A DNA stretch of 64,000 nucleotides from Candidatus Krumholzibacteriota bacterium. Lineage in GTDB: Bacteria > Krumholzibacteriota > Krumholzibacteriia > Krumholzibacteriales > Krumholzibacteriaceae. A model generated the notes under the pieces. That model had not been told where the DNA came from, made no database searches, and saw only the letters and a list, made by a program, of their open reading frames with translations. The stretch is taken from NCBI GenBank assembly GCA_016932415.1, contig JAFGCX010000001.1, positions 1 through 64,000 on the forward strand, given 5' to 3'. How positions within the stretch are numbered: position 1 is the first letter of the stretch; every line of letters begins with the position of its first letter. Of the stretch, positions 1 through 64,000 are shown piece by piece. A program made the translations under genes and the position numbers.

Positions 1-4
1 AAAA

Positions 5-82
5 TGGTCGGGGCGACTGGATTTGAACCAGCGACCTCCTACTCCCGAAGCAGGCGCGCTAACCGAACTGCGCTACGCCCCG
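5..82 (-). tRNA. tRNA-Pro (anticodon CGG)
   Basis: Read on the minus strand, this folds as a full cloverleaf. The acceptor stem CGGGGCG pairs with CGCCCCG, followed by discriminator A and an encoded CCA. The T arm is GCTGG-TTCAAAT-CCAGT. The anticodon stem CCTGC/GTAGG encloses loop TTCGGGA, giving anticodon CGG, which reads codon CCG. The 32 bases at the 3' end are identical to those of the second proline tRNA at 2831-2907. Confidence 0.95.
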
Positions 83-93
83 AATCATCCGGT

Positions 94-122
94 AAAATAT
101 CATTTTATAGACCATAACTCAA
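94..122 (-). promoter_or_regulatory. candidate promoter for tRNA-Pro(CGG)
   Basis: On the minus strand a TTGAGT hexamer (117-122) lies 17 bases before TATTTT (94-99), about 11 bases upstream of the mature 5' end of the tRNA. Both boxes match the sigma-70 consensus at four of six positions, so this is only a candidate. Confidence 0.3.
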
Positions 123-166
123 ACAAAAACAGACATTGTGACGAATTAATCCCGAATTGATCTGGT

Positions 167-658
167 CTATATTCCCCAGAACGTTATGACTCCCTGACTT
201 GCGAGAGTCACTATCGCGCCGGCAATCAGGATTCCAGCGGCAACTGCCGGTATCGCCATCCGCAGGGGAATCTTGAAAAGGAACGCCGCGGCGCATCCTG
301 TCCACGCACCGGTGACCGGAAGAGGTATCGCTACGAACAAGATCAGACCAAGGGCTTCGAATCTCTCTATCAGTTTTCCCTTCCTTACCGTGCGCTTGAA
401 GAACCAGTCAAAGAACCTGTCAAAAAGAGGGTATCTCCTTAACCAACCGGAAACCCGTTCAAAAAAGAGCAACAGAGGAATTACGGGGAGAAAATTCCCG
501 AGTACGGCGAAGATATACGCTTCCGGCCAGTCAAGCCCTCCCTTTGTCAAAGCGTACGGAATTGCGCCCCTGAGTTCCGATACAGGAAGAATGCTTATAA
601 GAAATGTCATCAACCTTGGAGATACGTTGCTGATAAAAGCGAAAATCGGGTAATGCAC
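167..658 (-). CDS. small multidrug export-type membrane protein (PF06695 family)
   Basis: Predicted inner-membrane protein of about 163 residues with several hydrophobic segments (near residues 10-30, 42-62 and 95-160). The PVSELRGAIPYAL motif is typical of the COG2426/PF06695 family, named small multidrug export protein although its substrate is not established. I place the start at a GTG that overlaps the pcm stop codon (TAGTG context), seven bases after AAGGGAG. An upstream ATG at 694 would overlap pcm by 37 bases and adds a poorly hydrophobic leader. It is the last gene of a surE-pcm unit, and translational coupling with pcm is likely. The family assignment is firm; the function is not. 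Confidence 0.82.
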   Translation of the reverse strand: MHYPIFAFISNVSPRLMTFLISILPVSELRGAIPYALTKGGLDWPEAYIFAVLGNFLPVIPLLLFFERVSGWLRRYPLFDRFFDWFFKRTVRKGKLIERFEALGLILFVAIPLPVTGAWTGCAAAFLFKIPLRMAIPAVAAGILIAGAIVTLASQGVITFWGI

Positions 659-1311
659 TATCCCACTCCCTTCAATAATGGAACAAAGGCGCATTGCGAC
701 AGGCGCTCTTCCTCTATGGCTTCATTTTTTTTGCTGAAAAGCACCAGGTATTCCCCGTCGGAAGCAACAGGGGCTATCAGCATACCTTCTTCGGCCAGCT
801 GCTCAAGAAGCCTGTTCGGCCTTCCCGGCATGGCGGCCGAGACTATGATCTTGTCGAATGGAGCGTAGAATCTCCATCCATTCGACCCGTCAGCGACCTT
901 GATCCGGATCCTGCCGGTCCTTACGGTTGAAAGTGTATCGCCAGCCTTTGTCGACAACTGAGCGAGTCTTTCCACCGAATAGACTTCTCTGCACAGGAGA
1001 GAAAGTATCGCTGTCTGATAACCTGAACCGGTACCGACTTCAAGTATCCTGTCATCAGGCTTTATCTTCAGATATTGCATCATAAGAGCCTGGATGTAAG
1101 GTTGAGAGATCGTCTGCGCGAGACCTATCGGAAACGAACAGTCGTCATACGCCCTGGCGCCTATGGCCGGGTCTACGAAGAGATGTCTCGGGACCTCCAT
1201 GAACGCCTTTAGAACGCGTTCATCGCGGATGTCTCTCGAGGAAAGCTGTTCCTCTACCATCCTTCTTCGAGCTATTCTGTAATCGAACCCTTTTTCCACT
1301 GCAGATCCCAC
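658..1311 (-). CDS. pcm: protein-L-isoaspartate O-methyltransferase
   Basis: Repairs damaged proteins by methylating L-isoaspartyl residues with S-adenosylmethionine in the cytoplasm. About 217 residues, the usual length. The QTISQPY motif (residues 66-72) and the SAM-binding EVGTGSGYQT loop (91-100) are intact, and the C-terminal FVPLLKG is characteristic. The start is uncertain: the GTG at 1311 overlaps surE by 40 bases, a second in-frame GTG lies four codons on, and an ATG at 1260 has an SD-like run too close to it. The conserved DYRIARRRMVEEQL region argues for one of the longer starts. Adjacent surE-pcm is a classic stationary-phase survival pair. Confidence 0.95.
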   Translation of the reverse strand: MGSAVEKGFDYRIARRRMVEEQLSSRDIRDERVLKAFMEVPRHLFVDPAIGARAYDDCSFPIGLAQTISQPYIQALMMQYLKIKPDDRILEVGTGSGYQTAILSLLCREVYSVERLAQLSTKAGDTLSTVRTGRIRIKVADGSNGWRFYAPFDKIIVSAAMPGRPNRLLEQLAEEGMLIAPVASDGEYLVLFSKKNEAIEEERLSQCAFVPLLKGVG

Positions 1312-2051
1312 TTCTTGAGGTCGAATATCCTTTTGTAATCGGTCATTTCTATTGATAAAGGAGTGATCGAAATATAATTTTCCGATATCGCCGCAAAATC
1401 TGAATCGCTGTCCCTGTTCCAGCCGGGCTTACCGCCGCCGATCCAGTAGTATTCCTTCCCCCTTGGATCAGTCTCCTTAAGGATCGTGTCATTATAAACG
1501 CGGGAACCCAGTTTTGTGATCCTGATGCCCTTGATCTCCTCACCCTGAACCGGTGGAATATTGACATTCCACAATACCGGATTCTTTTCTTTTTTTTCGA
1601 GTACCCTGAGCGCGAGATATCGGGCTACAGAAGAAGCCGGATCGAAAGAACGTGGCTCCCAGGAAGTCACTGATACTGCTATCGATGGTATTCCAAGCAG
1701 GGAACCTTCGATAGCTGCGGCGACCGTGCCGGAATAAAAGACATCCTCGCCCATATTCGGTCCATGATTTATCCCCGAGACTATCAGGTCGGGCTGCGAT
1801 GCAAGTATGCTGTTGACGGCGAGGAAAACACAGTCAGTCGGAGTTCCCGAAACGCCGAATCTGCTGTCGCTGTATTTTGTTATTCTCAGTGGCCCGTCCA
1901 GTGTTATCGAATGGCTAGTGGCGCTTTGTTCCAGTTCCGGGGCTACCGTCACAATCTCGCAGATTCCTTCCAACCCCTTAATAAGCGCTTTGATACCCTC
2001 GGCCCTTATTCCGTCGTCATTCGTCACTAAAATGGTCTTTTTCGATTCCAA
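1272..2051 (-). CDS. surE: 5'/3'-nucleotidase SurE
   Basis: Metal-dependent phosphatase acting on nucleoside monophosphates, 259 residues. The N-terminal VTNDDGI motif (metal ligands D12 and D13), the EQSATSHS segment and SGINHGPNMG with its conserved Asn are all present. The start codon is TTG, seven bases after GAGG, and no ATG exists near the conserved N-terminus. Its 3' end overlaps pcm, so the two are co-transcribed. The 68 bases between it and the glycosyltransferase gene upstream show no obvious signal. Confidence 0.96.
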   Translation of the reverse strand: MESKKTILVTNDDGIRAEGIKALIKGLEGICEIVTVAPELEQSATSHSITLDGPLRITKYSDSRFGVSGTPTDCVFLAVNSILASQPDLIVSGINHGPNMGEDVFYSGTVAAAIEGSLLGIPSIAVSVTSWEPRSFDPASSVARYLALRVLEKKEKNPVLWNVNIPPVQGEEIKGIRITKLGSRVYNDTILKETDPRGKEYYWIGGGKPGWNRDSDSDFAAISENYISITPLSIEMTDYKRIFDLKKWDLQWKKGSITE

Positions 2052-2119
2052 GCAAGAACCTCGGTGATGTGATCAAGATACTGTCTAACCGTTAATTACC
2101 GAATAATCAGAGCCTTAAC

Positions 2120-2797
2120 CTACCAGAAATAACTTTTGAATACCAGTCTGAAAAACCTGACAGTATCAATAAATGGATTGATCTTGCTTTTTTCGGCGGC
2201 GTATATCGACTTGATCGTTATGGAACCGATCGATGCTCCATTTCTGGCGGATTTTATAAGGATCTCGCTTTCGCCATCGAAACGGTCGGAACTCAGTTCG
2301 ATATTTCTGAGCAGATCGGTCCTGATCAGTCTGTACCCCGACTGGCTGTCCCTGATAGTACATCCCGCGAGCCTGCTTATCACTTTCGATGTCAGACGGT
2401 TGGTCATTTTCCTGACAAACGGCATCTCTGCCGTCTCAGACATTCTGTTACCGACTATGATATCGTCTCCACTTTCATTGAATTTTTTCACAAAAAGGGG
2501 GATTTCCGCGGGATCATGCTGGCCATCAGCATCCAGAGTAATGACCGCTTCTATGCCTTCCAGACAGGAGAGATGATCGAAACCCCTCCGCAGGGCTTTT
2601 CCCTTTCCGGAATTGATCTCCTGCTCAAGCAGCGTCACTCCCGCCTCTGTCGCTATTTCGGCGGTACGGTCTGAAGAACCGTCATCGACAACGATGATAT
2701 TTTCAGCGGCAATATATTTCTTTACATTTTCCAGGACTGAAGACAGGTGGTGTTCTTCATTATATGCAGGGATTACCGCGCCGATAGTAGAAAACAT
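2120..2797 (-). CDS. GT2-family glycosyltransferase (DPM1-like)
   Basis: About 225 residues forming one GT-A domain. PAYNEE (10-15), the nucleotide-binding VVDDGSSD (37-43) and LDADGQHD with the DXD metal site (88-95) place it with dolichyl-phosphate-mannose-synthase-like GT2 enzymes, which transfer sugars from nucleotide donors to lipid carriers. There is no membrane segment. The frame stays open upstream through a tRNA gene, so the ATG at 2797, preceded by GGGGGTGGG, is the real start. Donor and acceptor cannot be told. A role in envelope glycolipid or glycan synthesis is an inference. Confidence 0.85.
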   Translation of the reverse strand: MFSTIGAVIPAYNEEHHLSSVLENVKKYIAAENIIVVDDGSSDRTAEIATEAGVTLLEQEINSGKGKALRRGFDHLSCLEGIEAVITLDADGQHDPAEIPLFVKKFNESGDDIIVGNRMSETAEMPFVRKMTNRLTSKVISRLAGCTIRDSQSGYRLIRTDLLRNIELSSDRFDGESEILIKSARNGASIGSITIKSIYAAEKSKINPFIDTVRFFRLVFKSYFW

Positions 2798-2830
2798 CCC
2801 ACCCCCGGGAGGCTTGATATTGTTTAAAAG

Positions 2831-2907
2831 TGGTCGGGGCGACTGGATTTGAACCAGCGACCACTTGCCCCCCATGCAAGTGCGCTACCGGACTGCGCCA
2901 CGCCCCG
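2831..2907 (-). tRNA. tRNA-Pro (anticodon GGG)
   Basis: On the minus strand, acceptor stem CGGGGCG/CGCCCCG is followed by A and encoded CCA. The anticodon stem CTTGC/GCAAG encloses ATGGGGG, giving anticodon GGG for codons CCC and CCU. The T arm is identical to that of the tRNA at 5-82. It lies 34 bases upstream of the glycosyltransferase start. Confidence 0.95.
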
Positions 2908-3003
2908 ACAGAAGATAAAATAAACGTGTATCAGATGAAAAAACAAGCCTTAAATTCACTGCGCGGTGGAATCGTTTGAGACGCGCGTCAGACCTCATCG
3001 ACC

Positions 3004-3369
3004 TCAAAGGCTTTCAACCAGATCTTTCAGCTCAAAGAGGTCCTGTTTAAGCGAAAGGACAATATTGAATTTTTCCGGATCGGCAAAGGGTATACTGAGC
3101 TGTTCAATGAGAGAATCAGGATTGTCCCTTGTTTCCCTGAGTTTCTGCACAGCTCCGGCGATCGTATATCCTTTTCCGTAGAGAAGTTTTTTAATGGTCA
3201 TAATATATTTTATATCCCTGACCTTGTAGGTCCTGTTTCCCGCTCTGTTCTTCTTCGGCTTAAGCACGGAAAACTGGGTCTCCCAGTATCTTAAAACATG
3301 TGGTTTTACACCTGCAAGCTCGCTCACTTCGCCGATCGAATAGTACAGTTTGTTTGTTTTCTGCTTCAT
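3004..3369 (-). CDS. MerR-family transcriptional regulator
   Basis: A 121-residue DNA-binding protein. The N-terminal winged helix-turn-helix (residues 9-75) has YSIGEVSELAGVKPHVLRYW and the wing residues NRAGNRTY typical of MerR proteins. The C-terminal half is a short helix that could form the dimer coiled coil. There are no cysteine pairs or other effector domain, so the signal is unknown. It follows gpsA closely and ends about 100 bases before tRNA-Pro(GGG). Small MerR proteins of this type are often found beside housekeeping genes; nothing here shows its targets. Confidence 0.88.
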   Translation of the reverse strand: MKQKTNKLYYSIGEVSELAGVKPHVLRYWETQFSVLKPKKNRAGNRTYKVRDIKYIMTIKKLLYGKGYTIAGAVQKLRETRDNPDSLIEQLSIPFADPEKFNIVLSLKQDLFELKDLVESL

Positions 3370-3403
3370 TCCCGATACGCTCCCTTGGTCTTCTGGGACA
3401 TTT

Positions 3404-4441
3404 CTATCTGTACATCTCGCTTCTTGCTTTTCTTATCATAAGGTCTCTTATCGCGTTTCGTGGATTCTTGTTATTGAAAAGAACCTTGTAGACCTGTTCG
3501 GTTATTGGAAGTTCGACGTTGACTCTCGCCGACAGTTTAAGCGCGGCCTTCGTTGTCTTTACACCCTCAGCTACCATGACCATATCCTTCAGTATCGCCT
3601 TCAGTTTTCTGCCTTTTCCTATCTGCTCCCCCACATACCGGTTTCTGCTGTGTCTGCTCATGCAGGTCACTATCATATCTCCTACTCCGGCCAACCCGCT
3701 CAAAGTGTTATCCTTCGCCCCAAGCCTGCAGGCAAGCCGTTTTGTCTCCGCAAGGCCTCGAGTCAACAGCGCAGCCTTGGTATTATCTCCAAATCCCAAC
3801 CCGTCGCATATTCCCGCCGCTATGGCTATTGTGTTTTTAAGCGAGACGCCGAGTTCTACTCCGATTATATCGCTGTTGGTATAGACCCTGAAATATTCGG
3901 TCATGAATATATCCTGGATCCCTGAAAGTACCCTGTTATCGGTTCCGGCGACTACGATCGATGTCGGCATTTTCCGGCTGACCTCTTCAGCGTGGCTGGG
4001 ACCGAGCAGGCCGGCGATCCTTCCGTCTGGAATCTGCAGTTCCTGAGACAGGACCTCGCTCATCCTGCAAAGCGTTTTTTCTTCCAATCCTTTCGACGCG
4101 TTTATGACAATCGATCTTTTATTGAAATACCTTGAATTCCTGACAGATCTGGAGACTTTTCTCATCGTATGGCTCGGTGTCACAAACAGGAGATGCGTGT
4201 TCCCCTGGAGAGCTTCGTCGAGGTCCGAAGTGACACCCAGGGACCTCGGGATCCTTATGCCTGGAAGAAATCTTTTATTCTCATGGTCTCTGTTTATATC
4301 TTCGGCGTAAGCGGGATAAAATTCCCACAACTTCACCGAAATCCCTTTCGAATCAAGAAGCAGAGCGAGAGTCGTGCCCCAGCTTCCCGCTCCGAGCACG
4401 CAGATATTAATGTCTCGTGTCTTTTTTTTCTTTTTAATCAT
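3404..4441 (-). CDS. gpsA: NAD(P)-dependent glycerol-3-phosphate dehydrogenase
   Basis: Makes sn-glycerol-3-phosphate from dihydroxyacetone phosphate for phospholipid synthesis. 345 residues, normal length. The dinucleotide-binding GAGSWGT loop (17-23) follows a lysine-rich N-terminus. The conserved GVSLKNTIAIAAG (catalytic Lys near 204) and the C-terminal GVKTTKA region are present. The start lies five bases after the plsY stop, and the product is the acyl acceptor used by PlsY, so the two genes sit together metabolically and in one operon with der. Confidence 0.96.
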   Translation of the reverse strand: MIKKKKKTRDINICVLGAGSWGTTLALLLDSKGISVKLWEFYPAYAEDINRDHENKRFLPGIRIPRSLGVTSDLDEALQGNTHLLFVTPSHTMRKVSRSVRNSRYFNKRSIVINASKGLEEKTLCRMSEVLSQELQIPDGRIAGLLGPSHAEEVSRKMPTSIVVAGTDNRVLSGIQDIFMTEYFRVYTNSDIIGVELGVSLKNTIAIAAGICDGLGFGDNTKAALLTRGLAETKRLACRLGAKDNTLSGLAGVGDMIVTCMSRHSRNRYVGEQIGKGRKLKAILKDMVMVAEGVKTTKAALKLSARVNVELPITEQVYKVLFNNKNPRNAIRDLMIRKARSEMYR

Positions 4442-4446
4442 GCCTT

Positions 4447-5061
4447 TTAAAATATTTTTCCTTCCTCGCCCTTGATCAGTCTTTTTATGTTGGACCGGTG
4501 CTTGTATATGACCATTAAAGCCACGAATATGGAAAGATAGAATATCGAAACGTGCGTTCCCTGCCCCATGTAGCGGTCAGTCACGAGTATCATGACCGGA
4601 AGCATTGAGGAAGACAGGATGCTGGCAACAGAAACGATCCTGAAGATCAACAGGATGATAAGCCATATCACGAAACATATCCCTACTGCCAGTGGCGCGA
4701 GAGCGGCGAACGCTCCCGTGGTCGTCCCTACTCCCTTACCTCCGGAAAAATTGACGAATACAGAATAATTGTGCCCAAGGATCACTATCAGTGCCGCGAG
4801 AAGTGAAAAAACGAAATGTTCAAGACCAAGAAAAGAGACTATCCTGACCGCAAGGAATCCTTTTCCGATATCTATAAGAAGTACGGGGATCGCCGCTTTC
4901 GCGCCCAGTACCCTGAAAGTGTTTGCCGCTCCGAGATTGCCGCTTCCAAAACCGCGAAGATCTATCCCTTTCATCAACCTGCCCATCATATAACTTGAAG
5001 GGATCGATCCCAGAATATAGCTGGTGATGATGACGAGGACGATTTTTAACAGCTGATCCAT
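4447..5061 (-). CDS. plsY: acyl-phosphate:glycerol-3-phosphate acyltransferase PlsY
   Basis: Integral membrane enzyme that transfers an acyl group from acyl-phosphate to glycerol-3-phosphate, the first step of phosphatidic acid synthesis. About 204 residues with five or more hydrophobic segments. The three family motifs are visible: GSIPSSYMMGR, RGFGSGNLGAANTFR and NFSGGKGVGT. I chose the ATG at 5061 because GGAG lies eight bases before it; a GTG at 5070 would overlap the der stop as GTGA but has its SD too close. The order der-plsY-gpsA is widely conserved. Confidence 0.95.
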   Translation of the reverse strand: MDQLLKIVLVIITSYILGSIPSSYMMGRLMKGIDLRGFGSGNLGAANTFRVLGAKAAIPVLLIDIGKGFLAVRIVSFLGLEHFVFSLLAALIVILGHNYSVFVNFSGGKGVGTTTGAFAALAPLAVGICFVIWLIILLIFRIVSVASILSSSMLPVMILVTDRYMGQGTHVSIFYLSIFVALMVIYKHRSNIKRLIKGEEGKIF

Positions 5062-5066
5062 CTCGG

Positions 5067-6386
5067 TCACTCCTTGGATTTGAGCGTGATTTTAATCGCT
5101 GTCCCCTCAAAGGTAAAGGTATTTCTTATGTGATTGTTGAGATAACGGATATAAGAACGAGGGAAATAGCTCGATTTGTTAACAAAAAGGGTGAAGGAAG
5201 GAGGTTCCGATCCCGTCTGGGTGCCATAATAGACTTTACCGGTGCCGGTTTTATAGAATCTTGGCGGATTCTTAGAAACTGCATCTTCGATGATCCTGTT
5301 CAATTCCGATGTCGATATCTTTTTTTCGCGTTCTTCCTGTATCTGAAAGCAGAGAGGAAATATTTTCGACAGCCTCGTTCCCTCGGTTGCTGAAATAGTC
5401 AGGATCGGAGCGTATGTCAGAAAAGGCATGGCCTCCCTGACCATTGTGATGAATCTGCCGAGAGTCCTGTTATCTTTCGTCAGCAGGTCCCATTTGTTCA
5501 GGAGGACGATCACTCCTTTTCTTTCCTTGTGAGCTACGGAAGCTATCCTTGTATCCTGCCTTGAAATATCATTGAGTGATGCGTCGACTACCATAAGTAC
5601 TATATCGGCATCCTTGATGCTCTGAAGACTTTTAAGACTGCTTATCACATCGAGCCCTTTTTCAGTCCTGGATCTCCTCTTTACCCCCGCTGTGTCCACA
5701 AGGATAACATCTTTGTTATGATATTTTATTCTCAGGTTTATAGTATCTCTTGTCGTCCCTGGTTCTTCCGATACTATATGCCTGTCCTCTCCTATCAAGG
5801 CGTTTAGAAGCGAGCTTTTCCCCACGTTTGGTTTGCCGACGATGGAAATACGAAGATCAGTAGTGACATCACTCGGTTCAGGTTTCCTGGGAAGACGAAG
5901 CACTACTTCGTCAAGAAGATCCCCTATGCCCTGGCCATGAAGAGAACTGATGCTGTGGATCTCGCTGAACCCCATAGCATAGAATTCTGCCGCATCGACA
6001 GTATCCTGCCGGCTTTCCACCTTGTTCACCGCCAGGATTATCTTTTCCCTTGCCATTCTCGTAGCTTTAAGAAGATTCTCATCCTCGGCCGTTATACCGG
6101 TATCGACGTCTACAAGAAAGATAACGACTGATGATTCCAGGACCGTTCTCTGTATTCTTTCCGTTATCTGAGCCTGCAACGGATCTTCGTCACTAAGTGA
6201 GAAACCCCCGGTATCTATGACCCTGAATTCAACGCCATTCCATGACGCGGTCTCTTCCATCCTGTCTCTTGTCACTCCCGGCGTTTCGTAGGTAATTGCC
6301 TTTCTTGAGCGGGTGATCCGGTTAAAAAGCGTCGATTTACCTGAATTTGGTTTTCCAATTATCGCTACCGTCGAAAGTCTTTTCAT
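5067..6386 (-). CDS. der: ribosome biogenesis GTPase Der (EngA)
   Basis: Essential GTPase for 50S subunit assembly. 439 residues with two tandem G domains: the first has GKPNSGKST (11-19) and DTGGF, the second GKPNVGKSS (about 187-195), DTAGVKR and NKWD. A C-terminal KH-like domain ends in TLKSKE. The length fits the family. The start codon directly follows the stop of the DUF512 gene, and the stop lies within the plsY ribosome-binding region, so the four genes DUF512-der-plsY-gpsA are expected to be one transcript. Confidence 0.97.
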   Translation of the reverse strand: MKRLSTVAIIGKPNSGKSTLFNRITRSRKAITYETPGVTRDRMEETASWNGVEFRVIDTGGFSLSDEDPLQAQITERIQRTVLESSVVIFLVDVDTGITAEDENLLKATRMAREKIILAVNKVESRQDTVDAAEFYAMGFSEIHSISSLHGQGIGDLLDEVVLRLPRKPEPSDVTTDLRISIVGKPNVGKSSLLNALIGEDRHIVSEEPGTTRDTINLRIKYHNKDVILVDTAGVKRRSRTEKGLDVISSLKSLQSIKDADIVLMVVDASLNDISRQDTRIASVAHKERKGVIVLLNKWDLLTKDNRTLGRFITMVREAMPFLTYAPILTISATEGTRLSKIFPLCFQIQEEREKKISTSELNRIIEDAVSKNPPRFYKTGTGKVYYGTQTGSEPPSFTLFVNKSSYFPRSYIRYLNNHIRNTFTFEGTAIKITLKSKE

Positions 6387-7697
6387 CTAACCTGCTCCAA
6401 TTATTTTACAATTTTTGACGACTTCTTTTTCGAGAAAATTACTTTCAGGGACGATGACCTTTATCCCCAGTTCGGTCTTCAGGTCAGAGACCGTCATATC
6501 ATCAAGAAATCTGCCGTTGTGATTGACGCAATTCGGAGGCAGAATGACTGGTCTGTCCATCATCCCAGTTTCACGCACCGCTTTAATGATGTCACTCCCG
6601 CTTAAAAGGCCGGATACGGTCACCATATTCCCAAAAAGCCTGTTCCGAACCTTAACAAAGGCGATATCGTGCGACGGTATATACTCTTCCAGGATCGGAG
6701 CAATATACCTGCTAACCAGGATATCTCCGAGTCCTCCAGTGACTACCAGCATCGAGAAAGGCGAAATCCTTTTTTTCGCGAGATCGATCGCCGCTTCGCG
6801 TATCTCGTCAACAAAAAGCCTCGACATGCCGACTCCGTTCGACACCTGATCGAAATCACGATATTCCCCGGCAGAGGGAAATATTATTCCTGATAAAAGA
6901 TAGAACTCGTCCGATGGAAAAACAAATGGGTCCCCGCCTGTCCTGTCCTTGTACTCCTGCTGCTTTATTTCTACGCGTTCGATCAGGTCGAAAGCTTCCC
7001 GTTTTTTAAACCTCCTCAGCTCAGGCAGGCCCTTCCTGTGCCTGGTCAGTCCTACAGGCACGAGAGCGAGAGATTTGCACATGGGATATAACTGGAAAAG
7101 GTCGTCGGATGTCTTGATGGCCACCGGTCCGTCATTTATGCCAGGCACGAGAACAGCCTGGGCATGCACGACTATTCCGCTTGCGGTCAGTATCTTAAGG
7201 ATATCGACGATACTCCGCTCAAGAGGCCGCCCGAAGAGTTCCTCTCTTTTCCGAAGATCCGTAGAATGGACCGAAACATATATTGGAGAAAGCCGATATT
7301 CGATTATCCTGGCGATCTCCTCGTCAGTGATATCGTTAAGAGTGACATAGTTGCCGAAAAGAAAACTCAACCTGTAGTCGTCATCCTTGAGATATAGCGT
7401 CTTTCTCAGGCCCGGAGCCATCTGGTCGACGAAACAGAACTTGCATTTGCTCCTGCAGGTTATAAAAGACATCTCTTCGAATAATGGCTGATATCGATGG
7501 AAAGTCTCCATGGATATCCTTTTCGTGATCACTTTGCCGTTTTTCCTGCGAATCACAAAATCAGCCGAACCGGAACCGGATGTGTGATATATAATATCAA
7601 GCTGATCTTCTACCTCTCTGCCTCCTATTGAGAGTATCTCGTCTCCGACAGCAAGAAATCCTTTTTCCCCGAGTATATCATTGATCACTACCGGCAT
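6387..7697 (-). CDS. DUF512/radical SAM Fe-S protein with N-terminal PDZ-like domain
   Basis: About 436 residues. A PDZ-like segment (residues 1-60, GFLAVGDEILSIGGREV) is followed by a radical-SAM CxxxCxxC cluster (C81, C85, C88 in CRSKCKFCFVDQ) and a C-terminal DUF512 domain. The family (COG1625) is found in Firmicutes, Cyanobacteria and others, usually next to der; its reaction is unknown. The frame stays open upstream through tRNA-Gly, but the ATG at 7697 has GGTGG at good spacing and starts the conserved domain. It begins just after the tRNA-Gly terminator and heads the der-plsY-gpsA operon. Confidence 0.9.
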   Translation of the reverse strand: MPVVINDILGEKGFLAVGDEILSIGGREVEDQLDIIYHTSGSGSADFVIRRKNGKVITKRISMETFHRYQPLFEEMSFITCRSKCKFCFVDQMAPGLRKTLYLKDDDYRLSFLFGNYVTLNDITDEEIARIIEYRLSPIYVSVHSTDLRKREELFGRPLERSIVDILKILTASGIVVHAQAVLVPGINDGPVAIKTSDDLFQLYPMCKSLALVPVGLTRHRKGLPELRRFKKREAFDLIERVEIKQQEYKDRTGGDPFVFPSDEFYLLSGIIFPSAGEYRDFDQVSNGVGMSRLFVDEIREAAIDLAKKRISPFSMLVVTGGLGDILVSRYIAPILEEYIPSHDIAFVKVRNRLFGNMVTVSGLLSGSDIIKAVRETGMMDRPVILPPNCVNHNGRFLDDMTVSDLKTELGIKVIVPESNFLEKEVVKNCKIIGAG

Positions 7698-7708
7698 TTT
7701 ACCACCTG

Positions 7709-7745
7709 AAAAAACCCCCCGCAAGTCGCATTGACCGGACGGGGG
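7709..7745 (-). terminator. intrinsic terminator after tRNA-Gly
   Basis: On the minus strand CCCCCG (7740-7745) pairs with CGGGGG (7716-7721), with a small inner GTC/GAC pairing, and is followed by six T (7714-7709). It lies between tRNA-Gly and the start of the DUF512 gene, so it would stop tRNA transcription and insulate the downstream operon. Confidence 0.75.
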
Positions 7746-7758
7746 ATCATCGTGTATA

Positions 7759-7834
<76 letters not shown>

Positions 7835-7860
7835 ATTTATGGCGACCAGAATGAAAATTA

Positions 7861-8787
7861 TCAGCTTCCACCTCTCCTGTCAAGACACTTAATAAGAGTC
7901 TCAAAAGGATCATTTCTGCCGGTATCGATCCATGTCACCCCTGATTCCTTGTTGAACCAGGTCATCTGCCTTTTCGCGTACTGCCTGGTGAGAAGGATTA
8001 TTCTTTCGACAGTATCTTCCTTATTTTCGACCCCCCTAATATACCGGACGATTTGTGGATATCCTAGAGTCATCATGCCGGGCCATGATCTTTCTGCTCC
8101 GCTTTTCAGAATCGAATCAACCTCTTCGACCCAACCGTTATGGAACATTTCAAGAGTTCTTTCTCCAATAATCCTTTTCAGTTCGCCGCGCTCCATTTTC
8201 AATCCAGTCTTCACCAGGTTATGGGCAAAAAGTTCTTTCTTCTCATATCTGTGCCTCGCAAAAAACTCGCTGATCGTCGTACCTGTCAGAGCGTGCACCT
8301 CAAGCGCTCGGACGATCCTGTACCTGTCGTTATGATGGATCCTTAGAGAACTTTCCGGATCGACCGCGCGTAACCTTTCATAAAGGGCCTCAGTCCCGGT
8401 TCCTTCGATGCTGGCGGCGAAAGATATTCTTTCTGCAGGCTTAAGGTCGACACTGAAAAAACCTTCGAGGACAGCCCTGAGATACATACCGGACCCCCCC
8501 ACAAGGATCGGAAGCTTTCCACGGCGCAATATATCATCTATCACTTTACGCGAGAGTAGGCCGAATGTGTTCGCGTCTGATTTTTCGTCGATATCAATAA
8601 TGTCTATCATGTGGTGGGGAACCTTCATCCTTTCGTCGAAAGAAGGTTTAGCCGTCCCAATGTCCAGTTTTCTGTATATCTGCCTTGAATCTATCGAGAC
8701 GATTTCGGCATCGAATTCAGAGGCGACGCGCATCGCGAGAGCGCTTTTGCCTGCCGCGGTAGGTCCAATGATCAACAATGGGTCCAT
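7861..8787 (-). CDS. miaA: tRNA dimethylallyltransferase MiaA
   Basis: Adds dimethylallyl to N6 of A37 in tRNAs that read UNN codons. About 308 residues. The P-loop GPTAAGKSALA (8-18), SIDSRQIY, the DIG-like DIGTAKP and the GGSGMYLRAV motif match the family. The ATG at 8787, four bases after GGGGAG, is the start; longer frames would run into mutL. It follows mutL by 13 bases, the same order as in many genomes. MiaB, which acts next on the same nucleotide, is coded at 18153-19460. Confidence 0.96.
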   Translation of the reverse strand: MDPLLIIGPTAAGKSALAMRVASEFDAEIVSIDSRQIYRKLDIGTAKPSFDERMKVPHHMIDIIDIDEKSDANTFGLLSRKVIDDILRRGKLPILVGGSGMYLRAVLEGFFSVDLKPAERISFAASIEGTGTEALYERLRAVDPESSLRIHHNDRYRIVRALEVHALTGTTISEFFARHRYEKKELFAHNLVKTGLKMERGELKRIIGERTLEMFHNGWVEEVDSILKSGAERSWPGMMTLGYPQIVRYIRGVENKEDTVERIILLTRQYAKRQMTWFNKESGVTWIDTGRNDPFETLIKCLDRRGGS

Positions 8788-8800
8788 AATGCTCCCCGGG

Positions 8801-10555
8801 TCATGTCCTGTGAAATCGTTTATCAAGGTCGTCCAGTTCCACCCTGAGGATCGTCGGCCTTCCATGCGGGCATGTGAATGGGAATTCGGTAGCAAATAAC
8901 TGGTCGGTCAAGCTTTCCATTTCCTGCGGTGAGAGCCTTTCCCCTGCCTTGATAGCTCCATGGCAGGCGTAGCGGCGCAACAGATCGTCCATGCTGTTTC
9001 TATCCACACCTTTTTCAGCGAGGATATCCTGAAGCAGTTTCCCATCATTCCAGTTTTTGACTCCGGCAGGGATCCCCCTTACGATTATCGAACGCGGTCC
9101 GAACGGTTCCACCTCAAACCCGATAGAGGGGAGTTTATCGGAAAACCTTTCATAATTTGAATACTCGTCATGCGAGAGTTCGAGGGTGGCTGGAAACAGA
9201 AGCGATTGCACGACAGGTTTTACTCCTTCGAAACTGCTTTTAGCCTGTTCATACAATATCCGCTCATGCGCGGCATGCTGGTCGATAATCACCATCCCTC
9301 CCCTTATCTGGATAAAGATATAGCTTTCGTGAAGCTGCCAATATAACCCCCCCGATCTGTTCATGTCGATCACATCGGCATCTTTGCCGAAAAGTGATTC
9401 CGGTGACTCCCTGAAAAGCCAATCGCTCCCTTGACCTTCTTCCGGCCTTACCCTGCCATCTGTGTCTGTCAATATATGTCTGCCGGAATATTTCCCCCTG
9501 TCAAAATCCCCTCTGCCAGACGGAAATATCGTTTTATAGACAGATTCGACCTTTTCCCTGAACGATATCGTCTTCTCCTGGAGTGATTCCCGAAGTGCTT
9601 CGGATATCGCCCGATGCAGATCTCTTTCATTCTGAAACCTTATCTCCGTTTTTGCAGGATGAGCATTGATGTCTATTTCGTCAGGAGGTATTTCCAGATA
9701 GAGGATAACGACCGGGAAGCGATCTGATGGTATCAGGGAAGCATATGCCTGCCGTAAAGCGTGACCTATCGTCTTGTCCCTTATCGCACGCTTGTTGACA
9801 TAGATATACTGCATTGAACGGTTTCCCCTCGTATAAGCGGGGAGGGAGAGATAACCAGATATTTTTATCGATCCGTCGCGTTTTTCAAAATACTTCAGAT
9901 TCGGAAAGATACCAGACCCGAAGACGATCTCTACCCTTTCCTCGAGAGAGGAACCGGGATACCTTAAAATATCATTACTGTTCGATCTGAACGAGAAAGT
10001 CACTTCGGGGAAAGCCAGTGAAAAGCTCTGGATCATTGCTGATATACGCCTCGACTCTGACGGGCCGGACGAGAGAAATTTTTTTCGCGCGGGAAGATTA
10101 AAAAAGAGGTCTGTCACCTCGACATCTGTTCCTGGATTTCTGGCGATCCGTTCGTCTTTGAGCTTTTCCTCTCCTCTCCAGACTATTTTTCGACCAGTCT
10201 CTTCTACGGAAGTCCTTGAGGAAATCGTCAGATTCGATACGGATCTGATGCTCGCCAGCGCTTCTCCCCTGAATCCAAGAGACTTTATCTTCGATATATC
10301 CTCTATACAGTTTATCTTGCTGGTAGAGAAATTCTCAGCCGCAAGGTGTATTTCATCGTTTTTTATTCCGGAGCCGTTATCGGAGATCCTTACAAGGTTT
10401 TTGCCACCTTCGATGATCTCCAGGGAAATCTCTGAAGCTGCCGCGTCAAGCGAGTTTTCAATGAGTTCTTTTATGACATTGACTGGCCGCTCGATTATCT
10501 CGCCAGCCGCTATTTTAACACTTGTCTCGTCTGACAACCTTTTTATTCCGGGCAA
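8801..10555 (-). CDS. mutL: DNA mismatch repair protein MutL
   Basis: Couples mismatch recognition by MutS to strand incision. 584 residues. The N-terminal GHKL ATPase shows ENSLDA, DNGSGI and GFRGEALASI. The C-terminal dimerisation domain has DQHAAHERILYE, matching the DQHA(x)2E(x)4E endonuclease motif, along with ACHGAIKAGE and FTCPHGRP. It is therefore the nicking type of MutL used by bacteria without MutH. The start is TTG, five bases after AGAGGT; no ATG fits. The gene lies 129 bases after the sensor-like gene that separates it from mutS. Confidence 0.96.
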   Translation of the reverse strand: MPGIKRLSDETSVKIAAGEIIERPVNVIKELIENSLDAAASEISLEIIEGGKNLVRISDNGSGIKNDEIHLAAENFSTSKINCIEDISKIKSLGFRGEALASIRSVSNLTISSRTSVEETGRKIVWRGEEKLKDERIARNPGTDVEVTDLFFNLPARKKFLSSGPSESRRISAMIQSFSLAFPEVTFSFRSNSNDILRYPGSSLEERVEIVFGSGIFPNLKYFEKRDGSIKISGYLSLPAYTRGNRSMQYIYVNKRAIRDKTIGHALRQAYASLIPSDRFPVVILYLEIPPDEIDINAHPAKTEIRFQNERDLHRAISEALRESLQEKTISFREKVESVYKTIFPSGRGDFDRGKYSGRHILTDTDGRVRPEEGQGSDWLFRESPESLFGKDADVIDMNRSGGLYWQLHESYIFIQIRGGMVIIDQHAAHERILYEQAKSSFEGVKPVVQSLLFPATLELSHDEYSNYERFSDKLPSIGFEVEPFGPRSIIVRGIPAGVKNWNDGKLLQDILAEKGVDRNSMDDLLRRYACHGAIKAGERLSPQEMESLTDQLFATEFPFTCPHGRPTILRVELDDLDKRFHRT

Positions 10556-10609
10556 AATATACCTCTATATATCTATCGCTGATTTCTGCCATACCCCTCC
10601 GGATAACGC

Positions 10610-10622
10610 CGTTCACTGAACG
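10610..10622. repeat. short palindrome upstream of mutL
   Basis: A 13-base perfect inverted repeat, CGTTCA-C-TGAACG, sits in the 129-base gap between mutL and the sensor-like gene. It does not match the LexA boxes I know (GAAC-N4-GTTC or CTGT-N8-ACAG). It could be an operator, or chance. Confidence 0.25.
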
Positions 10623-10684
10623 TTGTACGATAACATACGATGCCGCCTTTCAGCAACATCGAATCTGGGATTATCTAACTGCTA

Positions 10685-12961
10685 TTATAATTTTGATTTA
10701 GCGTCTGTTATGAGAGCCGCTGCCGACCCCGCTTTTCCCGGATACAGCGAACATGAAGACTTTGGGAAAAAGTTTTCATTATCGAACAGGCCCCGCTCTT
10801 CAAGAGTCTTTCGGATGAAACCGCTTATCCTCGTTTCAAGATCGGATATGCGCTGATAGCTTTCCAGTGATATCACGCCAAAGAGATCGATCTCGATCCA
10901 TGAAAAATAATCGGTCTTTCGCACTTCTCTGCGCAATCCTACGCTAAGGCGGTTCACCAGTTCAAGAGCATGGCTGGAAGATACTTTATAATATTCGGAT
11001 AATCCCCTGATATTAAATAGTGTTAGAGCGATACCATGGTGGTACCTGTTCGCTCTTTCGATTTCCTCGTTTATTCTGTCGATAAAGATCTTCTGATTTA
11101 CCGATAACAGTTCGTTAAAATCGGAGGGTGTTTCCCTTCTGTCGCTTCGGGAATTCTTTTTCAGGATCGGGATGAGAATATCGCGAATTCTGTCGAGGAT
11201 CTTGAGTTCATGTTGGCCGAAGATCGACGAATCCAGCGGCGATTGAGCATTCTTTTCATAACCGTTGTAACAGGCATGGATGCCCTCTGAAATCCTGAAA
11301 GGATAGGTTATTACCGATCTGTAAAGGGGGACTCTCTCGTAAGTGTCTACTTCTTTTGAAAGATAGCTTATCGTATCAGGTTTTTCAGTATTCAGGCTCA
11401 ATTTTCTGATTTCATCATCATAATCCTTGAATCTCTCCCTGGCCACCTTCTCTTCGGGTAGTCCGGAATAGGTCACCGTTTCCCTGCCGTGCATTGAAAA
11501 GTAGAAACTTCCCCTGGAAGCACTTACAAGGGAAGACATGATTTCAGGAATATGCTTCAATCTCTCTTCCACTTTCTCTATACCCATAATAAAAGGAGTC
11601 ATCGATGACAATTCCTCATATCTCTTCAGTTTCCTCTGCTGTTTCAATTCTTTCAGTTGCGAATAGACAAAAAATCCGACCTGGAAAGAGAGAGTGTCTT
11701 TCAGTTTTAAAAATCTCTCCATCGCGTGTAATTGCGAAAACTCCATCACGAGGACTCCAAGAGGCATATGATGTGACAGAGGAATATAGATAGATGTTAT
11801 TGAGCCGCTTTGCGACTTTATTTTCAATGATGTCTCATGAACCGCTTCAGTCATGATGATCTCTTCGCCATTAAGAAAGGATTTTGCCAGCGTTCCTTTG
11901 CTGCAATGGATCCTTGGTGCCTTTTCGTCTACCGTATCATGCTGCGCGCTTCCTCCGAGGATCAACCAGTCTCCTTCATCAGTGGCGGTATATATCGTGA
12001 CCGTATCGGCCTCGAGTTTTTCCGCAAGAGATGCGCTAAGAACCGTGAACTTTTCATGAAAACCAAGCTCAGACCTGAAAAGGGATTCCAGAGTGTTCCT
12101 TGTCTGATATTCAATGTCTTTTATATTTTCCGTATCGATCCTCAGGTGTTGATCAAGGATCGGTGATATCTTTGAAGCAAGAAGTTCAACAGTCGACAGG
12201 TCGTTTTCAGTTAAAAATTTCTCGCCTTTTGAAGTGGAGATATTCAGCACTCCGATAAGGTGTTCGTTGAAAAGCAGCGGAGTCGATATCGCGCTGATGA
12301 TGTCAGGCCTTTCCCTTTCTCTTGAATAAAGAGTGTTTTCGCGAATATCGCTTATCAGTTTCGATATTCTTGAGGCTGCCACCTCTCCAGCTATTCCCTC
12401 CCCGATTTTCTGTCGAGTATTCTTGATCACATTACTGCTCAATCCACTTGCGTATCCGATGTACAGTTCACTTGCGTGTTCGCTGTGCAACATGATTGAA
12501 CCGGAAGTCGCCCCTACAGCTCTTACCGAGATCTCAAGGAGCCATTTTAGAAGCCTTCCTCTATCGGTTATTCTTCTTATATATTTTAACGCGGTCTCAA
12601 GATGCTGCGGCCATGGTGGTTGGTTCATATTCTGTTTTGGGATATCGGCAACCAGGTGGTTCGCAGCTTCGGATGGATTGATTATCTTTAGATTTTCATT
12701 CTGAAGAAGCTGGATTTCTTCGGCGAATCTTTTTCTTCTGTCGGTGACGATAATATAATCGGCATTCCTGAATTCCGATATGAAGGATCGGTCGCTGAAC
12801 TTGGGGATACCAATTATCTCGGCGATCTCAAGGGCCACTGCTCTTGGATCGCTGTCGTATACAGCGATTACCTTGTATCCGGGGTTTCTGTGAAACTCGC
12901 TGAGAATATTGAGTTCATCTTCTCCACCGCCGAGAATAGCAATATTCTTTGTCGTTTTCAC
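10685..12961 (-). CDS. Rossmann-GAF-GAF protein with degenerate GGDEF domain
   Basis: Not a named family that I recognise; 758 residues, no signal peptide or clear membrane segment. The N-terminus (8-90) is Rossmann-like (IAILGGGEDELNIL, then VIAVYDSDPRA and YIIVTDRRKRF). Two GAF-like domains follow (about 130-275 and 295-435), then a further GAF-like or linker region (450-620). The last 130 residues look like a GGDEF fold in which the active-site motif is replaced by EIDLF (690-694) while an RKTD I-site (681-684) remains five residues upstream. This predicts a cytoplasmic sensor that may bind c-di-GMP without making it. It lies between mutS and mutL, same strand. Confidence 0.75.
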   Translation of the reverse strand: MKTTKNIAILGGGEDELNILSEFHRNPGYKVIAVYDSDPRAVALEIAEIIGIPKFSDRSFISEFRNADYIIVTDRRKRFAEEIQLLQNENLKIINPSEAANHLVADIPKQNMNQPPWPQHLETALKYIRRITDRGRLLKWLLEISVRAVGATSGSIMLHSEHASELYIGYASGLSSNVIKNTRQKIGEGIAGEVAASRISKLISDIRENTLYSRERERPDIISAISTPLLFNEHLIGVLNISTSKGEKFLTENDLSTVELLASKISPILDQHLRIDTENIKDIEYQTRNTLESLFRSELGFHEKFTVLSASLAEKLEADTVTIYTATDEGDWLILGGSAQHDTVDEKAPRIHCSKGTLAKSFLNGEEIIMTEAVHETSLKIKSQSGSITSIYIPLSHHMPLGVLVMEFSQLHAMERFLKLKDTLSFQVGFFVYSQLKELKQQRKLKRYEELSSMTPFIMGIEKVEERLKHIPEIMSSLVSASRGSFYFSMHGRETVTYSGLPEEKVARERFKDYDDEIRKLSLNTEKPDTISYLSKEVDTYERVPLYRSVITYPFRISEGIHACYNGYEKNAQSPLDSSIFGQHELKILDRIRDILIPILKKNSRSDRRETPSDFNELLSVNQKIFIDRINEEIERANRYHHGIALTLFNIRGLSEYYKVSSSHALELVNRLSVGLRREVRKTDYFSWIEIDLFGVISLESYQRISDLETRISGFIRKTLEERGLFDNENFFPKSSCSLYPGKAGSAAALITDAKSKL

Positions 12962-13034
12962 GATTCACCCCTGCAATATAGATCAATTAGAATGTTCAAT
13001 CGCTCTATATGCAAGAGTCAAGCCATTTTAGCAG

Positions 13035-15608
13035 TTATTGCGAACCTTCTGACATCTTTTGGATCTCCGCAATGATCTGCAGAGCTTGCAAAGGCGTAAT
13101 TGTATTTGTATCAATCTCTTGCAGAAGGCTAACCCTCGGGTCGACTTCTCTGAAAAGATCTCTTTGCCCGGTCTCTTCCCTGCCGGAGTCTACAGGCAGC
13201 AGTTCTTCCTTTTCGATCGAATTGAATATCTTCCATGCCCTGTCAATCACTTTCTGCGGAATCCCCGCAAGTTGCGCGACATGTATCCCATAACTTCTGT
13301 CACCTGTTCCTTCAATTATCCGGTAAAGAAAGACTATGGAATCTCCCCACTCCCTCACCTCTACTTTCATGTTTCTGATTCTTCTGTATTTTTCCGCCAG
13401 AGAAGTCAGTTCGTGAAAATGAGTGGCAAAGAGAGCTTTCGGTTTTTTCCCCTCCTCTTCGAGGAGAAATTCTGTTACTGCCCAGGCTATGCTCAATCCG
13501 TCCCTGGTAGAAGTCCCCCTGCCGATCTCATCGAGCAAGACAAGGCTTGAAGATGTACAGTTATTCAAAATTTTCGCAGTCTCACCCATCTCGACCAGAA
13601 AAGTGGATTGCCCCCTGGCAAGGTTATCACTTGATCCGACACGCGTGAATATCCTGTCCATCAGACCTACCTCAGCTCTCGCCGCGGGCACGAAGCTACC
13701 CATCTGTGCCAATATTGAGATCAGAGCGGCCTGTCTGATATATGTCGATTTTCCTCCCATGTTAGGCCCTGTTATCAGGAGAAATTGCCGGTCTTCAGGT
13801 TTAAGTATTATATCATTCGGTATGAAGTTCTTTCCCGAGATCACCTCTACCACCGGATGTCTCCCCTCGGAGATGATCAGGTCGCGCGATTCGTTGACGA
13901 CAGGCCTGCAATACCCTCTTTCGATCGCCAGATCGGCGAGAGAGGAGATACAATCAAGGGCGGCTATCCCCCTCGCGATCCTCTGAAGGACCATGCTTTC
14001 TTCAGCGATCTGTTCGCAGATAGCGGAAAAGATCTCTTTTTCAAGATCCGTCCTTCTCGAATCCGCGCTAAGGATATCGTTTTCACGCTCTTTCAGTTCA
14101 TTGGTTATATATCTCTGCGAAGATACAAGAGTCTGTTTTCCCGTATATTCCGCCGGAACCTTGTCAAGATGTGTCTTGGAGACTTCAATATAATACCCGA
14201 ATACCTTGTTATACCCGATCTTCAGAGAAGATATCTTTGTGCGCTCCCTCTCTCTGCTTTGCAGGGATGCTATCCATTTTCTTCCCTCCTCGGAACCGTC
14301 TATGAGGACATCGAGCTCATTGCTGAACCCACGCCTGATAATGCCTCCATCACGGATTCTGGCAGGAGATTCGGGATCGATGCTTCTCTCGATAAGTGAC
14401 CTGGTCCTGTTTTCTTCTCCCGCGTCCTCGACTGAGCGTTTGACGATTCCCGCTGGAGGTTCTACGCACAAGCCAGTTATACCGGGAATCCTGTCAAGTG
14501 CTGTCTGGAGACTCAGCAGTTCTCTCGGACCTGCCTTCCCCGCCGTGATTCTTGACAGGATGCGTTCCATGTCGGGAAAATTTGAAAGACTCGAACGGAA
14601 ATTCCTGAGCCTGATATGATCACCCTGGAAATACTCGATTCCATTCAGCCTTTCTTCTATCGTATCAATTCTCCTTGAGGGGTGCATCAGCCATTTTCTC
14701 AGTTCCCTCGCTCCAGCGGCCGTCCTGGTTCTGTCAATATTTGAGATCAATGTCGTTTCTGTCGAGGCACCCCGTAATGGTTCGATCAATTCGAGGTTAC
14801 GCACAGTCTCGCTATCGAGAAAGAGAGAATCTTCAGCGACAAGCAGTTCAAGTCTTGAAATATGCTCGAACCGGTTATTTCTAAGGGTCTTTACGTGACG
14901 AAGTAGAGCTCCGGAAGCGATGACGCCAAGGGCCATCTCTTCAATTCCGAAACAGGAAAGGTTGTTTATTCCAAAATGATCGAGCAGGGATTCCCTGCAT
15001 TCTTTTTCATTGAAAATCGCCGGTGACAACTCTTCAAAGCTGCATCGGGGATTGATCCTTGACAGGACAGTTTTAAGTTCCGCTGAGCCCTCAGGTACGA
15101 TCGCTTCTCTTATCATGTAACCACCGAGCATATTTTCCGCGACCTGGATTCTTTCCATGGCGGCCTTGAATTCACCGGTAGAGATGTCCATCAATGCTAT
15201 TCCAAGAATACCGGATCGTTCGACCGCGCAGATTATATAATTATTTTCCTTTTCTTCCAGTGTGGCGGGTAACAAAGATGTCCCAGGGGTCACAATATCG
15301 GTGACTTTTCTTTTTACTATCCCTTTCGCGTCGGATGGATTCTCGACCTGGTCGCATATTACGACTTTCTCACCGGCCTTCAACAGCCTTGATATGTATG
15401 TTTCCGCGGCATGGATCGGGATACCGGCGAGGGGAACGGGATTTTTTTTATCCCTGGATGTAAGGGTAATATTCAACAGACGGGATATGCGCCTCGCGTC
15501 ATCATAGAATGTCTCGTAAAAATCTCCGACCTGGAAAAACAGGATGCCATCGCTGTGTTGATTCTTTATCTCCTGATATTGAGCCATCAGAGGGGTTTTA
15601 GCAGCCAT
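13035..15608 (-). CDS. mutS: DNA mismatch repair protein MutS
   Basis: Recognises mismatches and small loops. 857 residues, normal length. The N-terminal GDFYETF contains the Phe-x-Glu mismatch-reading motif, the core and lever domains follow, and the ATPase has GPNMGGKSTYIRQ (Walker A, near residue 615), LVLLDEIGRGTSTRDG and an ATHFHELT switch. The C-terminal tail includes a helix-turn-helix region. The start ATG directly follows the stop of the TPR-SPOR gene, so they are co-transcribed. Confidence 0.97.
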   Translation of the reverse strand: MAAKTPLMAQYQEIKNQHSDGILFFQVGDFYETFYDDARRISRLLNITLTSRDKKNPVPLAGIPIHAAETYISRLLKAGEKVVICDQVENPSDAKGIVKRKVTDIVTPGTSLLPATLEEKENNYIICAVERSGILGIALMDISTGEFKAAMERIQVAENMLGGYMIREAIVPEGSAELKTVLSRINPRCSFEELSPAIFNEKECRESLLDHFGINNLSCFGIEEMALGVIASGALLRHVKTLRNNRFEHISRLELLVAEDSLFLDSETVRNLELIEPLRGASTETTLISNIDRTRTAAGARELRKWLMHPSRRIDTIEERLNGIEYFQGDHIRLRNFRSSLSNFPDMERILSRITAGKAGPRELLSLQTALDRIPGITGLCVEPPAGIVKRSVEDAGEENRTRSLIERSIDPESPARIRDGGIIRRGFSNELDVLIDGSEEGRKWIASLQSRERERTKISSLKIGYNKVFGYYIEVSKTHLDKVPAEYTGKQTLVSSQRYITNELKERENDILSADSRRTDLEKEIFSAICEQIAEESMVLQRIARGIAALDCISSLADLAIERGYCRPVVNESRDLIISEGRHPVVEVISGKNFIPNDIILKPEDRQFLLITGPNMGGKSTYIRQAALISILAQMGSFVPAARAEVGLMDRIFTRVGSSDNLARGQSTFLVEMGETAKILNNCTSSSLVLLDEIGRGTSTRDGLSIAWAVTEFLLEEEGKKPKALFATHFHELTSLAEKYRRIRNMKVEVREWGDSIVFLYRIIEGTGDRSYGIHVAQLAGIPQKVIDRAWKIFNSIEKEELLPVDSGREETGQRDLFREVDPRVSLLQEIDTNTITPLQALQIIAEIQKMSEGSQ

Positions 15609-16673
15609 CTAGTCCACAGGAAGGATCTTGCTGGAATACCCTGACTGTTCCATGAATCTCATCGCGTCGGCCTCGGCCTTTTCCCGGGTATTGTACCTTC
15701 CGACTCTCACGCGGTGCCACATCCGTCCCCTGGTCTCGAAGCTTTCGATTTTAAGCCCGTCAATATACACTTCAAGCTGCTCGGCGAAGGCTATCGCGTT
15801 CTCTTCAATACTGAATGCCCCGAATTGAAGCGTGTAGTACTGGGTCTCCGACTTCGTCCCGGTCTCGGCGGTATTTTTAATATCCCTCCTATCACCTCCT
15901 CCAGTTCTTTCTCCCAGCCTTGTTCTCTCACCTGAGATCGTGATCATCTCTATTTTTTCCCTGGATTTTGGTGCTTCGAGAGACTCGGGAAAGAGCCTTG
16001 CCAGGTTCCGATAGACGTTAAGAGCTTTTTCCTTCTCACCAAGGGATTCATAACACTCACCCAGCTTGAATCCGGCGACTGGATTAGAGTGGCTTGAAGC
16101 TATCATCTCATAGCGCTCGACTGCCTCGGCAAGTCTCCCGTACTTGATATCGATCTCCGCGAGAGCCATATATCCCCAGTAAAGATATACTCCCCTGTCG
16201 ATCATTTCAAAATCTCCCGTTGCCCTGGAGATATCCCCGATCTCTTTCCATGACAATCCCCTGAAATATACCGCTTCAAGCCTGTCGGATGACCGTGCGT
16301 TGTCGGGGATCCTGGCAAGCAGATCGGTCACTTCACGATAATTGCCTGTTGAATAATATATTTTAGCAAGTTCGATCCTTGCCTGGAGGGCTTCTCTTTC
16401 GCTTCCAGATGATACGAGATCTCTGTAAATCGATATGGCGGAGAAGGTGTTTGTTTTCAGGCGCGCTAAAAGCAACCTTGCGTTATCGAGAGTTTTTCCG
16501 TGGAACCCTCCCATCTCTTGTTCGAGCTGCTTTTCCGCCTTCTCATATTCCTTTTTGTTGAACATATTCTGGATCGTGCGAAGGTTTGCGCTGACGGCCG
16601 AAGCTGTGATCAGCACCAGGAAAAGAACCGCAATTCCTTTGCGTATACTACCTTGATCAATCATCATATTCAT
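15609..16673 (-). CDS. exported TPR protein with C-terminal SPOR domain
   Basis: 354 residues. A hydrophobic N-terminus (12-29, ending ASAVSA) looks like a signal peptide or anchor. Tetratricopeptide-like helices fill residues 30-235. A low-complexity linker leads to a SPOR domain (about 278-354, starting YYTLQFGAFS), which in other proteins binds denuded septal peptidoglycan. It overlaps lapB by ATGA and abuts mutS. A role in the cell wall at division sites is inferred from the SPOR domain; no enzyme domain is visible. Confidence 0.8.
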   Translation of the reverse strand: MNMMIDQGSIRKGIAVLFLVLITASAVSANLRTIQNMFNKKEYEKAEKQLEQEMGGFHGKTLDNARLLLARLKTNTFSAISIYRDLVSSGSEREALQARIELAKIYYSTGNYREVTDLLARIPDNARSSDRLEAVYFRGLSWKEIGDISRATGDFEMIDRGVYLYWGYMALAEIDIKYGRLAEAVERYEMIASSHSNPVAGFKLGECYESLGEKEKALNVYRNLARLFPESLEAPKSREKIEMITISGERTRLGERTGGGDRRDIKNTAETGTKSETQYYTLQFGAFSIEENAIAFAEQLEVYIDGLKIESFETRGRMWHRVRVGRYNTREKAEADAMRFMEQSGYSSKILPVD

Positions 16674-17812
16674 TGGACCGGGTTTTTAAAACTGAAGCAT
16701 TTTGTGCAGTATTTAAATGGATAGTAGTATCTCTCACCACAGGTACCGCACTTCCTCACCATTCCGGACACTGATCTATCTGCGAATTCATCGAGAGTCT
16801 TCCTTGCCTCCACGGTCCTCCCGGATCCCAGGTATGCTGAAGCAAGTCTCAGGTAAATGACTGGATCCTCGTCACTACTCTTTCTTTCTTCCTCAAGTAT
16901 ATTGATGCTTTCTTCAAGCATCCCCTTTTTCATGTAAAGTGAAGCGAGAGAGCCGGCTATTACCGGATCAGATCTGTTTTTTCCATAGAGGTCTTCAAGC
17001 ATCTCTTCAAGTCCGGAAAAATTACCTGACTCAAAAAGCGACTTTTCCAGGTCGGGAAGGATCTCTTCGAACATGGAGATATCGATCTCGATCGTTTTTT
17101 TCCACAATGCTGAGGCTCTTCCATATTCATGCCTGTCCATCGCCATTCTAGCCGTAAGAAAGTTCGCGGGTATCGATCTGTCGTACTCTTTAAGCGCTTT
17201 TTCGAGATATTTGTCCGCTCTCTTATCCTGCTTCTTGAGCATGCAGGCGTACGCCACGGAAGAAAGATAATCGGCTTTTTTCTCCTTTCCGATCCGGGAG
17301 TCGATCGAAGAAAGGTTTTTCAGCACCTGGTACGCGCTGTCATAATCTTCGCACCTGTGGTACAGCCTGTGCAGGGAAAGCATTATCTCTGGGTCTTTCT
17401 TCGTCTTGTTTATTTTATTCAGTGCCAGGACTGCGCGGTCGGCCTTTCCCATGTCAGCGAGGTCTTCAGCCATGGCAAGCTGGATCGATTTTTCTTCTGA
17501 ATAAGAAAGGTCTCTTCTAACAGTGAGCCCCCTGTGGATCTGCAGCGCTTTTTCAGGCAGCCCTTTTTCCCTTAAAAGGATCCCCAGCTGGATATAGGCG
17601 TCAATATCCGTTTCCCCGTTTTTTACCGCAAGAGTGAGAAGCTGAAGTGCGTCATCCTTTCGGCCCTCAATCAAAGCGTAAAGCGCGTCTATATATTTGC
17701 TCCTGACGCTCTTGCTTCTTCTCTTTTTCTGGAATATCAGAGTAAAAAAAAGAATAACGATCGCAGCCGCAAGAATTATCAGCAGTATCGTTTTAACTGT
17801 CAATGATCCCAT
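16670..17812 (-). CDS. lapB: LapB-like membrane-anchored TPR protein
   Basis: 380 residues with the full LapB (YciM) layout: one N-terminal membrane helix (5-27), a run of TPR repeats (40-345) and a C-terminal rubredoxin-like metal site with two CxxC pairs (CGTC and CTKC in the last 30 residues). In E. coli LapB controls LpxC turnover by FtsH and so the amount of lipopolysaccharide. The neighbour upstream is a LapA-type protein, as in E. coli, which supports the call. The start has AGGTGAT at good spacing. Whether LpxC is the partner here cannot be seen. Confidence 0.85.
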   Translation of the reverse strand: MGSLTVKTILLIILAAAIVILFFTLIFQKKRRSKSVRSKYIDALYALIEGRKDDALQLLTLAVKNGETDIDAYIQLGILLREKGLPEKALQIHRGLTVRRDLSYSEEKSIQLAMAEDLADMGKADRAVLALNKINKTKKDPEIMLSLHRLYHRCEDYDSAYQVLKNLSSIDSRIGKEKKADYLSSVAYACMLKKQDKRADKYLEKALKEYDRSIPANFLTARMAMDRHEYGRASALWKKTIEIDISMFEEILPDLEKSLFESGNFSGLEEMLEDLYGKNRSDPVIAGSLASLYMKKGMLEESINILEEERKSSDEDPVIYLRLASAYLGSGRTVEARKTLDEFADRSVSGMVRKCGTCGERYYYPFKYCTKCFSFKNPVQ

Positions 17813-17832
17813 AATATCACCTTAGAGTGGGT

Positions 17833-18147
17833 TTAATCATCCTGTTCATCGATGCTGTCTTCCTCGAGCGGGAGGTTTCTCAGGTCCGCTATCTCCTCTC
17901 TCAACTTTCTGCTTGTTTTCTTTTCACGTGCGAGGCCGATCAGAAGCTGGGCTTCCCTGATCCATGCTCCTATCGCCCAGACCACCATCCCGAAAATAAA
18001 AGTCACCAGTATGACCGCGTTAAGCTCCACATCGACGAATGTCCTTGTAAAGAGGTGATAAGTCAATTTAGTGCCGGCGTTCTTTGTTCCCACCCATATC
18101 AGAGCTACCGCGCCTGCCAGGAGTATTAGCCCCCTTACTATCCACAC
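17833..18147 (-). CDS. lapA: LapA-domain (DUF1049) membrane protein
   Basis: 104 residues. Two membrane helices (about 4-21 and 44-66) are followed by a charged, probably helical tail (70-104). This is the DUF1049/LapA layout, and the gene sits 20 bases upstream of the lapB homologue. The start is GTG, eight bases after GGAGG; that SD overlaps the miaB stop, so translation is probably coupled. In E. coli LapA works with LapB in lipopolysaccharide assembly control; here this is by homology and context. Confidence 0.8.
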   Translation of the reverse strand: MWIVRGLILLAGAVALIWVGTKNAGTKLTYHLFTRTFVDVELNAVILVTFIFGMVVWAIGAWIREAQLLIGLAREKKTSRKLREEIADLRNLPLEEDSIDEQDD

Positions 18148-18152
18148 TTTCG

Positions 18153-19460
18153 CTACCTCCTTTTGTCCTCTTCACAATAAAGCGTAAAATTCCGTAATTC
18201 TTTCATTATAACCCGGACCAGATCACCGTTTTTAATATCTCCGTTTTGAAGAAGGACATTCCTGAAATGTGGCGTCCTTCCTTTGACGAAGTGATTTTCC
18301 CCTTTTTCAACTGTACCGTCAAGAAGGATTTCATCACAAGCGCCTTCAAGCTTTTTCAGTATTTCCCGCCTGATCCCACCTATTTTCCTGTTCAGGATGT
18401 CCAGGCGCTCTTCCTTGACCTCGATAGCCACGTCGTCATCAATACGATAAGCATTGGTCCCTTCTCTCGGGGAGTACTTGAAAGTAAAAGCCGAATCGAA
18501 TCTTGCTTTCTCCACGATATCGAGTGTTTCCTTGAAATCGTCATCAGTCTCCGTCGGAAATCCGACGATAATGTCGGTCGTTATGGCAAGATCGGGTTTT
18601 ATGTTTCGGGCATTACTGATAATATTGATATAATGCGACCTCGAATAACCCCTGTTCATCATCCCCAATATCCTGTCGCTGCCCGATTGAAAAGGGAGAT
18701 GGATATGTGGACACAATCTTTTGTTGGTTGCCATCAATTCAAATATTTTCATTTCGATATCACGCGGGTGGGTAGTCAGGAACCTTATTCTATCTATATC
18801 AGTCCCTGAAATTACCCGCTCTATCAGGTCGGTGAACGCTACCCCGTCCGAGTTATACGCCATCACATTCTGGCCGAGTAGAGTAACTTCCCTTGCGCCT
18901 CGGGAATGGAGCATATTTATCTCATCGATTATCTGTTCGAACCCCTTACTTCTGACTTTTCCCCTTAGATAAGGGACTATGCAATAGGAACAGAAATTCT
19001 CACAACCCCTCGTAATAGAGAGGAATCTCGACACTCTCCTGTTTTCAACTTTTGGAAAGAGCGGATAGGTCACCGATCCGTCCATATCTGTCAGAGAACG
19101 CCTCTCTCCCGACTCAAGGAGGTCTTTCACTGTCCCCGGCAGTGTCGCGTAATTATCCGGACCCGAAACGAGCGAGAGACCCTGAACAGCTTCGAGCAGG
19201 CTATCTCCCATCCTTTGTGCCATACATCCGCATGCGACGATGAGCGCTTGTTTGTGCCTTGAAAGATCGTTCAGGCGACCCAGCGCTCTTGTCTCCGCGT
19301 TTTCCCTGACACTGCAAGTATTGACAATTATTACGTCTGAGTCGGCAGGCGAATCGTTGCTCGAAAAGCCGGCCTCGAGCATCATCCCCTCGATCACCTC
19401 GGTGTCGAAAGCATTCATCTGGCAGCCGAAACTTTCATAATACACGCTGTACTCTTTCAT
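18153..19460 (-). CDS. miaB: tRNA-2-methylthio-N6-dimethylallyladenosine synthase MiaB
   Basis: Radical SAM methylthiotransferase that adds a methylthio group to i6A37 of tRNA. 435 residues. The N-terminal UPF0004 domain carries cysteines in FGCQMN, NTCSVRE and CGCMAQ for the auxiliary cluster. The radical SAM cluster is CENFCSYCIVP. A TRAM domain ends the protein. Its substrate is made by MiaA, coded in the same window. It is followed by lapA-lapB. Confidence 0.95.
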   Translation of the reverse strand: MKEYSVYYESFGCQMNAFDTEVIEGMMLEAGFSSNDSPADSDVIIVNTCSVRENAETRALGRLNDLSRHKQALIVACGCMAQRMGDSLLEAVQGLSLVSGPDNYATLPGTVKDLLESGERRSLTDMDGSVTYPLFPKVENRRVSRFLSITRGCENFCSYCIVPYLRGKVRSKGFEQIIDEINMLHSRGAREVTLLGQNVMAYNSDGVAFTDLIERVISGTDIDRIRFLTTHPRDIEMKIFELMATNKRLCPHIHLPFQSGSDRILGMMNRGYSRSHYINIISNARNIKPDLAITTDIIVGFPTETDDDFKETLDIVEKARFDSAFTFKYSPREGTNAYRIDDDVAIEVKEERLDILNRKIGGIRREILKKLEGACDEILLDGTVEKGENHFVKGRTPHFRNVLLQNGDIKNGDLVRVIMKELRNFTLYCEEDKRR

Positions 19461-19500
19461 ATTGTATTCTTTCCCGGAAGCTGTTGCGCCAATGTTATCT

Positions 19501-20799
19501 TCAACACAGCTTCCCGTAAAGCCTTCCTTTTGAATACCGTGATATTTCTATCTCCACAAGTTTTCCAGCCATTTCTGCCGGGGCTTCGACGGCGACTTCA
19601 CAGTAATTCCCGGTCAATGCGTTATATATCCCGGCATCTTCACTTTCCGGCCCCTGGATTAGAGCAAGATCCTGTCTTCCGACCATTTTTCGCATGAAAT
19701 CCAATCTTTTTCTTCTGCCGAGTTCTATCAACTTCTGGCATCTGGATCTTATCACGCGTGGATCGAGATGTCCTTCCATCGATGCCGCAGGGGTGCCTGG
19801 TCTTTTAGAATATGAAAATACATGAAAATAATCGACTTTCAGATCCGCCAGGTACGCATAGGTGTTTTCGAACTCCCTATCCGTCTCGCCCGGGAACCCG
19901 GTGATTATATCTGTACCTATGATCAGGCCGGAGGATCTGTCTTTGAGATCATCTGTAAGTATTCTGAATTGTTCTGTCGAATAGGGGCGGTTCATACTTC
20001 TTAGTATTTTGTCATCTCCGCTCTGGAGCGGGATGTGAAGGTGAGAAGCTACGCGCGGTGAATCGATTACAAGGGACGAGAGCTTTCTGCTGACTTCTAC
20101 AGGTTCGATACTGCTTAGCCTTATCCTGATCCCGTCAATCGCGGAAATTATCTCTTCGATCAATCCGGCAAGATCGATACCGGAACCTGGATCCATCCCG
20201 TAGCGCCCGATATGTATACCTGTAAGAACGATTTCCATGTACGAATTGCCGGCCAGACGCCGGATTTTTCTTATCACGTCAGCTGGCGGGATGCTTCTGC
20301 TTCTGCCCCTCGCTTCTGGAATTATGCAGTAACTGCATTTCGAATCGCACCCATCCTGTACCTTCATAAAAGCTCTTGAGTGATTTGAAAAACTGTCAAT
20401 ATCGATATCGAAGCTTGATACGCATTCATTTTGCCTGTCGAGATCATTTCCATTCTTGATGTATTTTTCAAGAAATTCTGCAATACGCCCTTTCTCCTCG
20501 TTATTAAAAACGAAATCCACTTCTTTCATCGATTCAAGTTTTTGAAATTGCGTCTGAGCAAGACATCCGGTCGCTATGATGACGGCATCAGGTGAATTCT
20601 TTCGGGCTCTTCTGATCGCGTTTCTGCACCTCGCGTCTGTTTTTGACGTCACCGTACATGTATTGATCACATAAAAATCAGCCGGCATATCGAAATCCCT
20701 TCGTTCCCATCCCCTTCCAGTGAGGTCATGGCGGATGCACTCGGATTCGTACTGGTTAAGTTTACATCCGAGAGTTGTGATTGCGAAATTTCTCTTCAT
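19501..20799 (-). CDS. mtaB: tRNA t6A37 methylthiotransferase MtaB
   Basis: Radical SAM enzyme converting t6A37 to ms2t6A37 in tRNAs that read ANN codons. About 432 residues. LGCKLNQYES, NTCTVTSKTD and ATGCLAQ hold the auxiliary-cluster cysteines, and CDSKCSYCIIP the radical SAM cluster. The TLGCKLNQYE start distinguishes MtaB from MiaB. I chose the ATG at 20799; the frame stays open to 20871 but runs over the rpsA terminator. MiaB, a paralogue with different specificity, follows 40 bases later. Confidence 0.92.
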   Translation of the reverse strand: MKRNFAITTLGCKLNQYESECIRHDLTGRGWERRDFDMPADFYVINTCTVTSKTDARCRNAIRRARKNSPDAVIIATGCLAQTQFQKLESMKEVDFVFNNEEKGRIAEFLEKYIKNGNDLDRQNECVSSFDIDIDSFSNHSRAFMKVQDGCDSKCSYCIIPEARGRSRSIPPADVIRKIRRLAGNSYMEIVLTGIHIGRYGMDPGSGIDLAGLIEEIISAIDGIRIRLSSIEPVEVSRKLSSLVIDSPRVASHLHIPLQSGDDKILRSMNRPYSTEQFRILTDDLKDRSSGLIIGTDIITGFPGETDREFENTYAYLADLKVDYFHVFSYSKRPGTPAASMEGHLDPRVIRSRCQKLIELGRRKRLDFMRKMVGRQDLALIQGPESEDAGIYNALTGNYCEVAVEAPAEMAGKLVEIEISRYSKGRLYGKLC

Positions 20800-20840
20800 G
20801 CCCCGATCATCTCCGGAATATGCCGGTTTATTGAACCTGA

Positions 20841-20871
20841 AAAAGAAATGAGGGCGGTCAGCCGCCCTCAT
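20841..20871 (-). terminator. intrinsic terminator after rpsA
   Basis: On the minus strand ATGAGGGCGG pairs with CCGCCCTCAT, a perfect ten-pair stem with a four-base loop, followed by TTCTTTTTC. It starts 34 bases after the rpsA stop codon and ends before the mtaB start, separating the two units. Confidence 0.92.
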
Positions 20872-20905
20872 TCCACTGCTTTACTGTCAGAATACCGCCT
20901 GCAGG

Positions 20906-22981
20906 TTATTCTGAGGCGTCTTTCTTTTCTGGATCATCATCATCCGATGGCGATCCTTCCGCATTTTCAACGACAGGATCGATATTCTCGACGTTTTCAT
21001 CGGATACTTTTTTCTCGGTATCTTTGACAACGTTCTCATCCTCGGAGGCAGATCCGCTTTCGGTCTCCCCGGAGTCTCCATCGTCCTGCTTCGTTTCTAT
21101 TACCTCATCGATGATGTCATCGTCTGTATAATCCTCATAGGGTTCATCCATGTCATCATCCGAGTCACTCCGCGAAGACTCATCCGTGTCGACAGGCACA
21201 TTTTCTCTTCTCGGGAACTTCGCTTTGAACTCCTCGATTTCCTCGTTTGAACGGCCTTCGAGATAAGCATTGACGCTCAAGACGATTCTCTTGTTCTGAG
21301 GATCCATCTTGATGACTTTCAGAGGAAGTTCCATTCCTACATCAAAGTATTCCGAGGGTTTTTTCACTCCCTCGATACCGAGATGCGACAGGGGAACGAA
21401 CCCCTCGACATCCATTCTCAACTCAACGACGGCTCCACGGTCGAGAATGCGCGAGACATTTCCACTTGTCTCGGTTCCGATGGTGAATTCGGCAGCGAGA
21501 TCGGTCCATGGATTCTCCCTGGTCTGTTTCATTCCCAGGCTTATCCGTCTTTTTCCGCTATCGATCTCAAGGACGACGACTTCGACCTCATCCCCTTTTC
21601 TCACCATCTCTGAAGGATGCCTTATCCTCTTTGCCCAGGACATATCGGATATATGCACAAGCCCGTCTATTCCATCCTCGATCTCGACAAACGCGCCAAA
21701 ATTCGTGAGATTTCGGACTTTGCCCTTCAATCTCGTGCCTGACGGGTATTTTGTCTCAAGCGCTTTCCATGGATCAGGCTCAAGCTGTTTAAGGCCAAGC
21801 GATATCTTTTCATGTTCCTTGTCTATATTCAGGATCACCGCTTCTACGGCATCTCCTATGGCGACTATCTTTGAAGGATGTTTGACATGCCTCGTCCAGG
21901 ACATCTCGGAGATATGTATGAGCCCTTCGATTCCCTTTTCAAGTTCGACGAAAGCACCGTAATCGGTTATCGAGACAACCTTGCCTCTTATCTTCTTCCC
22001 GGCAGGATACCTTTCCTCTACGCCCTCCCACGGGTACGGAGTCAATTGCTTCAATCCAAGAGAGATCCTCTCGCGTTCAGGATCGAAATCGAGGATCTTG
22101 ACTTTCAGTTTGTCGCCGATAGCAACTGCTTCGGATGGATGGCTTACCCGGCCCCATGTGAGATCTGTAAGGTGCAGAAGTCCGTCTATCCCTCCAAGAT
22201 CGACAAAAGCGCCGAAATCGGTGATATTCTTGACAACACCTTCACGCTCTTCTCCGACCTGGATCTCGGAAAGAATAGTCTTCTTCTTCTCTTCTCTTTC
22301 CGCCTCAAGAACGACGCGTCTCGAAACGACGATATTGCGTCTTCTCTTGTTCAACTTGATGATCTTGCAATCAAGTTCCTGTCCGAGCAGTTCATCAAGA
22401 TTTGGAACCTGCCTCAAAGCTATCTGGGAACCTGGCAGGAACGCGTCGACGCCCATAAGCTTGACGACAAGCCCACCCTTGATCCTTCTGTCCACGTTCG
22501 CCTTGACCACGTTGCTCGTATCGTATGCTTCCTTGATCTCATCCCATGCTTTCAGGAAATCGGCTTTCATCTTTGAAAGTACGATAAGTCCGTCCTGGTT
22601 CTCCATTTTTTCCAGGAAAACATCAAAGACGTCGCCTTTCTTCACTTCTTTGCAATTGGCGAACTCATTGATCGGGATTGTTCCTTCGCTTTTGAATCCG
22701 ACATCGAGAATAATCTCTTTTTCGCTGACTGAATAGACAGTCCCGCGGACTACTCTCCCCTCTTTAAGGTTCTCGGATTCAGAACCGAAAGCGTTGACCA
22801 TGTCCGACCATTCCTGGTCTTCTTCGATGACAGTATCGACTGATTCGTCTGATACCTTGTCAAACATGCTGAGGTAGGAATACTTTCTGGCAGATTTTTC
22901 AGTACCGACTGATACCTCTTTCTCTTCTGTCCCGGATATACCGGGGTCCTGCAAGGATTCCTCGAATTTTTCTTCGTGCAT
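20906..22981 (-). CDS. rpsA: 30S ribosomal protein S1, six S1 domains, acidic tail
   Basis: Binds mRNA on the small ribosomal subunit. About 691 residues. Six S1 repeats can be traced, beginning near RVVRGTVYSVSEKE, VVKANVDRRIKGGL, EREGVVKNITDFGAF, IRGKVVSITDYGAF, LKGKVRNLTNFGAF and TSGNVSRILDRGAV. The last 100 or so residues are an acidic, low-complexity tail rich in Asp, Glu and Ser, not part of standard S1. I chose the ATG at 22981, ten bases after AGGGG, over an upstream TTG. It ends in a strong terminator, and its own promoter is likely at 23024-23052. Confidence 0.95.
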   Translation of the reverse strand: MHEEKFEESLQDPGISGTEEKEVSVGTEKSARKYSYLSMFDKVSDESVDTVIEEDQEWSDMVNAFGSESENLKEGRVVRGTVYSVSEKEIILDVGFKSEGTIPINEFANCKEVKKGDVFDVFLEKMENQDGLIVLSKMKADFLKAWDEIKEAYDTSNVVKANVDRRIKGGLVVKLMGVDAFLPGSQIALRQVPNLDELLGQELDCKIIKLNKRRRNIVVSRRVVLEAEREEKKKTILSEIQVGEEREGVVKNITDFGAFVDLGGIDGLLHLTDLTWGRVSHPSEAVAIGDKLKVKILDFDPERERISLGLKQLTPYPWEGVEERYPAGKKIRGKVVSITDYGAFVELEKGIEGLIHISEMSWTRHVKHPSKIVAIGDAVEAVILNIDKEHEKISLGLKQLEPDPWKALETKYPSGTRLKGKVRNLTNFGAFVEIEDGIDGLVHISDMSWAKRIRHPSEMVRKGDEVEVVVLEIDSGKRRISLGMKQTRENPWTDLAAEFTIGTETSGNVSRILDRGAVVELRMDVEGFVPLSHLGIEGVKKPSEYFDVGMELPLKVIKMDPQNKRIVLSVNAYLEGRSNEEIEEFKAKFPRRENVPVDTDESSRSDSDDDMDEPYEDYTDDDIIDEVIETKQDDGDSGETESGSASEDENVVKDTEKKVSDENVENIDPVVENAEGSPSDDDDPEKKDASE

Positions 22982-23023
22982 TAATAAATCGCCCCTTTCC
23001 AAATGGATTTTTTAACAGCTAGA

Positions 23024-23052
23024 ATGATATTAAGTCCGGAGCTCTTATGCAA
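23024..23052 (-). promoter_or_regulatory. candidate promoter for rpsA
   Basis: On the minus strand TTGCAT (23047-23052) and TATCAT (23024-23029) are 17 bases apart, in the 104 bases between ispH and rpsA. The -10 matches consensus at five of six positions; the -35 is weak. Confidence 0.4.
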
Positions 23053-23085
23053 GGGTTTTATTGCTATTATTGCAGGTCTTTAGGT

Positions 23086-23931
23086 CTACTGGATCTCTGA
23101 TAATCTGGTAAGGACTTCCTCGATTACCCAGCCCGGTGTCGACGTCCCGGTCGTCAGTCCGACCTCGTCACAACCTTCAAACCATGAATCTTCGATTTCG
23201 CTGGCTGTTTCGATAAATCTGGCCGGGATGTCCATGTCAAGGCACATCTGGTAAAGTCTTCTGGTATTTGAGCTTTCCTTTCCACCCACGACAAGGATCA
23301 TGTCGACTTCCTCAGCCAGGCTGAGTGTCGCCTGACGCCTCATCGTCGTAGCTTCGCAGATAGTATCGTGGACCTGGAGATCGCCTATCCTTTTTTCAAG
23401 TTCTTCTATGATCATCCTCGACTTTTCTCTCGGAAAAGTCGTCTGGATCACTACCCCGGCTTTGTCGATCCCTTCGATGATTCTGGCAGATTCTATGGAA
23501 TCCAGGATCAGAGCTTTTTCCCTCGCCCTCCCCGCTATTCCTTTGACTTCCGGGTGTCTTGCGTCTCCAAGGATTATGATCTCCCGTGAATCGGCGGACA
23601 TCTCTTCGACGTAGTCATGGATCCTTTTTACAAAGGGACAGGTCGTATCGATGAGTTCTATTCCCATCCTTTCGCATTTTTCGATCATTTCCGGGTCTAC
23701 GCCATGCGCCCTGATAATAAGCGTATCTCCACACTTCATCTCTTCAATGGAGGAAACGGGGATCACTCCCCGGGATTGAAGCCTCTCCACTGCCTGGGGA
23801 TTATGGATCACGGCGCCGGTCGAATAAAGCCTGCAACTTTCCAGCCTCTCCTCGATCAGCCTCATAGCGCGCTTTACGCCAAAACAGTAACCGGTGTGTG
23901 GAGAAGTGATTATTTTAATTTTCCGAGTCAT
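23086..23931 (-). CDS. ispH: 4-hydroxy-3-methylbut-2-enyl diphosphate reductase
   Basis: Last step of the MEP isoprenoid pathway: an Fe-S enzyme that makes IPP and DMAPP. 281 residues. The three cluster cysteines are in GYCFGVKRA, DTTCPFVK and DTICEATTMRRQ, and the C-terminal GLTTGTSTPGW motif is intact. The start overlaps the cmk-plsC stop by 17 bases. The order cmk-plsC-ispH-rpsA is known from other bacteria and is kept here, with the first two genes fused. Confidence 0.96.
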   Translation of the reverse strand: MTRKIKIITSPHTGYCFGVKRAMRLIEERLESCRLYSTGAVIHNPQAVERLQSRGVIPVSSIEEMKCGDTLIIRAHGVDPEMIEKCERMGIELIDTTCPFVKRIHDYVEEMSADSREIIILGDARHPEVKGIAGRAREKALILDSIESARIIEGIDKAGVVIQTTFPREKSRMIIEELEKRIGDLQVHDTICEATTMRRQATLSLAEEVDMILVVGGKESSNTRRLYQMCLDMDIPARFIETASEIEDSWFEGCDEVGLTTGTSTPGWVIEEVLTRLSEIQ

Positions 23932-25279
23932 TTTTCATCATGACCATTTCTTCCATGGTCATCTGCGCGAGCATATTGTAATCCTCTTTTTTATCATCAG
24001 AATGATAATCCGGATCTATCCTGACAGGTCTGCCTATGCGGACTTCCATCTTTTTTTTCCTCAGAAAACACGCCTTCAGATCATCAGCGCCGGATATAAA
24101 TAATGGCACTATCGGCCTTCCCGTCTGGAGGGCGTAATACCCTATCCCTGATTTCAATTTCCTGATTTTGCCGTTCCTCGACCTTGTTCCTTCCGGGAAC
24201 AGAAGGACAGAATCTCCCGCCATGAGTTTTTCGGTGATCGTCTTCACCGAAACCCTGTCCGCTTCACCCCTTTTGACGGGAATAGCGTTGAATTTTCTTA
24301 TCAGCCAGCCGAAAAGAAAATTCTTGAACAGTTCTTTTTTGGCGAGAAACCATATTTTCCTTTTAAGGGAGGACCCTATGATCGGTGGGTCTGAATACGA
24401 GATGTGATTTGAGGCAAAAATATAATTTTCCCTGTAAGATATGTTTTCTAAACCATATCTTCTGAGGCCGAAGACGACACGGTAGAATAAATGGATTGCT
24501 GTCGAGACGATGGTCCAGTACACAGGCTTTTTTGACTGTTCATTCTTTTCTCCCGGCCATACTCGCAGATCCGCCAGCTCTTCAGCTTTTTTGATCACGA
24601 TATCACTGATCAACCCGACCTGGTCTTCGATAGATATGCCAGACGTGTCCACCAGGACTGATCCGGGCGGTTTTCTAAGCGGGCTGTGCTGGCGGGTGGA
24701 ATCTATCTGATCCCGTTGTTCAAGGTTATTCTTTATCGATCCGACCTCACCATCAAGCCCCATCTCCTTTAGTTGCGACACTCTGCGCTTACTCCTCGAT
24801 TCTATATCGGCAACAAGATATATCTTTACGTCGGCGAACGGGAAAACTGTCGTTCCTGTGTCTCTCCCTTCGGCTACAACGCCTCCTTCTTCCGATATCG
24901 ACCGCTGGATCCTGACAAGCGCTTCTCTTACTCCCCGATGCCTGCTTACAGGCGATACCGCAGAAGATACCCTCTGCGATCTGATCCTCTCACCAAGCTT
25001 TTCTCCGCCGAGGAAGAAGGACGGGACTCCCTCCACATATTTCATCTCAAGGTCGAGTTCCCTGGTCCTTGCCGTCACCATCTCCTCGTCTTCGGGATCT
25101 ATTTTATTTTCCAGTATATCCCATGTCACCGCCCTGTACATAGCTCCCGTATCCAGGTATGTCAGGCCGAGTTTTTCAGCGAGCATGGACGCTGTGGTGC
25201 TTTTCCCCGAACCGGCCGGTCCGTCAATTGTCACTACCATCCTTGCCAGGATCAGTTTGGTTTTTTCATTCAGATCCAT
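23915..25279 (-). CDS. cytidylate kinase fused to lysophosphatidate acyltransferase (Cmk-PlsC)
   Basis: A single 454-residue frame holding two enzymes. Residues 14-233 are CMP kinase (P-loop GPAGSGKS 20-27, LDTGAMYRA, AEGRDTGTTVFP, CMP-site RDQIDSTR), which makes CDP. Residues about 250-440 are a PlsC-type 1-acylglycerol-3-phosphate acyltransferase with NHISYSD (291-297, NHx4D) and FPEGTRS (361-367), plus a hydrophobic stretch near 252-270 for membrane binding. No stop or frameshift separates them. The start ATG is five bases after AGGG. The kinase could be brought to the membrane where CTP feeds CDP-diacylglycerol synthesis; this is an inference. Confidence 0.93.
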   Translation of the reverse strand: MDLNEKTKLILARMVVTIDGPAGSGKSTTASMLAEKLGLTYLDTGAMYRAVTWDILENKIDPEDEEMVTARTRELDLEMKYVEGVPSFFLGGEKLGERIRSQRVSSAVSPVSRHRGVREALVRIQRSISEEGGVVAEGRDTGTTVFPFADVKIYLVADIESRSKRRVSQLKEMGLDGEVGSIKNNLEQRDQIDSTRQHSPLRKPPGSVLVDTSGISIEDQVGLISDIVIKKAEELADLRVWPGEKNEQSKKPVYWTIVSTAIHLFYRVVFGLRRYGLENISYRENYIFASNHISYSDPPIIGSSLKRKIWFLAKKELFKNFLFGWLIRKFNAIPVKRGEADRVSVKTITEKLMAGDSVLLFPEGTRSRNGKIRKLKSGIGYYALQTGRPIVPLFISGADDLKACFLRKKKMEVRIGRPVRIDPDYHSDDKKEDYNMLAQMTMEEMVMMKNDSEN

Positions 25280-25306
25280 AATATCCCTGGTTATTCTCTA
25301 GCCCGG

Positions 25307-26404
25307 TCACAATACCTTTTTCAGGGTATCAAGGAATCTTCTGTTTTCTTCAGGTTTTCCCACGGTGACGCGGAAAGATTCATCTCCCAGGCCGAATGGA
25401 GCCATTCCCCTGATGATCACGCCAAGATCCATCATCTTTTCGACGATACCGCTGCACTCGAGTTCAGGAACGGCAAGAAGAAAATTCGTCTGAGACTCAG
25501 GAACGGTAAATCCCATACCGATCAATTCATTTCTGACAAATTCCCGTTCTGAAGCGTTTTCTTTGATCCTGCCGCTGAGTTTGTCGATATGTTTCAGGGC
25601 TGTCCTTGCCGCGATCTGCGCGATCCGGTTTACGTTGAACGGCTGCCTTACCATGTGAAGACAGGTAGCCAGGTCGGGATGGGATATCGAATATCCTATC
25701 CTGAGGCCGGAAAGGGAATGGACTTTTGAGAACGTCCTCAGGATGATTATGTTATCATAAGATTCAAGCAGTTTCTGAGAGTCGGGATAGTCATCGGCAG
25801 TCACATATTCGTAGTACGCTTCATCCAGGACGATTATTATCTCCCTGGGTATCGAAGCCAGGAAGAGATCGAGTTCTTCACCGGTGACATATGTGGCGGT
25901 CGGGTTGTTCGGATTGCAAATGAAGACCATCTTTGTGTCGCGAGTAATCGCCTTGCTTACCGCTTCGAGATCTATCCGGTAATCATCGAGAGGGACTTTG
26001 ATATCATTGACCCCCGCCTGTTGACAGATCAGCGGATAAGCTATAAAACTGGGAAATGGATAAACGATATCCTCACCCGGTCCTATAAAGGCTCTTACCA
26101 GCAGATCGAGTATCTCGTTCGATCCATTTCCGACAAATATCTGCCCCGGATCAAGCCTGTAATACTCTGCCAGTTCATGACATAGGTAGTGGCTTCCAGA
26201 ATTGGGGTATCTTCCGATCTGGTCCAGCTCCCTGATTATCGCCTCTTTGATCTCATCAAGCGCGGGATAAGGATTTTCATTCGAAGCGAGCTTTAATATC
26301 TCTCCCTTGATATTCTTTTCTCTTCTCAGTTCTTCGACCGGCTTTCCTGGCACATATGGTTTCACTTTTCTTAAATGCTGTTTCATCCGGTTTTTAATGT
26401 TCAT
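25307..26404 (-). CDS. hisC: histidinol-phosphate aminotransferase family protein
   Basis: PLP enzyme of aminotransferase class I/II, 365 residues. LASNENPYP, FVGNGSNEILDLL, CNPNNPTATYV, LDEAYYEYV and the PLP-lysine segment RTFSKVHSLSGLRIGY match HisC, which acts in histidine synthesis. The C-terminus holds GMAPFGLGDESFRVTVGKPEEN. The start has AAGGAG at good spacing. No other his genes are in the window, so a role with prephenate-derived or other keto acids cannot be excluded. Confidence 0.88.
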   Translation of the reverse strand: MNIKNRMKQHLRKVKPYVPGKPVEELRREKNIKGEILKLASNENPYPALDEIKEAIIRELDQIGRYPNSGSHYLCHELAEYYRLDPGQIFVGNGSNEILDLLVRAFIGPGEDIVYPFPSFIAYPLICQQAGVNDIKVPLDDYRIDLEAVSKAITRDTKMVFICNPNNPTATYVTGEELDLFLASIPREIIIVLDEAYYEYVTADDYPDSQKLLESYDNIIILRTFSKVHSLSGLRIGYSISHPDLATCLHMVRQPFNVNRIAQIAARTALKHIDKLSGRIKENASEREFVRNELIGMGFTVPESQTNFLLAVPELECSGIVEKMMDLGVIIRGMAPFGLGDESFRVTVGKPEENRRFLDTLKKVL

Positions 26405-26418
26405 TTTCGAGTCTCCTT

Positions 26419-27153
26419 CTACAACCCGACAAGTTCCTTTAAGTGCTTTTCTTCACCCTCTGTCAACCGGCGTATCCCTCCCGGATCAAGATCATTAAAG
26501 ACCAGATCTCCTATCGCCGATCTATGCAGTGATATGACCTTGTGCCCGAAGGCGGAAAACATCCTCCTGATCTGTCTCTTTCTCCCTTCCCTCAATACGA
26601 TCTCGACAGTAGTCTTTTCTCCATCTCCTTCCAGAATCCTCACCTCGCACGGTTTTGTCGTAAAGTCGTCGATCTGGACCCCTGAAGCCATTTCCCTGAC
26701 AGTTTTTTTCGATACATTTCCTTTTACCGTGACAATATACGTCTTTTCGATCTTGTACCTGGGGTGGGTCAGGCGAAAAGCCAGATCACCGTAATCCGTC
26801 AGAAAAATGATCCCCGAACTGTTCAGGTCAAGCCTTCCAACGGGATACAATCTTTCATTATACCCTTTTTCCCTTGCCAGTTGCAGTACTGTTTTCCTGT
26901 TATGACTGTCGGTCACCGTGCTGAGGACACCCACCGGCTTGTTCATGACAAGCACCAGGGACCCAGGCGCGTTAATGATCTCTTCCCCGTCCAAAGTTAC
27001 GATATCACGCTCAGGGTCCACCCTCGCCGACAGATCGCGGATCTCAAGTCCGTTCACAAAAACACTTCCCCGCTTTATCAGGTCCTCGACTTTCCTTCTG
27101 GAACCGAGGCCTGACGCGGCGAGAAAGCGGTTGATTCTAATCCTGGCAACCAT
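26419..27153 (-). CDS. RluB/RsuA-family rRNA pseudouridine synthase
   Basis: 244 residues. An N-terminal S4 RNA-binding domain (5-62, INRFLAASGLGSRRKVEDLI) is followed by the catalytic domain with YPVGRLDLNSSGIIFLT, whose Asp is the nucleophile, and the C-terminal LREGRKRQIRRMF motif. These place it with RluB/RsuA enzymes, most likely modifying 23S rRNA. Start and scpB stop overlap as TAATG. The order scpA-scpB-rluB is widely conserved. The exact target uridine cannot be told. Confidence 0.93.
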   Translation of the reverse strand: MVARIRINRFLAASGLGSRRKVEDLIKRGSVFVNGLEIRDLSARVDPERDIVTLDGEEIINAPGSLVLVMNKPVGVLSTVTDSHNRKTVLQLAREKGYNERLYPVGRLDLNSSGIIFLTDYGDLAFRLTHPRYKIEKTYIVTVKGNVSKKTVREMASGVQIDDFTTKPCEVRILEGDGEKTTVEIVLREGRKRQIRRMFSAFGHKVISLHRSAIGDLVFNDLDPGGIRRLTEGEEKHLKELVGL

Positions 27154-27893
27154 TACCTGTCACTATCGATGCTGATCCCGCTATCCTCTTCCGGCTCTTC
27201 GCCAGGGGTAATCTCTGATTCTTCTTCCCGGTCACACAGGTCATCCTTCTCATCGCTATCGGTATCACTTTCAGAGCGCTTTTCCGTTTCATTTTCGGAT
27301 CGATCGTCCTGATCGACAGGTTTTGGAATCAGGTCGATATCTTCAAGGCTTTTTTCAAGCTCTTCGATGCTGGGCAGATCGCGATAATCCTTGAGCCCCA
27401 GATATTCGAGGAACTTTGTCGTGGTAGAATAGAGATAAGGCTTTCCTATTCCCTCCCCTCGACCGGTAATCACTATCAGTTCTCTGTCGATAAGGGTCGA
27501 GAGCACCCCATCGCAATTTACCCCGCGGATAGCTTCGACCTCCAGCCTGTTGATAGGCTGTTTATACGCTATGATCGCAAGAGTCTCCAGGGCAGCCTGA
27601 GACAGCCTTGCTTTCCTCCTGCTCTTGAAAAGAGAAGCGACAAGCCGCGCGTGTTCAGAACAGGTCGTGATCTGATATCCTCCGGCGATCTCCACGATGC
27701 CGAAACTTCTTTCATTCGTTCTGTAAAACTCTTCCAGTACCCTGATAGCGTCTTTTATCGTTTTTACCGAGGAAACACCCGTAAGGGATGCTATCCGGGC
27801 CGCTGACAGTGGTCCGTCAGACGCGAAAAGAAGCGCTTCTACCTCGCTCTCGGTCTTCTTCACGTCAGGTTCGGATTCATGCTGGTATTCCAT
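27153..27893 (-). CDS. scpB: segregation and condensation protein ScpB
   Basis: Winged-helix partner of ScpA in the SMC-ScpAB condensin, needed for chromosome compaction and segregation. 246 residues. The core (about 10-185) has EALLFASDGPLS, LETLAIIAYKQPI and GRGEGIGKPYLYSTT, all typical. The remaining 60 residues are a very acidic Ser/Asp/Glu tail. It overlaps scpA by 17 bases and rluB by one. Confidence 0.95.
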   Translation of the reverse strand: MEYQHESEPDVKKTESEVEALLFASDGPLSAARIASLTGVSSVKTIKDAIRVLEEFYRTNERSFGIVEIAGGYQITTCSEHARLVASLFKSRRKARLSQAALETLAIIAYKQPINRLEVEAIRGVNCDGVLSTLIDRELIVITGRGEGIGKPYLYSTTTKFLEYLGLKDYRDLPSIEELEKSLEDIDLIPKPVDQDDRSENETEKRSESDTDSDEKDDLCDREEESEITPGEEPEEDSGISIDSDR

Positions 27894-28635
27894 CTATTTT
27901 TCTCTCTTCATTTCCCGATTTTCCGGTTTCCTGCCTGTATAACCATATATCATTCCCCTGGGACATCTGACGAGCCGCCAGAAAACCCGATTTCACAGTT
28001 TCAAGGACAGCCAGAAATGTCACTATGACCTCAAGTTTGTCATATACCCCCGCGAAAAGTTCGGAGAAAAGGACCTCTGATCGTTTGCTCATACGGTCTC
28101 TGATCAGGTCAATCTTTTCTTCTATAGTATACTGTTCCTTCCTGATCCGGTAACTGACCTGGTTCTTGAGTTCTTCCATCACCTTTTTGAAGGCATCGAC
28201 CAGGTCAAAGACTGAGACTTCCATCCTGTCGTCTTCACTCTCTTCCTGTGTGACTGAATGTCTCTGGGTCGGCCTTGGAAAAATCTTTCGCCGGTCTATC
28301 TCCTTCTGCGCGAGACAGACAGCTGCTTCCTTGTATTTTCTGTATTCAAGAAGGTTTCTGACAAGTTCTTCCCTGGGATCTTCCTCCTCTTCATCAGATT
28401 CCTCTCTTCTCGGAAGAAGCATCTGGGCCTTGATCCTCATCAGGGTCGCTGCCATTACGAAGAACTCGCCTGCCACTTCAAGCCTCAACTCTTTCATTAT
28501 ATCGATATATGAAAGATATTCCTTCGTGATATGTGAGACGGGGATATCATAGATGTTGATCTTGTCCCTGCGGATGAGATGCAACAGCAGGTCCAGAGGC
28601 CCCTCAAATTGTGTCAAACGGATCTGGTAAACCAT
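27877..28635 (-). CDS. scpA: segregation and condensation protein ScpA
   Basis: Kleisin subunit bridging SMC heads. 252 residues. The N-terminal FEGPLDLLLHLIRRDKINIYD is the family signature, followed by EFFVMAATLMRIKAQMLLP. The C-terminal winged helix has VIVTFLAVLETVKSG. The first gene of scpA-scpB-rluB; the 115 bases between it and xerD show no clear promoter to me. Confidence 0.95.
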   Translation of the reverse strand: MVYQIRLTQFEGPLDLLLHLIRRDKINIYDIPVSHITKEYLSYIDIMKELRLEVAGEFFVMAATLMRIKAQMLLPRREESDEEEEDPREELVRNLLEYRKYKEAAVCLAQKEIDRRKIFPRPTQRHSVTQEESEDDRMEVSVFDLVDAFKKVMEELKNQVSYRIRKEQYTIEEKIDLIRDRMSKRSEVLFSELFAGVYDKLEVIVTFLAVLETVKSGFLAARQMSQGNDIWLYRQETGKSGNEERKIDGIPA

Positions 28636-28750
28636 CCGGCGCCCTTCTTCGCAAATATATAGCGCGCTGGCCCAATATCACCGGCACGCACGAAAAGACA
28701 CGTAATGCTAAGAGAAAGTCCCATACCTGTCAACTGATTATATTCGTTTC

Positions 28751-29623
28751 CTAACCCCTGGGATGAAATGTCCTGTGGACCTCGAGAAGGTAATCGATAT
28801 CAAGCCTCGTGTATATCTGTGTCGTTGAAATACTTGAATGCCCAAGTAATTCCTGGACAGCTCGAAGGTCAGCCCCTCCCTCGACCAGATGAGTCGCGAA
28901 GGAATGGCGAAGGGTATGCGGCGTGATTGTTGATGGAAGCCCGCTGATCTGAGCGTATTTCTTGATCATTTTCCAGAAACTGACCCTTGATATCGGTTTT
29001 CCACGATAGTTCAGAAAGAGATATTCGGATGTCCCGTTTTTCAACAGGAATGGCCTGCTCTCCTTTATATACATGTCGAGCGCTCTCGAGGCCTTTTTCC
29101 CATACGGTACGATCCTTTCCTTGCTCCCTTTTCCCCTTATTCTCGCTATCCTGGACCCGGCGTTCATCGATTCGAACTTCAGGCCGCAGGCTTCCGATGC
29201 CCTTAATCCGGCAGAGTAGGCCATCTCCATCAACGCGGTATCCCTTAACCCAAGGATATCGGGGTCCGGCGCTGACAGGAGTCTTTCGATTTCCGGCTGC
29301 GTCAGGACAAAAGGTATCTTCCGAAGATATTTCGGAGCCGAGACTCTTTCCATCTCAAGGTCTCGGATCACACCCTCGCTGTACATAAACCTGTGAAAAC
29401 CCTTGATCGCGCTCATTAGACGCGATTTTGAAGAAGCAGAGACATCCTTTGTACCGTCTGATACAAACGCAAGGCTGGAATCAAGGGTTATCTGAACGAC
29501 CGAGGTCATGCCTCCACTCTTTAAATACTTAATGTATTTTATCAAATCAGCCTTATATGCCATTATGGTATTTCTGCTTAAACCTTTTTCAACAATCAAA
29601 TGATCGATATATCGTTCGGCCAT
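28751..29623 (-). CDS. xerD: tyrosine recombinase XerD
   Basis: Site-specific recombinase that, with XerC, resolves chromosome dimers at dif. About 290 residues. SAM-like N-terminal domain, then catalytic residues in SAGLRASEACGL (Arg), GKGSKERIVP (Lys), HTLRHSFATH (His, Arg) and TTQIYTRLD (Tyr). The ATG at 29623 begins the conserved part; the frame stays open to 29683 but then overlaps uvrC. A second Xer protein is coded at 43169-44104; this one is closer to XerD in LVEGGADLRAVQELLGHSS. Confidence 0.92.
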   Translation of the reverse strand: MAERYIDHLIVEKGLSRNTIMAYKADLIKYIKYLKSGGMTSVVQITLDSSLAFVSDGTKDVSASSKSRLMSAIKGFHRFMYSEGVIRDLEMERVSAPKYLRKIPFVLTQPEIERLLSAPDPDILGLRDTALMEMAYSAGLRASEACGLKFESMNAGSRIARIRGKGSKERIVPYGKKASRALDMYIKESRPFLLKNGTSEYLFLNYRGKPISRVSFWKMIKKYAQISGLPSTITPHTLRHSFATHLVEGGADLRAVQELLGHSSISTTQIYTRLDIDYLLEVHRTFHPRG

Positions 29624-29645
29624 CGTCTCAAGATTGAAGCTCTTT

Positions 29646-31463
29646 TTATGCGTCCCTGAAATGTTCGAATATCTTTCTGGCAACTTTCTTTCCTACTCCC
29701 TGTACAGTTTCGATCTCGGCAAGAGAGGCTTTCCTGACCTCTTCCAGGCTTCCAAATTCGATAAGAAGGGCAAGCTTTCGCTTTTCCCCTACCCCCTCTA
29801 TATCGTCAAGCCCTGAATGGCTGATCTTCCTGCTTCTTAATTTCCGGTGGTACTCGATGGCGAACCTGTGAGCCTCGTCCCGCATCCTCTGGAAAAGTTT
29901 CAAAACTTCGCTTCTTCTCGGCAGAACGACCGGGTCCGGCATACCGGCGAGGAATATCTCTTCGTTCTTCTTCGCGATACCAGCGAGCTCTATACCTGTT
30001 ATCCCCGATTCGCTCATCGCATCTAGAGAAGAAGAAACATGGCCCTTTCCTCCGTCTACAAGTATCATGTCGGGTTTTCGTGAGTGCCCGGTCTTCAGCG
30101 CTGCAAGCCTTCTTGTCAGCATTTCCTTCATCATCGAATAATCGTCCACACTATCGACATCCCTGATCCTGTAATGCCTGTATCCGGATTTGACAGGCGC
30201 GGCGTTTTGAAAAGTGACCATCGATCCGACCGCTTCGGATCCCTGAATATTGGATATGTCAAAAGTCTCTATCCTGAAAGGCGTTTTATTCAACCCAAGG
30301 GTCCTTTTGACCTCTACGAGCAGCTCGATCACCGGAGTCTTTCTTCCCGTCGAGGCGACAAGCTTCATCGCGGCGTTCTTTGCCGCAAGTCTCAGGAGAT
30401 CGTTTCTGTGTCCGCGTTTCGGGACTCTTATCGATATCTTTTTCCCCGTCTTTTTCTTCAGCCACTCTTCAAGGACCGTTTTTTCAGAAGGCTCGACCTG
30501 CATGTAGAGAGAACGTGGTATATCGGTAGCAGAGACGTAGTAGAGACTCGAGAAAGAATTAAAAAGGTCAGGCCGGGGAATATCCTCCGTGTCGGAGAGG
30601 ATAAAGTTTTCAATTCCGAGTATGCGTCCGTCGCGCACCCGCATGACCACGCCGCACGACTGTTTACCTTCAGTCGATACCGCTATATAATCCTCATCAT
30701 ATCCTTTTACCTCGACGGCGTTCTGTTTTTCGCTGATCTTCTCGATCGATCTGAGCTGGTCCCTTACGACAGATGCCTCCTCGTAACGTATTTTTTCAGA
30801 AAGGCGGTTCATTCTTTTTCTGAGAACCTCCTTCAACTTTCTGTTCTTTCCTTTCAAAAAAAGACTGACCTGGTCAACGATTTCGAGATATCCGTCCCGG
30901 TCAATATTGCCCGTGCATGGCCCGAGGCATCTTCCTATCTGGTAATTGAGGCATTCCCGCCTGCTTTCATTCCTGAATCGCGGTCCGCCGCAATCACGCA
31001 ACGGAAATATCGACTTGATCAGCTTAAGAGTGCGCCGCACGGCGCCAACGTCGGTATACGGACCGAAATATTCCGAACCGTCATTCTCGATCTTTCTCGT
31101 TATCATCAGCCTTGGATATTTTTCTCTCCTGGTCAGTTTTAGAAAAGGGTATTTCTTGTCGTCTTTCAACCTCACGTTGTACTTCGGCCTGTATTCCTTG
31201 ATCAGGTTGCATTCGAGGACGAGAGCTTCCACTTCGTTTTCGGTAGCCATATATTCCACGGAATCAACAGATTCGACGAGAACCGCCGTTTTCGCGTCAA
31301 GACTCTCCTTCGACTGGAAATAACTTCTGACCCTGTTTTTCAGGATCTTTGCCTTTCCCACGTAGATGATCCTGCCCATGGAGTCTTTCATCATGTAGAC
31401 TCCTGGAGAATCAGGTATCCCTCCGAGAATATCTTTAAGTTTTTCTTTATCGATACTTGACAA
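29646..31463 (-). CDS. uvrC: excinuclease ABC subunit C
   Basis: Makes the two incisions in nucleotide excision repair. 605 residues. The N-terminal GIY-YIG nuclease (SPGVYMMKD...IIYVGKA, 18-95), a cysteine-containing linker, a UVR motif near 200-235, the RNase H-like nuclease (FDISNIQGSEAVGSM, DGGKGH) and C-terminal helix-hairpin-helix repeats (IEGVGEKRK, VQGVGKKVA) are all present. The start is TTG, seven bases after AAGGA. Its first codons overlap the -35 box of the divergent rpsT promoter. Confidence 0.96.
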   Translation of the reverse strand: MSSIDKEKLKDILGGIPDSPGVYMMKDSMGRIIYVGKAKILKNRVRSYFQSKESLDAKTAVLVESVDSVEYMATENEVEALVLECNLIKEYRPKYNVRLKDDKKYPFLKLTRREKYPRLMITRKIENDGSEYFGPYTDVGAVRRTLKLIKSIFPLRDCGGPRFRNESRRECLNYQIGRCLGPCTGNIDRDGYLEIVDQVSLFLKGKNRKLKEVLRKRMNRLSEKIRYEEASVVRDQLRSIEKISEKQNAVEVKGYDEDYIAVSTEGKQSCGVVMRVRDGRILGIENFILSDTEDIPRPDLFNSFSSLYYVSATDIPRSLYMQVEPSEKTVLEEWLKKKTGKKISIRVPKRGHRNDLLRLAAKNAAMKLVASTGRKTPVIELLVEVKRTLGLNKTPFRIETFDISNIQGSEAVGSMVTFQNAAPVKSGYRHYRIRDVDSVDDYSMMKEMLTRRLAALKTGHSRKPDMILVDGGKGHVSSSLDAMSESGITGIELAGIAKKNEEIFLAGMPDPVVLPRRSEVLKLFQRMRDEAHRFAIEYHRKLRSRKISHSGLDDIEGVGEKRKLALLIEFGSLEEVRKASLAEIETVQGVGKKVARKIFEHFRDA

Positions 31464-31485
31464 AAGCGCATCCTTGGTTTATGTT
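31457..31485 (+). promoter_or_regulatory. promoter for rpsT
   Basis: TTGACA (31457-31462) is a perfect -35 box, and TATGTT (31480-31485) follows after 17 bases, 27 bases before the rpsT start. The -35 box covers the first codons of the divergent uvrC gene. Confidence 0.7.
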
Positions 31486-31511
31486 ACCGGAACGTTGGAG
31501 GTGATAAAAAG

Positions 31512-31763
31512 ATGCCGAATCATAAGTCCGCATGGAAAAGCATACGTCAGGATGCCAAAAGGCGCGAAAGAAACAAAGATCACAAGTCTTTTCTGCGTAA
31601 GGCTGTAAAAGCTTTCAAAGCTGTCGAGAGTGCTGAGGAAGCGAAGGAAAAATTCCCAGGTATAGTATCGACGATCGACAAATCGGTCCAAAAAGGGATA
31701 ATCCATCACAGAACAGCCGCCAGGATGAAATCCAGACTATCAAAAACAACTATGGGATCCTAG
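31512..31763 (+). CDS. rpsT: 30S ribosomal protein S20
   Basis: 83-residue, lysine- and arginine-rich primary 16S rRNA-binding protein. MPNHKSAWKSIRQDAKRRER and the C-terminal GIIHHRTAARMKSRL are typical of bS20. A strong GGAGGTGAT precedes the ATG. It is one of few plus-strand genes here, with its own promoter, and its stop codon shares a CTAG palindrome with the stop of convergent proS. Its terminator lies inside proS. Confidence 0.96.
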   Translation: MPNHKSAWKSIRQDAKRRERNKDHKSFLRKAVKAFKAVESAEEAKEKFPGIVSTIDKSVQKGIIHHRTAARMKSRLSKTTMGS

Positions 31764-33463
31764 AGCTTTCGAAGCTCGACGATCTTTTCGAATATTTCCC
31801 CGACAGGGACCTCTTCAACCTGTCGGGTTTTTCTATGGAATAATTCGACTATTCCGTCGGCGAGTTTTTTCCCGATCGTCACTCTCAGAGGCACACCTAT
31901 CAATTCGGAATCCTTGAACTTGACCCCCGGGCTCAGATCTCTGTCATCGAGAAGAACGCCGTACCCGTTTTCGGTGAATTCCCGCTCGAGCGCTTTCGCC
32001 GCATCGATGATCTCGCTGTTGGATACATTGACGGGGAGTATTATCAGGTCGAAAGGAGAGATCGAATCCGGCCATATGATACCATCCTTGTCATGATGCT
32101 GTTCGATCGCGGCCGCCACCATCCGGCTCACTCCAAAACCGTAGCACCCCATTATAAAATTGTGGCTCTCTCCTTTTTCATCGAGGAAGGAGGCGTTCAT
32201 GCTTTCCGAATACTTTGTGCCCAGCTTGAAAATATGCCCTACTTCGACTCCATTGCTTGATCTCAACTCCTTTTTACACAAAGGGCAAAGGTCTCCTTCC
32301 CGGGCCATGACGAAATCGTCGATCATATCTATTTTGAAATCCCTTCCCGCTTCGACACCGATAAGATGCTTCTCTTTCCTGTTTGCTCCGACAATCATGC
32401 CTGAATATTTTTCAATCAGCCTGTCGGCGCAAATGACAGTCCCTTCGGGAAGTCCGACAGGGCCGGAATACCCCACCGGTCCACCCGTCAATTCAAGGAC
32501 TTCTTCAGGGAGCAGAAACCGCGCTTCGGGATCATCCAGTATCCTGATCAGCTTTATATCGTTCACTTCCCTGTCTCCGGGGACGAGAAGCGCTATCATT
32601 TTTCCCATTGAATGATAGAGAAGGGTCTTTACTATTTCAGTCTCGCTTACATCAAGAAAACTAGATACATCTTCCACGGTCGAAGCCCCTGGCGTGTCTA
32701 CTTCCCTGTACGCTTCCCCCGATCCTTTTCCCCTGTTGCCATCCTTTTCAATCGCTACTGCCCTTTCAAGATTTACCGCGTAGCCGCACTCGCAGCTCAA
32801 TATCCTGTCCTCTCCGTTTTCAGCGAGGACCATGAATTCATGAGACTCGTTCCCCCCGATATAACCGGATTCCGCCTCGACAACCCTGAATTCCAGTCCG
32901 CATCGATCGATGATCCTCCTGTACGCTTTTTCGATCTTCCTGTATGTCTCGTCAAGAGATCTGTCATCCGCGTGGAAACTGTAGGCATCTTTCATTATGA
33001 ATTCGCGGGCTCTCATCACTCCGTACCTTGGACGGATCTCGTCCCTGAATTTGGTCAGTATCTGGTAGAGGCACTGTGGCAGATCGCGGTAGCTACGCAT
33101 CTCATCGCGCGCCACCATCGTGATTACCTCTTCGTGAGTCGGACCGAGAGCGAACGTCCTGTTTCTCCCGTCTTTCAGCTTGAAAAGTTCCGGCCCGAAG
33201 CTTTTAAGCCTGCCGCTTTCTTCGTATATCTCTTCCGGGTGAAGGATCGGCATCAATACTTCCTGGCATCCCGCCCTGTCCATTTCCTCCCGTATGATAT
33301 TCTCGATTTTTTTCAGGACCTTGAATCCGATCGGCAGGAACGTATATACACCGGAAGTAAGTTTCTTTATCAATCCTGCCCTGAGCATAAGGATGTGACT
33401 CGGTATCTCGGCATCTCTCGGTGTTTCTTTCAATGTCGGAATACAGCTTTCAGACCAGCGCAT
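31760..33463 (-). CDS. proS: prolyl-tRNA synthetase, bacterial type with editing insertion
   Basis: Class II synthetase charging tRNA-Pro; 567 residues. Motif 1 and 2 regions are recognisable (RAGLIKKLTSGVYTFLPIG, PRYGVMRAREFIMKDAYSF). A YbaK-type editing insertion fills about 225-385, and motif 3 is GFGVSRMVAAAIEQ. The C-terminal anticodon-binding domain ends the protein. The start lies after GAGG at rather wide spacing. Two tRNA-Pro genes are in the same window. The last codons form, on the opposite strand, the rpsT terminator. Confidence 0.96.
   Translation of the reverse strand: MRWSESCIPTLKETPRDAEIPSHILMLRAGLIKKLTSGVYTFLPIGFKVLKKIENIIREEMDRAGCQEVLMPILHPEEIYEESGRLKSFGPELFKLKDGRNRTFALGPTHEEVITMVARDEMRSYRDLPQCLYQILTKFRDEIRPRYGVMRAREFIMKDAYSFHADDRSLDETYRKIEKAYRRIIDRCGLEFRVVEAESGYIGGNESHEFMVLAENGEDRILSCECGYAVNLERAVAIEKDGNRGKGSGEAYREVDTPGASTVEDVSSFLDVSETEIVKTLLYHSMGKMIALLVPGDREVNDIKLIRILDDPEARFLLPEEVLELTGGPVGYSGPVGLPEGTVICADRLIEKYSGMIVGANRKEKHLIGVEAGRDFKIDMIDDFVMAREGDLCPLCKKELRSSNGVEVGHIFKLGTKYSESMNASFLDEKGESHNFIMGCYGFGVSRMVAAAIEQHHDKDGIIWPDSISPFDLIILPVNVSNSEIIDAAKALEREFTENGYGVLLDDRDLSPGVKFKDSELIGVPLRVTIGKKLADGIVELFHRKTRQVEEVPVGEIFEKIVELRKL
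31799..31832 (+). terminator. rpsT terminator inside the proS coding region
   Basis: On the plus strand CCCGACAGG (31799-31807) pairs perfectly with CCTGTCGGG (31819-31827), with an 11-base loop, followed by five T (31828-31832). It starts 35 bases after the rpsT stop. On the other strand the same bases encode residues near the C-terminus of ProS. Confidence 0.85.
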
Positions 33464-33613
33464 ATGTATCTTTTCCTCTTTTGTTATAGTGCTTCAAGCT
33501 AAAAATTACTGTAAATATAACCATTTCCAGTATATACTACGTCAACCCGGGTCAATATGCAAGATTGAAGTATTTATACTCTTTTTGGTTCTTTTCAGAA
33601 AGGCGAGGATCCG

Positions 33614-35458
33614 ATGACCGGCGATTTCATGAGTTTGCTCAAAGAGGGCGTCGTCCTTTTCGACGGGGCGATGGGTACCGTTCTGTACGATCACGGGGTT
33701 TTCATCAACCGGTGTTTTGACGAGATAAACCTTTCCAACCCCACTCTGATCGAAAAGATCCATCGCCAGTACGTCGCCGCTGGCGCCGATGTCATCGAAA
33801 CGAACACATTCGGAGCTAACCGCGTAAAACTTAAACTTCACGGTCTTGATTCAAAGATCGAGAAGATCAATATCGAGGGTACCCGTCTTGCCAGAAGAGC
33901 CGCTTCGGGAAAAGCTCTCGTTGCCGGTTCGATAGGCCCTCTCGGCATCAAGATCGAGCCCTGGGGCCCGACCTCCAACGAAGAGGCGGCAGGATTTTTC
34001 CAGGAACAGGGACTCGCTCTCCTCGAAGGCGGAGTAGACCTCTTCATACTCGAGACTTTCTCTGATCTGAACGAGTTGCACCAGGCGATGAACGGCGTGA
34101 AAAAGATATGCGATCTTCCGATCATCGCCCAGATGACCCTGCAGAAGGACGGATTGGGACTTTTCGGGACTGAACCTGAAGAATTTGCCATGAGGCTAAG
34201 CGAATGGGGAGCTGACGTCGTCGGAGTGAATTGCTCCGTGGGTCCGAGAATAACTCTCGAGGCGATAGAAAAAATGGCCCGGACTGTGGAGACACCCCTT
34301 TCAGCGCAACCGAACGCCGGTATCCCGCAGAATGTCGATGGAAGAAACATATATATGGCATCTCCCGAATATCTAGCCGAATATTCAAGACGCTTTGTCT
34401 CGGCCGGAGCGAGCGTGGTCGGAGGATGCTGCGGAACGACGCCGGAACATATCAAAGCGATGAGAAACGCTCTGAGTTCCGTAAAGCCCGCGAAACACCA
34501 TGTGACGGTCACCATTAAGGACGAAACGCCAGATCCTATCGACAGGTCTGTCCCCATCGGCGACAAATCACTCCTCGCTTCAAAGATAACCTCAAAAGAA
34601 TTCGTCAGGCTTGTCGAGCTTGTCCCCCCTCGCGGCTGTGAGCCGGACAAGGTGATCGCTTCGGCGGAAAGACTGAAAGAGAGCGGAATAGACGCCATCA
34701 ATATCCCTGACAGCCCGCGCGCTTCATCGAGGATGAGCCCTCTCGCCATGGCCGTGCTCATTGAAAAGAAGTCGGGTATCGAATCGGTCCTTCACTACTG
34801 CTGCCGGGACAGGAATATCATCGGAATGCAATCGGATCTTCTCGGAGCGCACGCCCTCGGCCTCAGGAACATCCTCATAATCACCGGAGACCCGGTCAAG
34901 GCGGGAGATTATCCTGACGCTACGTCGGTCTTTGATATCGACTCTATAGGCCTGACAAATGTCTTATTCGGCCTCAACAGGGGCCTCGACATAGGTGGCC
35001 ATGATTTCGGAAGCCCTACTTCTTTTCTTGTCGGCGTGGGCGTGAATCCCGGAGCGGCTGATTTTGAACTGGAGATCGACAGGTTTCACTGGAAAGTGGA
35101 GGCTGGAGCTGAATTCGCAATCACTCAACCGGTATTCGATATTGAAATATTCGAAAAGTTCCGATCGAGGATCAAATCGATGGAAATACCCATTATCGCT
35201 GGGATCTGGCCACTGGTCAGTTATAAAAACGCCGAATTCATGAACAATGAGCTTCCCGGCGTCTCCGTCCCCGACATTATAATGAGAAGGATGAAAGAAG
35301 CGCCGACCGGTGAAGAAGCTTCAAGAGAAGGCGTGTCGATCGCAGCCGGACTTCTCTCTGAACTCGCTCCCCACATTGCCGGAGTTCAGCTCAGCGCCCC
35401 CTTTAACAGGTTCAATCTGGCCCTGGATGTGCTGAAAGCTTCCGAAACAGATCCCTGA
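33614..35458 (+). CDS. bifunctional homocysteine S-methyltransferase / methylenetetrahydrofolate reductase
   Basis: A 614-residue fusion like Bacillus YitJ. Residues 1-300 are a Pfam S-methyl_trans domain with the zinc-binding cysteines C207 (GVNCSVGP), C272 and C273 (GGCCGTTPEH). Residues about 315-614 are a MetF-type TIM barrel (VELVPPRGCEPDKV, ITGDPVKAGDYP, EFAITQPVFD). It would reduce methylene-THF and methylate homocysteine to methionine. ATG with GAGGATCCG. The 150 bases upstream show no riboswitch that I can recognise. Convergent with the gene at 35476-38280. Confidence 0.93.
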   Translation: MTGDFMSLLKEGVVLFDGAMGTVLYDHGVFINRCFDEINLSNPTLIEKIHRQYVAAGADVIETNTFGANRVKLKLHGLDSKIEKINIEGTRLARRAASGKALVAGSIGPLGIKIEPWGPTSNEEAAGFFQEQGLALLEGGVDLFILETFSDLNELHQAMNGVKKICDLPIIAQMTLQKDGLGLFGTEPEEFAMRLSEWGADVVGVNCSVGPRITLEAIEKMARTVETPLSAQPNAGIPQNVDGRNIYMASPEYLAEYSRRFVSAGASVVGGCCGTTPEHIKAMRNALSSVKPAKHHVTVTIKDETPDPIDRSVPIGDKSLLASKITSKEFVRLVELVPPRGCEPDKVIASAERLKESGIDAINIPDSPRASSRMSPLAMAVLIEKKSGIESVLHYCCRDRNIIGMQSDLLGAHALGLRNILIITGDPVKAGDYPDATSVFDIDSIGLTNVLFGLNRGLDIGGHDFGSPTSFLVGVGVNPGAADFELEIDRFHWKVEAGAEFAITQPVFDIEIFEKFRSRIKSMEIPIIAGIWPLVSYKNAEFMNNELPGVSVPDIIMRRMKEAPTGEEASREGVSIAAGLLSELAPHIAGVQLSAPFNRFNLALDVLKASETDP

Positions 35459-35475
35459 TCTTTCAGGGCCCTGTA

Positions 35476-38280
35476 TTAAAAATTGAAGCCGATGAAGAAA
35501 TCAAAGTTCGTATCGGCGGCTATCGTCTTGAAATCGGTCTTCCTGACAAAATTGACCCGTATCACGGGCAGATATCCGAGATTCATCTCCACTCCAGTAC
35601 CGATGCTTCCTATCCAGCCGGTATCATAGATGAACCCATCGACCTTGCCCGCATCAACAAAGACCGAACCCCTGAATACGGGAAACTCGATATGTCCGAA
35701 AGGGAACCTTATCAGAAGATCGTCGACAAGAGGAAACCTGAATTCGCTGTTAAGCAGGAAGATAGCCTTTCCGGCGTACTGCCTGAAATCATACCCCCTC
35801 AGGTCCCAGGCTCCACCGAGATAAAAAAGCTGGATATCGCTGCCCCATGCTTTACGCGTCACCAGCCTCTGCGCGAAGACGAACCTGGGGCCGAAATTTA
35901 TATAATGCCTGAGATCGAACTGAAAGGTCGTGCTTTCGTATCTCGATCCATTGATGTCGAATGACCTTCCAAGGGATATATTCATCCTGTGTCCGTTGAG
36001 CGGCCCTCCCACCGTCCAGACGATATTATCCGAGGTAAAGGAAAGATGATTCGAGACGAGGGTCGTCTTGCCGACCTGCGTTCCCAGGTAGGTGATATCA
36101 TCATCTCGTTCCATGTATTTAAAGATAGTCTGAAAATCGACCCGCCTGAATCTTGATATCGGGTAGCTCAGGCCGGCCATGACTCCATATCGCCTTTCAA
36201 ACCTTATCAATCCGTGGACCGAACCGATATACCCGGCAAGATGAAATGCGCCGAAAGCGTAGTTCAGCCGCTCTTTTTCGTTTATGTAGGTGAACCCCAG
36301 GTTCGCGTTATCCCAGAAATCAGAAAAATCATCAGAAGCGCTGCCGAAAAGAAACACCAGATGATGATCGCTCATCACGTCGGTAAGAAAGATCTGGGCT
36401 CCGTTTCCCATGTACCCGTAATCAGGATCGACGGAAAAAGCGGCCGCGATCAGATCAAGTCCGAATCTGAGGTTGTAATCCTTGTTGAGGTACACCGATG
36501 TCGAATCACTCGGCCTGGGGTCCCAGGAAATATCGATTTTCCCCGGCATATTCCTGGCGCTGACGATATTATCGTATTCGATTATTTTCCTGTAGACGTG
36601 ATAGGCTCCTTCGCTGTATGCCGAGAGGAGAAAAGTATCGCCATCGTATTCGGGGACAGGTTCAAAGGCCCCTCCGAGGAGGTTTGTCTGCCTGTAGAGG
36701 ACTCCATCTTTTTGAAGGTATATGTCAAAGACCCCGTCTCTGTCCGATGAAAAGAGGATCCCGTTCCCGTCAGGCATGTACCTGGGATCGATATCCCTCT
36801 GGTGCCCGGCCGTCAGTCTTGTGATCCGCCTGGTCGCTAGGTCGATTGAGAAAATCGCCTTCTCGTCTCCAGGTTCCCCGCCTGTCCTGTCGGAACTGAA
36901 TATGATCGTTTTTCCGTCAGGATGCCAGTCGGGGCTCAGGTCTTCATAATAGTCGTCGGTGATCCTCTCAAGCGTCCCGTCATCGAGATCCTTTATATAC
37001 AGATCTGTCTTTCCTTTGTTATCCAGAGCGGAAAATACGACTGATTTTCCATCGCGCGAGATGACGGGAGAATTTATCATCCTGACCTCATCACACCTGA
37101 CCGATGATATTATCTTTTCTTCATCCGCGCGGTAGAGGTATATCACATCCCTCTTTCCGGATTTTGAAACGAATACAAGAGTATCATTCCTTGACGATAT
37201 GCGGCTTCTCAGGAGTGGTATCGATTCAAACCTGTCACTCCTTCCTCCTTCTATGATTGTCCTTTTTTTCTGCCTCCCCCTCTTGTCTTTTTCAAGTTCG
37301 AATATATCGATACTTCCCAGCCCGAATCCGGTGCAGAACGTTCTATCCTTCGAATCAGAACCCCTTATTGAAGCGGGATGATTTTCAAAAGACCTTTCTT
37401 CCGGCGAAAGCCTTTCGAGTATTTCAAAAGCCTGTCTTCGTGTCATCACGGACGGATAATATCTTTTCTTGAGGTATTCCCGGTAATCCCTGTCGAGGCG
37501 GTTCTGGCCGATGCCTATCGTGCTGAGCAGGATCAGGTCGAATTTGTCCGATTTCCACCAGTTCTCATGGATCATCCTTATTGCATCATCACCGAACCTC
37601 GTCGCGATATAGTGAAGTACCGATTCTCCATGTTTGTACATCATATAAGTTCCCATTATCCGCCACAGGTCGTCGAGGTAGTATAACCTGTCTGTAATGA
37701 CCGCGTCGCGCATGAACATCTCGGCTTCGCTGTCCATCCCGCGAAGGGCGAGGAATTCCGCGAGACCTTCAGTAAACCAGAGAGGCGGATGCATGTATGT
37801 GTATCTTCGTTGCCTGTGCATCACGACACGAAGTTTTTCAAGCATGAATACGTGTACCATTTCGTGCCTGAATACTCTCTTGAGCTTCCCATAAGATCCC
37901 ATGAAAGGGATCGCGACCCGTCCCTTGATGAATTCAGTGAACCCTCCCGTTCCTTCAGATATGGTGTAAGGTATTATATTCGTCTCCTTGAAATCGTGAT
38001 GCGTTCCATAAAGAATTATGGGGACGCGCCTCTCGATTTCCAGGTCGAAGAAAGCAGAATATTCCTCATAGACTTCTTCGGCCATACCGGCGATGAACTC
38101 GGCGATAGCCAGCTCGTCGGGATAGTAATAGATATCCATGTGCTCGGTCTCAATAACCCGCCATCCTTTTGGGTAGTATTGTACTTTGTTTTTTCCGAAT
38201 GGATACTGGGCATTTGACGGGGCGGGATTCAGAATGGCGAGAACAGTGATGAAATACAGAATTACTCGGACTCTCCGCAT
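35476..38280 (-). CDS. outer-membrane protein: HExxH metalloprotease, TolB-like propeller and Omp85-type barrel
   Basis: 934 residues. A signal peptide (1-24, ending PSNA before Gln) is followed by a peptidase MA-like gluzincin domain: HEMVH at 139-143 and WFTEGLAE at 168-175 giving a third ligand. Residues about 330-600 hold PD40/TolB-like propeller repeats (SPVISRDGKSVVFS, LSPDWHPDGKTIIFSSDR, DPRYMPDGNGILFSSDR). The last 300 residues are beta-strand rich with GGAWDLRGY (about 822-830), the Omp85 GGxxxxRGY signature, and end in Phe like an outer-membrane beta signal. I chose the ATG at 38280, which has AGGAGGATAT before it. It sits in an operon with dapF. Predicted place is the outer membrane; function unknown. 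Confidence 0.85.
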   Translation of the reverse strand: MRRVRVILYFITVLAILNPAPSNAQYPFGKNKVQYYPKGWRVIETEHMDIYYYPDELAIAEFIAGMAEEVYEEYSAFFDLEIERRVPIILYGTHHDFKETNIIPYTISEGTGGFTEFIKGRVAIPFMGSYGKLKRVFRHEMVHVFMLEKLRVVMHRQRRYTYMHPPLWFTEGLAEFLALRGMDSEAEMFMRDAVITDRLYYLDDLWRIMGTYMMYKHGESVLHYIATRFGDDAIRMIHENWWKSDKFDLILLSTIGIGQNRLDRDYREYLKKRYYPSVMTRRQAFEILERLSPEERSFENHPASIRGSDSKDRTFCTGFGLGSIDIFELEKDKRGRQKKRTIIEGGRSDRFESIPLLRSRISSRNDTLVFVSKSGKRDVIYLYRADEEKIISSVRCDEVRMINSPVISRDGKSVVFSALDNKGKTDLYIKDLDDGTLERITDDYYEDLSPDWHPDGKTIIFSSDRTGGEPGDEKAIFSIDLATRRITRLTAGHQRDIDPRYMPDGNGILFSSDRDGVFDIYLQKDGVLYRQTNLLGGAFEPVPEYDGDTFLLSAYSEGAYHVYRKIIEYDNIVSARNMPGKIDISWDPRPSDSTSVYLNKDYNLRFGLDLIAAAFSVDPDYGYMGNGAQIFLTDVMSDHHLVFLFGSASDDFSDFWDNANLGFTYINEKERLNYAFGAFHLAGYIGSVHGLIRFERRYGVMAGLSYPISRFRRVDFQTIFKYMERDDDITYLGTQVGKTTLVSNHLSFTSDNIVWTVGGPLNGHRMNISLGRSFDINGSRYESTTFQFDLRHYINFGPRFVFAQRLVTRKAWGSDIQLFYLGGAWDLRGYDFRQYAGKAIFLLNSEFRFPLVDDLLIRFPFGHIEFPVFRGSVFVDAGKVDGFIYDTGWIGSIGTGVEMNLGYLPVIRVNFVRKTDFKTIAADTNFDFFIGFNF

Positions 38281-38337
38281 ATATCCTCCTGGCAGGTCAC
38301 AATCAAATCTGTGAGAATCCGCAGAAGATATCAAGAC

Positions 38338-39165
38338 TTATCGTTCGTATCCCGTTACCGGTATCGTTCCGGTGAAAGATACGACTGCCGGGCCGGACAG
38401 GTGACAATCGGTCGCACCCGTATCGTCAAGAGTGAATTCAACCTGCAGGATATCCCCGCCCGAAGTCTCGCAGCTTACCGGAGATGACGTCAGGCCCATT
38501 TTTGATGTGATCACCGAGATAGCGACGGCTCCCGTACCGCAAGCCAGGGTCTCATCTTCCACTCCTCTTTCATATGTCCTGTACGAGAGCGAATGCCTGC
38601 CGCGCACCGTTACGAGGTTGAAGTTCGTTCCTTCCGGAGCGAAAGCCCGATCGTTGCGTATCAACCTCGCGAGAGCGAGGAACCGCTCACCGCCTATCTT
38701 CCGGACGTCTTCGTCAAGAAGCATCGCGTGAGGGACCCCGCAAATGGCGAACCACGGTTTTAGATCCGATCCTTCAAGCTTCAATGAGCCTGAAACCCGA
38801 TCGACTCTTCCGATCAGTATCTTTACGCCATCATCGAGTATCTCCGCCCTGATATCACCTGAACCGGTCGCGAACGACATCCTTTTTCCCGCGATTTTCC
38901 TGTTGTAGGCGAATAAAGCGGCGCATCTTGCCCCGTTACCGCACATCTGAGCTTCTCCGCCGTCGCGGTTGAAATACCGCATGCGAAAATCACGGTGGTC
39001 GTCAGGCTGTATCAGGATCAGGCCGTCAGCTCCTATGCCGGTATGAAGTCTGCAGAGAGATTCGATGAGCCTGGGTGAGATATCAGGACGGCGTTCAGGA
39101 TCGTCGATCATGATAAAATCGTTACCTGCTCCATGCATCTTTTCGAAATATATATTATCGCTCAT
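38338..39165 (-). CDS. dapF: diaminopimelate epimerase
   Basis: Converts LL- to meso-diaminopimelate for lysine and peptidoglycan. 275 residues. The two catalytic cysteines lie in MCGNGARC (near residue 75) and ACGTGAVA (near 210). The N-terminal HGAGNDFIMID is typical. The start overlaps the end of the upstream lipoprotein gene by 11 bases, and the outer-membrane protease gene follows after 57 bases. Confidence 0.96.
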   Translation of the reverse strand: MSDNIYFEKMHGAGNDFIMIDDPERRPDISPRLIESLCRLHTGIGADGLILIQPDDHRDFRMRYFNRDGGEAQMCGNGARCAALFAYNRKIAGKRMSFATGSGDIRAEILDDGVKILIGRVDRVSGSLKLEGSDLKPWFAICGVPHAMLLDEDVRKIGGERFLALARLIRNDRAFAPEGTNFNLVTVRGRHSLSYRTYERGVEDETLACGTGAVAISVITSKMGLTSSPVSCETSGGDILQVEFTLDDTGATDCHLSGPAVVSFTGTIPVTGYER

Positions 39166-40225
39166 CCTTCTCCCACGTTGTCAGTTCAACGGTAGCGAGG
39201 ACCCTGGCTTCACCCGGGTCTATCTTAAGCGTATCGGCACTGATGACAAACGGCTCAGCGAGGACTTTTGTTGAATCCTCAGGATCAGTATATTCACCGG
39301 GGATGGAATCGGGTTTCAAATCTATGAAAGATATCCACTGATATATACCGGGAACTGCCTTTCTTACGAAATAACTGCCCGTCGTATCCGCCTGCGCGTA
39401 GTAAAAGATATCTTCCTTTTCCAGGTTGTTGAATCTTACCGCTCCCTGACCCGGAAACGCCGTCATGTTCCGGATCACTCCCTTTATTGTGCCCGGTTCG
39501 TCAGGATCGATTATATTCATATCGACACTCCCGATCGACCGATCGAGGGAAGAGAGAAGAATAGTATCAGGGTATGCTGTCGCGAATTCTTTTCCAGCCG
39601 AATACCTGCCATCAGAATCCTTGTCGATAAAAGACCATACAAGGTATCTGTTTCCTCCGGCCGGCAGCGCTCGGAACCGGTAATCACCGAATTTGTCAGC
39701 AAAAGCGGTCCTTGATTCCTTTTCCCTGTAAAGATCCGATATCGTGTCCTCGCTGATTCTCACGAGGCGCGCCACGCCACTGGAATCAGGTCTCTGCTTG
39801 AAAAGTATCTTTCCGGATATCTCTCCCGATTCAAGAGAATCTGAAGTGGAAAAAAAGAAGATGTGATTCTTCCTGCTGACGACAAGGTGATCATCCTTGA
39901 ACCCTGATTTGATAAGCACGCAGATCGTCGTTTCCGGAAGTTCCTCGCGGAAATTGATGACCAGGTCGGTCCCCCTTGTGTATATCTTCTCAAAATCAAG
40001 GGCCGGATATGTCTCGATCCGGCTCTTGAAACTCTCGCCATCGACTTTTTCGGAGAAGGAAATAACGACATCGGATTCCCTTCCCACTCCGGTCGAATCT
40101 GCAGTAGGGGATGTCGAGATGACAGATGGAGGAGTCTTGTCCTCAGGCCCCCCCGTCGGCGGTTTCACGACCGCGCAGGCGGTCATCAACAAGAATACGG
40201 CCGAAAATATAAATCGTGTCCTCAA
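39155..40225 (-). CDS. Ig-like (Big_5) domain lipoprotein
   Basis: 356 residues. A hydrophobic leader ends in the lipobox MTAC, followed by CAVVKPPTGGPEDKTPP, the signature start of a lipoprotein family frequent in Bacteroidetes and relatives. Residues about 30-125 resemble a Big_5 Ig-like domain (PPSVISTSPTADSTGV...VVISFSEKVD). The rest contains carboxypeptidase-regulatory-like beta segments. It is probably lipid-anchored in the outer membrane or periplasm. The start codon is TTG, eight bases after GGGAG, four bases after the argF stop. Function is unknown. Confidence 0.85.
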   Translation of the reverse strand: MRTRFIFSAVFLLMTACAVVKPPTGGPEDKTPPSVISTSPTADSTGVGRESDVVISFSEKVDGESFKSRIETYPALDFEKIYTRGTDLVINFREELPETTICVLIKSGFKDDHLVVSRKNHIFFFSTSDSLESGEISGKILFKQRPDSSGVARLVRISEDTISDLYREKESRTAFADKFGDYRFRALPAGGNRYLVWSFIDKDSDGRYSAGKEFATAYPDTILLSSLDRSIGSVDMNIIDPDEPGTIKGVIRNMTAFPGQGAVRFNNLEKEDIFYYAQADTTGSYFVRKAVPGIYQWISFIDLKPDSIPGEYTDPEDSTKVLAEPFVISADTLKIDPGEARVLATVELTTWEKDER

Positions 40226-40228
40226 ACT

Positions 40229-41170
40229 CTATAACTCCCTGTCCGTCGGCATAAGCAGGGCTATGATCGCCCTCTGGATATGAAGCCTGTTTTCTGCCTC
40301 ATCGTAGACGACCGAATTCGCGCTGTCGATAACGGAATCTGTCACTTCTTCGCCTCTGTGAGCTGGCAGGCAATGCATGAAGAGGGCATCGCTTTTAGCC
40401 ATACCCATCAGGCGGTCATTCACCTGGTATTCTTTGAATTTTTCAAGCCTCTGAGCTTTCTCCGCCTCCTGCCCCATACTGGTCCACACGTCTGCGTAGA
40501 CGACATCGGCGTCTTTGACTGCTTCTGCCGGATCTTCTATCCATTCATAATCGGGATTGCCGTCGTTGGCCACCTCTTTGACGAATGAATCGTCGATCTG
40601 ATATCCGGCGGGAGATGTCAGGACGAATTTGAATGGAAATCTCGCCGCGGCGTTCAACCAGCTTCTAGATACGTTGTTTCCATCTCCAATGAATACTATC
40701 TTCTGCCCCTCGATCGAACCGCGATGCTCGATCACCGTCATTATGTCACCCATTATCTGACAAGGGTGCAGCAGGTCTGTCAATCCGTTGATCACCGGAA
40801 CAGTCGAGTTCGCGGCAAGTTCTTCGACCATCTTCTGATCGAACGTCCTGATCATGATACCGTCGATGAATCTTGAGAGCACTTCGCCGACATCTTTGGG
40901 AGCTTCCCTCGTTCCGATTCCTATCTCCTTGTCCGTAATATAAAGGCTGGTACCTCCCAGCTGGGTTATCGCCACTTCGAAACTGATCCTCGTCCTGAGA
41001 CTCGGTTTATGGAAGATACACCCGAGGACCCTTCCCGGATGAGTAGGAGGAAGGGTGAAATTCCTGGCCAGCGGCTTCTGCTTTTTGCACAAGGCAAATA
41101 TCTTTTCAAGCTCTTCCGTTGAGAAATCCCTGATTGATAGAAAATCCTTTTTGCTTAATTTCGACATCAT
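40229..41170 (-). CDS. argF: ornithine carbamoyltransferase
   Basis: Makes citrulline from ornithine and carbamoyl phosphate in arginine synthesis. 313 residues. The carbamoyl phosphate motif is SLRTR (57-61), the HPCQIMGD segment is present, and HCLPAHRGEEV holds the catalytic Cys. The length and these motifs fit OTC rather than aspartate carbamoyltransferase. GGAGGG lies just before two adjacent ATG codons; the second (41167) has better spacing. It follows hslU by five bases. Confidence 0.95.
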   Translation of the reverse strand: MMSKLSKKDFLSIRDFSTEELEKIFALCKKQKPLARNFTLPPTHPGRVLGCIFHKPSLRTRISFEVAITQLGGTSLYITDKEIGIGTREAPKDVGEVLSRFIDGIMIRTFDQKMVEELAANSTVPVINGLTDLLHPCQIMGDIMTVIEHRGSIEGQKIVFIGDGNNVSRSWLNAAARFPFKFVLTSPAGYQIDDSFVKEVANDGNPDYEWIEDPAEAVKDADVVYADVWTSMGQEAEKAQRLEKFKEYQVNDRLMGMAKSDALFMHCLPAHRGEEVTDSVIDSANSVVYDEAENRLHIQRAIIALLMPTDREL

Positions 41171-41175
41171 CCCTC

Positions 41176-42516
41176 CTAAAGAATGTAGTTAGCAAGATCG
41201 TCATCTTCAGCGATCTTTTCGAGTTTATCCCTCACTGTCTTTTCGTTTATAGTGACCTTACTCTTCCCTTCATCCGGCAGGTCGTAGAGAAGATCCTCGA
41301 GAAGGCTGCTCAGGATCGTGTGCAGTCTCCTCGCCCCGATATTCTGCATCTTCTGATTGACCCTGAAAGCAAGGGAAGCTATCTCTTTTATAGCTCCGCG
41401 TGTGAATCTGATCGAACAACCCTCCGTCTCGATCAAAGCGGTATACTGCTTGATCAGGGCGTTCTCAGGCTCAAGAAGTATCCTTTCGAAATCGGCCGCG
41501 CTGAGAGCCTTGAGTTCCACCCTTATCGGAAATCTACCCTGCAGTTCCGGCACGAGGTCGGAAGGTTTCGACATGTGAAAAGCACCCGCCGCCATGAAGA
41601 GGATATGATCTGTTTTCACCGTTCCATGCTTGGTGTTTACACTGGACCCCTCGATTATTGGAAGAATATCCCTCTGCACTCCCTCCCTGGAGACATCCGG
41701 ACCATGACTGCTTCCCGTCCTGGCGATCTTGTCTATCTCGTCTATAAATACGATCCCTGACTCTTCAACCGCCCTGACAGCCCTTGAAACGATCGTATCG
41801 ATATCGACAAGATTCTCCTTTTCTTCCTGAACAAGAATCTTTCTCGCCTCCAGCACCGATACCCGCCGACCCTTTTTTTTCTTTGGGATTATCCTGTCCA
41901 TACCTTCGGGGAATTTTACTCCCATCTCTTCGAATCCGGCTCCGGTAAATATCTCGATCATCGGGTTTGACCTGTCAACGATCTCAATTGTGACCTCTCG
42001 CGCGTCTAGGTCTCCCTGCCGGAGTTTTACTTTCAACTTTTCTTTGGTGCGGGCCCTTCTTTCGTCGGCTTCAGGGTCGTCTTTCAGCACGGAGACGGAT
42101 CTTGCCGGCAGGAGCAGTTCCAGGATCTTTTCTTCTGCTATTTCCAGAGCTCTTTCCTCGACCTCGACAAAAAGGCTTTCCTTCTCCATGTTAATGCTTA
42201 TCTCTACCAGGTCCCTGATCATCGATTCGACGTCTCTGCCGACATATCCGACTTCGGTGAATTTCGTCGCCTCGACCTTTATGAAGGGAGCCTGGGCAAG
42301 TTTAGCCAGCCTTCTTGCGATCTCGGTCTTTCCGACTCCCGTCGGCCCTATCATTATGATATTGTTCGGAAGTATCTCCTCCTTGAGGCCCTCCCCGACT
42401 CTCTTCCTTCTCCAACGGTTCCGTAGCGCGATAGCTACGGACTTTTTAGCTTCATCCTGCCCGATAATATATTTATCCAGCTCCTGTACGATCTCGCGTG
42501 GAGTGAATTCCTTCAT
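41176..42516 (-). CDS. hslU: ATP-dependent protease ATPase subunit HslU
   Basis: AAA+ unfoldase of the HslUV protease. 446 residues. FTPREIVQELDKYIIGQDEAKK, Walker A GPTGVGKTE (about 53-61), Walker B VFIDEIDKIA and the sensor regions are present, and the I domain (about 110-240) is complete. The C-terminus YIL inserts into HslV in known structures; here it ends DDLANYIL. It lies ten bases after hslV. Confidence 0.97.
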   Translation of the reverse strand: MKEFTPREIVQELDKYIIGQDEAKKSVAIALRNRWRRKRVGEGLKEEILPNNIIMIGPTGVGKTEIARRLAKLAQAPFIKVEATKFTEVGYVGRDVESMIRDLVEISINMEKESLFVEVEERALEIAEEKILELLLPARSVSVLKDDPEADERRARTKEKLKVKLRQGDLDAREVTIEIVDRSNPMIEIFTGAGFEEMGVKFPEGMDRIIPKKKKGRRVSVLEARKILVQEEKENLVDIDTIVSRAVRAVEESGIVFIDEIDKIARTGSSHGPDVSREGVQRDILPIIEGSSVNTKHGTVKTDHILFMAAGAFHMSKPSDLVPELQGRFPIRVELKALSAADFERILLEPENALIKQYTALIETEGCSIRFTRGAIKEIASLAFRVNQKMQNIGARRLHTILSSLLEDLLYDLPDEGKSKVTINEKTVRDKLEKIAEDDDLANYIL

Positions 42517-42526
42517 CTCGACTACC

Positions 42527-43054
42527 TCATATCGTTTCGATGGTGATGTTGTCGTTGGTGTATATACAGATCTCCGAAGCGATTCTAAGTGCCTCGGCCA
42601 CGATCTCCGCGGCCGGCAGTTTCGAGTGTTTTCTCAATGCCCTTGCCGCCGCCAGGGCGAAGGGACCTCCCGAGCCTATCGCGAGGATACCGTCATCCGG
42701 CTCGACGACATCCCCCCTTCCCGAGATTATAAGTGAATGTTTTGAATCTATCACTGCGAGGAGAGCTTCGAGATTTCGAAGCACCTTGTCGCTTCTCCAT
42801 TCCTTTGCCGTCTCGACGGCGGCTTTCATAAGATTATTATTGTACTGTTCGAGTTTTCCCTCAAACTTGGAAAAAAGGGTCATCGCGTCGGCGGTGCTTC
42901 CGGCAAATCCGGCAAGGACCTGGCCATTGCCAAGGCTTCTGATCTTCTTAGCTCCGTGCTTGACTACCGTGGCTCCGAAAGTGACCTGTCCGTCTCCTCC
43001 GATGGCGACGTTTTTTCCTTCTCTCATGCCAAGAATCGTCGTTCCTTTAAACAT
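42527..43054 (-). CDS. hslV: ATP-dependent protease peptidase subunit HslV
   Basis: Proteasome-like peptidase of about 175 residues. The protein starts [11 protein letters not shown]. By family knowledge, removal of the first four residues would expose the catalytic Thr at position 5. GGDGQVTFG and KVRSLGN-like KKIRSLGNG are typical. A perfect GGAGGGTGAA lies before the ATG at 43054; a GTG four codons upstream is less likely. It follows xerC with 114 bases between them, where a promoter is possible. Confidence 0.96.
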
Positions 43055-43083
43055 TTCACCCTCCACACTGGGACTTCCGAATT

Positions 43084-43111
43084 AATATATTCAAATAGCC
43101 CGTACAATCAA
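43084..43111 (-). promoter_or_regulatory. candidate promoter for hslVU
   Basis: On the minus strand TTGATT (43106-43111) and TATATT (43084-43089) are 16 bases apart, about 30 bases before the hslV start. It would allow hslVU-argF expression apart from topA-trmFO-xerC. Confidence 0.4.
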
Positions 43112-43168
43112 CCGATTATTTCCCAAAGCCTTGACGCGATCCTGACAACTGGCGGTCTTACCATGATC

Positions 43169-44104
43169 TCAGGCTCTCGGATGCGCCTTGTCATATATCT
43201 CCCGAAGCCTTTCAGTGGTGACATGCGTGTAGATCTGCGTCGTAGAGAGATTCGCGTGCCCGAGAAGGTCCTGGACCGCTCTGAGGTCAGCCCCCGCGTC
43301 TAGAAGATGCGTAGCGAACGTATGCCGCAGCACATGCGGGCTCATCTTTGACATCGTTCCGACCTGCTGCAGATATTTCTTCACGATCCTCTGTATCGTT
43401 CTCCTGCTGATCCTCTTTCCGCCGGGGCCGGAGATAAGAGGCCGGTTGTTCTCTCCTCCAAGAAACTCTATACTCCGGGACCTGTCGTTGAAGACCGACC
43501 GCGGGACCCCGTATTCATTCTCAATATACCTTTTAAGGGATATCGCCGCTTCTCCTGATAGCGGAAGAAGCCTTTCCTTGTTTCGCTTGCCGAGGACCCT
43601 TATCACGCAACTGCTGAAATCGCAGTCTCCGGTATCACACCCTGTCAATTCGGCGAGCCTCATCCCTGTTCCATAGAGAAGTTCCAGGACCGCCCTGTCG
43701 CGAATTCCCTTTTTGCTTGTAAGATCAGGTATATCCATCATCTTCTGCATTATCTCCCTCGCGGCGAATACCGGAAGATCCCTCCCTCTCTTCGGATTGG
43801 ACATACCCGAGACGGGATTTTTCTCAAGGACTCCTTCTTTTACGCAGAAAGAGAAGAAAGATTTAAGTGAAGCTATCTTTCTTGAGACGCTTCTCGCCGA
43901 ATATCCGTTTCTTGACAATGATCCAAGAAAAGATCTGACACAGAAGGAGTCTATCTCTTTGAATCGCGGCCTCGACCCCGTCTGGTCCCTGACATGATCG
44001 AGGAACTGCAGAAGGTCCCCTTCATAAGCTCTCAGAGTAGCTTCAGAGACCCTTCGTTCGATCCCCAGATAAATGATGTATTTCTTTAAAAGATCGATCA
44101 TCAT
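43169..44104 (-). CDS. xerC: tyrosine recombinase XerC
   Basis: 311 residues. The catalytic residues are in YGTGMRLAELTG (Arg), GKRNKERLLP (Lys), HVLRHTFATH (His, Arg) and TTQIYTHVT (Tyr). The position between trmFO and hslV matches XerC (CodV) in the conserved block topA-trmFO-xerC-hslV-hslU. Pairs with XerD at 28751-29623. Two adjacent ATGs are possible starts. Confidence 0.93.
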   Translation of the reverse strand: MMIDLLKKYIIYLGIERRVSEATLRAYEGDLLQFLDHVRDQTGSRPRFKEIDSFCVRSFLGSLSRNGYSARSVSRKIASLKSFFSFCVKEGVLEKNPVSGMSNPKRGRDLPVFAAREIMQKMMDIPDLTSKKGIRDRAVLELLYGTGMRLAELTGCDTGDCDFSSCVIRVLGKRNKERLLPLSGEAAISLKRYIENEYGVPRSVFNDRSRSIEFLGGENNRPLISGPGGKRISRRTIQRIVKKYLQQVGTMSKMSPHVLRHTFATHLLDAGADLRAVQDLLGHANLSTTQIYTHVTTERLREIYDKAHPRA

Positions 44105-44153
44105 CCGGTGAATATATCACAGTGATAATCATGCTTACAAGATATTACGGGAA

Positions 44154-45446
44154 TCACACTTTACCCAGAAATCCGGCGATCGCCGAGAGAGATCTTTCGT
44201 ATTTTAGTGATTTCCTGTCTGTTCTCTTTCCCTGGACCGGAGGAAGGATCCCGAAGTTGGCGTTCATCGGCTGGAAAGGAGCCGGCGCGTTCGCCAGGTG
44301 ACGCTGAAGAGCTCCGAGGATCGTCTCTTGTGGAAAGATCTCCTCTTTTTTACCCCTGCTCCTGTTGAAAAGATTCCTCGCCGTAAGCAATCCGTGAGCT
44401 ATGGATTCGACATACCCTTCGACGCCGGTCATCTGGCCCGAAAAATAGATCCCGTCGTGCTGTCTTGACATCTGAACGCTATCGAGCAGCCTGGGCGAAT
44501 CGATATATGTATTCCGGTGGATCGATCCCCAGCGCAGTATTTCCGCATTTTCCAGACCTGGTATTATTTTCATGAGTTCTTTCTGGCCCTGTCTCGTCAT
44601 TCTTGTCTGAAAACCGACAAGCCCGGCCATTGTACCGCTATGAGTCTCCTGTCTCAGTTGCAGGACGGCGTATGGTTCCTTTCCGGTGCGGGGATCTGTC
44701 AGGCCCTTTGGCTTGAGAGGCCCGTACCTTAGGGTCTCCTTTCCCCTTTCAGCCAGTACCTCTATCGGAAGACACGCGTCGAAATATTTCTTTTCCTCAA
44801 ATTCATGTACTGGCGCGAGAGAAGCGCCGGAGAGAAACCTGATCAATTCATCGTATTGTTCCTTTTCGAAGGGGACATTCCAGTAATCAGCCGTTCCCTT
44901 GTCATACCTTGAAGCTTTGAAGACGCGCGAGTGATCGATGCTCTCCACATTGACCGATATCGATATGGCGTCGTAGAAGAACAGCGTTTCACTGGAATAT
45001 CTTTCAATAATGGAATCGGAAAGGTCTTTTGATGTCAACGGTCCGGTGGCGATTATCGCTGGCCCCTCGATATCAAGATTCTTTTGTTCTTTACGGATGA
45101 TATCGATATTTTCGTGATTTTCGATAGCGGAAGTGACGCTGGAACCGAACGCATCCCTGTCGACAGCCAGAGCGTGCCCGGCAGGGATCATATTCTTTCT
45201 TGCCAGATCAAGAAGCCTGCAGCCGAGGATATCCAGTTCTTTTTTCAAAAGTCCGGAAGCAGTCTGAGGCGATTCGGATTTAAGGGAATTGGAGCATACC
45301 AGCTCGGCCAGAAAGGCCGTTTTGTGAGCGGGAGTATTTGACACAGGCCGCATTTCCAGAAGACGGACTCTCATTCCCCTGTCGGCCAGCTGGAGGGCGG
45401 CTTCAGAACCAGCAAGACCCCCGCCGACGACAGTCGCGTCGTACAT
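44154..45446 (-). CDS. trmFO: methylenetetrahydrofolate-tRNA-(uracil-5-)-methyltransferase TrmFO
   Basis: FAD-dependent, folate-using enzyme that makes m5U54 in the T loop of tRNA. About 430 residues. The FAD-binding VVGGGLAGSEAA starts at residue 5, and VCSNSLKSES plus the GLVGFQTRM region are family markers. The start ATG overlaps the topA stop (TGATG). The frame stays open further upstream only inside topA. All three tRNAs in this window have TTC in the T loop. Confidence 0.96.
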   Translation of the reverse strand: MYDATVVGGGLAGSEAALQLADRGMRVRLLEMRPVSNTPAHKTAFLAELVCSNSLKSESPQTASGLLKKELDILGCRLLDLARKNMIPAGHALAVDRDAFGSSVTSAIENHENIDIIRKEQKNLDIEGPAIIATGPLTSKDLSDSIIERYSSETLFFYDAISISVNVESIDHSRVFKASRYDKGTADYWNVPFEKEQYDELIRFLSGASLAPVHEFEEKKYFDACLPIEVLAERGKETLRYGPLKPKGLTDPRTGKEPYAVLQLRQETHSGTMAGLVGFQTRMTRQGQKELMKIIPGLENAEILRWGSIHRNTYIDSPRLLDSVQMSRQHDGIYFSGQMTGVEGYVESIAHGLLTARNLFNRSRGKKEEIFPQETILGALQRHLANAPAPFQPMNANFGILPPVQGKRTDRKSLKYERSLSAIAGFLGKV

Positions 45447-47641
45447 CAGATGTCGACCTCGCTCTTGCAGGCGGGGCATTTGAGGTACTCTCCCTTTTTC
45501 TTTGACGTCTTCTGCACAAGGAATGCTTCGCCGCATTCAGGACATTTTTTGTCGGTCGGTTTGTCCCAGCTCGCGAATTTGCAATCAGGATATCTGCTAC
45601 ACCCGTAGAATACCTTTCCGCGTCGGGTCTTCTTTTCAGCGATCTTGCCATCGCATCCATCCTCCGGACACGGAATACCGAGAGTCACTGTTTCGGTATA
45701 TTTGCATTCCGGATAATTGGAACAGGCGATAAACCTTCCGAATCTCCCTGATTTGTATTTAAGTTCGCCGCCGCATTTCGGGCACTGCTTATCGAGCTTT
45801 TCTTCCTCTTCTACCGATTTCGCGAACTTGCATTCCGGATATCCTGGACAGGCCAGGAATATCCCGTTACGGCTCCATTTTCTTATCAGTTTCTTACCGC
45901 ATTTTTCACATTTCTCTTCAGTTTCTTCCTGGAACATCTTTTTATATTCAGCCTGTTTACCCTTGAATTGTTCAAGATCGGCCGAAAGCGGTTCGTAGAA
46001 ATATCTGACCGCGTCCTGCCACTTGTCCAGTGATTCCTCGACCTTGTCGAGTTCGTCTTCCATCCTCGCGGTGAAATCGATTTCGAAAATATCGTTGAAG
46101 ATCGCGGAAAGGGACCGCCAGACAACTTCCCCGAGTTCGGTGGGTTTCAGGGACTTACCCTCCCTTACGGCGTAATCCCGGGACAGAATGATGCTGATAA
46201 TGCTCGCGTATGTACTCGGCCTTCCAATACCCTTGTCTTCGAGTTCCTTTATAAGGGAAGCTTCGGTAAATCTCGCTGGAGCCTCGGTGAATTTTTGAGT
46301 ACCGTCGAAATCCTTGATGAACAGTTCCTCCCCGCTTTCCATGTCGGGGATCCACGAGTCTTCCTCTTTTTTCCTGTCGGGAAAGATCGCCAGGAATCCT
46401 TCCGATTTTATCTTTCTTCCGTTTGCCCTGAGAAGATATCTCTCGCCCGATTTTATGTCGGCTTCCCGTGTGCTGTAAACAGCCGGAGCGGCTATTGATG
46501 CGAGAAATCTCATCCAGATAAGACTGTACAGCGCAAGCTGGTCTTTTTCGAGATATGGCGCGACATTTTCGGGAGTCTTGAACGAATCAGTGGGCCTGAT
46601 AGCTTCGTGAGCGTCCTGGCTCCCTTTCAGCTTTTTATATCCCCTTTTGCCTTGAAAGACAAATGAGCTTCCGTATTTTTCCTCTATGAACGCCTTTCCC
46701 TGCTGAAAAGCGTCGGTACTGATCCTGGTCGAATCGGTCCTCATATAACTGATCAGTCCGACAGAACCCTCTTCGCCGATCGTCAGCCCCTCATAAAGCT
46801 GTTGCGCCACTACCATCGTTTTTTTCGCGGAGAATCCGAGACGGCTTGCCGCCTCTCTCTGCAAAGTGCTGGTGATGAACGGCGGCTGGGGATTCCTGTT
46901 TTTATCCTTTTCGACTACTTTATCTACGAAGAGCTTTCCGGTCCTGATATCGGAGAGTATCTGCTCAGCTATCTCACCAGATGGTATTTCTGGCGTATTT
47001 CCATCGATCTTGAAGAGACGGGCTGGAAACTCCGCGCCTTCAGCCGTCTTGAGGACTCCATCGACTGTCCAGTATTCCTGTGGCTTGAAATCCCGTATCA
47101 GGTTTTCCCGCTCGCAAAGCAGGCGAAGTCCGACTGACTGGACTCTACCCGCCGACAACCCGCGGTAAAAGACTTTCCACAACGCCGGACTGACGAGATA
47201 CCCGACCAGCCTGTCGAGGATCCTTCTCGCCTGCTGGGCGTTCACCTTGTTCATATCCAGATCACGCGGATTTTCAACAGCTTCCTTGATAGCGTTTGCC
47301 GTTATCTCGTTGAATATTATTCTTTTCGATGGCACACCGGTCTTTTTAAGTATTTCGTTCAGATGCCACGCTATCGCTTCTCCTTCACGGTCCATATCAG
47401 TCGCCAGCAGGATCTCGGAACTTTTACCGGCAGTGTCCCTGAGTTCCTTGATTATTTTGCTCTTGCTGCGGTCATTGACATACTTCGGCTCAAAATCCTT
47501 ATCGAGGTCTATTCCAAGTTCCTTTTTAGGCAGATCCCGGATATGGCCTACGGAAGCTTTCACCTTGTATCCCTTGCCAAGGTATTTTTTTATTGTCTTT
47601 GCCTTGGCCGGCGACTCGACTATGACGAGTATCTGGTCCAA
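45446..47641 (-). CDS. topA: DNA topoisomerase I with four C-terminal zinc fingers
   Basis: Relaxes negative supercoils. 731 residues. Toprim motifs VIVESPAKAKTI and DMDREGEA are present, and the active Tyr is in SYMRTDSTR (near 300). Four cysteine motifs end the protein: CEKC...CKF, CPKC...CKY, CPEDGC...CKF and CPEC...CPAC. The last finger is a different, shorter type. It follows the DUF494 gene by 13 bases. Confidence 0.97.
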   Translation of the reverse strand: MDQILVIVESPAKAKTIKKYLGKGYKVKASVGHIRDLPKKELGIDLDKDFEPKYVNDRSKSKIIKELRDTAGKSSEILLATDMDREGEAIAWHLNEILKKTGVPSKRIIFNEITANAIKEAVENPRDLDMNKVNAQQARRILDRLVGYLVSPALWKVFYRGLSAGRVQSVGLRLLCERENLIRDFKPQEYWTVDGVLKTAEGAEFPARLFKIDGNTPEIPSGEIAEQILSDIRTGKLFVDKVVEKDKNRNPQPPFITSTLQREAASRLGFSAKKTMVVAQQLYEGLTIGEEGSVGLISYMRTDSTRISTDAFQQGKAFIEEKYGSSFVFQGKRGYKKLKGSQDAHEAIRPTDSFKTPENVAPYLEKDQLALYSLIWMRFLASIAAPAVYSTREADIKSGERYLLRANGRKIKSEGFLAIFPDRKKEEDSWIPDMESGEELFIKDFDGTQKFTEAPARFTEASLIKELEDKGIGRPSTYASIISIILSRDYAVREGKSLKPTELGEVVWRSLSAIFNDIFEIDFTARMEDELDKVEESLDKWQDAVRYFYEPLSADLEQFKGKQAEYKKMFQEETEEKCEKCGKKLIRKWSRNGIFLACPGYPECKFAKSVEEEEKLDKQCPKCGGELKYKSGRFGRFIACSNYPECKYTETVTLGIPCPEDGCDGKIAEKKTRRGKVFYGCSRYPDCKFASWDKPTDKKCPECGEAFLVQKTSKKKGEYLKCPACKSEVDI

Positions 47642-47654
47642 TATGATCTCCCAT

Positions 47655-48095
47655 TCAATTAAGATTCTTCAACGAATCGCCTGAGCCCTCTACTATTTCT
47701 CCCGGCACTTCAGGGGCGAACCTCATCACAAGTTCTTTTATTTCATTGACCGACACGGGAAGACTGAATTCCATACCCGCGTTTTCTATGATTATGCTGA
47801 GCTGTGCTTCACTGAGCCAGCCTGCCATCTGCAGCTTTATCAGGTAACCCTGGGCATCCGTTGAAAGAAGGATCTTTTCTCCCTCTCCAAGGACCCTGTT
47901 CTTCGTGTACAGCGCCGATCCTGATCCGAAGTCTTCTTCAAGTATCCCGAAATCGAGAATTGTAATCGCCTGATCGATCTCATCCCTTGAATAACCCATC
48001 TTTTCGAGCTCGTTGTTCATTCCATCGGGATCAATCAAATCGCTGGACTCAAAATCCATGATGTATTCGATGATCTCCTTGATGCGCTTGTTCAT
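47655..48095 (-). CDS. smg: DUF494 (Smg-like) protein
   Basis: 146 residues, cytoplasmic, mostly helical and acidic. EYIMDFESSDLIDPDGMNNE and the C-terminal helical part LIKLQMAGWLSEAQLSIIIENA match the DUF494/Smg family. In proteobacteria smg lies between dprA and topA, and here too it is directly upstream of topA; dprA is absent. The function of the family is not established. Between it and secA lie 52 bases without a clear terminator. Confidence 0.8.
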   Translation of the reverse strand: MNKRIKEIIEYIMDFESSDLIDPDGMNNELEKMGYSRDEIDQAITILDFGILEEDFGSGSALYTKNRVLGEGEKILLSTDAQGYLIKLQMAGWLSEAQLSIIIENAGMEFSLPVSVNEIKELVMRFAPEVPGEIVEGSGDSLKNLN

Positions 48096-48147
48096 CCTTC
48101 TCCCTGCCCGGTACCAGATCCATTACGTTTTGAAAAACGAATAATGC

Positions 48148-51100
48148 CTATACAGCTTCCTTTCCGCAACACTTTTTATACTTTTTCCCGCTACCGCAGG
48201 GACACGGATCGTTTCTTCCTACTTTCGGCATATCGCGCTGTACAGGCTCCGCGATCTTCTGCGGCGGCGGGATCTGCCCGCCCTTAACCTGCCTGGATCC
48301 AGTGGTTTCAGGAGCCGCGCTACTCTTCGCGCTGCCGTAGGCATCGGTCACCTGGTGGATCGCCACTCCGGAACTTGCCACTTTATTCCTTTCATTCCTC
48401 GGGTCCCTGTCAAACCTGGCGTGAAAAAGTCCCCATAATATCGATCGGTCGATATCGTCCAGCATGTCAGAGAATAACTGGAATGCTTCCTGTTTATATT
48501 CGACAAGGGGATCCTTCTGGGCGTACGACCTGAAATGGATCCCTTCCTTGAGGTTGTCCAGTTCGCGAAGGTGATCCATCCATTTCTCATCTATACTCTG
48601 AAGCATGATCAATCGGCCCAGCTGACCGAGGATCTCGGCAGGTATCGCAGATTTCCTGATCTCATAAGCGGCTATCGCCGTGTCACGCAGATGATCGAGC
48701 AAGACCTGCTGGTCCTTGATCGAATTTTCCGAAAGCGATTCCACCTCGAACGGCACAAGAAACGTATTTTCAAGATCAGCCGTGGCGCCGGAAATATCCC
48801 ATTCTTCAGGGCTGAGATTTTCGGGAAGGAATCTCTCGGCGATATATCCTATGACGCTTTCCACAAGGTTCTTCACCATTTCATCTATATCTTCGACTTC
48901 TAGCATCTCGTTTCTTCTGCCGTATATGACCTCGCGCTGCTTGTTCATCACGTCGTCATACTCGAGAAGTCTCTTTCGGATCCCGAAGTTGTACATTTCG
49001 ACGCGTTTCTGCGATTTCTCTATCGCCCGCGTTATAAAGGGGTGAGTTATGACCTCTCCCTCTTCGATCCCGAGCTTGTCCATCACCGTCGATATCCGTT
49101 CAGAACCGAAAAGCCTCATAAGATCGTCTTCCAGGGATGTGAAGAACCTTGAAGATCCAGGATCTCCCTGCCTTCCGGCGCGTCCTCTGAGCTGACGGTC
49201 TATGCGTCTCGATTCGTGCCTCTCTGTCCCTATTATTTGCAGGCCGCAGGGCACATCCTCGGCGCAATCAGTTTTTTTGCCCGTATTCGGACATTCATCG
49301 CAGGCGCTGGGAGTCTCACAGAGAATGCAGCATCTCTCGCATTGGACAATCTCCCTGTCGAGCTTTATATCGGTTCCTCTTCCAGCCATGTTGGTGGCTA
49401 TAGTGACAGCTCCTTTTTTCCCGGCCAACGACACGATCTCGGCTTCACTCTGATGCTGTTTCGCGTTCAGCACGTTATGCGCGATGCCTTCTCTTTTAAG
49501 CATCCTGCTCAGCGTCTCAGAGACTTCCACGGTTACCGTTCCTACAAGTACGGGGAGCCCCTTTTCATTGAATCTTTTTATTTCCTCAAGAATAGCTTTG
49601 TATTTCTCTCTTTTTGTCCGGAATATGACGTCATCGTAATCAATTCTGCGAACAGGCTTGTTTGTCGGTATGACATTGACGTCAAGTTTATATATCTTGT
49701 GGAACTCCTCTTCCTCTGTTTCGGCCGTACCAGTCATTCCGGCGAGTTTCTCGTACATCCTGAAATAGTTCTGAAGGGTTATAGTCGCGAATGTCTGCGT
49801 CTCCCCCTCGATCCTGACCTTCTCCTTCGCTTCCAGGGCCTGGTGAAGTCCGTCGCTGAATCTTCTGCCCGGCATCAATCTGCCTGTGAATTCATCGACG
49901 ATCAACACCCGTCCGTCCTGAACGACGTACTCGACATCTTTTTCGAAGAGGGTGTAGGCTTTGAATAACTGCGAAAAACTGTGAAGTATCTCGCTTTTTT
50001 GAGCATAACTCCTGTAGGCAAGATCCTTTTTCCGGATACGTTCCTTTATATCGATCGACTCGTCAGATTCTATTTCCTTGATAATCAGGCTGAGATCGGG
50101 AAGGACGAACAACTCCTGATCCTCTACCGAAAGGACAGCCCGACCCTTGTCGGTAAGGTCTATAGTGTTCGATTTCTCGTCTATTACGAAATAGAGTTCC
50201 TCATCGAGCTCATGCAATCTCTTCTCTCTCATGAAATCCGCTTCTGCCCTGAGCATCAGTTTTTCATACCCTGGTATTTTCCGCAGTTTCATGAATTTCT
50301 TGTTTTTCGGGTCTCCCCTCCTGGCCAGCAGAAGCTTCACTCCGATATCGTCGTCTTCCTCCCCTTCTACATCTTCCTGGATTTTTTCCAGATCGTTCAT
50401 GAAATCATTTACCAGTCGCTTCTGCATGCGCACCAGGTTATCGACCTTGTTCCTTAGAAAAGCGAAATTCTCGTTTTTTGACGAGCCCTGGACAGGTCCC
50501 GATATGATCAGCGGCGTCCTTGCCTCATCGACCAGCACGCTGTCCACCTCGTCTACTATCGCGTAATAGTGATAAAGCTGGACCTGGTGCTCCTTCTGCA
50601 TCTTCATGTTATCCCTGAGATAGTCAAAGCCGAATTCGTTGTTGGTACCGTAGATTATATCGCAACTGTAAACAGCTTTCTTCTCCTCTGGCGGCATATC
50701 GTTCTGAAGACATCCGACTGTCAATCCGAGGAACCTGTATATCTCCCCCATCCACTCGGAATCCCTTTTCGCCAGATAATCGTTGACCGTGACCAGGTGA
50801 ACGCCTTTTTTCACAAGAGCGTTGAGGTAGAGCGGCATGACCGCGACAAGGGTTTTGCCTTCCCCTGTCGCCATCTCCGATATCGAACCCTCGTGCAGGA
50901 CGATCGCTCCGCCTATCTGAACGTCAAAAGGGACCATTTCCCAGGTGATATCATGCCCAACGACCTTCCAACTCTTGCCCAGATGCCTTCTGCACGCTTC
51001 ATAGACCAGCCCGAAAGCCTCAGGCATTAACTCGTCAGTCGTCTCGCCCCCGGCAATCCTCTTTATGAATTCCCCGGTTTTTTCCGGAAACTTCTCGTCT

Positions 51101-51216
51101 GGAAGATCGGAGTATTTTTCAGCCCATTCCCTGACGGCTGCTATACCAGGTTCGAGCCTTTTCATCAGACGCGTCTTGCGATCTCCTACAAACTTGTTAA
51201 GAATATTTTTCAGCAA
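48148..51216 (-). CDS. secA: preprotein translocase ATPase SecA with cysteine-rich insert
   Basis: Motor of the Sec export pathway. 1022 residues, longer than E. coli SecA (901). Walker [25 protein letters not shown] and [12 protein letters not shown] are present. Extra sequence lies near 250-345 in NBD1/PPXD. At 626-657 an insert carries eight cysteines (pattern CxxCCxxC...C) between GRGTDI and the GTERHESRR motif. The C-terminal SEC-C zinc motif is [13 protein letters not shown]. The start is TTG, eight bases after GGAGG. It follows the PQQ propeller gene by 125 bases. Confidence 0.95.
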
Positions 51217-51341
51217 TATAATAACCTCCAGTCAATCTGGAACATAGTACACTCTCCGGCCATAATCAAGCACGCTGAAAACTTATCAGTAATCCGTTTT
51301 TTCGGGAATTGTCTGCTGTCATCCATCCTGACGTATGGTCA

Positions 51342-53279
51342 TCAGAGTTCTCCCTTGACAGAGACGGCATGCAGATATCCCTGATTTGACCCGAAAAATA
51401 TCCTGTCGCCGTCCGTGGCCGGGGAGGAATAAACAGGAGATTCGATCTTGTACTCGCCCAAGAGACTGCCGGTCTTGATATCAATCGCATATACTTTTGA
51501 GTTATAAACTGTTACAATGATCATATCATCCATTATCAGAGGCTTCGATCTTACTGCCCCTCCCAGATCAGCCTTCCAGGCGAGCCGGCCGTTGTATGTT
51601 ATCGCGTAGAAGACTCCGTCTTCCGACCCTATATAAAGGTTTACCCCGTCAGTCTCTGGTTTTCCGCGCATCTTGCTGCCACCGGGGAACCTCCACATCA
51701 GGTGGCCGTTCGAGATGGAATAGGCATAGACGTACTTGTCGTCAGACCCGAAGAACACCAGGTCCTTATCGACAGCCATCAAGGGATTTGAATATATCCC
51801 TCCACCCGGTTTTACCCTCCATTCGATCCTTCCCGCCTGACTGAGCCTGACAAGCGATCCGTCAGTAGTCGCCGCTATGATGCAATCTTCCGATACTGCC
51901 GGGGACGCCCATATTCCGCTGCCCAGCTTTTCGATCCAGTTGCGCTTGCCGCCCGCAAGGTCAAGAGAGATAAGGTTCCCTTCCATCGTCCCTAGCACGA
52001 CAGTCCCGCCCGTGATCCTCGGTGTCGTAATTATCTTTTCCTGCGAATCATAATTCCATAGCCTCTCGCCTGTCGAACGGTCGAGACGAAATATGTTGCC
52101 GGTATAATCAGCCCCAATACACAGGGGGCCGCTGAAGAACGGTGAAGAGCCGACACCCTCCTCAGCTTTATATTTCCATCTTAACGTCCCGTCTGTTCCG
52201 TAAGAATATATATACGCGTCCCTGCATCCGAATACGATCTGCCCGTCGTCGACCGATGGAGATGATGTCACTGGAGCGTCGAATTTCCTTTTCCAGGATT
52301 CGACGAACTCCCCGGGGCGCATTACCCGGCCAGTATCCTTTACCGTGGGCTGATCCGCGACACTGTCACTTCCATCCTGATTACGCGTCTCGCTGCCTGC
52401 TGGCCCGGCAATATTTGTTTCCTCTTCAGGAGCTACAGTATTTTCATCCTGGACCGACAGGAGCGGTTCATCCCGCAATGTGTCCGACGTACGATACCTG
52501 TCGAACGGTTTAAATATGAAAAGTATTGCGACTATTATTGCCAACCCACCCGTAATATAAGGTGCCTTGCTCCTGATCATGCTTCTACTCCTTGAATCTT
52601 TCGCGGTTGTTTTCGGGTCTCTTTCATCACCATCCCAGTGCATAACGGGGAAGGTCGTTTCCGAACCTGTTGAAATGATCTCCGGGTCAGTGAACTTTAC
52701 AGAGGGGAAAAAAAGGTTGTCTCTGATCGACACGATATTCTGCCCTATGAATTCCTGGGACGGAGCAAAAACGAGAGTATGTCTCCCTTTTGCGATCCTG
52801 AACCTGTAAAGGCGAAAATAATCATCGACGCTTTTCTCGAAGAGTTCTGCCTGAAAACGCTCTTTACCCACGGCGCTTTCTTTCAATCCGGGCAACGTCT
52901 TTACAGGTCCCTCGAACTTTCTGGCAGAATCATAATAAAGTATCTCCGTGGCTTTACTGCAGAGAAGGCTGACCTCACGCCCTCTTCGAATCATGATGAC
53001 GACCAACGATCCGGAAAGAGATTCTTCGCTGAACTCAAGGTTATCGACGGAAGCCGAGAAACTCTCGATCACCTTCTGAAAATATCGGGAAGGATCCCCC
53101 AGCCTTGAATTTGAAAGGGAAAGCCGGAAAAGCCTCTGGATCGCCTGTTCCGATTCCCTCTCCGGAGTGGAGAAAAAGACAAAAAACTCCTCACCGCGGG
53201 AATTGGTAGGGTTTTCATGATATACGAACGATTCCCTGTCCTTATCGCTACCCTGGCAGATAAAACACGTATTTCTCAT
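51342..53279 (-). CDS. membrane-anchored PQQ-propeller protein with PP2C-like N-terminal domain
   Basis: About 645 residues. The N-terminal 200 residues begin with a CFIC pair and contain a region (80-180) resembling a PP2C-type phosphatase (SLSGSLVVIMIRRGREVSLLCSKA...TLVFAPSQEF), but the metal-binding Asp residues are not evident. One membrane helix (about 241-258) and a Ser/Glu/Asp-rich linker follow. The C-terminal half (about 320-645) is a BamB-like PQQ propeller (VTSSPSVDDGQIVFG, GSSPFFSGPLCIG, RITGGTVVLGT and others). The propeller is expected on the outer face. ATG with AGGTGG. Function unknown. Confidence 0.75.
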   Translation of the reverse strand: MRNTCFICQGSDKDRESFVYHENPTNSRGEEFFVFFSTPERESEQAIQRLFRLSLSNSRLGDPSRYFQKVIESFSASVDNLEFSEESLSGSLVVIMIRRGREVSLLCSKATEILYYDSARKFEGPVKTLPGLKESAVGKERFQAELFEKSVDDYFRLYRFRIAKGRHTLVFAPSQEFIGQNIVSIRDNLFFPSVKFTDPEIISTGSETTFPVMHWDGDERDPKTTAKDSRSRSMIRSKAPYITGGLAIIVAILFIFKPFDRYRTSDTLRDEPLLSVQDENTVAPEEETNIAGPAGSETRNQDGSDSVADQPTVKDTGRVMRPGEFVESWKRKFDAPVTSSPSVDDGQIVFGCRDAYIYSYGTDGTLRWKYKAEEGVGSSPFFSGPLCIGADYTGNIFRLDRSTGERLWNYDSQEKIITTPRITGGTVVLGTMEGNLISLDLAGGKRNWIEKLGSGIWASPAVSEDCIIAATTDGSLVRLSQAGRIEWRVKPGGGIYSNPLMAVDKDLVFFGSDDKYVYAYSISNGHLMWRFPGGSKMRGKPETDGVNLYIGSEDGVFYAITYNGRLAWKADLGGAVRSKPLIMDDMIIVTVYNSKVYAIDIKTGSLLGEYKIESPVYSSPATDGDRIFFGSNQGYLHAVSVKGEL

Positions 53280-53371
53280 ATTCAACCACCTCACGACGTG
53301 ACCCTAGCCGTAAAATGGCAAAAAATCAATACAAAACAACGGGATTTCCATTACTCTCGGGCGAGGAGATC

Positions 53372-54055
53372 TCAGGAATGACTGAAGATGTTCTTAAAGG
53401 CAGAGAAAGCTTTGGTGATCGGCCCAGTCTCCACTTCTCCGGAATCTGACAGTTTTGAAAGGAATTTCTTCGCTATGGGGTTCTGCGGATCCCATTTCAG
53501 GGCATCCCTGAAATACTTGACAGCCTGGTTTTTCAGTCCCGCCTTAAAATAGACGAATCCAAGGTTGGCGTGATAGTCCGCGTTATAGAACTCCATCTGA
53601 ATCGCTTTTTTGCAGTAATCGCGCGCTTCATGAAGATTTGAATTCGTCATCGCCAGGCAGAATCCATACCAGCTCTGATATGAAGGATTGCCCGGGATGA
53701 ATTTCAGGGCCGATTTCAGCAGAAGCGTGGCTTTTTCGTAATTTCCGCTTCTCATCGCTTCTTTTGCCTGTACAAAGGCGAGCGACGCGGATTTCAGATC
53801 CTTTTCCTTGATCGCGGCAGTATCGCTGGAACTGACCTTCTGTTTTCGCAGGGTCTCGTTATATTCGCTTCTTTTTTTCTTGTCGCTCAGTACTGAGTAA
53901 GCTTCGTTGATAAGCTGGAAGATCTTTTTCTTGTCGGGATCGTTATCATTTACGTCAGGATGGCACAGCTTTGCCAGCCTGAAATAGTTCTTCTTGATCT
54001 CATCGTCAGTCGAAGTCGGTTGTGATTCCAAAACCCTGTAATAATCTTTCACCAC
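53372..54055 (-). CDS. DnaJ-domain TPR protein
   Basis: 227 residues. The J domain (4-68) has HPD at 32-34 and an intact helix pattern, so it can stimulate an Hsp70. After a basic linker, about three TPR-like repeats (85-205) follow (AMRSGNYEKATLLLKSAL, NADYHANLGFVYFKAGL). No Gly/Phe or zinc region, so it is not DnaJ itself. The start is GTG eight bases after AGAGGT, 6 bases after the upstream TPR gene stops. The specific client is unknown. Confidence 0.85.
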   Translation of the reverse strand: MVKDYYRVLESQPTSTDDEIKKNYFRLAKLCHPDVNDNDPDKKKIFQLINEAYSVLSDKKKRSEYNETLRKQKVSSSDTAAIKEKDLKSASLAFVQAKEAMRSGNYEKATLLLKSALKFIPGNPSYQSWYGFCLAMTNSNLHEARDYCKKAIQMEFYNADYHANLGFVYFKAGLKNQAVKYFRDALKWDPQNPIAKKFLSKLSDSGEVETGPITKAFSAFKNIFSHS

Positions 54056-54061
54056 TGTGAT

Positions 54062-55003
54062 CTACCTCTTGCTCGGTTCAGGCTGAAGTTCGTCGTAAAG
54101 ATTAATCGCCAGTTCATTCGCCGGATCAGCTTTAAGGATCAACTTCAGATGTTTTATCGCTTCTTCCGCGGAACCCTTTTCATACAATGTCAAAGCTATA
54201 TTCATCCGGGCTTTTAAATATTCCGGGTTGATCTTCAGCGCCGTTTCGAATTCCATCATCGCGTCATCTATCATCCCGGCGTTCGCGTAGGCGATGCCGA
54301 GGAGATTGTGAAGGTCGGGATAGTCGGGATTAAGCGAGAGCGCCTTCTTCATCTCAGCCATAGCCGATTCGTAATCGCCGGACTGGATCGATTCCAGCGC
54401 GATCTGCTTGCTTATCTGCGAGGATGACGGCCTTTCCTCAAGCAATCTGTCAAAGAGGTTCAGGATCTCGTCCTCTTCCTCGTCCGCCTTGACTTTTAGA
54501 ATCAGGGTATTAAGATGGGACTTGAAAAAATTCGGTACCGAGGACAGGCTTTCTCTTAGCTGTTCGATCGTTCTGTTGAAATTACCATCCGAATAGTAGC
54601 TCCTGGCGAGCATTATCCTGGCTTTGAAGTAATTCGGGTTTATCGCCAGAGCCCTTTTAATGCTTTCCCGGGCATTTATCCTGTTTCCACCCGTCTCGTA
54701 CATCATTCCAAGCCGGTAATGGACATCGGCGTACCGAGGCTGGAGCTCTATCGCTTTTTCCAGCTCCCTGGCCGATTCATTGAACTTTCCATCTTTTTCC
54801 AGTTCGATCGAATACTCCATGTACGCTTCGACGATATACATCCTGAGAAGTTCCTGGTCTTTACCTCCGACCTCGCCGTCTTTTCTTGAGAGATGGCTTT
54901 CGAATTCCCTGCAGGCCTTTTTGTATTCACCCTTGTTCAGATATGCAAGTGCTTTTTTAAGATGACTTTTGGGCATAAAACCGGCGAATCCGTCTATAAA
55001 CAT
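54062..55003 (-). CDS. TPR-repeat protein
   Basis: About 313 residues, no signal peptide or membrane segment seen. At least seven TPR units span residues 10-300 (SARELEKAIELQPRYADVH, ARESIKRALAINPNYFKAR, AMAEMKKALSLNPDYPDLH, AMMEFETALKINPEYLKAR). The ATG at 55003 has GAGGT upstream. It leads a three-gene group with the DnaJ-TPR and PQQ genes, which suggests a common assembly or quality-control task; this is an inference. The 222 bases to guaA hold only a short inverted repeat. Confidence 0.8.
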   Translation of the reverse strand: MFIDGFAGFMPKSHLKKALAYLNKGEYKKACREFESHLSRKDGEVGGKDQELLRMYIVEAYMEYSIELEKDGKFNESARELEKAIELQPRYADVHYRLGMMYETGGNRINARESIKRALAINPNYFKARIMLARSYYSDGNFNRTIEQLRESLSSVPNFFKSHLNTLILKVKADEEEDEILNLFDRLLEERPSSSQISKQIALESIQSGDYESAMAEMKKALSLNPDYPDLHNLLGIAYANAGMIDDAMMEFETALKINPEYLKARMNIALTLYEKGSAEEAIKHLKLILKADPANELAINLYDELQPEPSKR

Positions 55004-55225
55004 ACTGTTGACCTCTCGTTGTCTATCCGGCGAGAATGTAATTCCACAAACCCAAAGCCGGTACAAGCAAGTCGCAGGCCAATCATTGAATATCGCTTAA
55101 GTTATTTATCCAGTGGAGAATAGGTGGTGGAATCATCATCCTGAATCAGGATGTTATGCTGGTCTGTATGCGGGTCTCGCAATCAAACTGTTCAAGGCAG
55201 TCGCATTTTGCGATCTGTTCAGGTA

Positions 55226-56779
55226 TCACTCCCATTCAATAGTACTTGGAGGTTTTGAACTTATATCGTATACGACCCTGTTTACGCCGTCTACCTTGTT
55301 GATTATCTCGTTCGAGACGCTCTGCAGAAATTCATGCGGCAACTTTGCCCAGTCCGCAGTCATTCCGTCCGTGCTCGTGACGGCTCTTAAAGCGACGGCA
55401 TTCTGGTAAGTCCTTTCATCCCCCATGACGCCGACGCTCTTTACCGGAAGAAATACCGCGAAAGCCTGCCAGACCTCATCGTACAGGCCATCTCGCTTCA
55501 GACCGTCAATGAATATCCTGTCGACCTGCCGAAGGGTCGCGAGATCTTCTCTCCTGATCTCGCCGGGAATCCTCACTGCCAGTCCCGGGCCGGGAAAGGG
55601 ATGCCTCTTGATCTGGCCGTCAGGAAGCCCAAGGTATCTTCCCACTTCCCTTACCTCGTCTTTGAAAAGCATCGAAAGCGGTTCTATCAGTTCAAACTCC
55701 ATATCATCCGGCAACCCTCCGACATTATGGTGCGACTTGATCGTCTCGGATGGACCCACGGTCGAACGACTCTCGATCACATCGGGATATAAAGTGCCCT
55801 GGGCAAGGAATTTGAATGGGCCGTGTATTTTACTCTGCTGGTCGAAGATATCGATAAAGCAGTTGCCGATGATCTTCCTTTTTTTCTCAGCGTCAGTTAT
55901 TCCTTCCAGCCTGCTTAAAAATTCGTCAGAGGCATCGACGAAGACAAGGTCCGCCGTCAGGTATCCTGAGAGCAGTTTCTGAACTTCCTCGGCTTCCCTG
56001 TCCCTCAGCAGACCGTTGTCTACAAAGACCGGGCAAAGCTGCCTGCCTATCGCCCTGTCGACGAGGGCTGCCATGACCGAACTGTCGACGCCACCGCTTA
56101 CCGCGCAAAGCACTCTCGAATCGCCGACTTTTTCACGGATTTTCGTTATCTCGTAGTCGACATATGATTCAGAGCCCCAGTTCGGGGAACAATGGCATAT
56201 CCTGAAAAGAAAGTTCCTTATGATCTCCTGTCCGAAATCGGTATGATAGACTTCCGGATGGAACTGAAGCCCGAATATCATCCCCGATTCATCCTCCATC
56301 GCGGCGATCGGGCATCCTTCTGATGAAGCAGTCGGGGAAAAACCCTCCGGAAGCGTATTTACCCTTACGCCGTGGCTCATCCATACCTTCTGGCTTTCAG
56401 GCGTCCCCTGAAAAAGGCTTGACCCGGCTCGGACATCTATGACGACAGGCCCGAATTCCCTGTGATCCGATTTTTCAACGACAGCGCCTCTCTCGAGCGA
56501 TATCAGCTGCATCCCGTAACAGACGCCAAGGACGGGGATATTGAGAGAATAAATATCAGCTTTCAGTCCTGGAGCGTCTTTGTCGGCAACGTTGGCAGGC
56601 CCCCCCGACAGGATTATTCCCGCCGGTTTTTCCGACCTGATCTCATCAATCGTCGCCGAGTTCGGCAGAATCCTCGAAAAGACATTCTCAGACCGGATCT
56701 TCCTTGCGATCAGCTGAGTATACTGCGAACCGAAATCAAGTATGACGATCGATTCTCCGCTCCAGTCCGTTTTGTCCAA
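55226..56779 (-). CDS. guaA: GMP synthase (glutamine-hydrolysing)
   Basis: Makes GMP from XMP, glutamine and ATP. 517 residues. The glutamine amidotransferase (1-195) has ILSGGPANV and the nucleophile in GVCYGMQL. The ATP-pyrophosphatase domain has SGGVDSSV (near 230), and the C-terminus ends PPSTIEWE as in the family. The start is TTG, six bases after AGGAG, which overlaps the purH stop. Last gene of purN-purC-purH-guaA. Confidence 0.97.
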   Translation of the reverse strand: MDKTDWSGESIVILDFGSQYTQLIARKIRSENVFSRILPNSATIDEIRSEKPAGIILSGGPANVADKDAPGLKADIYSLNIPVLGVCYGMQLISLERGAVVEKSDHREFGPVVIDVRAGSSLFQGTPESQKVWMSHGVRVNTLPEGFSPTASSEGCPIAAMEDESGMIFGLQFHPEVYHTDFGQEIIRNFLFRICHCSPNWGSESYVDYEITKIREKVGDSRVLCAVSGGVDSSVMAALVDRAIGRQLCPVFVDNGLLRDREAEEVQKLLSGYLTADLVFVDASDEFLSRLEGITDAEKKRKIIGNCFIDIFDQQSKIHGPFKFLAQGTLYPDVIESRSTVGPSETIKSHHNVGGLPDDMEFELIEPLSMLFKDEVREVGRYLGLPDGQIKRHPFPGPGLAVRIPGEIRREDLATLRQVDRIFIDGLKRDGLYDEVWQAFAVFLPVKSVGVMGDERTYQNAVALRAVTSTDGMTADWAKLPHEFLQSVSNEIINKVDGVNRVVYDISSKPPSTIEWE

Positions 56780-56788
56780 ATCATGCTC

Positions 56789-58351
56789 CTAATGTCTGAA
56801 ATGTCTTCTTCCGGTAATGACCATAGCTATACCGAGTTTCTCGGCAGCCTTGATCACTTCATCATCCCTTATCGATCCACCCGGTTGAATGATCGATGTC
56901 ACTCCCGCTTCGGCAAGCTGCTCTACTCCATCCGGAAAGGGGAAAAAGGCGTCCGACCCGGCTGATGTACCCGCAATCTCCATCCCTTCCCTTCGGGCCT
57001 TGTCAACCGCGATCCTGCACGAATCTATCCTGCTCATCTGCCCGGCGCCGACCCCGACAGTCCCTTCCCTGTCGCAGATAACTATCCCGTTGGATTTCAG
57101 GTGCTTGACTATCTTCCATGAGAGGATCAGTGCCTTTTTCTCGTTGTCAGTGGGTTTTCTTGATGTAACGTATTTCATGTCATCGAGTTCGGGAAAACCA
57201 GAGTCGCTTCTCTGGACAAGCAACATATCTCCCGCTTCCCGGCTTGTCCATCCGCCGGTTTCTCTCTCCCACTCAGGCTCGGGAACCGTTATGAGACGCA
57301 GGTTTTTCTTCTTTTTCAATCCCTCAAGAGCGCTGTCGGTGAACCCCTTGGCAAGTATCACTTCGACAAAACCGTCTTTTGACGCGGCAGCGAGATCTTC
57401 GTCTACAACTCCGTTGACCGATACGATCGAACCAAAAGCTGAAAGGGGATCGGTCTTTCTCGCCCTGATAAAACTTTCGTAAACGGAATCGCAGACGGCG
57501 GCGCCGCATGGATTCATATGTTTCAGGACGGCGCAGGAGTTTATTCCAAGGTCGACGCTGAGCAGAAAGGCGGCCCACATATCCTGGATGTTGTTAAAGG
57601 ATAGTTCCTTTCCCTGATGCTGGACAAAGCGGTGAAACTCTCCCTTCGGGTTGTCCGACAGATATAATCCGGCAGGCTGGTGCGGATTCTCTCCATACCT
57701 CAGATCGTTTATCTTTGTGTACACGGAGGTTATCTGCCCGGGAAGCGACCCTTCAGGTTCCAGACCATCGAAGAATGCAGATATTGCCGCGTCGTACGAA
57801 GCGGTATGGTGAAAAGCCTTCGAGGCGAGGCCTCTTCGCAGGTCAAGAGGCAAGGTGCCGTCATTTTTATCAAGCTGTCGGAGGATCTCACCATAGTCGG
57901 ACGGATCGACGACGACCGCGACTGAATGGTAGTTCTTTCCCGCCGAACGTATCAGCGTAGGTCCCCCTATGTCGATCTGTTCGACGATCTCCTTTTCGCC
58001 AAGAGCGGGGTCGGAAACCGCCTCCCTGAACCGGTAGAGATTCACCACTACGAGATCTATAAGTGATATCTCAAGCTCCTTCGCCTGGCTGAGATGTGCA
58101 TCCTTTTCCCGGTCGGCAAGGATCCCTCCGTGGATCTTCGGATGAAGAGTCTTGACACGGCCATCCATGCATTCGGGAAATCCCGTCAGATCGCTGACCC
58201 CAACTACATCTATACCTGCTTTCCTGATGATCCCGGCAGTTCCTCCCGACGCGATTATTTCGATCCCCCTGTCGCTCAGACTCTTCGCGAACGATTCGAT
58301 TCCAGTCTTGTCGGTAACGCTGATCAGTGCCCGTCTGATTTTTCCGGTCAT
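56789..58351 (-). CDS. purH: AICAR transformylase/IMP cyclohydrolase
   Basis: Last two steps of IMP synthesis. 520 residues. The N-terminal MGS-like IMP cyclohydrolase (1-190: RALISVTDKTGIESFA, ASGGTAGIIR) is followed by the formyltransferase domain with KHMNPCGAAV and the C-terminal GSDAFFPFPDGVEQ. Start overlaps the purC stop by one base (TAATG). Confidence 0.97.
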   Translation of the reverse strand: MTGKIRRALISVTDKTGIESFAKSLSDRGIEIIASGGTAGIIRKAGIDVVGVSDLTGFPECMDGRVKTLHPKIHGGILADREKDAHLSQAKELEISLIDLVVVNLYRFREAVSDPALGEKEIVEQIDIGGPTLIRSAGKNYHSVAVVVDPSDYGEILRQLDKNDGTLPLDLRRGLASKAFHHTASYDAAISAFFDGLEPEGSLPGQITSVYTKINDLRYGENPHQPAGLYLSDNPKGEFHRFVQHQGKELSFNNIQDMWAAFLLSVDLGINSCAVLKHMNPCGAAVCDSVYESFIRARKTDPLSAFGSIVSVNGVVDEDLAAASKDGFVEVILAKGFTDSALEGLKKKKNLRLITVPEPEWERETGGWTSREAGDMLLVQRSDSGFPELDDMKYVTSRKPTDNEKKALILSWKIVKHLKSNGIVICDREGTVGVGAGQMSRIDSCRIAVDKARREGMEIAGTSAGSDAFFPFPDGVEQLAEAGVTSIIQPGGSIRDDEVIKAAEKLGIAMVITGRRHFRH

Positions 58352-59259
58352 TAGAAATACCTTTCGATATTCATGTCGGGAAAGAGATTCTTGACAGCCA
58401 TTTTGTAACGTTCTGAAGTCTTTTGTACTATATCGACAGGCAGTTCCGGAGCAGGCGGTTCATGATCCCATCCGCTCTCGTCGAGCCAGTCCCTGACGAA
58501 CTGCTTGTCCAGGCTTCTCTGCTGCCTCCCGGGCTCATATTCTTCTTTCAGCCAGAACCTCGAAGAATCGGGAGTAAGTACTTCATCGATTATCACGATC
58601 TGGTTCCCTACATATCCGAATTCAAATTTTGTGTCGGCGATTATTATCCCGTTTTCGGCGGCGAAAGCGCTTGCCTTTTTGTAGATATCGAGGCTTAAAT
58701 CTTTAAGCTTGATGACAGCTTCCTCTCCGACTATCGCGGCGGCCTTTTCGATGGAGATATTCTCGTCGTGGCCTGAGTCAGCTTTGGTCGATGGGGTAAA
58801 GATTGGTTCGGGAAGCTTCTCTGAAAGCTTTAATCCATCAGGCAGCCTGATTCCGCAGACCTCGCCTGTAGCTGAATATTCCTTCCAGCCGGAACCTGAT
58901 ATATATCCCCGCACTATACATTCGAGGTCTATCCTTTTTGCTTTTTTCACGAGCATCGAGCGGCCTCCGAGCTCACTCTCGAATCGATTGAATGGATCAG
59001 GATATTCTGACACGTCGACTGATATCATGTGGTTTGGAAGGTCCCTGAACCAGTCGAACCACGCCGCCGATATCATGTTCAGCACGGCTCCCTTTCCCGG
59101 GATCGGCGTCGGCAGGATCGAGTCGTACGCCGATATCCTGTCCGATGCTACTATGATAAGCCTGTCGCCGAGATCGAATATATCACGGACTTTCCCCCTG
59201 TATTCAGGCTCGATTTCGTGGAACTCCACCTTTTTACCTTTGTATTTTTCGTCATTCAT
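58351..59259 (-). CDS. purC: SAICAR synthetase
   Basis: Ligates aspartate to CAIR in purine synthesis. 302 residues. GKVRDIFDLGDRLIIVASDRISAYDS, RGYISGSGWKEY and IADTKFEFGY match PurC of the longer type. It overlaps purN by eight bases and purH by one. Confidence 0.96.
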   Translation of the reverse strand: MNDEKYKGKKVEFHEIEPEYRGKVRDIFDLGDRLIIVASDRISAYDSILPTPIPGKGAVLNMISAAWFDWFRDLPNHMISVDVSEYPDPFNRFESELGGRSMLVKKAKRIDLECIVRGYISGSGWKEYSATGEVCGIRLPDGLKLSEKLPEPIFTPSTKADSGHDENISIEKAAAIVGEEAVIKLKDLSLDIYKKASAFAAENGIIIADTKFEFGYVGNQIVIIDEVLTPDSSRFWLKEEYEPGRQQRSLDKQFVRDWLDESGWDHEPPAPELPVDIVQKTSERYKMAVKNLFPDMNIERYF

Positions 59260-59875
59260 CTTTGATTATCACTTTCCTTCCATCGATTCTGATCCTGCCC
59301 TCAGCGAATGCTTTGACCGCTTCCGAATAGGCTAAGTGTTCCTGCGCGAGGATCCTTTCGCTCAGGGATTCACCTGTATCGCTTTCAAGTACCGGAACAG
59401 TCTTCTGAAAAATTATAGGTCCGGTATCGACACCCTTGTCGACAAAATGGACCGTACAGCCGCTTACCTTAACCCCATATTCGATCGCCTGCTTTTGTCC
59501 ATCGAGACCTTTGAAACTGGGCAATATCGAAGGATGGATATTGAGCATCCTGCCGGAGTATTCATCTAGCAGCTTCCCCTTGACGATCCTCATGAATCCC
59601 GCGAGGCAGATCAGTCCAACTCCACGTTCATCGCAGAGCCTGAAGATCGTCTCGCTGCTTTCCCGGCTCATTGATCCCCTGCTACTCCCGCAATTGACAG
59701 TTTCAGAGTCGATTGCGAACCTTTCAGCAATCGCCATAGCTCCGGCATCGGCATTGTCCACAATCAGCAGAGCTATCACCGCTGGAAAATCCGGTGACTG
59801 GCATGAAGTCGCCAGGGCTTCGAAATTGCTTCCTCTTCCCGATGCCATCACTGCTATCTTCAATTTTTCAGCCAT
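59252..59875 (-). CDS. purN: phosphoribosylglycinamide formyltransferase
   Basis: Formylates GAR with 10-formyl-THF. 207 residues. The N-terminal VMASGRGSNFEAL, LAGFMRIV, NIHPSILPSFKG (catalytic His) and the GCTVHFVDKGVDTG motif are all present. ATG preceded by GGTGGG. It leads the purN-purC-purH-guaA operon, with a likely promoter at 59961-59989. Confidence 0.96.
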   Translation of the reverse strand: MAEKLKIAVMASGRGSNFEALATSCQSPDFPAVIALLIVDNADAGAMAIAERFAIDSETVNCGSSRGSMSRESSETIFRLCDERGVGLICLAGFMRIVKGKLLDEYSGRMLNIHPSILPSFKGLDGQKQAIEYGVKVSGCTVHFVDKGVDTGPIIFQKTVPVLESDTGESLSERILAQEHLAYSEAVKAFAEGRIRIDGRKVIIKDE

Positions 59876-59925
59876 ATTCCCACCTTCGGCATCCGCGGAA
59901 TAAGCGATCGGGACGTCATAAATTT

Positions 59926-59944
59926 AAAAAAAGGCCAGCTGGCC
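59926..59944 (-). terminator. hairpin and T-run downstream of comEC, within the purN leader
   Basis: On the minus strand GGCC-AGCT-GGCC (59944-59933) is followed by seven T (59932-59926). It could end comEC transcription. It also lies just after the predicted purN start of transcription, so an attenuator role is possible. The stem is only four pairs. Confidence 0.5.
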
Positions 59945-59960
59945 GGTTAAACACAGTTGC

Positions 59961-59989
59961 ATATTATCCCGCCTTCCATTTCAAGTCAA
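59961..59989 (-). promoter_or_regulatory. promoter for purNCH-guaA
   Basis: On the minus strand TTGACT (59984-59989) and TAATAT (59961-59966) are exactly 17 bases apart, about 86 bases before the purN ATG. The rest of the 216-base gap (to 60091) is AT-rich; no purine riboswitch or PurR box was recognised. Confidence 0.65.
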
Positions 59990-60091
59990 GAATCTATATT
60001 TTAATTATTCGGCGAGTATCATTCAGAACAGCTTAATATAATAGTTTATGTTATTACTTTAATATCTTGTCATAAATAATATTATAAGGTT

Positions 60092-61903
60092 TTATTGTTT
60101 AATGCTGAACGATATCCCCGAATCCTCTACTGAAAGCCTCTCTCCTTTTTTCAGTGGAAACAAAGAAGGCGGCGCTATCTCGATCATGGCGTTATTCCCC
60201 CTTAGAACAATGAAAGAATCGACTGCGGAGACCTTCAGGTCTTCTTTCGACCCCTTTCGCGTCATAGGCCTGATCGTCCCTTCCAAATATGGACTGCAGA
60301 ATATCTCCCGAACCTTCATCCTGCGAAGAAGCAGATCCAATCCCCGCGGATCTGCCAGTGATCCGGGTGTATATATTACGATATCAATCGCCGGCACCCC
60401 CCTTTTCCATAGATCTGTCATATAGCGCTCGGCTGAGCGGAATGTGATCTTTTTTTCAATGATGATCATCCTCTTTTCTCCGAAACACTCGATCACTCCA
60501 TCATCTGCTTTGACCAGCGAGGATCCTCCATGGGATGATGAGAGCGGGTTTATGGCCCTGCCTCCCATCGCTCCGGCTGCCACAGAGAAAGTGAAAGAGA
60601 AGATCGAGAGGATAACGATCCCCTTTTTTCCGCCTGATCTCTTTTTCAATGAAAGGATCAGAAAAATCACTCCCGCGGCAAAGGTGGAGGGCTCGATGCT
60701 TCCTCTGATAATCGCGTGGCGCCCAACGCTGGATAGAAAAGAGGGCGTCTCGGTCATTATCCTGGAAAGGTATCCGATCAGAGGCACAACCGTATACCGG
60801 GAAAGGGCCGGAGGCAGAATTATGAGAAGAAGCCCCAGGTGCAATATTGCCGTTACGGGAAGGATTAGGAGAAGATTCGCCGCGACGGATATCAAGGGGA
60901 TTCTTCCGAAATATTCAAGTATCAATGGAAGGGTAAATATCTGTATCGAAATCGTGATCGTCACTGCCGAAAACAGATATTTTATACAGTTCTTTTTCAT
61001 TACCGCGGGAAGATATCTTTCAGTGATCTGCAGCGCCGGAAAAGCGATAAATGCTATAGCCGATACGGCCATAAAGGAAAGCTGGTATCCCGTGCTCAGT
61101 ATCAATTCCGGTTTTACCGTTAAAAGCAGAAAAGACCCTGTTATCAGGGCATCGTCGAGAGTGCATTTGATCCCTGAATATCTGAATATCCTGAAAGAAG
61201 CGAACAGCGAGAAGGCTCTGAGAAGCGAATGCGGACAGCCAGCAAGGACAACGTAAGCGGCCAGAGCGGTGAAAAGGGCAATTTCCCTGGCCGGCCTCGA
61301 CCTGAGACAGATCCTCAGGATAAATGAGAAGGAGATCGTGATGATACCGAGATGCAGTCCACTCAAAGCGAGAAAATGCGATATCCCGATGAACCGGTAT
61401 TCCTCCAGCAGACTGTATTCGACAGCTCTTCTCTCAGCAAGAAGAAGGGTTCTCAGCAACTGCCTCGCTTTTGTGTCCAGGTGAGGATGATCGATCCTTC
61501 CGCTTAAAATTTTTCTTGCGCGGGATATCGATCGCTCGATCCCGCTGAGTGTTCCGGCATTCTCCAACCATCCATCGGTATCTTTCGATCCCGCTGCCTC
61601 AATGACTTTATCGGCCCTGAATGTTTCTTCCGGTCTCGTATGCCCCGCGGCGGAAAAGAGCGATATGGTATCAGAAGCTGAAAAGACTATCAGTGATGTG
61701 GATGATATGATTATAAAATCTCTCGCGAGCCTCGTCCTGATACCGACTGGTCCCGCCGCCGCGTCGATGGCAAAGAGGATATCTGTAAAAGGCTTTTTCC
61801 TGAATTGATCGATTACTAGTAAAACTGAAAAGTAAAATGCTGATAACGCGCTGCCGGAAAAAAAGATACCGGCAATAAAAAATACGGCCCACCACCTTAC
61901 CAT
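60092..61903 (-). CDS. comEC: ComEC/Rec2-family protein, shortened
   Basis: DNA-uptake channel family. About 603 residues. The competence domain (about 150-420) has FLALSGLHLGIITI and many membrane helices (AAYVVLAGCPHSLLRAF). The N-terminal OB-type domain is short, and the C-terminal metallo-beta-lactamase-like part is only about 140 residues without an HxHxDH motif. Other transformation genes are not in the window. I chose the ATG at 61903, six bases after GGGGAGG. Whether it still transports DNA is unclear. Confidence 0.85.
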   Translation of the reverse strand: MVRWWAVFFIAGIFFSGSALSAFYFSVLLVIDQFRKKPFTDILFAIDAAAGPVGIRTRLARDFIIISSTSLIVFSASDTISLFSAAGHTRPEETFRADKVIEAAGSKDTDGWLENAGTLSGIERSISRARKILSGRIDHPHLDTKARQLLRTLLLAERRAVEYSLLEEYRFIGISHFLALSGLHLGIITISFSFILRICLRSRPAREIALFTALAAYVVLAGCPHSLLRAFSLFASFRIFRYSGIKCTLDDALITGSFLLLTVKPELILSTGYQLSFMAVSAIAFIAFPALQITERYLPAVMKKNCIKYLFSAVTITISIQIFTLPLILEYFGRIPLISVAANLLLILPVTAILHLGLLLIILPPALSRYTVVPLIGYLSRIMTETPSFLSSVGRHAIIRGSIEPSTFAAGVIFLILSLKKRSGGKKGIVILSIFSFTFSVAAGAMGGRAINPLSSSHGGSSLVKADDGVIECFGEKRMIIIEKKITFRSAERYMTDLWKRGVPAIDIVIYTPGSLADPRGLDLLLRRMKVREIFCSPYLEGTIRPMTRKGSKEDLKVSAVDSFIVLRGNNAMIEIAPPSLFPLKKGERLSVEDSGISFSIKQ

Positions 61904-61953
61904 CTTCATCCTCCCCGGCCATATCCAGACAGTTTTTTGTTCTTAAGATTCTT

Positions 61954-63270
61954 CTAGTCCCTTTCCGTGTCTCCCCTGTAAAACCTTATCATATTCTTAC
62001 CCAGTTGCTTTGCTTCAAGAAGCATCTGATCGGCTTTCCTGAAGAGTTCTTTCTCGTTTTCGGCATCCCTGGGATATACGCAACCGCCTATCGAAAGAGT
62101 TATCTTTACGGCTGATCCGTCTTCAAGCTTCATCCTCGTCTTTTCGATGACCTCCCTTATCCTTTCAGCGGTCCTTTCCGCGGCTTCCATGTCAGCGCCA
62201 GGAAGAAGGGCGACAAACTCTTCTCCGCCGAATCTGAAGAAAAGGTCGATTTTTCTAAGATGCCCTCGAACCGTCGTGGCGACTGTCTTCAATACCCGGT
62301 CTCCGATATCGTGCCCGTATAGATCGTTGAAACGCTTGAAATCATCAATATCCATGATAAGGAATCCGAGTGATTTTCTGTTTCGGGACGCTCTTTCCAT
62401 CTCGAGCGAGAGCTGCGACTCATAGAAATTGCGGTTATATACTCCTGTCAGCCTGTCTATCGAGACTCTTTCCTCAAGATGATTGTTGTTTTCGATCAAT
62501 TTTACTATACTCCGGCCAAGGAGGTAGCAGTTATACAGGCTTTCATTTCCGGGATATTCCCTTCCATGGACATCCAGCTGCATCAGGCCGAATCTTCTTC
62601 CGCCCCTCTGGAGGGGGATCAGTACGATATAGATCGATTGGGGATCGGTCTTGAAAAGGTTCTTTTCAGGAGTGATCTCCTCCTTTTTTACTTCCGTGTG
62701 TATCCTTCCATTATTCACCGCTCTTCTGTACGGTGAATCGGATACCAGTTTGTTCCATGATACCAGCCGGATACTGTCGCTTTCCCGGAGACCTGATTTG
62801 GATGATTGATCGAATATGGCGATGCGGGCGTTCAGATCGCTTCTTATGCCTTTTACCATATCGAGAAGGCTTTCCACCCGTTCACTGAGGGTACCGCCTG
62901 ATTCATCAAGTGACATGGAGGATATTATACCCTCAAAGACTGAAGAGACTATGCCCTTTTCCGGTTTTTCGGCCACCGCGTCGAGCGAGACCCATTCAGT
63001 CTCAGCCATTTCAAGAGTATACCTTGCTTTCCCGTCTTTCCGGATATACGACAGGGTTACTCTGCCGCTATCGTGATGAGGCCTGTCTCTCGAGAAATCA
63101 CCGAGAAGGACAAGCTCTTCCATCGCGAGGAAAGCCTCCTTTATCATCTTTGACCTGTCATTGCTGGTCAGGGCGTCGAGTATCCCTTCTATCCTGTTCG
63201 AGGACAGAAGATACCTCGGGATAAGACTGGCAAGAAGATACTGATAATCTTTTTCAAAACGAGGATGCAT
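61954..63270 (-). CDS. diguanylate cyclase (GGDEF domain) with N-terminal sensor region
   Basis: About 438 residues, no membrane segment. The first 230 residues include a GAF-like part (about 140-230, VLIPLQRGGRRFGLMQLDVHG). The GGDEF domain (265-438) has DRLTGVYNRNFYE, GGEEF at 348-352 and the I-site RKID at 339-342, five residues upstream, so it should make c-di-GMP and be inhibited by it. The ATG at 63270 begins the protein; a GTG six codons upstream lacks an SD. A promoter with a perfect TATAAT lies upstream. Confidence 0.9.
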   Translation of the reverse strand: MHPRFEKDYQYLLASLIPRYLLSSNRIEGILDALTSNDRSKMIKEAFLAMEELVLLGDFSRDRPHHDSGRVTLSYIRKDGKARYTLEMAETEWVSLDAVAEKPEKGIVSSVFEGIISSMSLDESGGTLSERVESLLDMVKGIRSDLNARIAIFDQSSKSGLRESDSIRLVSWNKLVSDSPYRRAVNNGRIHTEVKKEEITPEKNLFKTDPQSIYIVLIPLQRGGRRFGLMQLDVHGREYPGNESLYNCYLLGRSIVKLIENNNHLEERVSIDRLTGVYNRNFYESQLSLEMERASRNRKSLGFLIMDIDDFKRFNDLYGHDIGDRVLKTVATTVRGHLRKIDLFFRFGGEEFVALLPGADMEAAERTAERIREVIEKTRMKLEDGSAVKITLSIGGCVYPRDAENEKELFRKADQMLLEAKQLGKNMIRFYRGDTERD

Positions 63271-63317
63271 TATTCTACTCGCAAGCACTGATGTTTTAGC
63301 TAACGTATCCTTTGTTT

Positions 63318-63347
63318 ATTATATCATTAAATCTGACGTTTTTCCAA
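63318..63347 (-). promoter_or_regulatory. promoter for the GGDEF gene
   Basis: On the minus strand TTGGAA (63342-63347) and a perfect TATAAT (63318-63323) are 18 bases apart, about 48 bases before the ATG at 63270. Confidence 0.6.
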
Positions 63348-63366
63348 GAATATCGAAGACCTTTAC

Positions 63367-63395
63367 TTGAATAATACCGGGATATTGGATATATT
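63367..63395 (+). promoter_or_regulatory. promoter for the lytic transglycosylase lipoprotein
   Basis: TTGAAT (63367-63372) and TATATT (63390-63395) are 17 bases apart, 26 bases before the ATG at 63421. It is divergent from the GGDEF gene promoter. Confidence 0.5.
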
Positions 63396-63420
63396 CCCCA
63401 ATAAAGGTGAGGAATCTATT

Positions 63421-64000
63421 ATGAGAATTTCGATATTTTTACTGATTTCAATCTCGGTGATCACGCTTTCGGGCTGTTTCTGGTCGAAAAATGTTGACAA
63501 TATACAGGTTACGGATTATCCAACAGCTCTTACAGGGGAAGACCTGTATCTTCTCTACCCCCGCCTGATCCTTCTCCACGAACAACTTGATGAGGCTAAC
63601 GCCTACTATTATCTGGGCGATATTGAAAACGCGGTCATACAGAGCGATTTTCTGCTGGATAAGATCGACGCGATGAAAGCCGAATCGCCTGTCCCGTTCT
63701 TGTGCAGCCACCTCGATTCACTGGAAACAATAATTTACTACCTGAAGGAAAAGATAATAGAGGAAGATGATATCAGGGAGTGGCAATCTCATATCTCATC
63801 CGCTTTTGATTCAATAGGAGAAAATCATGTTGTCGAGGAAGAAATCGAGATCGTCTATAACTGGAGGACTGATCACTGGATAAAATATTTCACCGGAAAG
63901 GGACGCAAACATTACAAAAAATGGCTCGATCGCTCGGAAAAATACAGGGATATTATCGAGCCGATCCTTGTAAAAAATGAAGTGCCCCGTGATCTGCTCT
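63421..64000 (+). CDS. lipoprotein, probable membrane-bound lytic transglycosylase (partial)
   Basis: The frame runs from an ATG (GGTGAGG eight bases before) to the window end without a stop, 193 residues seen. A leader with lipobox LSGC (cysteine at residue 19) predicts lipid anchoring. Residues 20-160 are helical and acidic. The last part, YRDIIEPILVKNEVPRDLL, resembles the segment that precedes the SLT catalytic domain in MltD-like transglycosylases, which cut peptidoglycan glycan strands. The catalytic Glu would lie just beyond the window. The assignment rests on that short motif plus the lipobox. Confidence 0.7.
   Translation, partial: MRISIFLLISISVITLSGCFWSKNVDNIQVTDYPTALTGEDLYLLYPRLILLHEQLDEANAYYYLGDIENAVIQSDFLLDKIDAMKAESPVPFLCSHLDSLETIIYYLKEKIIEEDDIREWQSHISSAFDSIGENHVVEEEIEIVYNWRTDHWIKYFTGKGRKHYKKWLDRSEKYRDIIEPILVKNEVPRDLL

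Follow-up and report, generated by a model that had tools for sequence, protein, structure and literature searches.

The gene at 35476..38280 on the minus strand of the window (the whole stretch of 64,000 nucleotides analysed in this work) encodes a protein of 934 aa, the interval including the stop codon, in which a gluzincin-type peptidase, a TolB-like propeller and an Omp85 barrel are joined in a single chain. This combination had been proposed in a preliminary description of the sequence and was corroborated here by profiles and homologues. The protein belongs to a family which is old, widespread and apparently uncharacterised, and the window gene is not unique. We give about an even chance to the reading of this protein as a periplasmic metalloprotease, anchored in the outer membrane, that serves outer-membrane protein biogenesis with BAM/TAM and is comparable to BepA.

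Domain layout of the window protein

The gene starts with an ATG at 38280, preceded by a strong ribosome-binding site (AGGAGG, 38290-38285), and its GC content is that of the window. All the parts of the protein listed below are encoded on the minus strand. The predicted signal peptide (residues 1-24; 38209..38280) presents a boundary of the A-x-A-Q type common to the homologues; cleavage is expected before QYPFGKNK and there is no lipobox. The N-terminal motif FGKNKVQY (residues 28-35; 38176..38199) is conserved in the family, and a motif of the type FG[KRQN]N[KR][VI] was found directly after the signal peptide in 64/69 homologues, from both paralogue groups.

The peptidase MA-like domain extends over residues ~36-300 (37381..38175). 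It includes the putative zinc-binding and catalytic motif HEMVH (residues 139-143; 37852..37866) and the segment WFTEGLAE (residues 168-175; 37756..37779), whose E171 is the presumed third zinc ligand, judging from the sequence and its conservation among homologues. Peptidase_MA_2 (PF13485) was weak in the window protein, reaching 16.9 bits, below the cut-off of 32.4, whereas in homologues it was recognised at E ≤ 1e-3 in 15/19 short and 12/13 long forms (best value 5.6e-11), and in the long paralogue of the window's own genome it scored 36.5 bits against the same cut-off. The next domain is a TolB-like beta-propeller with PD40 repeats (residues ~310-565; 36586..37353; PF07676, E 6.3e-19). The strongest NCBIfam match of the protein was the TolB propeller TIGR02800 (E 2.5e-30), which covers the propeller only and with 105.8 bits lies below its cut-off of 343.15; the relatives of the protein in the PDB were mainly TolB propellers as well.

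The C-terminal part (residues ~600-934; 35479..36483) was assigned to an Omp85-type barrel by PF01103 and hhalign. The PF01103 match spans residues 697-934 (E 2.4e-7; 31.0 bits vs. a curated cut-off of 24) and the same family was found at E ≤ 1e-3 in 12/19 short and 8/13 long homologues, and in hhalign residues 660-934 matched the C-terminal portion of Omp85 proteins that contain POTRA domains (E 1.8e-12). The sequence GGAWDLRGY (35791..35817) corresponds to the (V/L)RG(F/Y) type motif of Omp85 loop 6, in which G823 and G829 do not vary across 19 short forms, and the last residue of the protein is Phe. The barrel region at 602-934 comprises 333 residues, vs. 332 in the barrel of a control protein, and both contain 17 amphipathic segments, a count that is unspecific since other domains score too. 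AlphaFold2, run with the window protein and one homologue as inputs, gave models of low confidence (mean pLDDT 35.5 for the full protein and 38.6 for the N-terminal domain). No POTRA family match was obtained by profile search in 32 homologues (19 short and 13 long forms), and in the window protein the linker has ~35 residues. The features named in the preliminary description (signal peptide, HExxH, WFTEGLAE, PD40 repeats, GGAWDLRGY and terminal Phe) are all present; as regards the profiles it had put forward, those of PD40 and of the barrel were recovered, the latter above its cut-off, but that of peptidase MA stayed below the cut-off in the window protein.

Distribution, paralogues and conservation of the family

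A survey of related genomes, as had been suggested, yielded homologues of which 69, from two phyla, were examined. Full-length relatives were present in much of the window's phylum (58 related genomes). In genomes that were mostly fragmented, the short-form profile matched at 1e-40 in 54/80 genomes of this phylum, and matches were also obtained in 118/198 sampled genomes of a second phylum, Bacteroidota. The gene product had no match in PHROGs, and in the viral collection the short form had no relative and the long form a single weak match.

Two forms of the protein were distinguished, a short one of ~934 aa, which includes the window gene, and a long one of ~1,050-1,120 aa that contains the same three domains along its whole length (hhalign E 8e-169) with a longer linker before the barrel. 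In a maximum-likelihood tree of 69 proteins from the two phyla (quick search, SH-aLRT support), the short forms of both phyla were separated from the long forms by a fully supported branch. As this branch groups both phyla on each of its sides, both the duplication and the fusion predate the divergence of the phyla.

The HExxH motif together with the downstream motif of the Glu ligand (EG..E/Q) was kept in 69/69 homologues. Comparison with the nearest relative indicated purifying selection on all three domains, strongest on the barrel (pN: peptidase 0.13, propeller 0.195, barrel 0.066; the last value contrasts with a pS of 0.76, synonymous sites being close to saturation). Invariant motifs and purifying selection on the three domains, taken together, excluded a chance origin of the architecture. 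That the barrel is the best-conserved part would not be expected if it were a mere anchor.

Gene neighbourhoods of the short and long forms

In the window, the genes are arranged in the order trmFO-xerC-hslV-hslU-pyrB-PPTGGP lipoprotein-dapF-short form, all on the minus strand (names other than dapF were given by sequence inspection), and a convergent methyltransferase-reductase gene ends 17 bases from the short form. The gene run with dapF and a PPTGGP lipoprotein noticed earlier is therefore real, both genes being located just upstream on the same strand. dapF (38338..39165, minus strand; PF01678, E 4.8e-48) is flanked by the lipoprotein gene on one side and the short form on the other. The lipoprotein (39155..40225, minus strand) carries a Big_5 Ig-like domain (PF13205, E 7.6e-9), and its gene overlaps dapF by 11 bases. 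A PPTGGP lipoprotein gene was located 5' of the short form in 14/16 loci of the window's phylum. A search of the PDB with this lipoprotein returned no relative at E below 0.5, and its identity with BamH or BamI of the Bacteroidota BAM could therefore not be established. The whole stretch topA-trmFO-xerC-hslVU-pyrB-lipoprotein-dapF-short form-proS-uvrC is conserved in the class as a housekeeping block; for this reason dapF was dropped as a functional partner and is probably a passenger of the conserved gene run.

In Bacteroidota, the short form was followed on its 3' side by a gene for a BamB-like lipoprotein in 15/16 loci, and the two genes overlap by 13 bases in most of them. This lipoprotein contains a PQQ propeller (PF13360, E 2e-22) and matched TIGR03300 with an E of 4e-30, yet below the cut-off. 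At loci L133-L147, a gene for a small secreted protein often came after that of the BamB-like lipoprotein.

In 48/52 family-carrying genomes of the window's phylum, the long form was found directly 3' of tamB (PF04357) and on the same strand, a linkage of genes that need not imply physical interaction, that within the phylum partly reflects shared descent, and that is a property of the long form and not of the window gene. The window's own genome presents the order cdsA-dxr-rseP-like genes (named by inspection), POTRA-Omp85, TamB, long form and pcrA; the operon of POTRA-Omp85, TamB and long form, followed by pcrA, occupies L056:4114-13293 (G000 contig C31), and the arrangement is conserved in most of the phylum. 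The POTRA-Omp85 protein beside tamB scored above the NCBIfam cut-off for BamA and is thus most suitably termed BamA/TamA-like.

In genomes of family f5 without the long form, tamB adjoins pcrA with 25-130 bases between them, which indicated that the long form is an accessory whose absence is compatible with retention of TAM. Various genomes within the phylum of the window likewise possess the tamA-tamB pair and lack the gene. Among 21 Bacteroidota loci of the long form, taken from listed high-scoring matches and not at random, tamB was placed 2.1-2.3 kb upstream in 10 and was not nearby in the other 11. Because of these 11 loci and of the genomes that have tamA-tamB alone, the link to tamB is not considered obligatory. 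In the Bacteroidota loci where it was identified (L112, L129, L130 and similar ones), an RNase R gene stood between tamB and the long form. The preliminary description had envisaged a self-contained device, a view that found no support since the relatives show linkage to genes for BamB-like or PPTGGP lipoproteins, or to genes of tamA/tamB type.

Proposed role and relation to described systems

The TamB and BamB-like genes adjoining those of the family suggest that the window protein is probably a built-in quality-control part of the assembly machinery, the most economical model, with which the barrel as the most constrained domain agrees. The C-terminal Omp85 barrel would sit in the outer membrane and could either aid the folding and insertion of clients or dock on BAM/TAM; the propeller, placed where BamA has its POTRA domains, may bind clients or partner lipoproteins, and the N-terminal zinc peptidase would be positioned where the barrel opens to the periplasm. 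There it might clip stalled or misfolded outer-membrane proteins, or mature specific ones, much like BepA next to BAM in E. coli. The short form, that of the window gene, probably works with a lipoprotein partner and the long form probably with TamB. Against this role counts that the Omp85 proteins studied so far mostly use POTRA domains, for which the profile search of 32 homologues gave no match, as does the fact that the tamB linkage belongs to the long form and is not obligatory.

Several other roles were weighed against this one. An enzyme preceding a barrel, as in PlpD, without a POTRA to keep it in the periplasm, speaks for a protease that displays or secretes itself after the older PlpD (type Vd) model, the barrel exporting its own peptidase and propeller to the surface, where extracellular substrates would be cut. 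We regard this as quite unlikely: ~560 residues including a closed propeller would need to pass, the barrel is the most conserved domain, the linkage to tamB and BamB-like genes suits biogenesis better than an exported enzyme, and PlpD itself, a patatin-Omp85 protein of type Vd and the best-studied enzyme-Omp85 fusion, retains its N-terminal enzyme domain in the periplasm (PMC11116518). The processing or secretion at the surface suggested in the preliminary description was likewise left unsupported, given that none of the observations points to an extracellular peptidase and that the PlpD precedent is periplasmic. Alternatively, the barrel could be an anchor or pore and the peptidase could serve some other purpose in the envelope, for instance maturing the neighbouring PPTGGP or BamB-like lipoproteins, processing surface lipoproteins or taking up peptides; the conserved lipoprotein neighbours of the short form would agree with it, as would the faster evolution of peptidase and propeller than of the barrel, which substrate-facing parts may show. 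Given, on the other side, the linkage of the long form to tamB in two phyla and a strongly conserved Omp85 barrel whose LRGY motif suggests more than anchoring, we hold this explanation to be rather unlikely.

Pseudo-enzymes normally lose catalytic residues in some lineages, and here HExxH and Glu persist in 69/69 homologues while the rest of the domain varies, which argues against the peptidase domain being a non-catalytic binding module in what would simply be an Omp85 assembly factor. Even with a Peptidase_MA_2 score below cut-off in the window protein and with the assembly-promoting activity that BepA displays besides proteolysis (PMC8423444), such a module appears very improbable. Least credible is a fusion of a barrel with a TolB-like member of the Tol-Pal system; the propeller is indeed closest to TolB, but the match of 105.8 bits falls far short of the TolB cut-off of 343.15 and is confined to the propeller, and the neighbouring genes that were examined included none recognisable as tol-pal.

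Returning to a protease in the service of barrel assembly, the family could represent, although we put this at somewhat below even probability, an undescribed ancient third arm of TAM/BAM, present in the window's phylum and in Bacteroidota. It would be an Omp85 protein that lacks POTRA, brings along a protease and a propeller and exists as two paralogues, tamB being paired with one and a BamB-like lipoprotein with the other, and it would tie the assembly of barrels to proteolysis on the spot. Diderm bacteria cannot do without barrel assembly, and what is known of its coupling to proteolytic quality control comes mostly from separate proteins of E. coli, BepA among them. A widespread protease-propeller-Omp85 fusion encoded beside tamB and BamB-like genes would give experiments direct access to this coupling, and would also bear on the role of TAM outside Proteobacteria.

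The family shows similarities to several described proteins. Heinz and Lithgow (2014) distinguished a WD40-Omp85 subfamily with a TolB-like propeller, which they likened to a fusion of BamA and BamB (PMC4104836). As in the present family, the propeller precedes an Omp85 barrel and POTRA domains are absent, whereas the main-text passages of that survey on WD40 name neither an N-terminal zinc peptidase nor a linkage to tamB or bamB (PMC4104836). To the extent that these passages allow, by description and not by sequences, our family is probably the same as the WD40-Omp85 set or overlaps with it. The open-licence literature yielded no report of this family's protease domain or of its tamB/bamB linkage, no match for its motif strings and none for a protease in a tamAB operon. 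Judging by those passages of the 2014 survey, the propeller-Omp85 combination was already described, and it is for the protease domain and the tamB/bamB linkage that no earlier report was found.

The Pfam entry PF00149 we take to be a metallophosphoesterase family, of a different fold and not a protease. The 'Metallo' Omp85 subfamily, in the passages of the 2014 survey concerned, rests on this entry, called there a metalloprotease domain (PMC4104836), and its members are therefore unlikely to be proteases. BepA (M48), with HExxH and a third Glu, degrades LptD or promotes its assembly at BAM in E. coli (PMC8423444) and shares with the role proposed here a periplasmic HExxH and Glu protease acting at outer-membrane barrel assembly; in contrast, it is a separate protein of another family, with TPR repeats and without an attached barrel. 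TAM (TamA-TamB) and BAM (BamA-BamB) are the genomic neighbours of the family and include the same barrel superfamily, and its propeller recalls the role of BamB; with a peptidase and without POTRA, however, it does not belong to the TamA, BamA or BamB families. The Bacteroidota BAM with BamG-K, whose structures date from 2025, has lipoprotein and propeller (BamI) accessories, and the passages of these reports that were covered mention no peptidase-propeller-Omp85 subunit (PMC12611786, PMC12578637).

PlpD also carries an N-terminal hydrolase on an Omp85 barrel, but this is a patatin lipase instead of a zinc peptidase, with one POTRA and without a propeller. The window's genome encodes nine Omp85-domain proteins, two of which have a patatin-like start (GGGGARG and SGGGALG; L058:4058-6301 and L061:4557-6803, G000 contig C10). 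On the same contig, a second TamB-type protein is encoded at L057:99-5533 (G000 contig C10), followed by a separate gene for an Omp85 protein of POTRA type.
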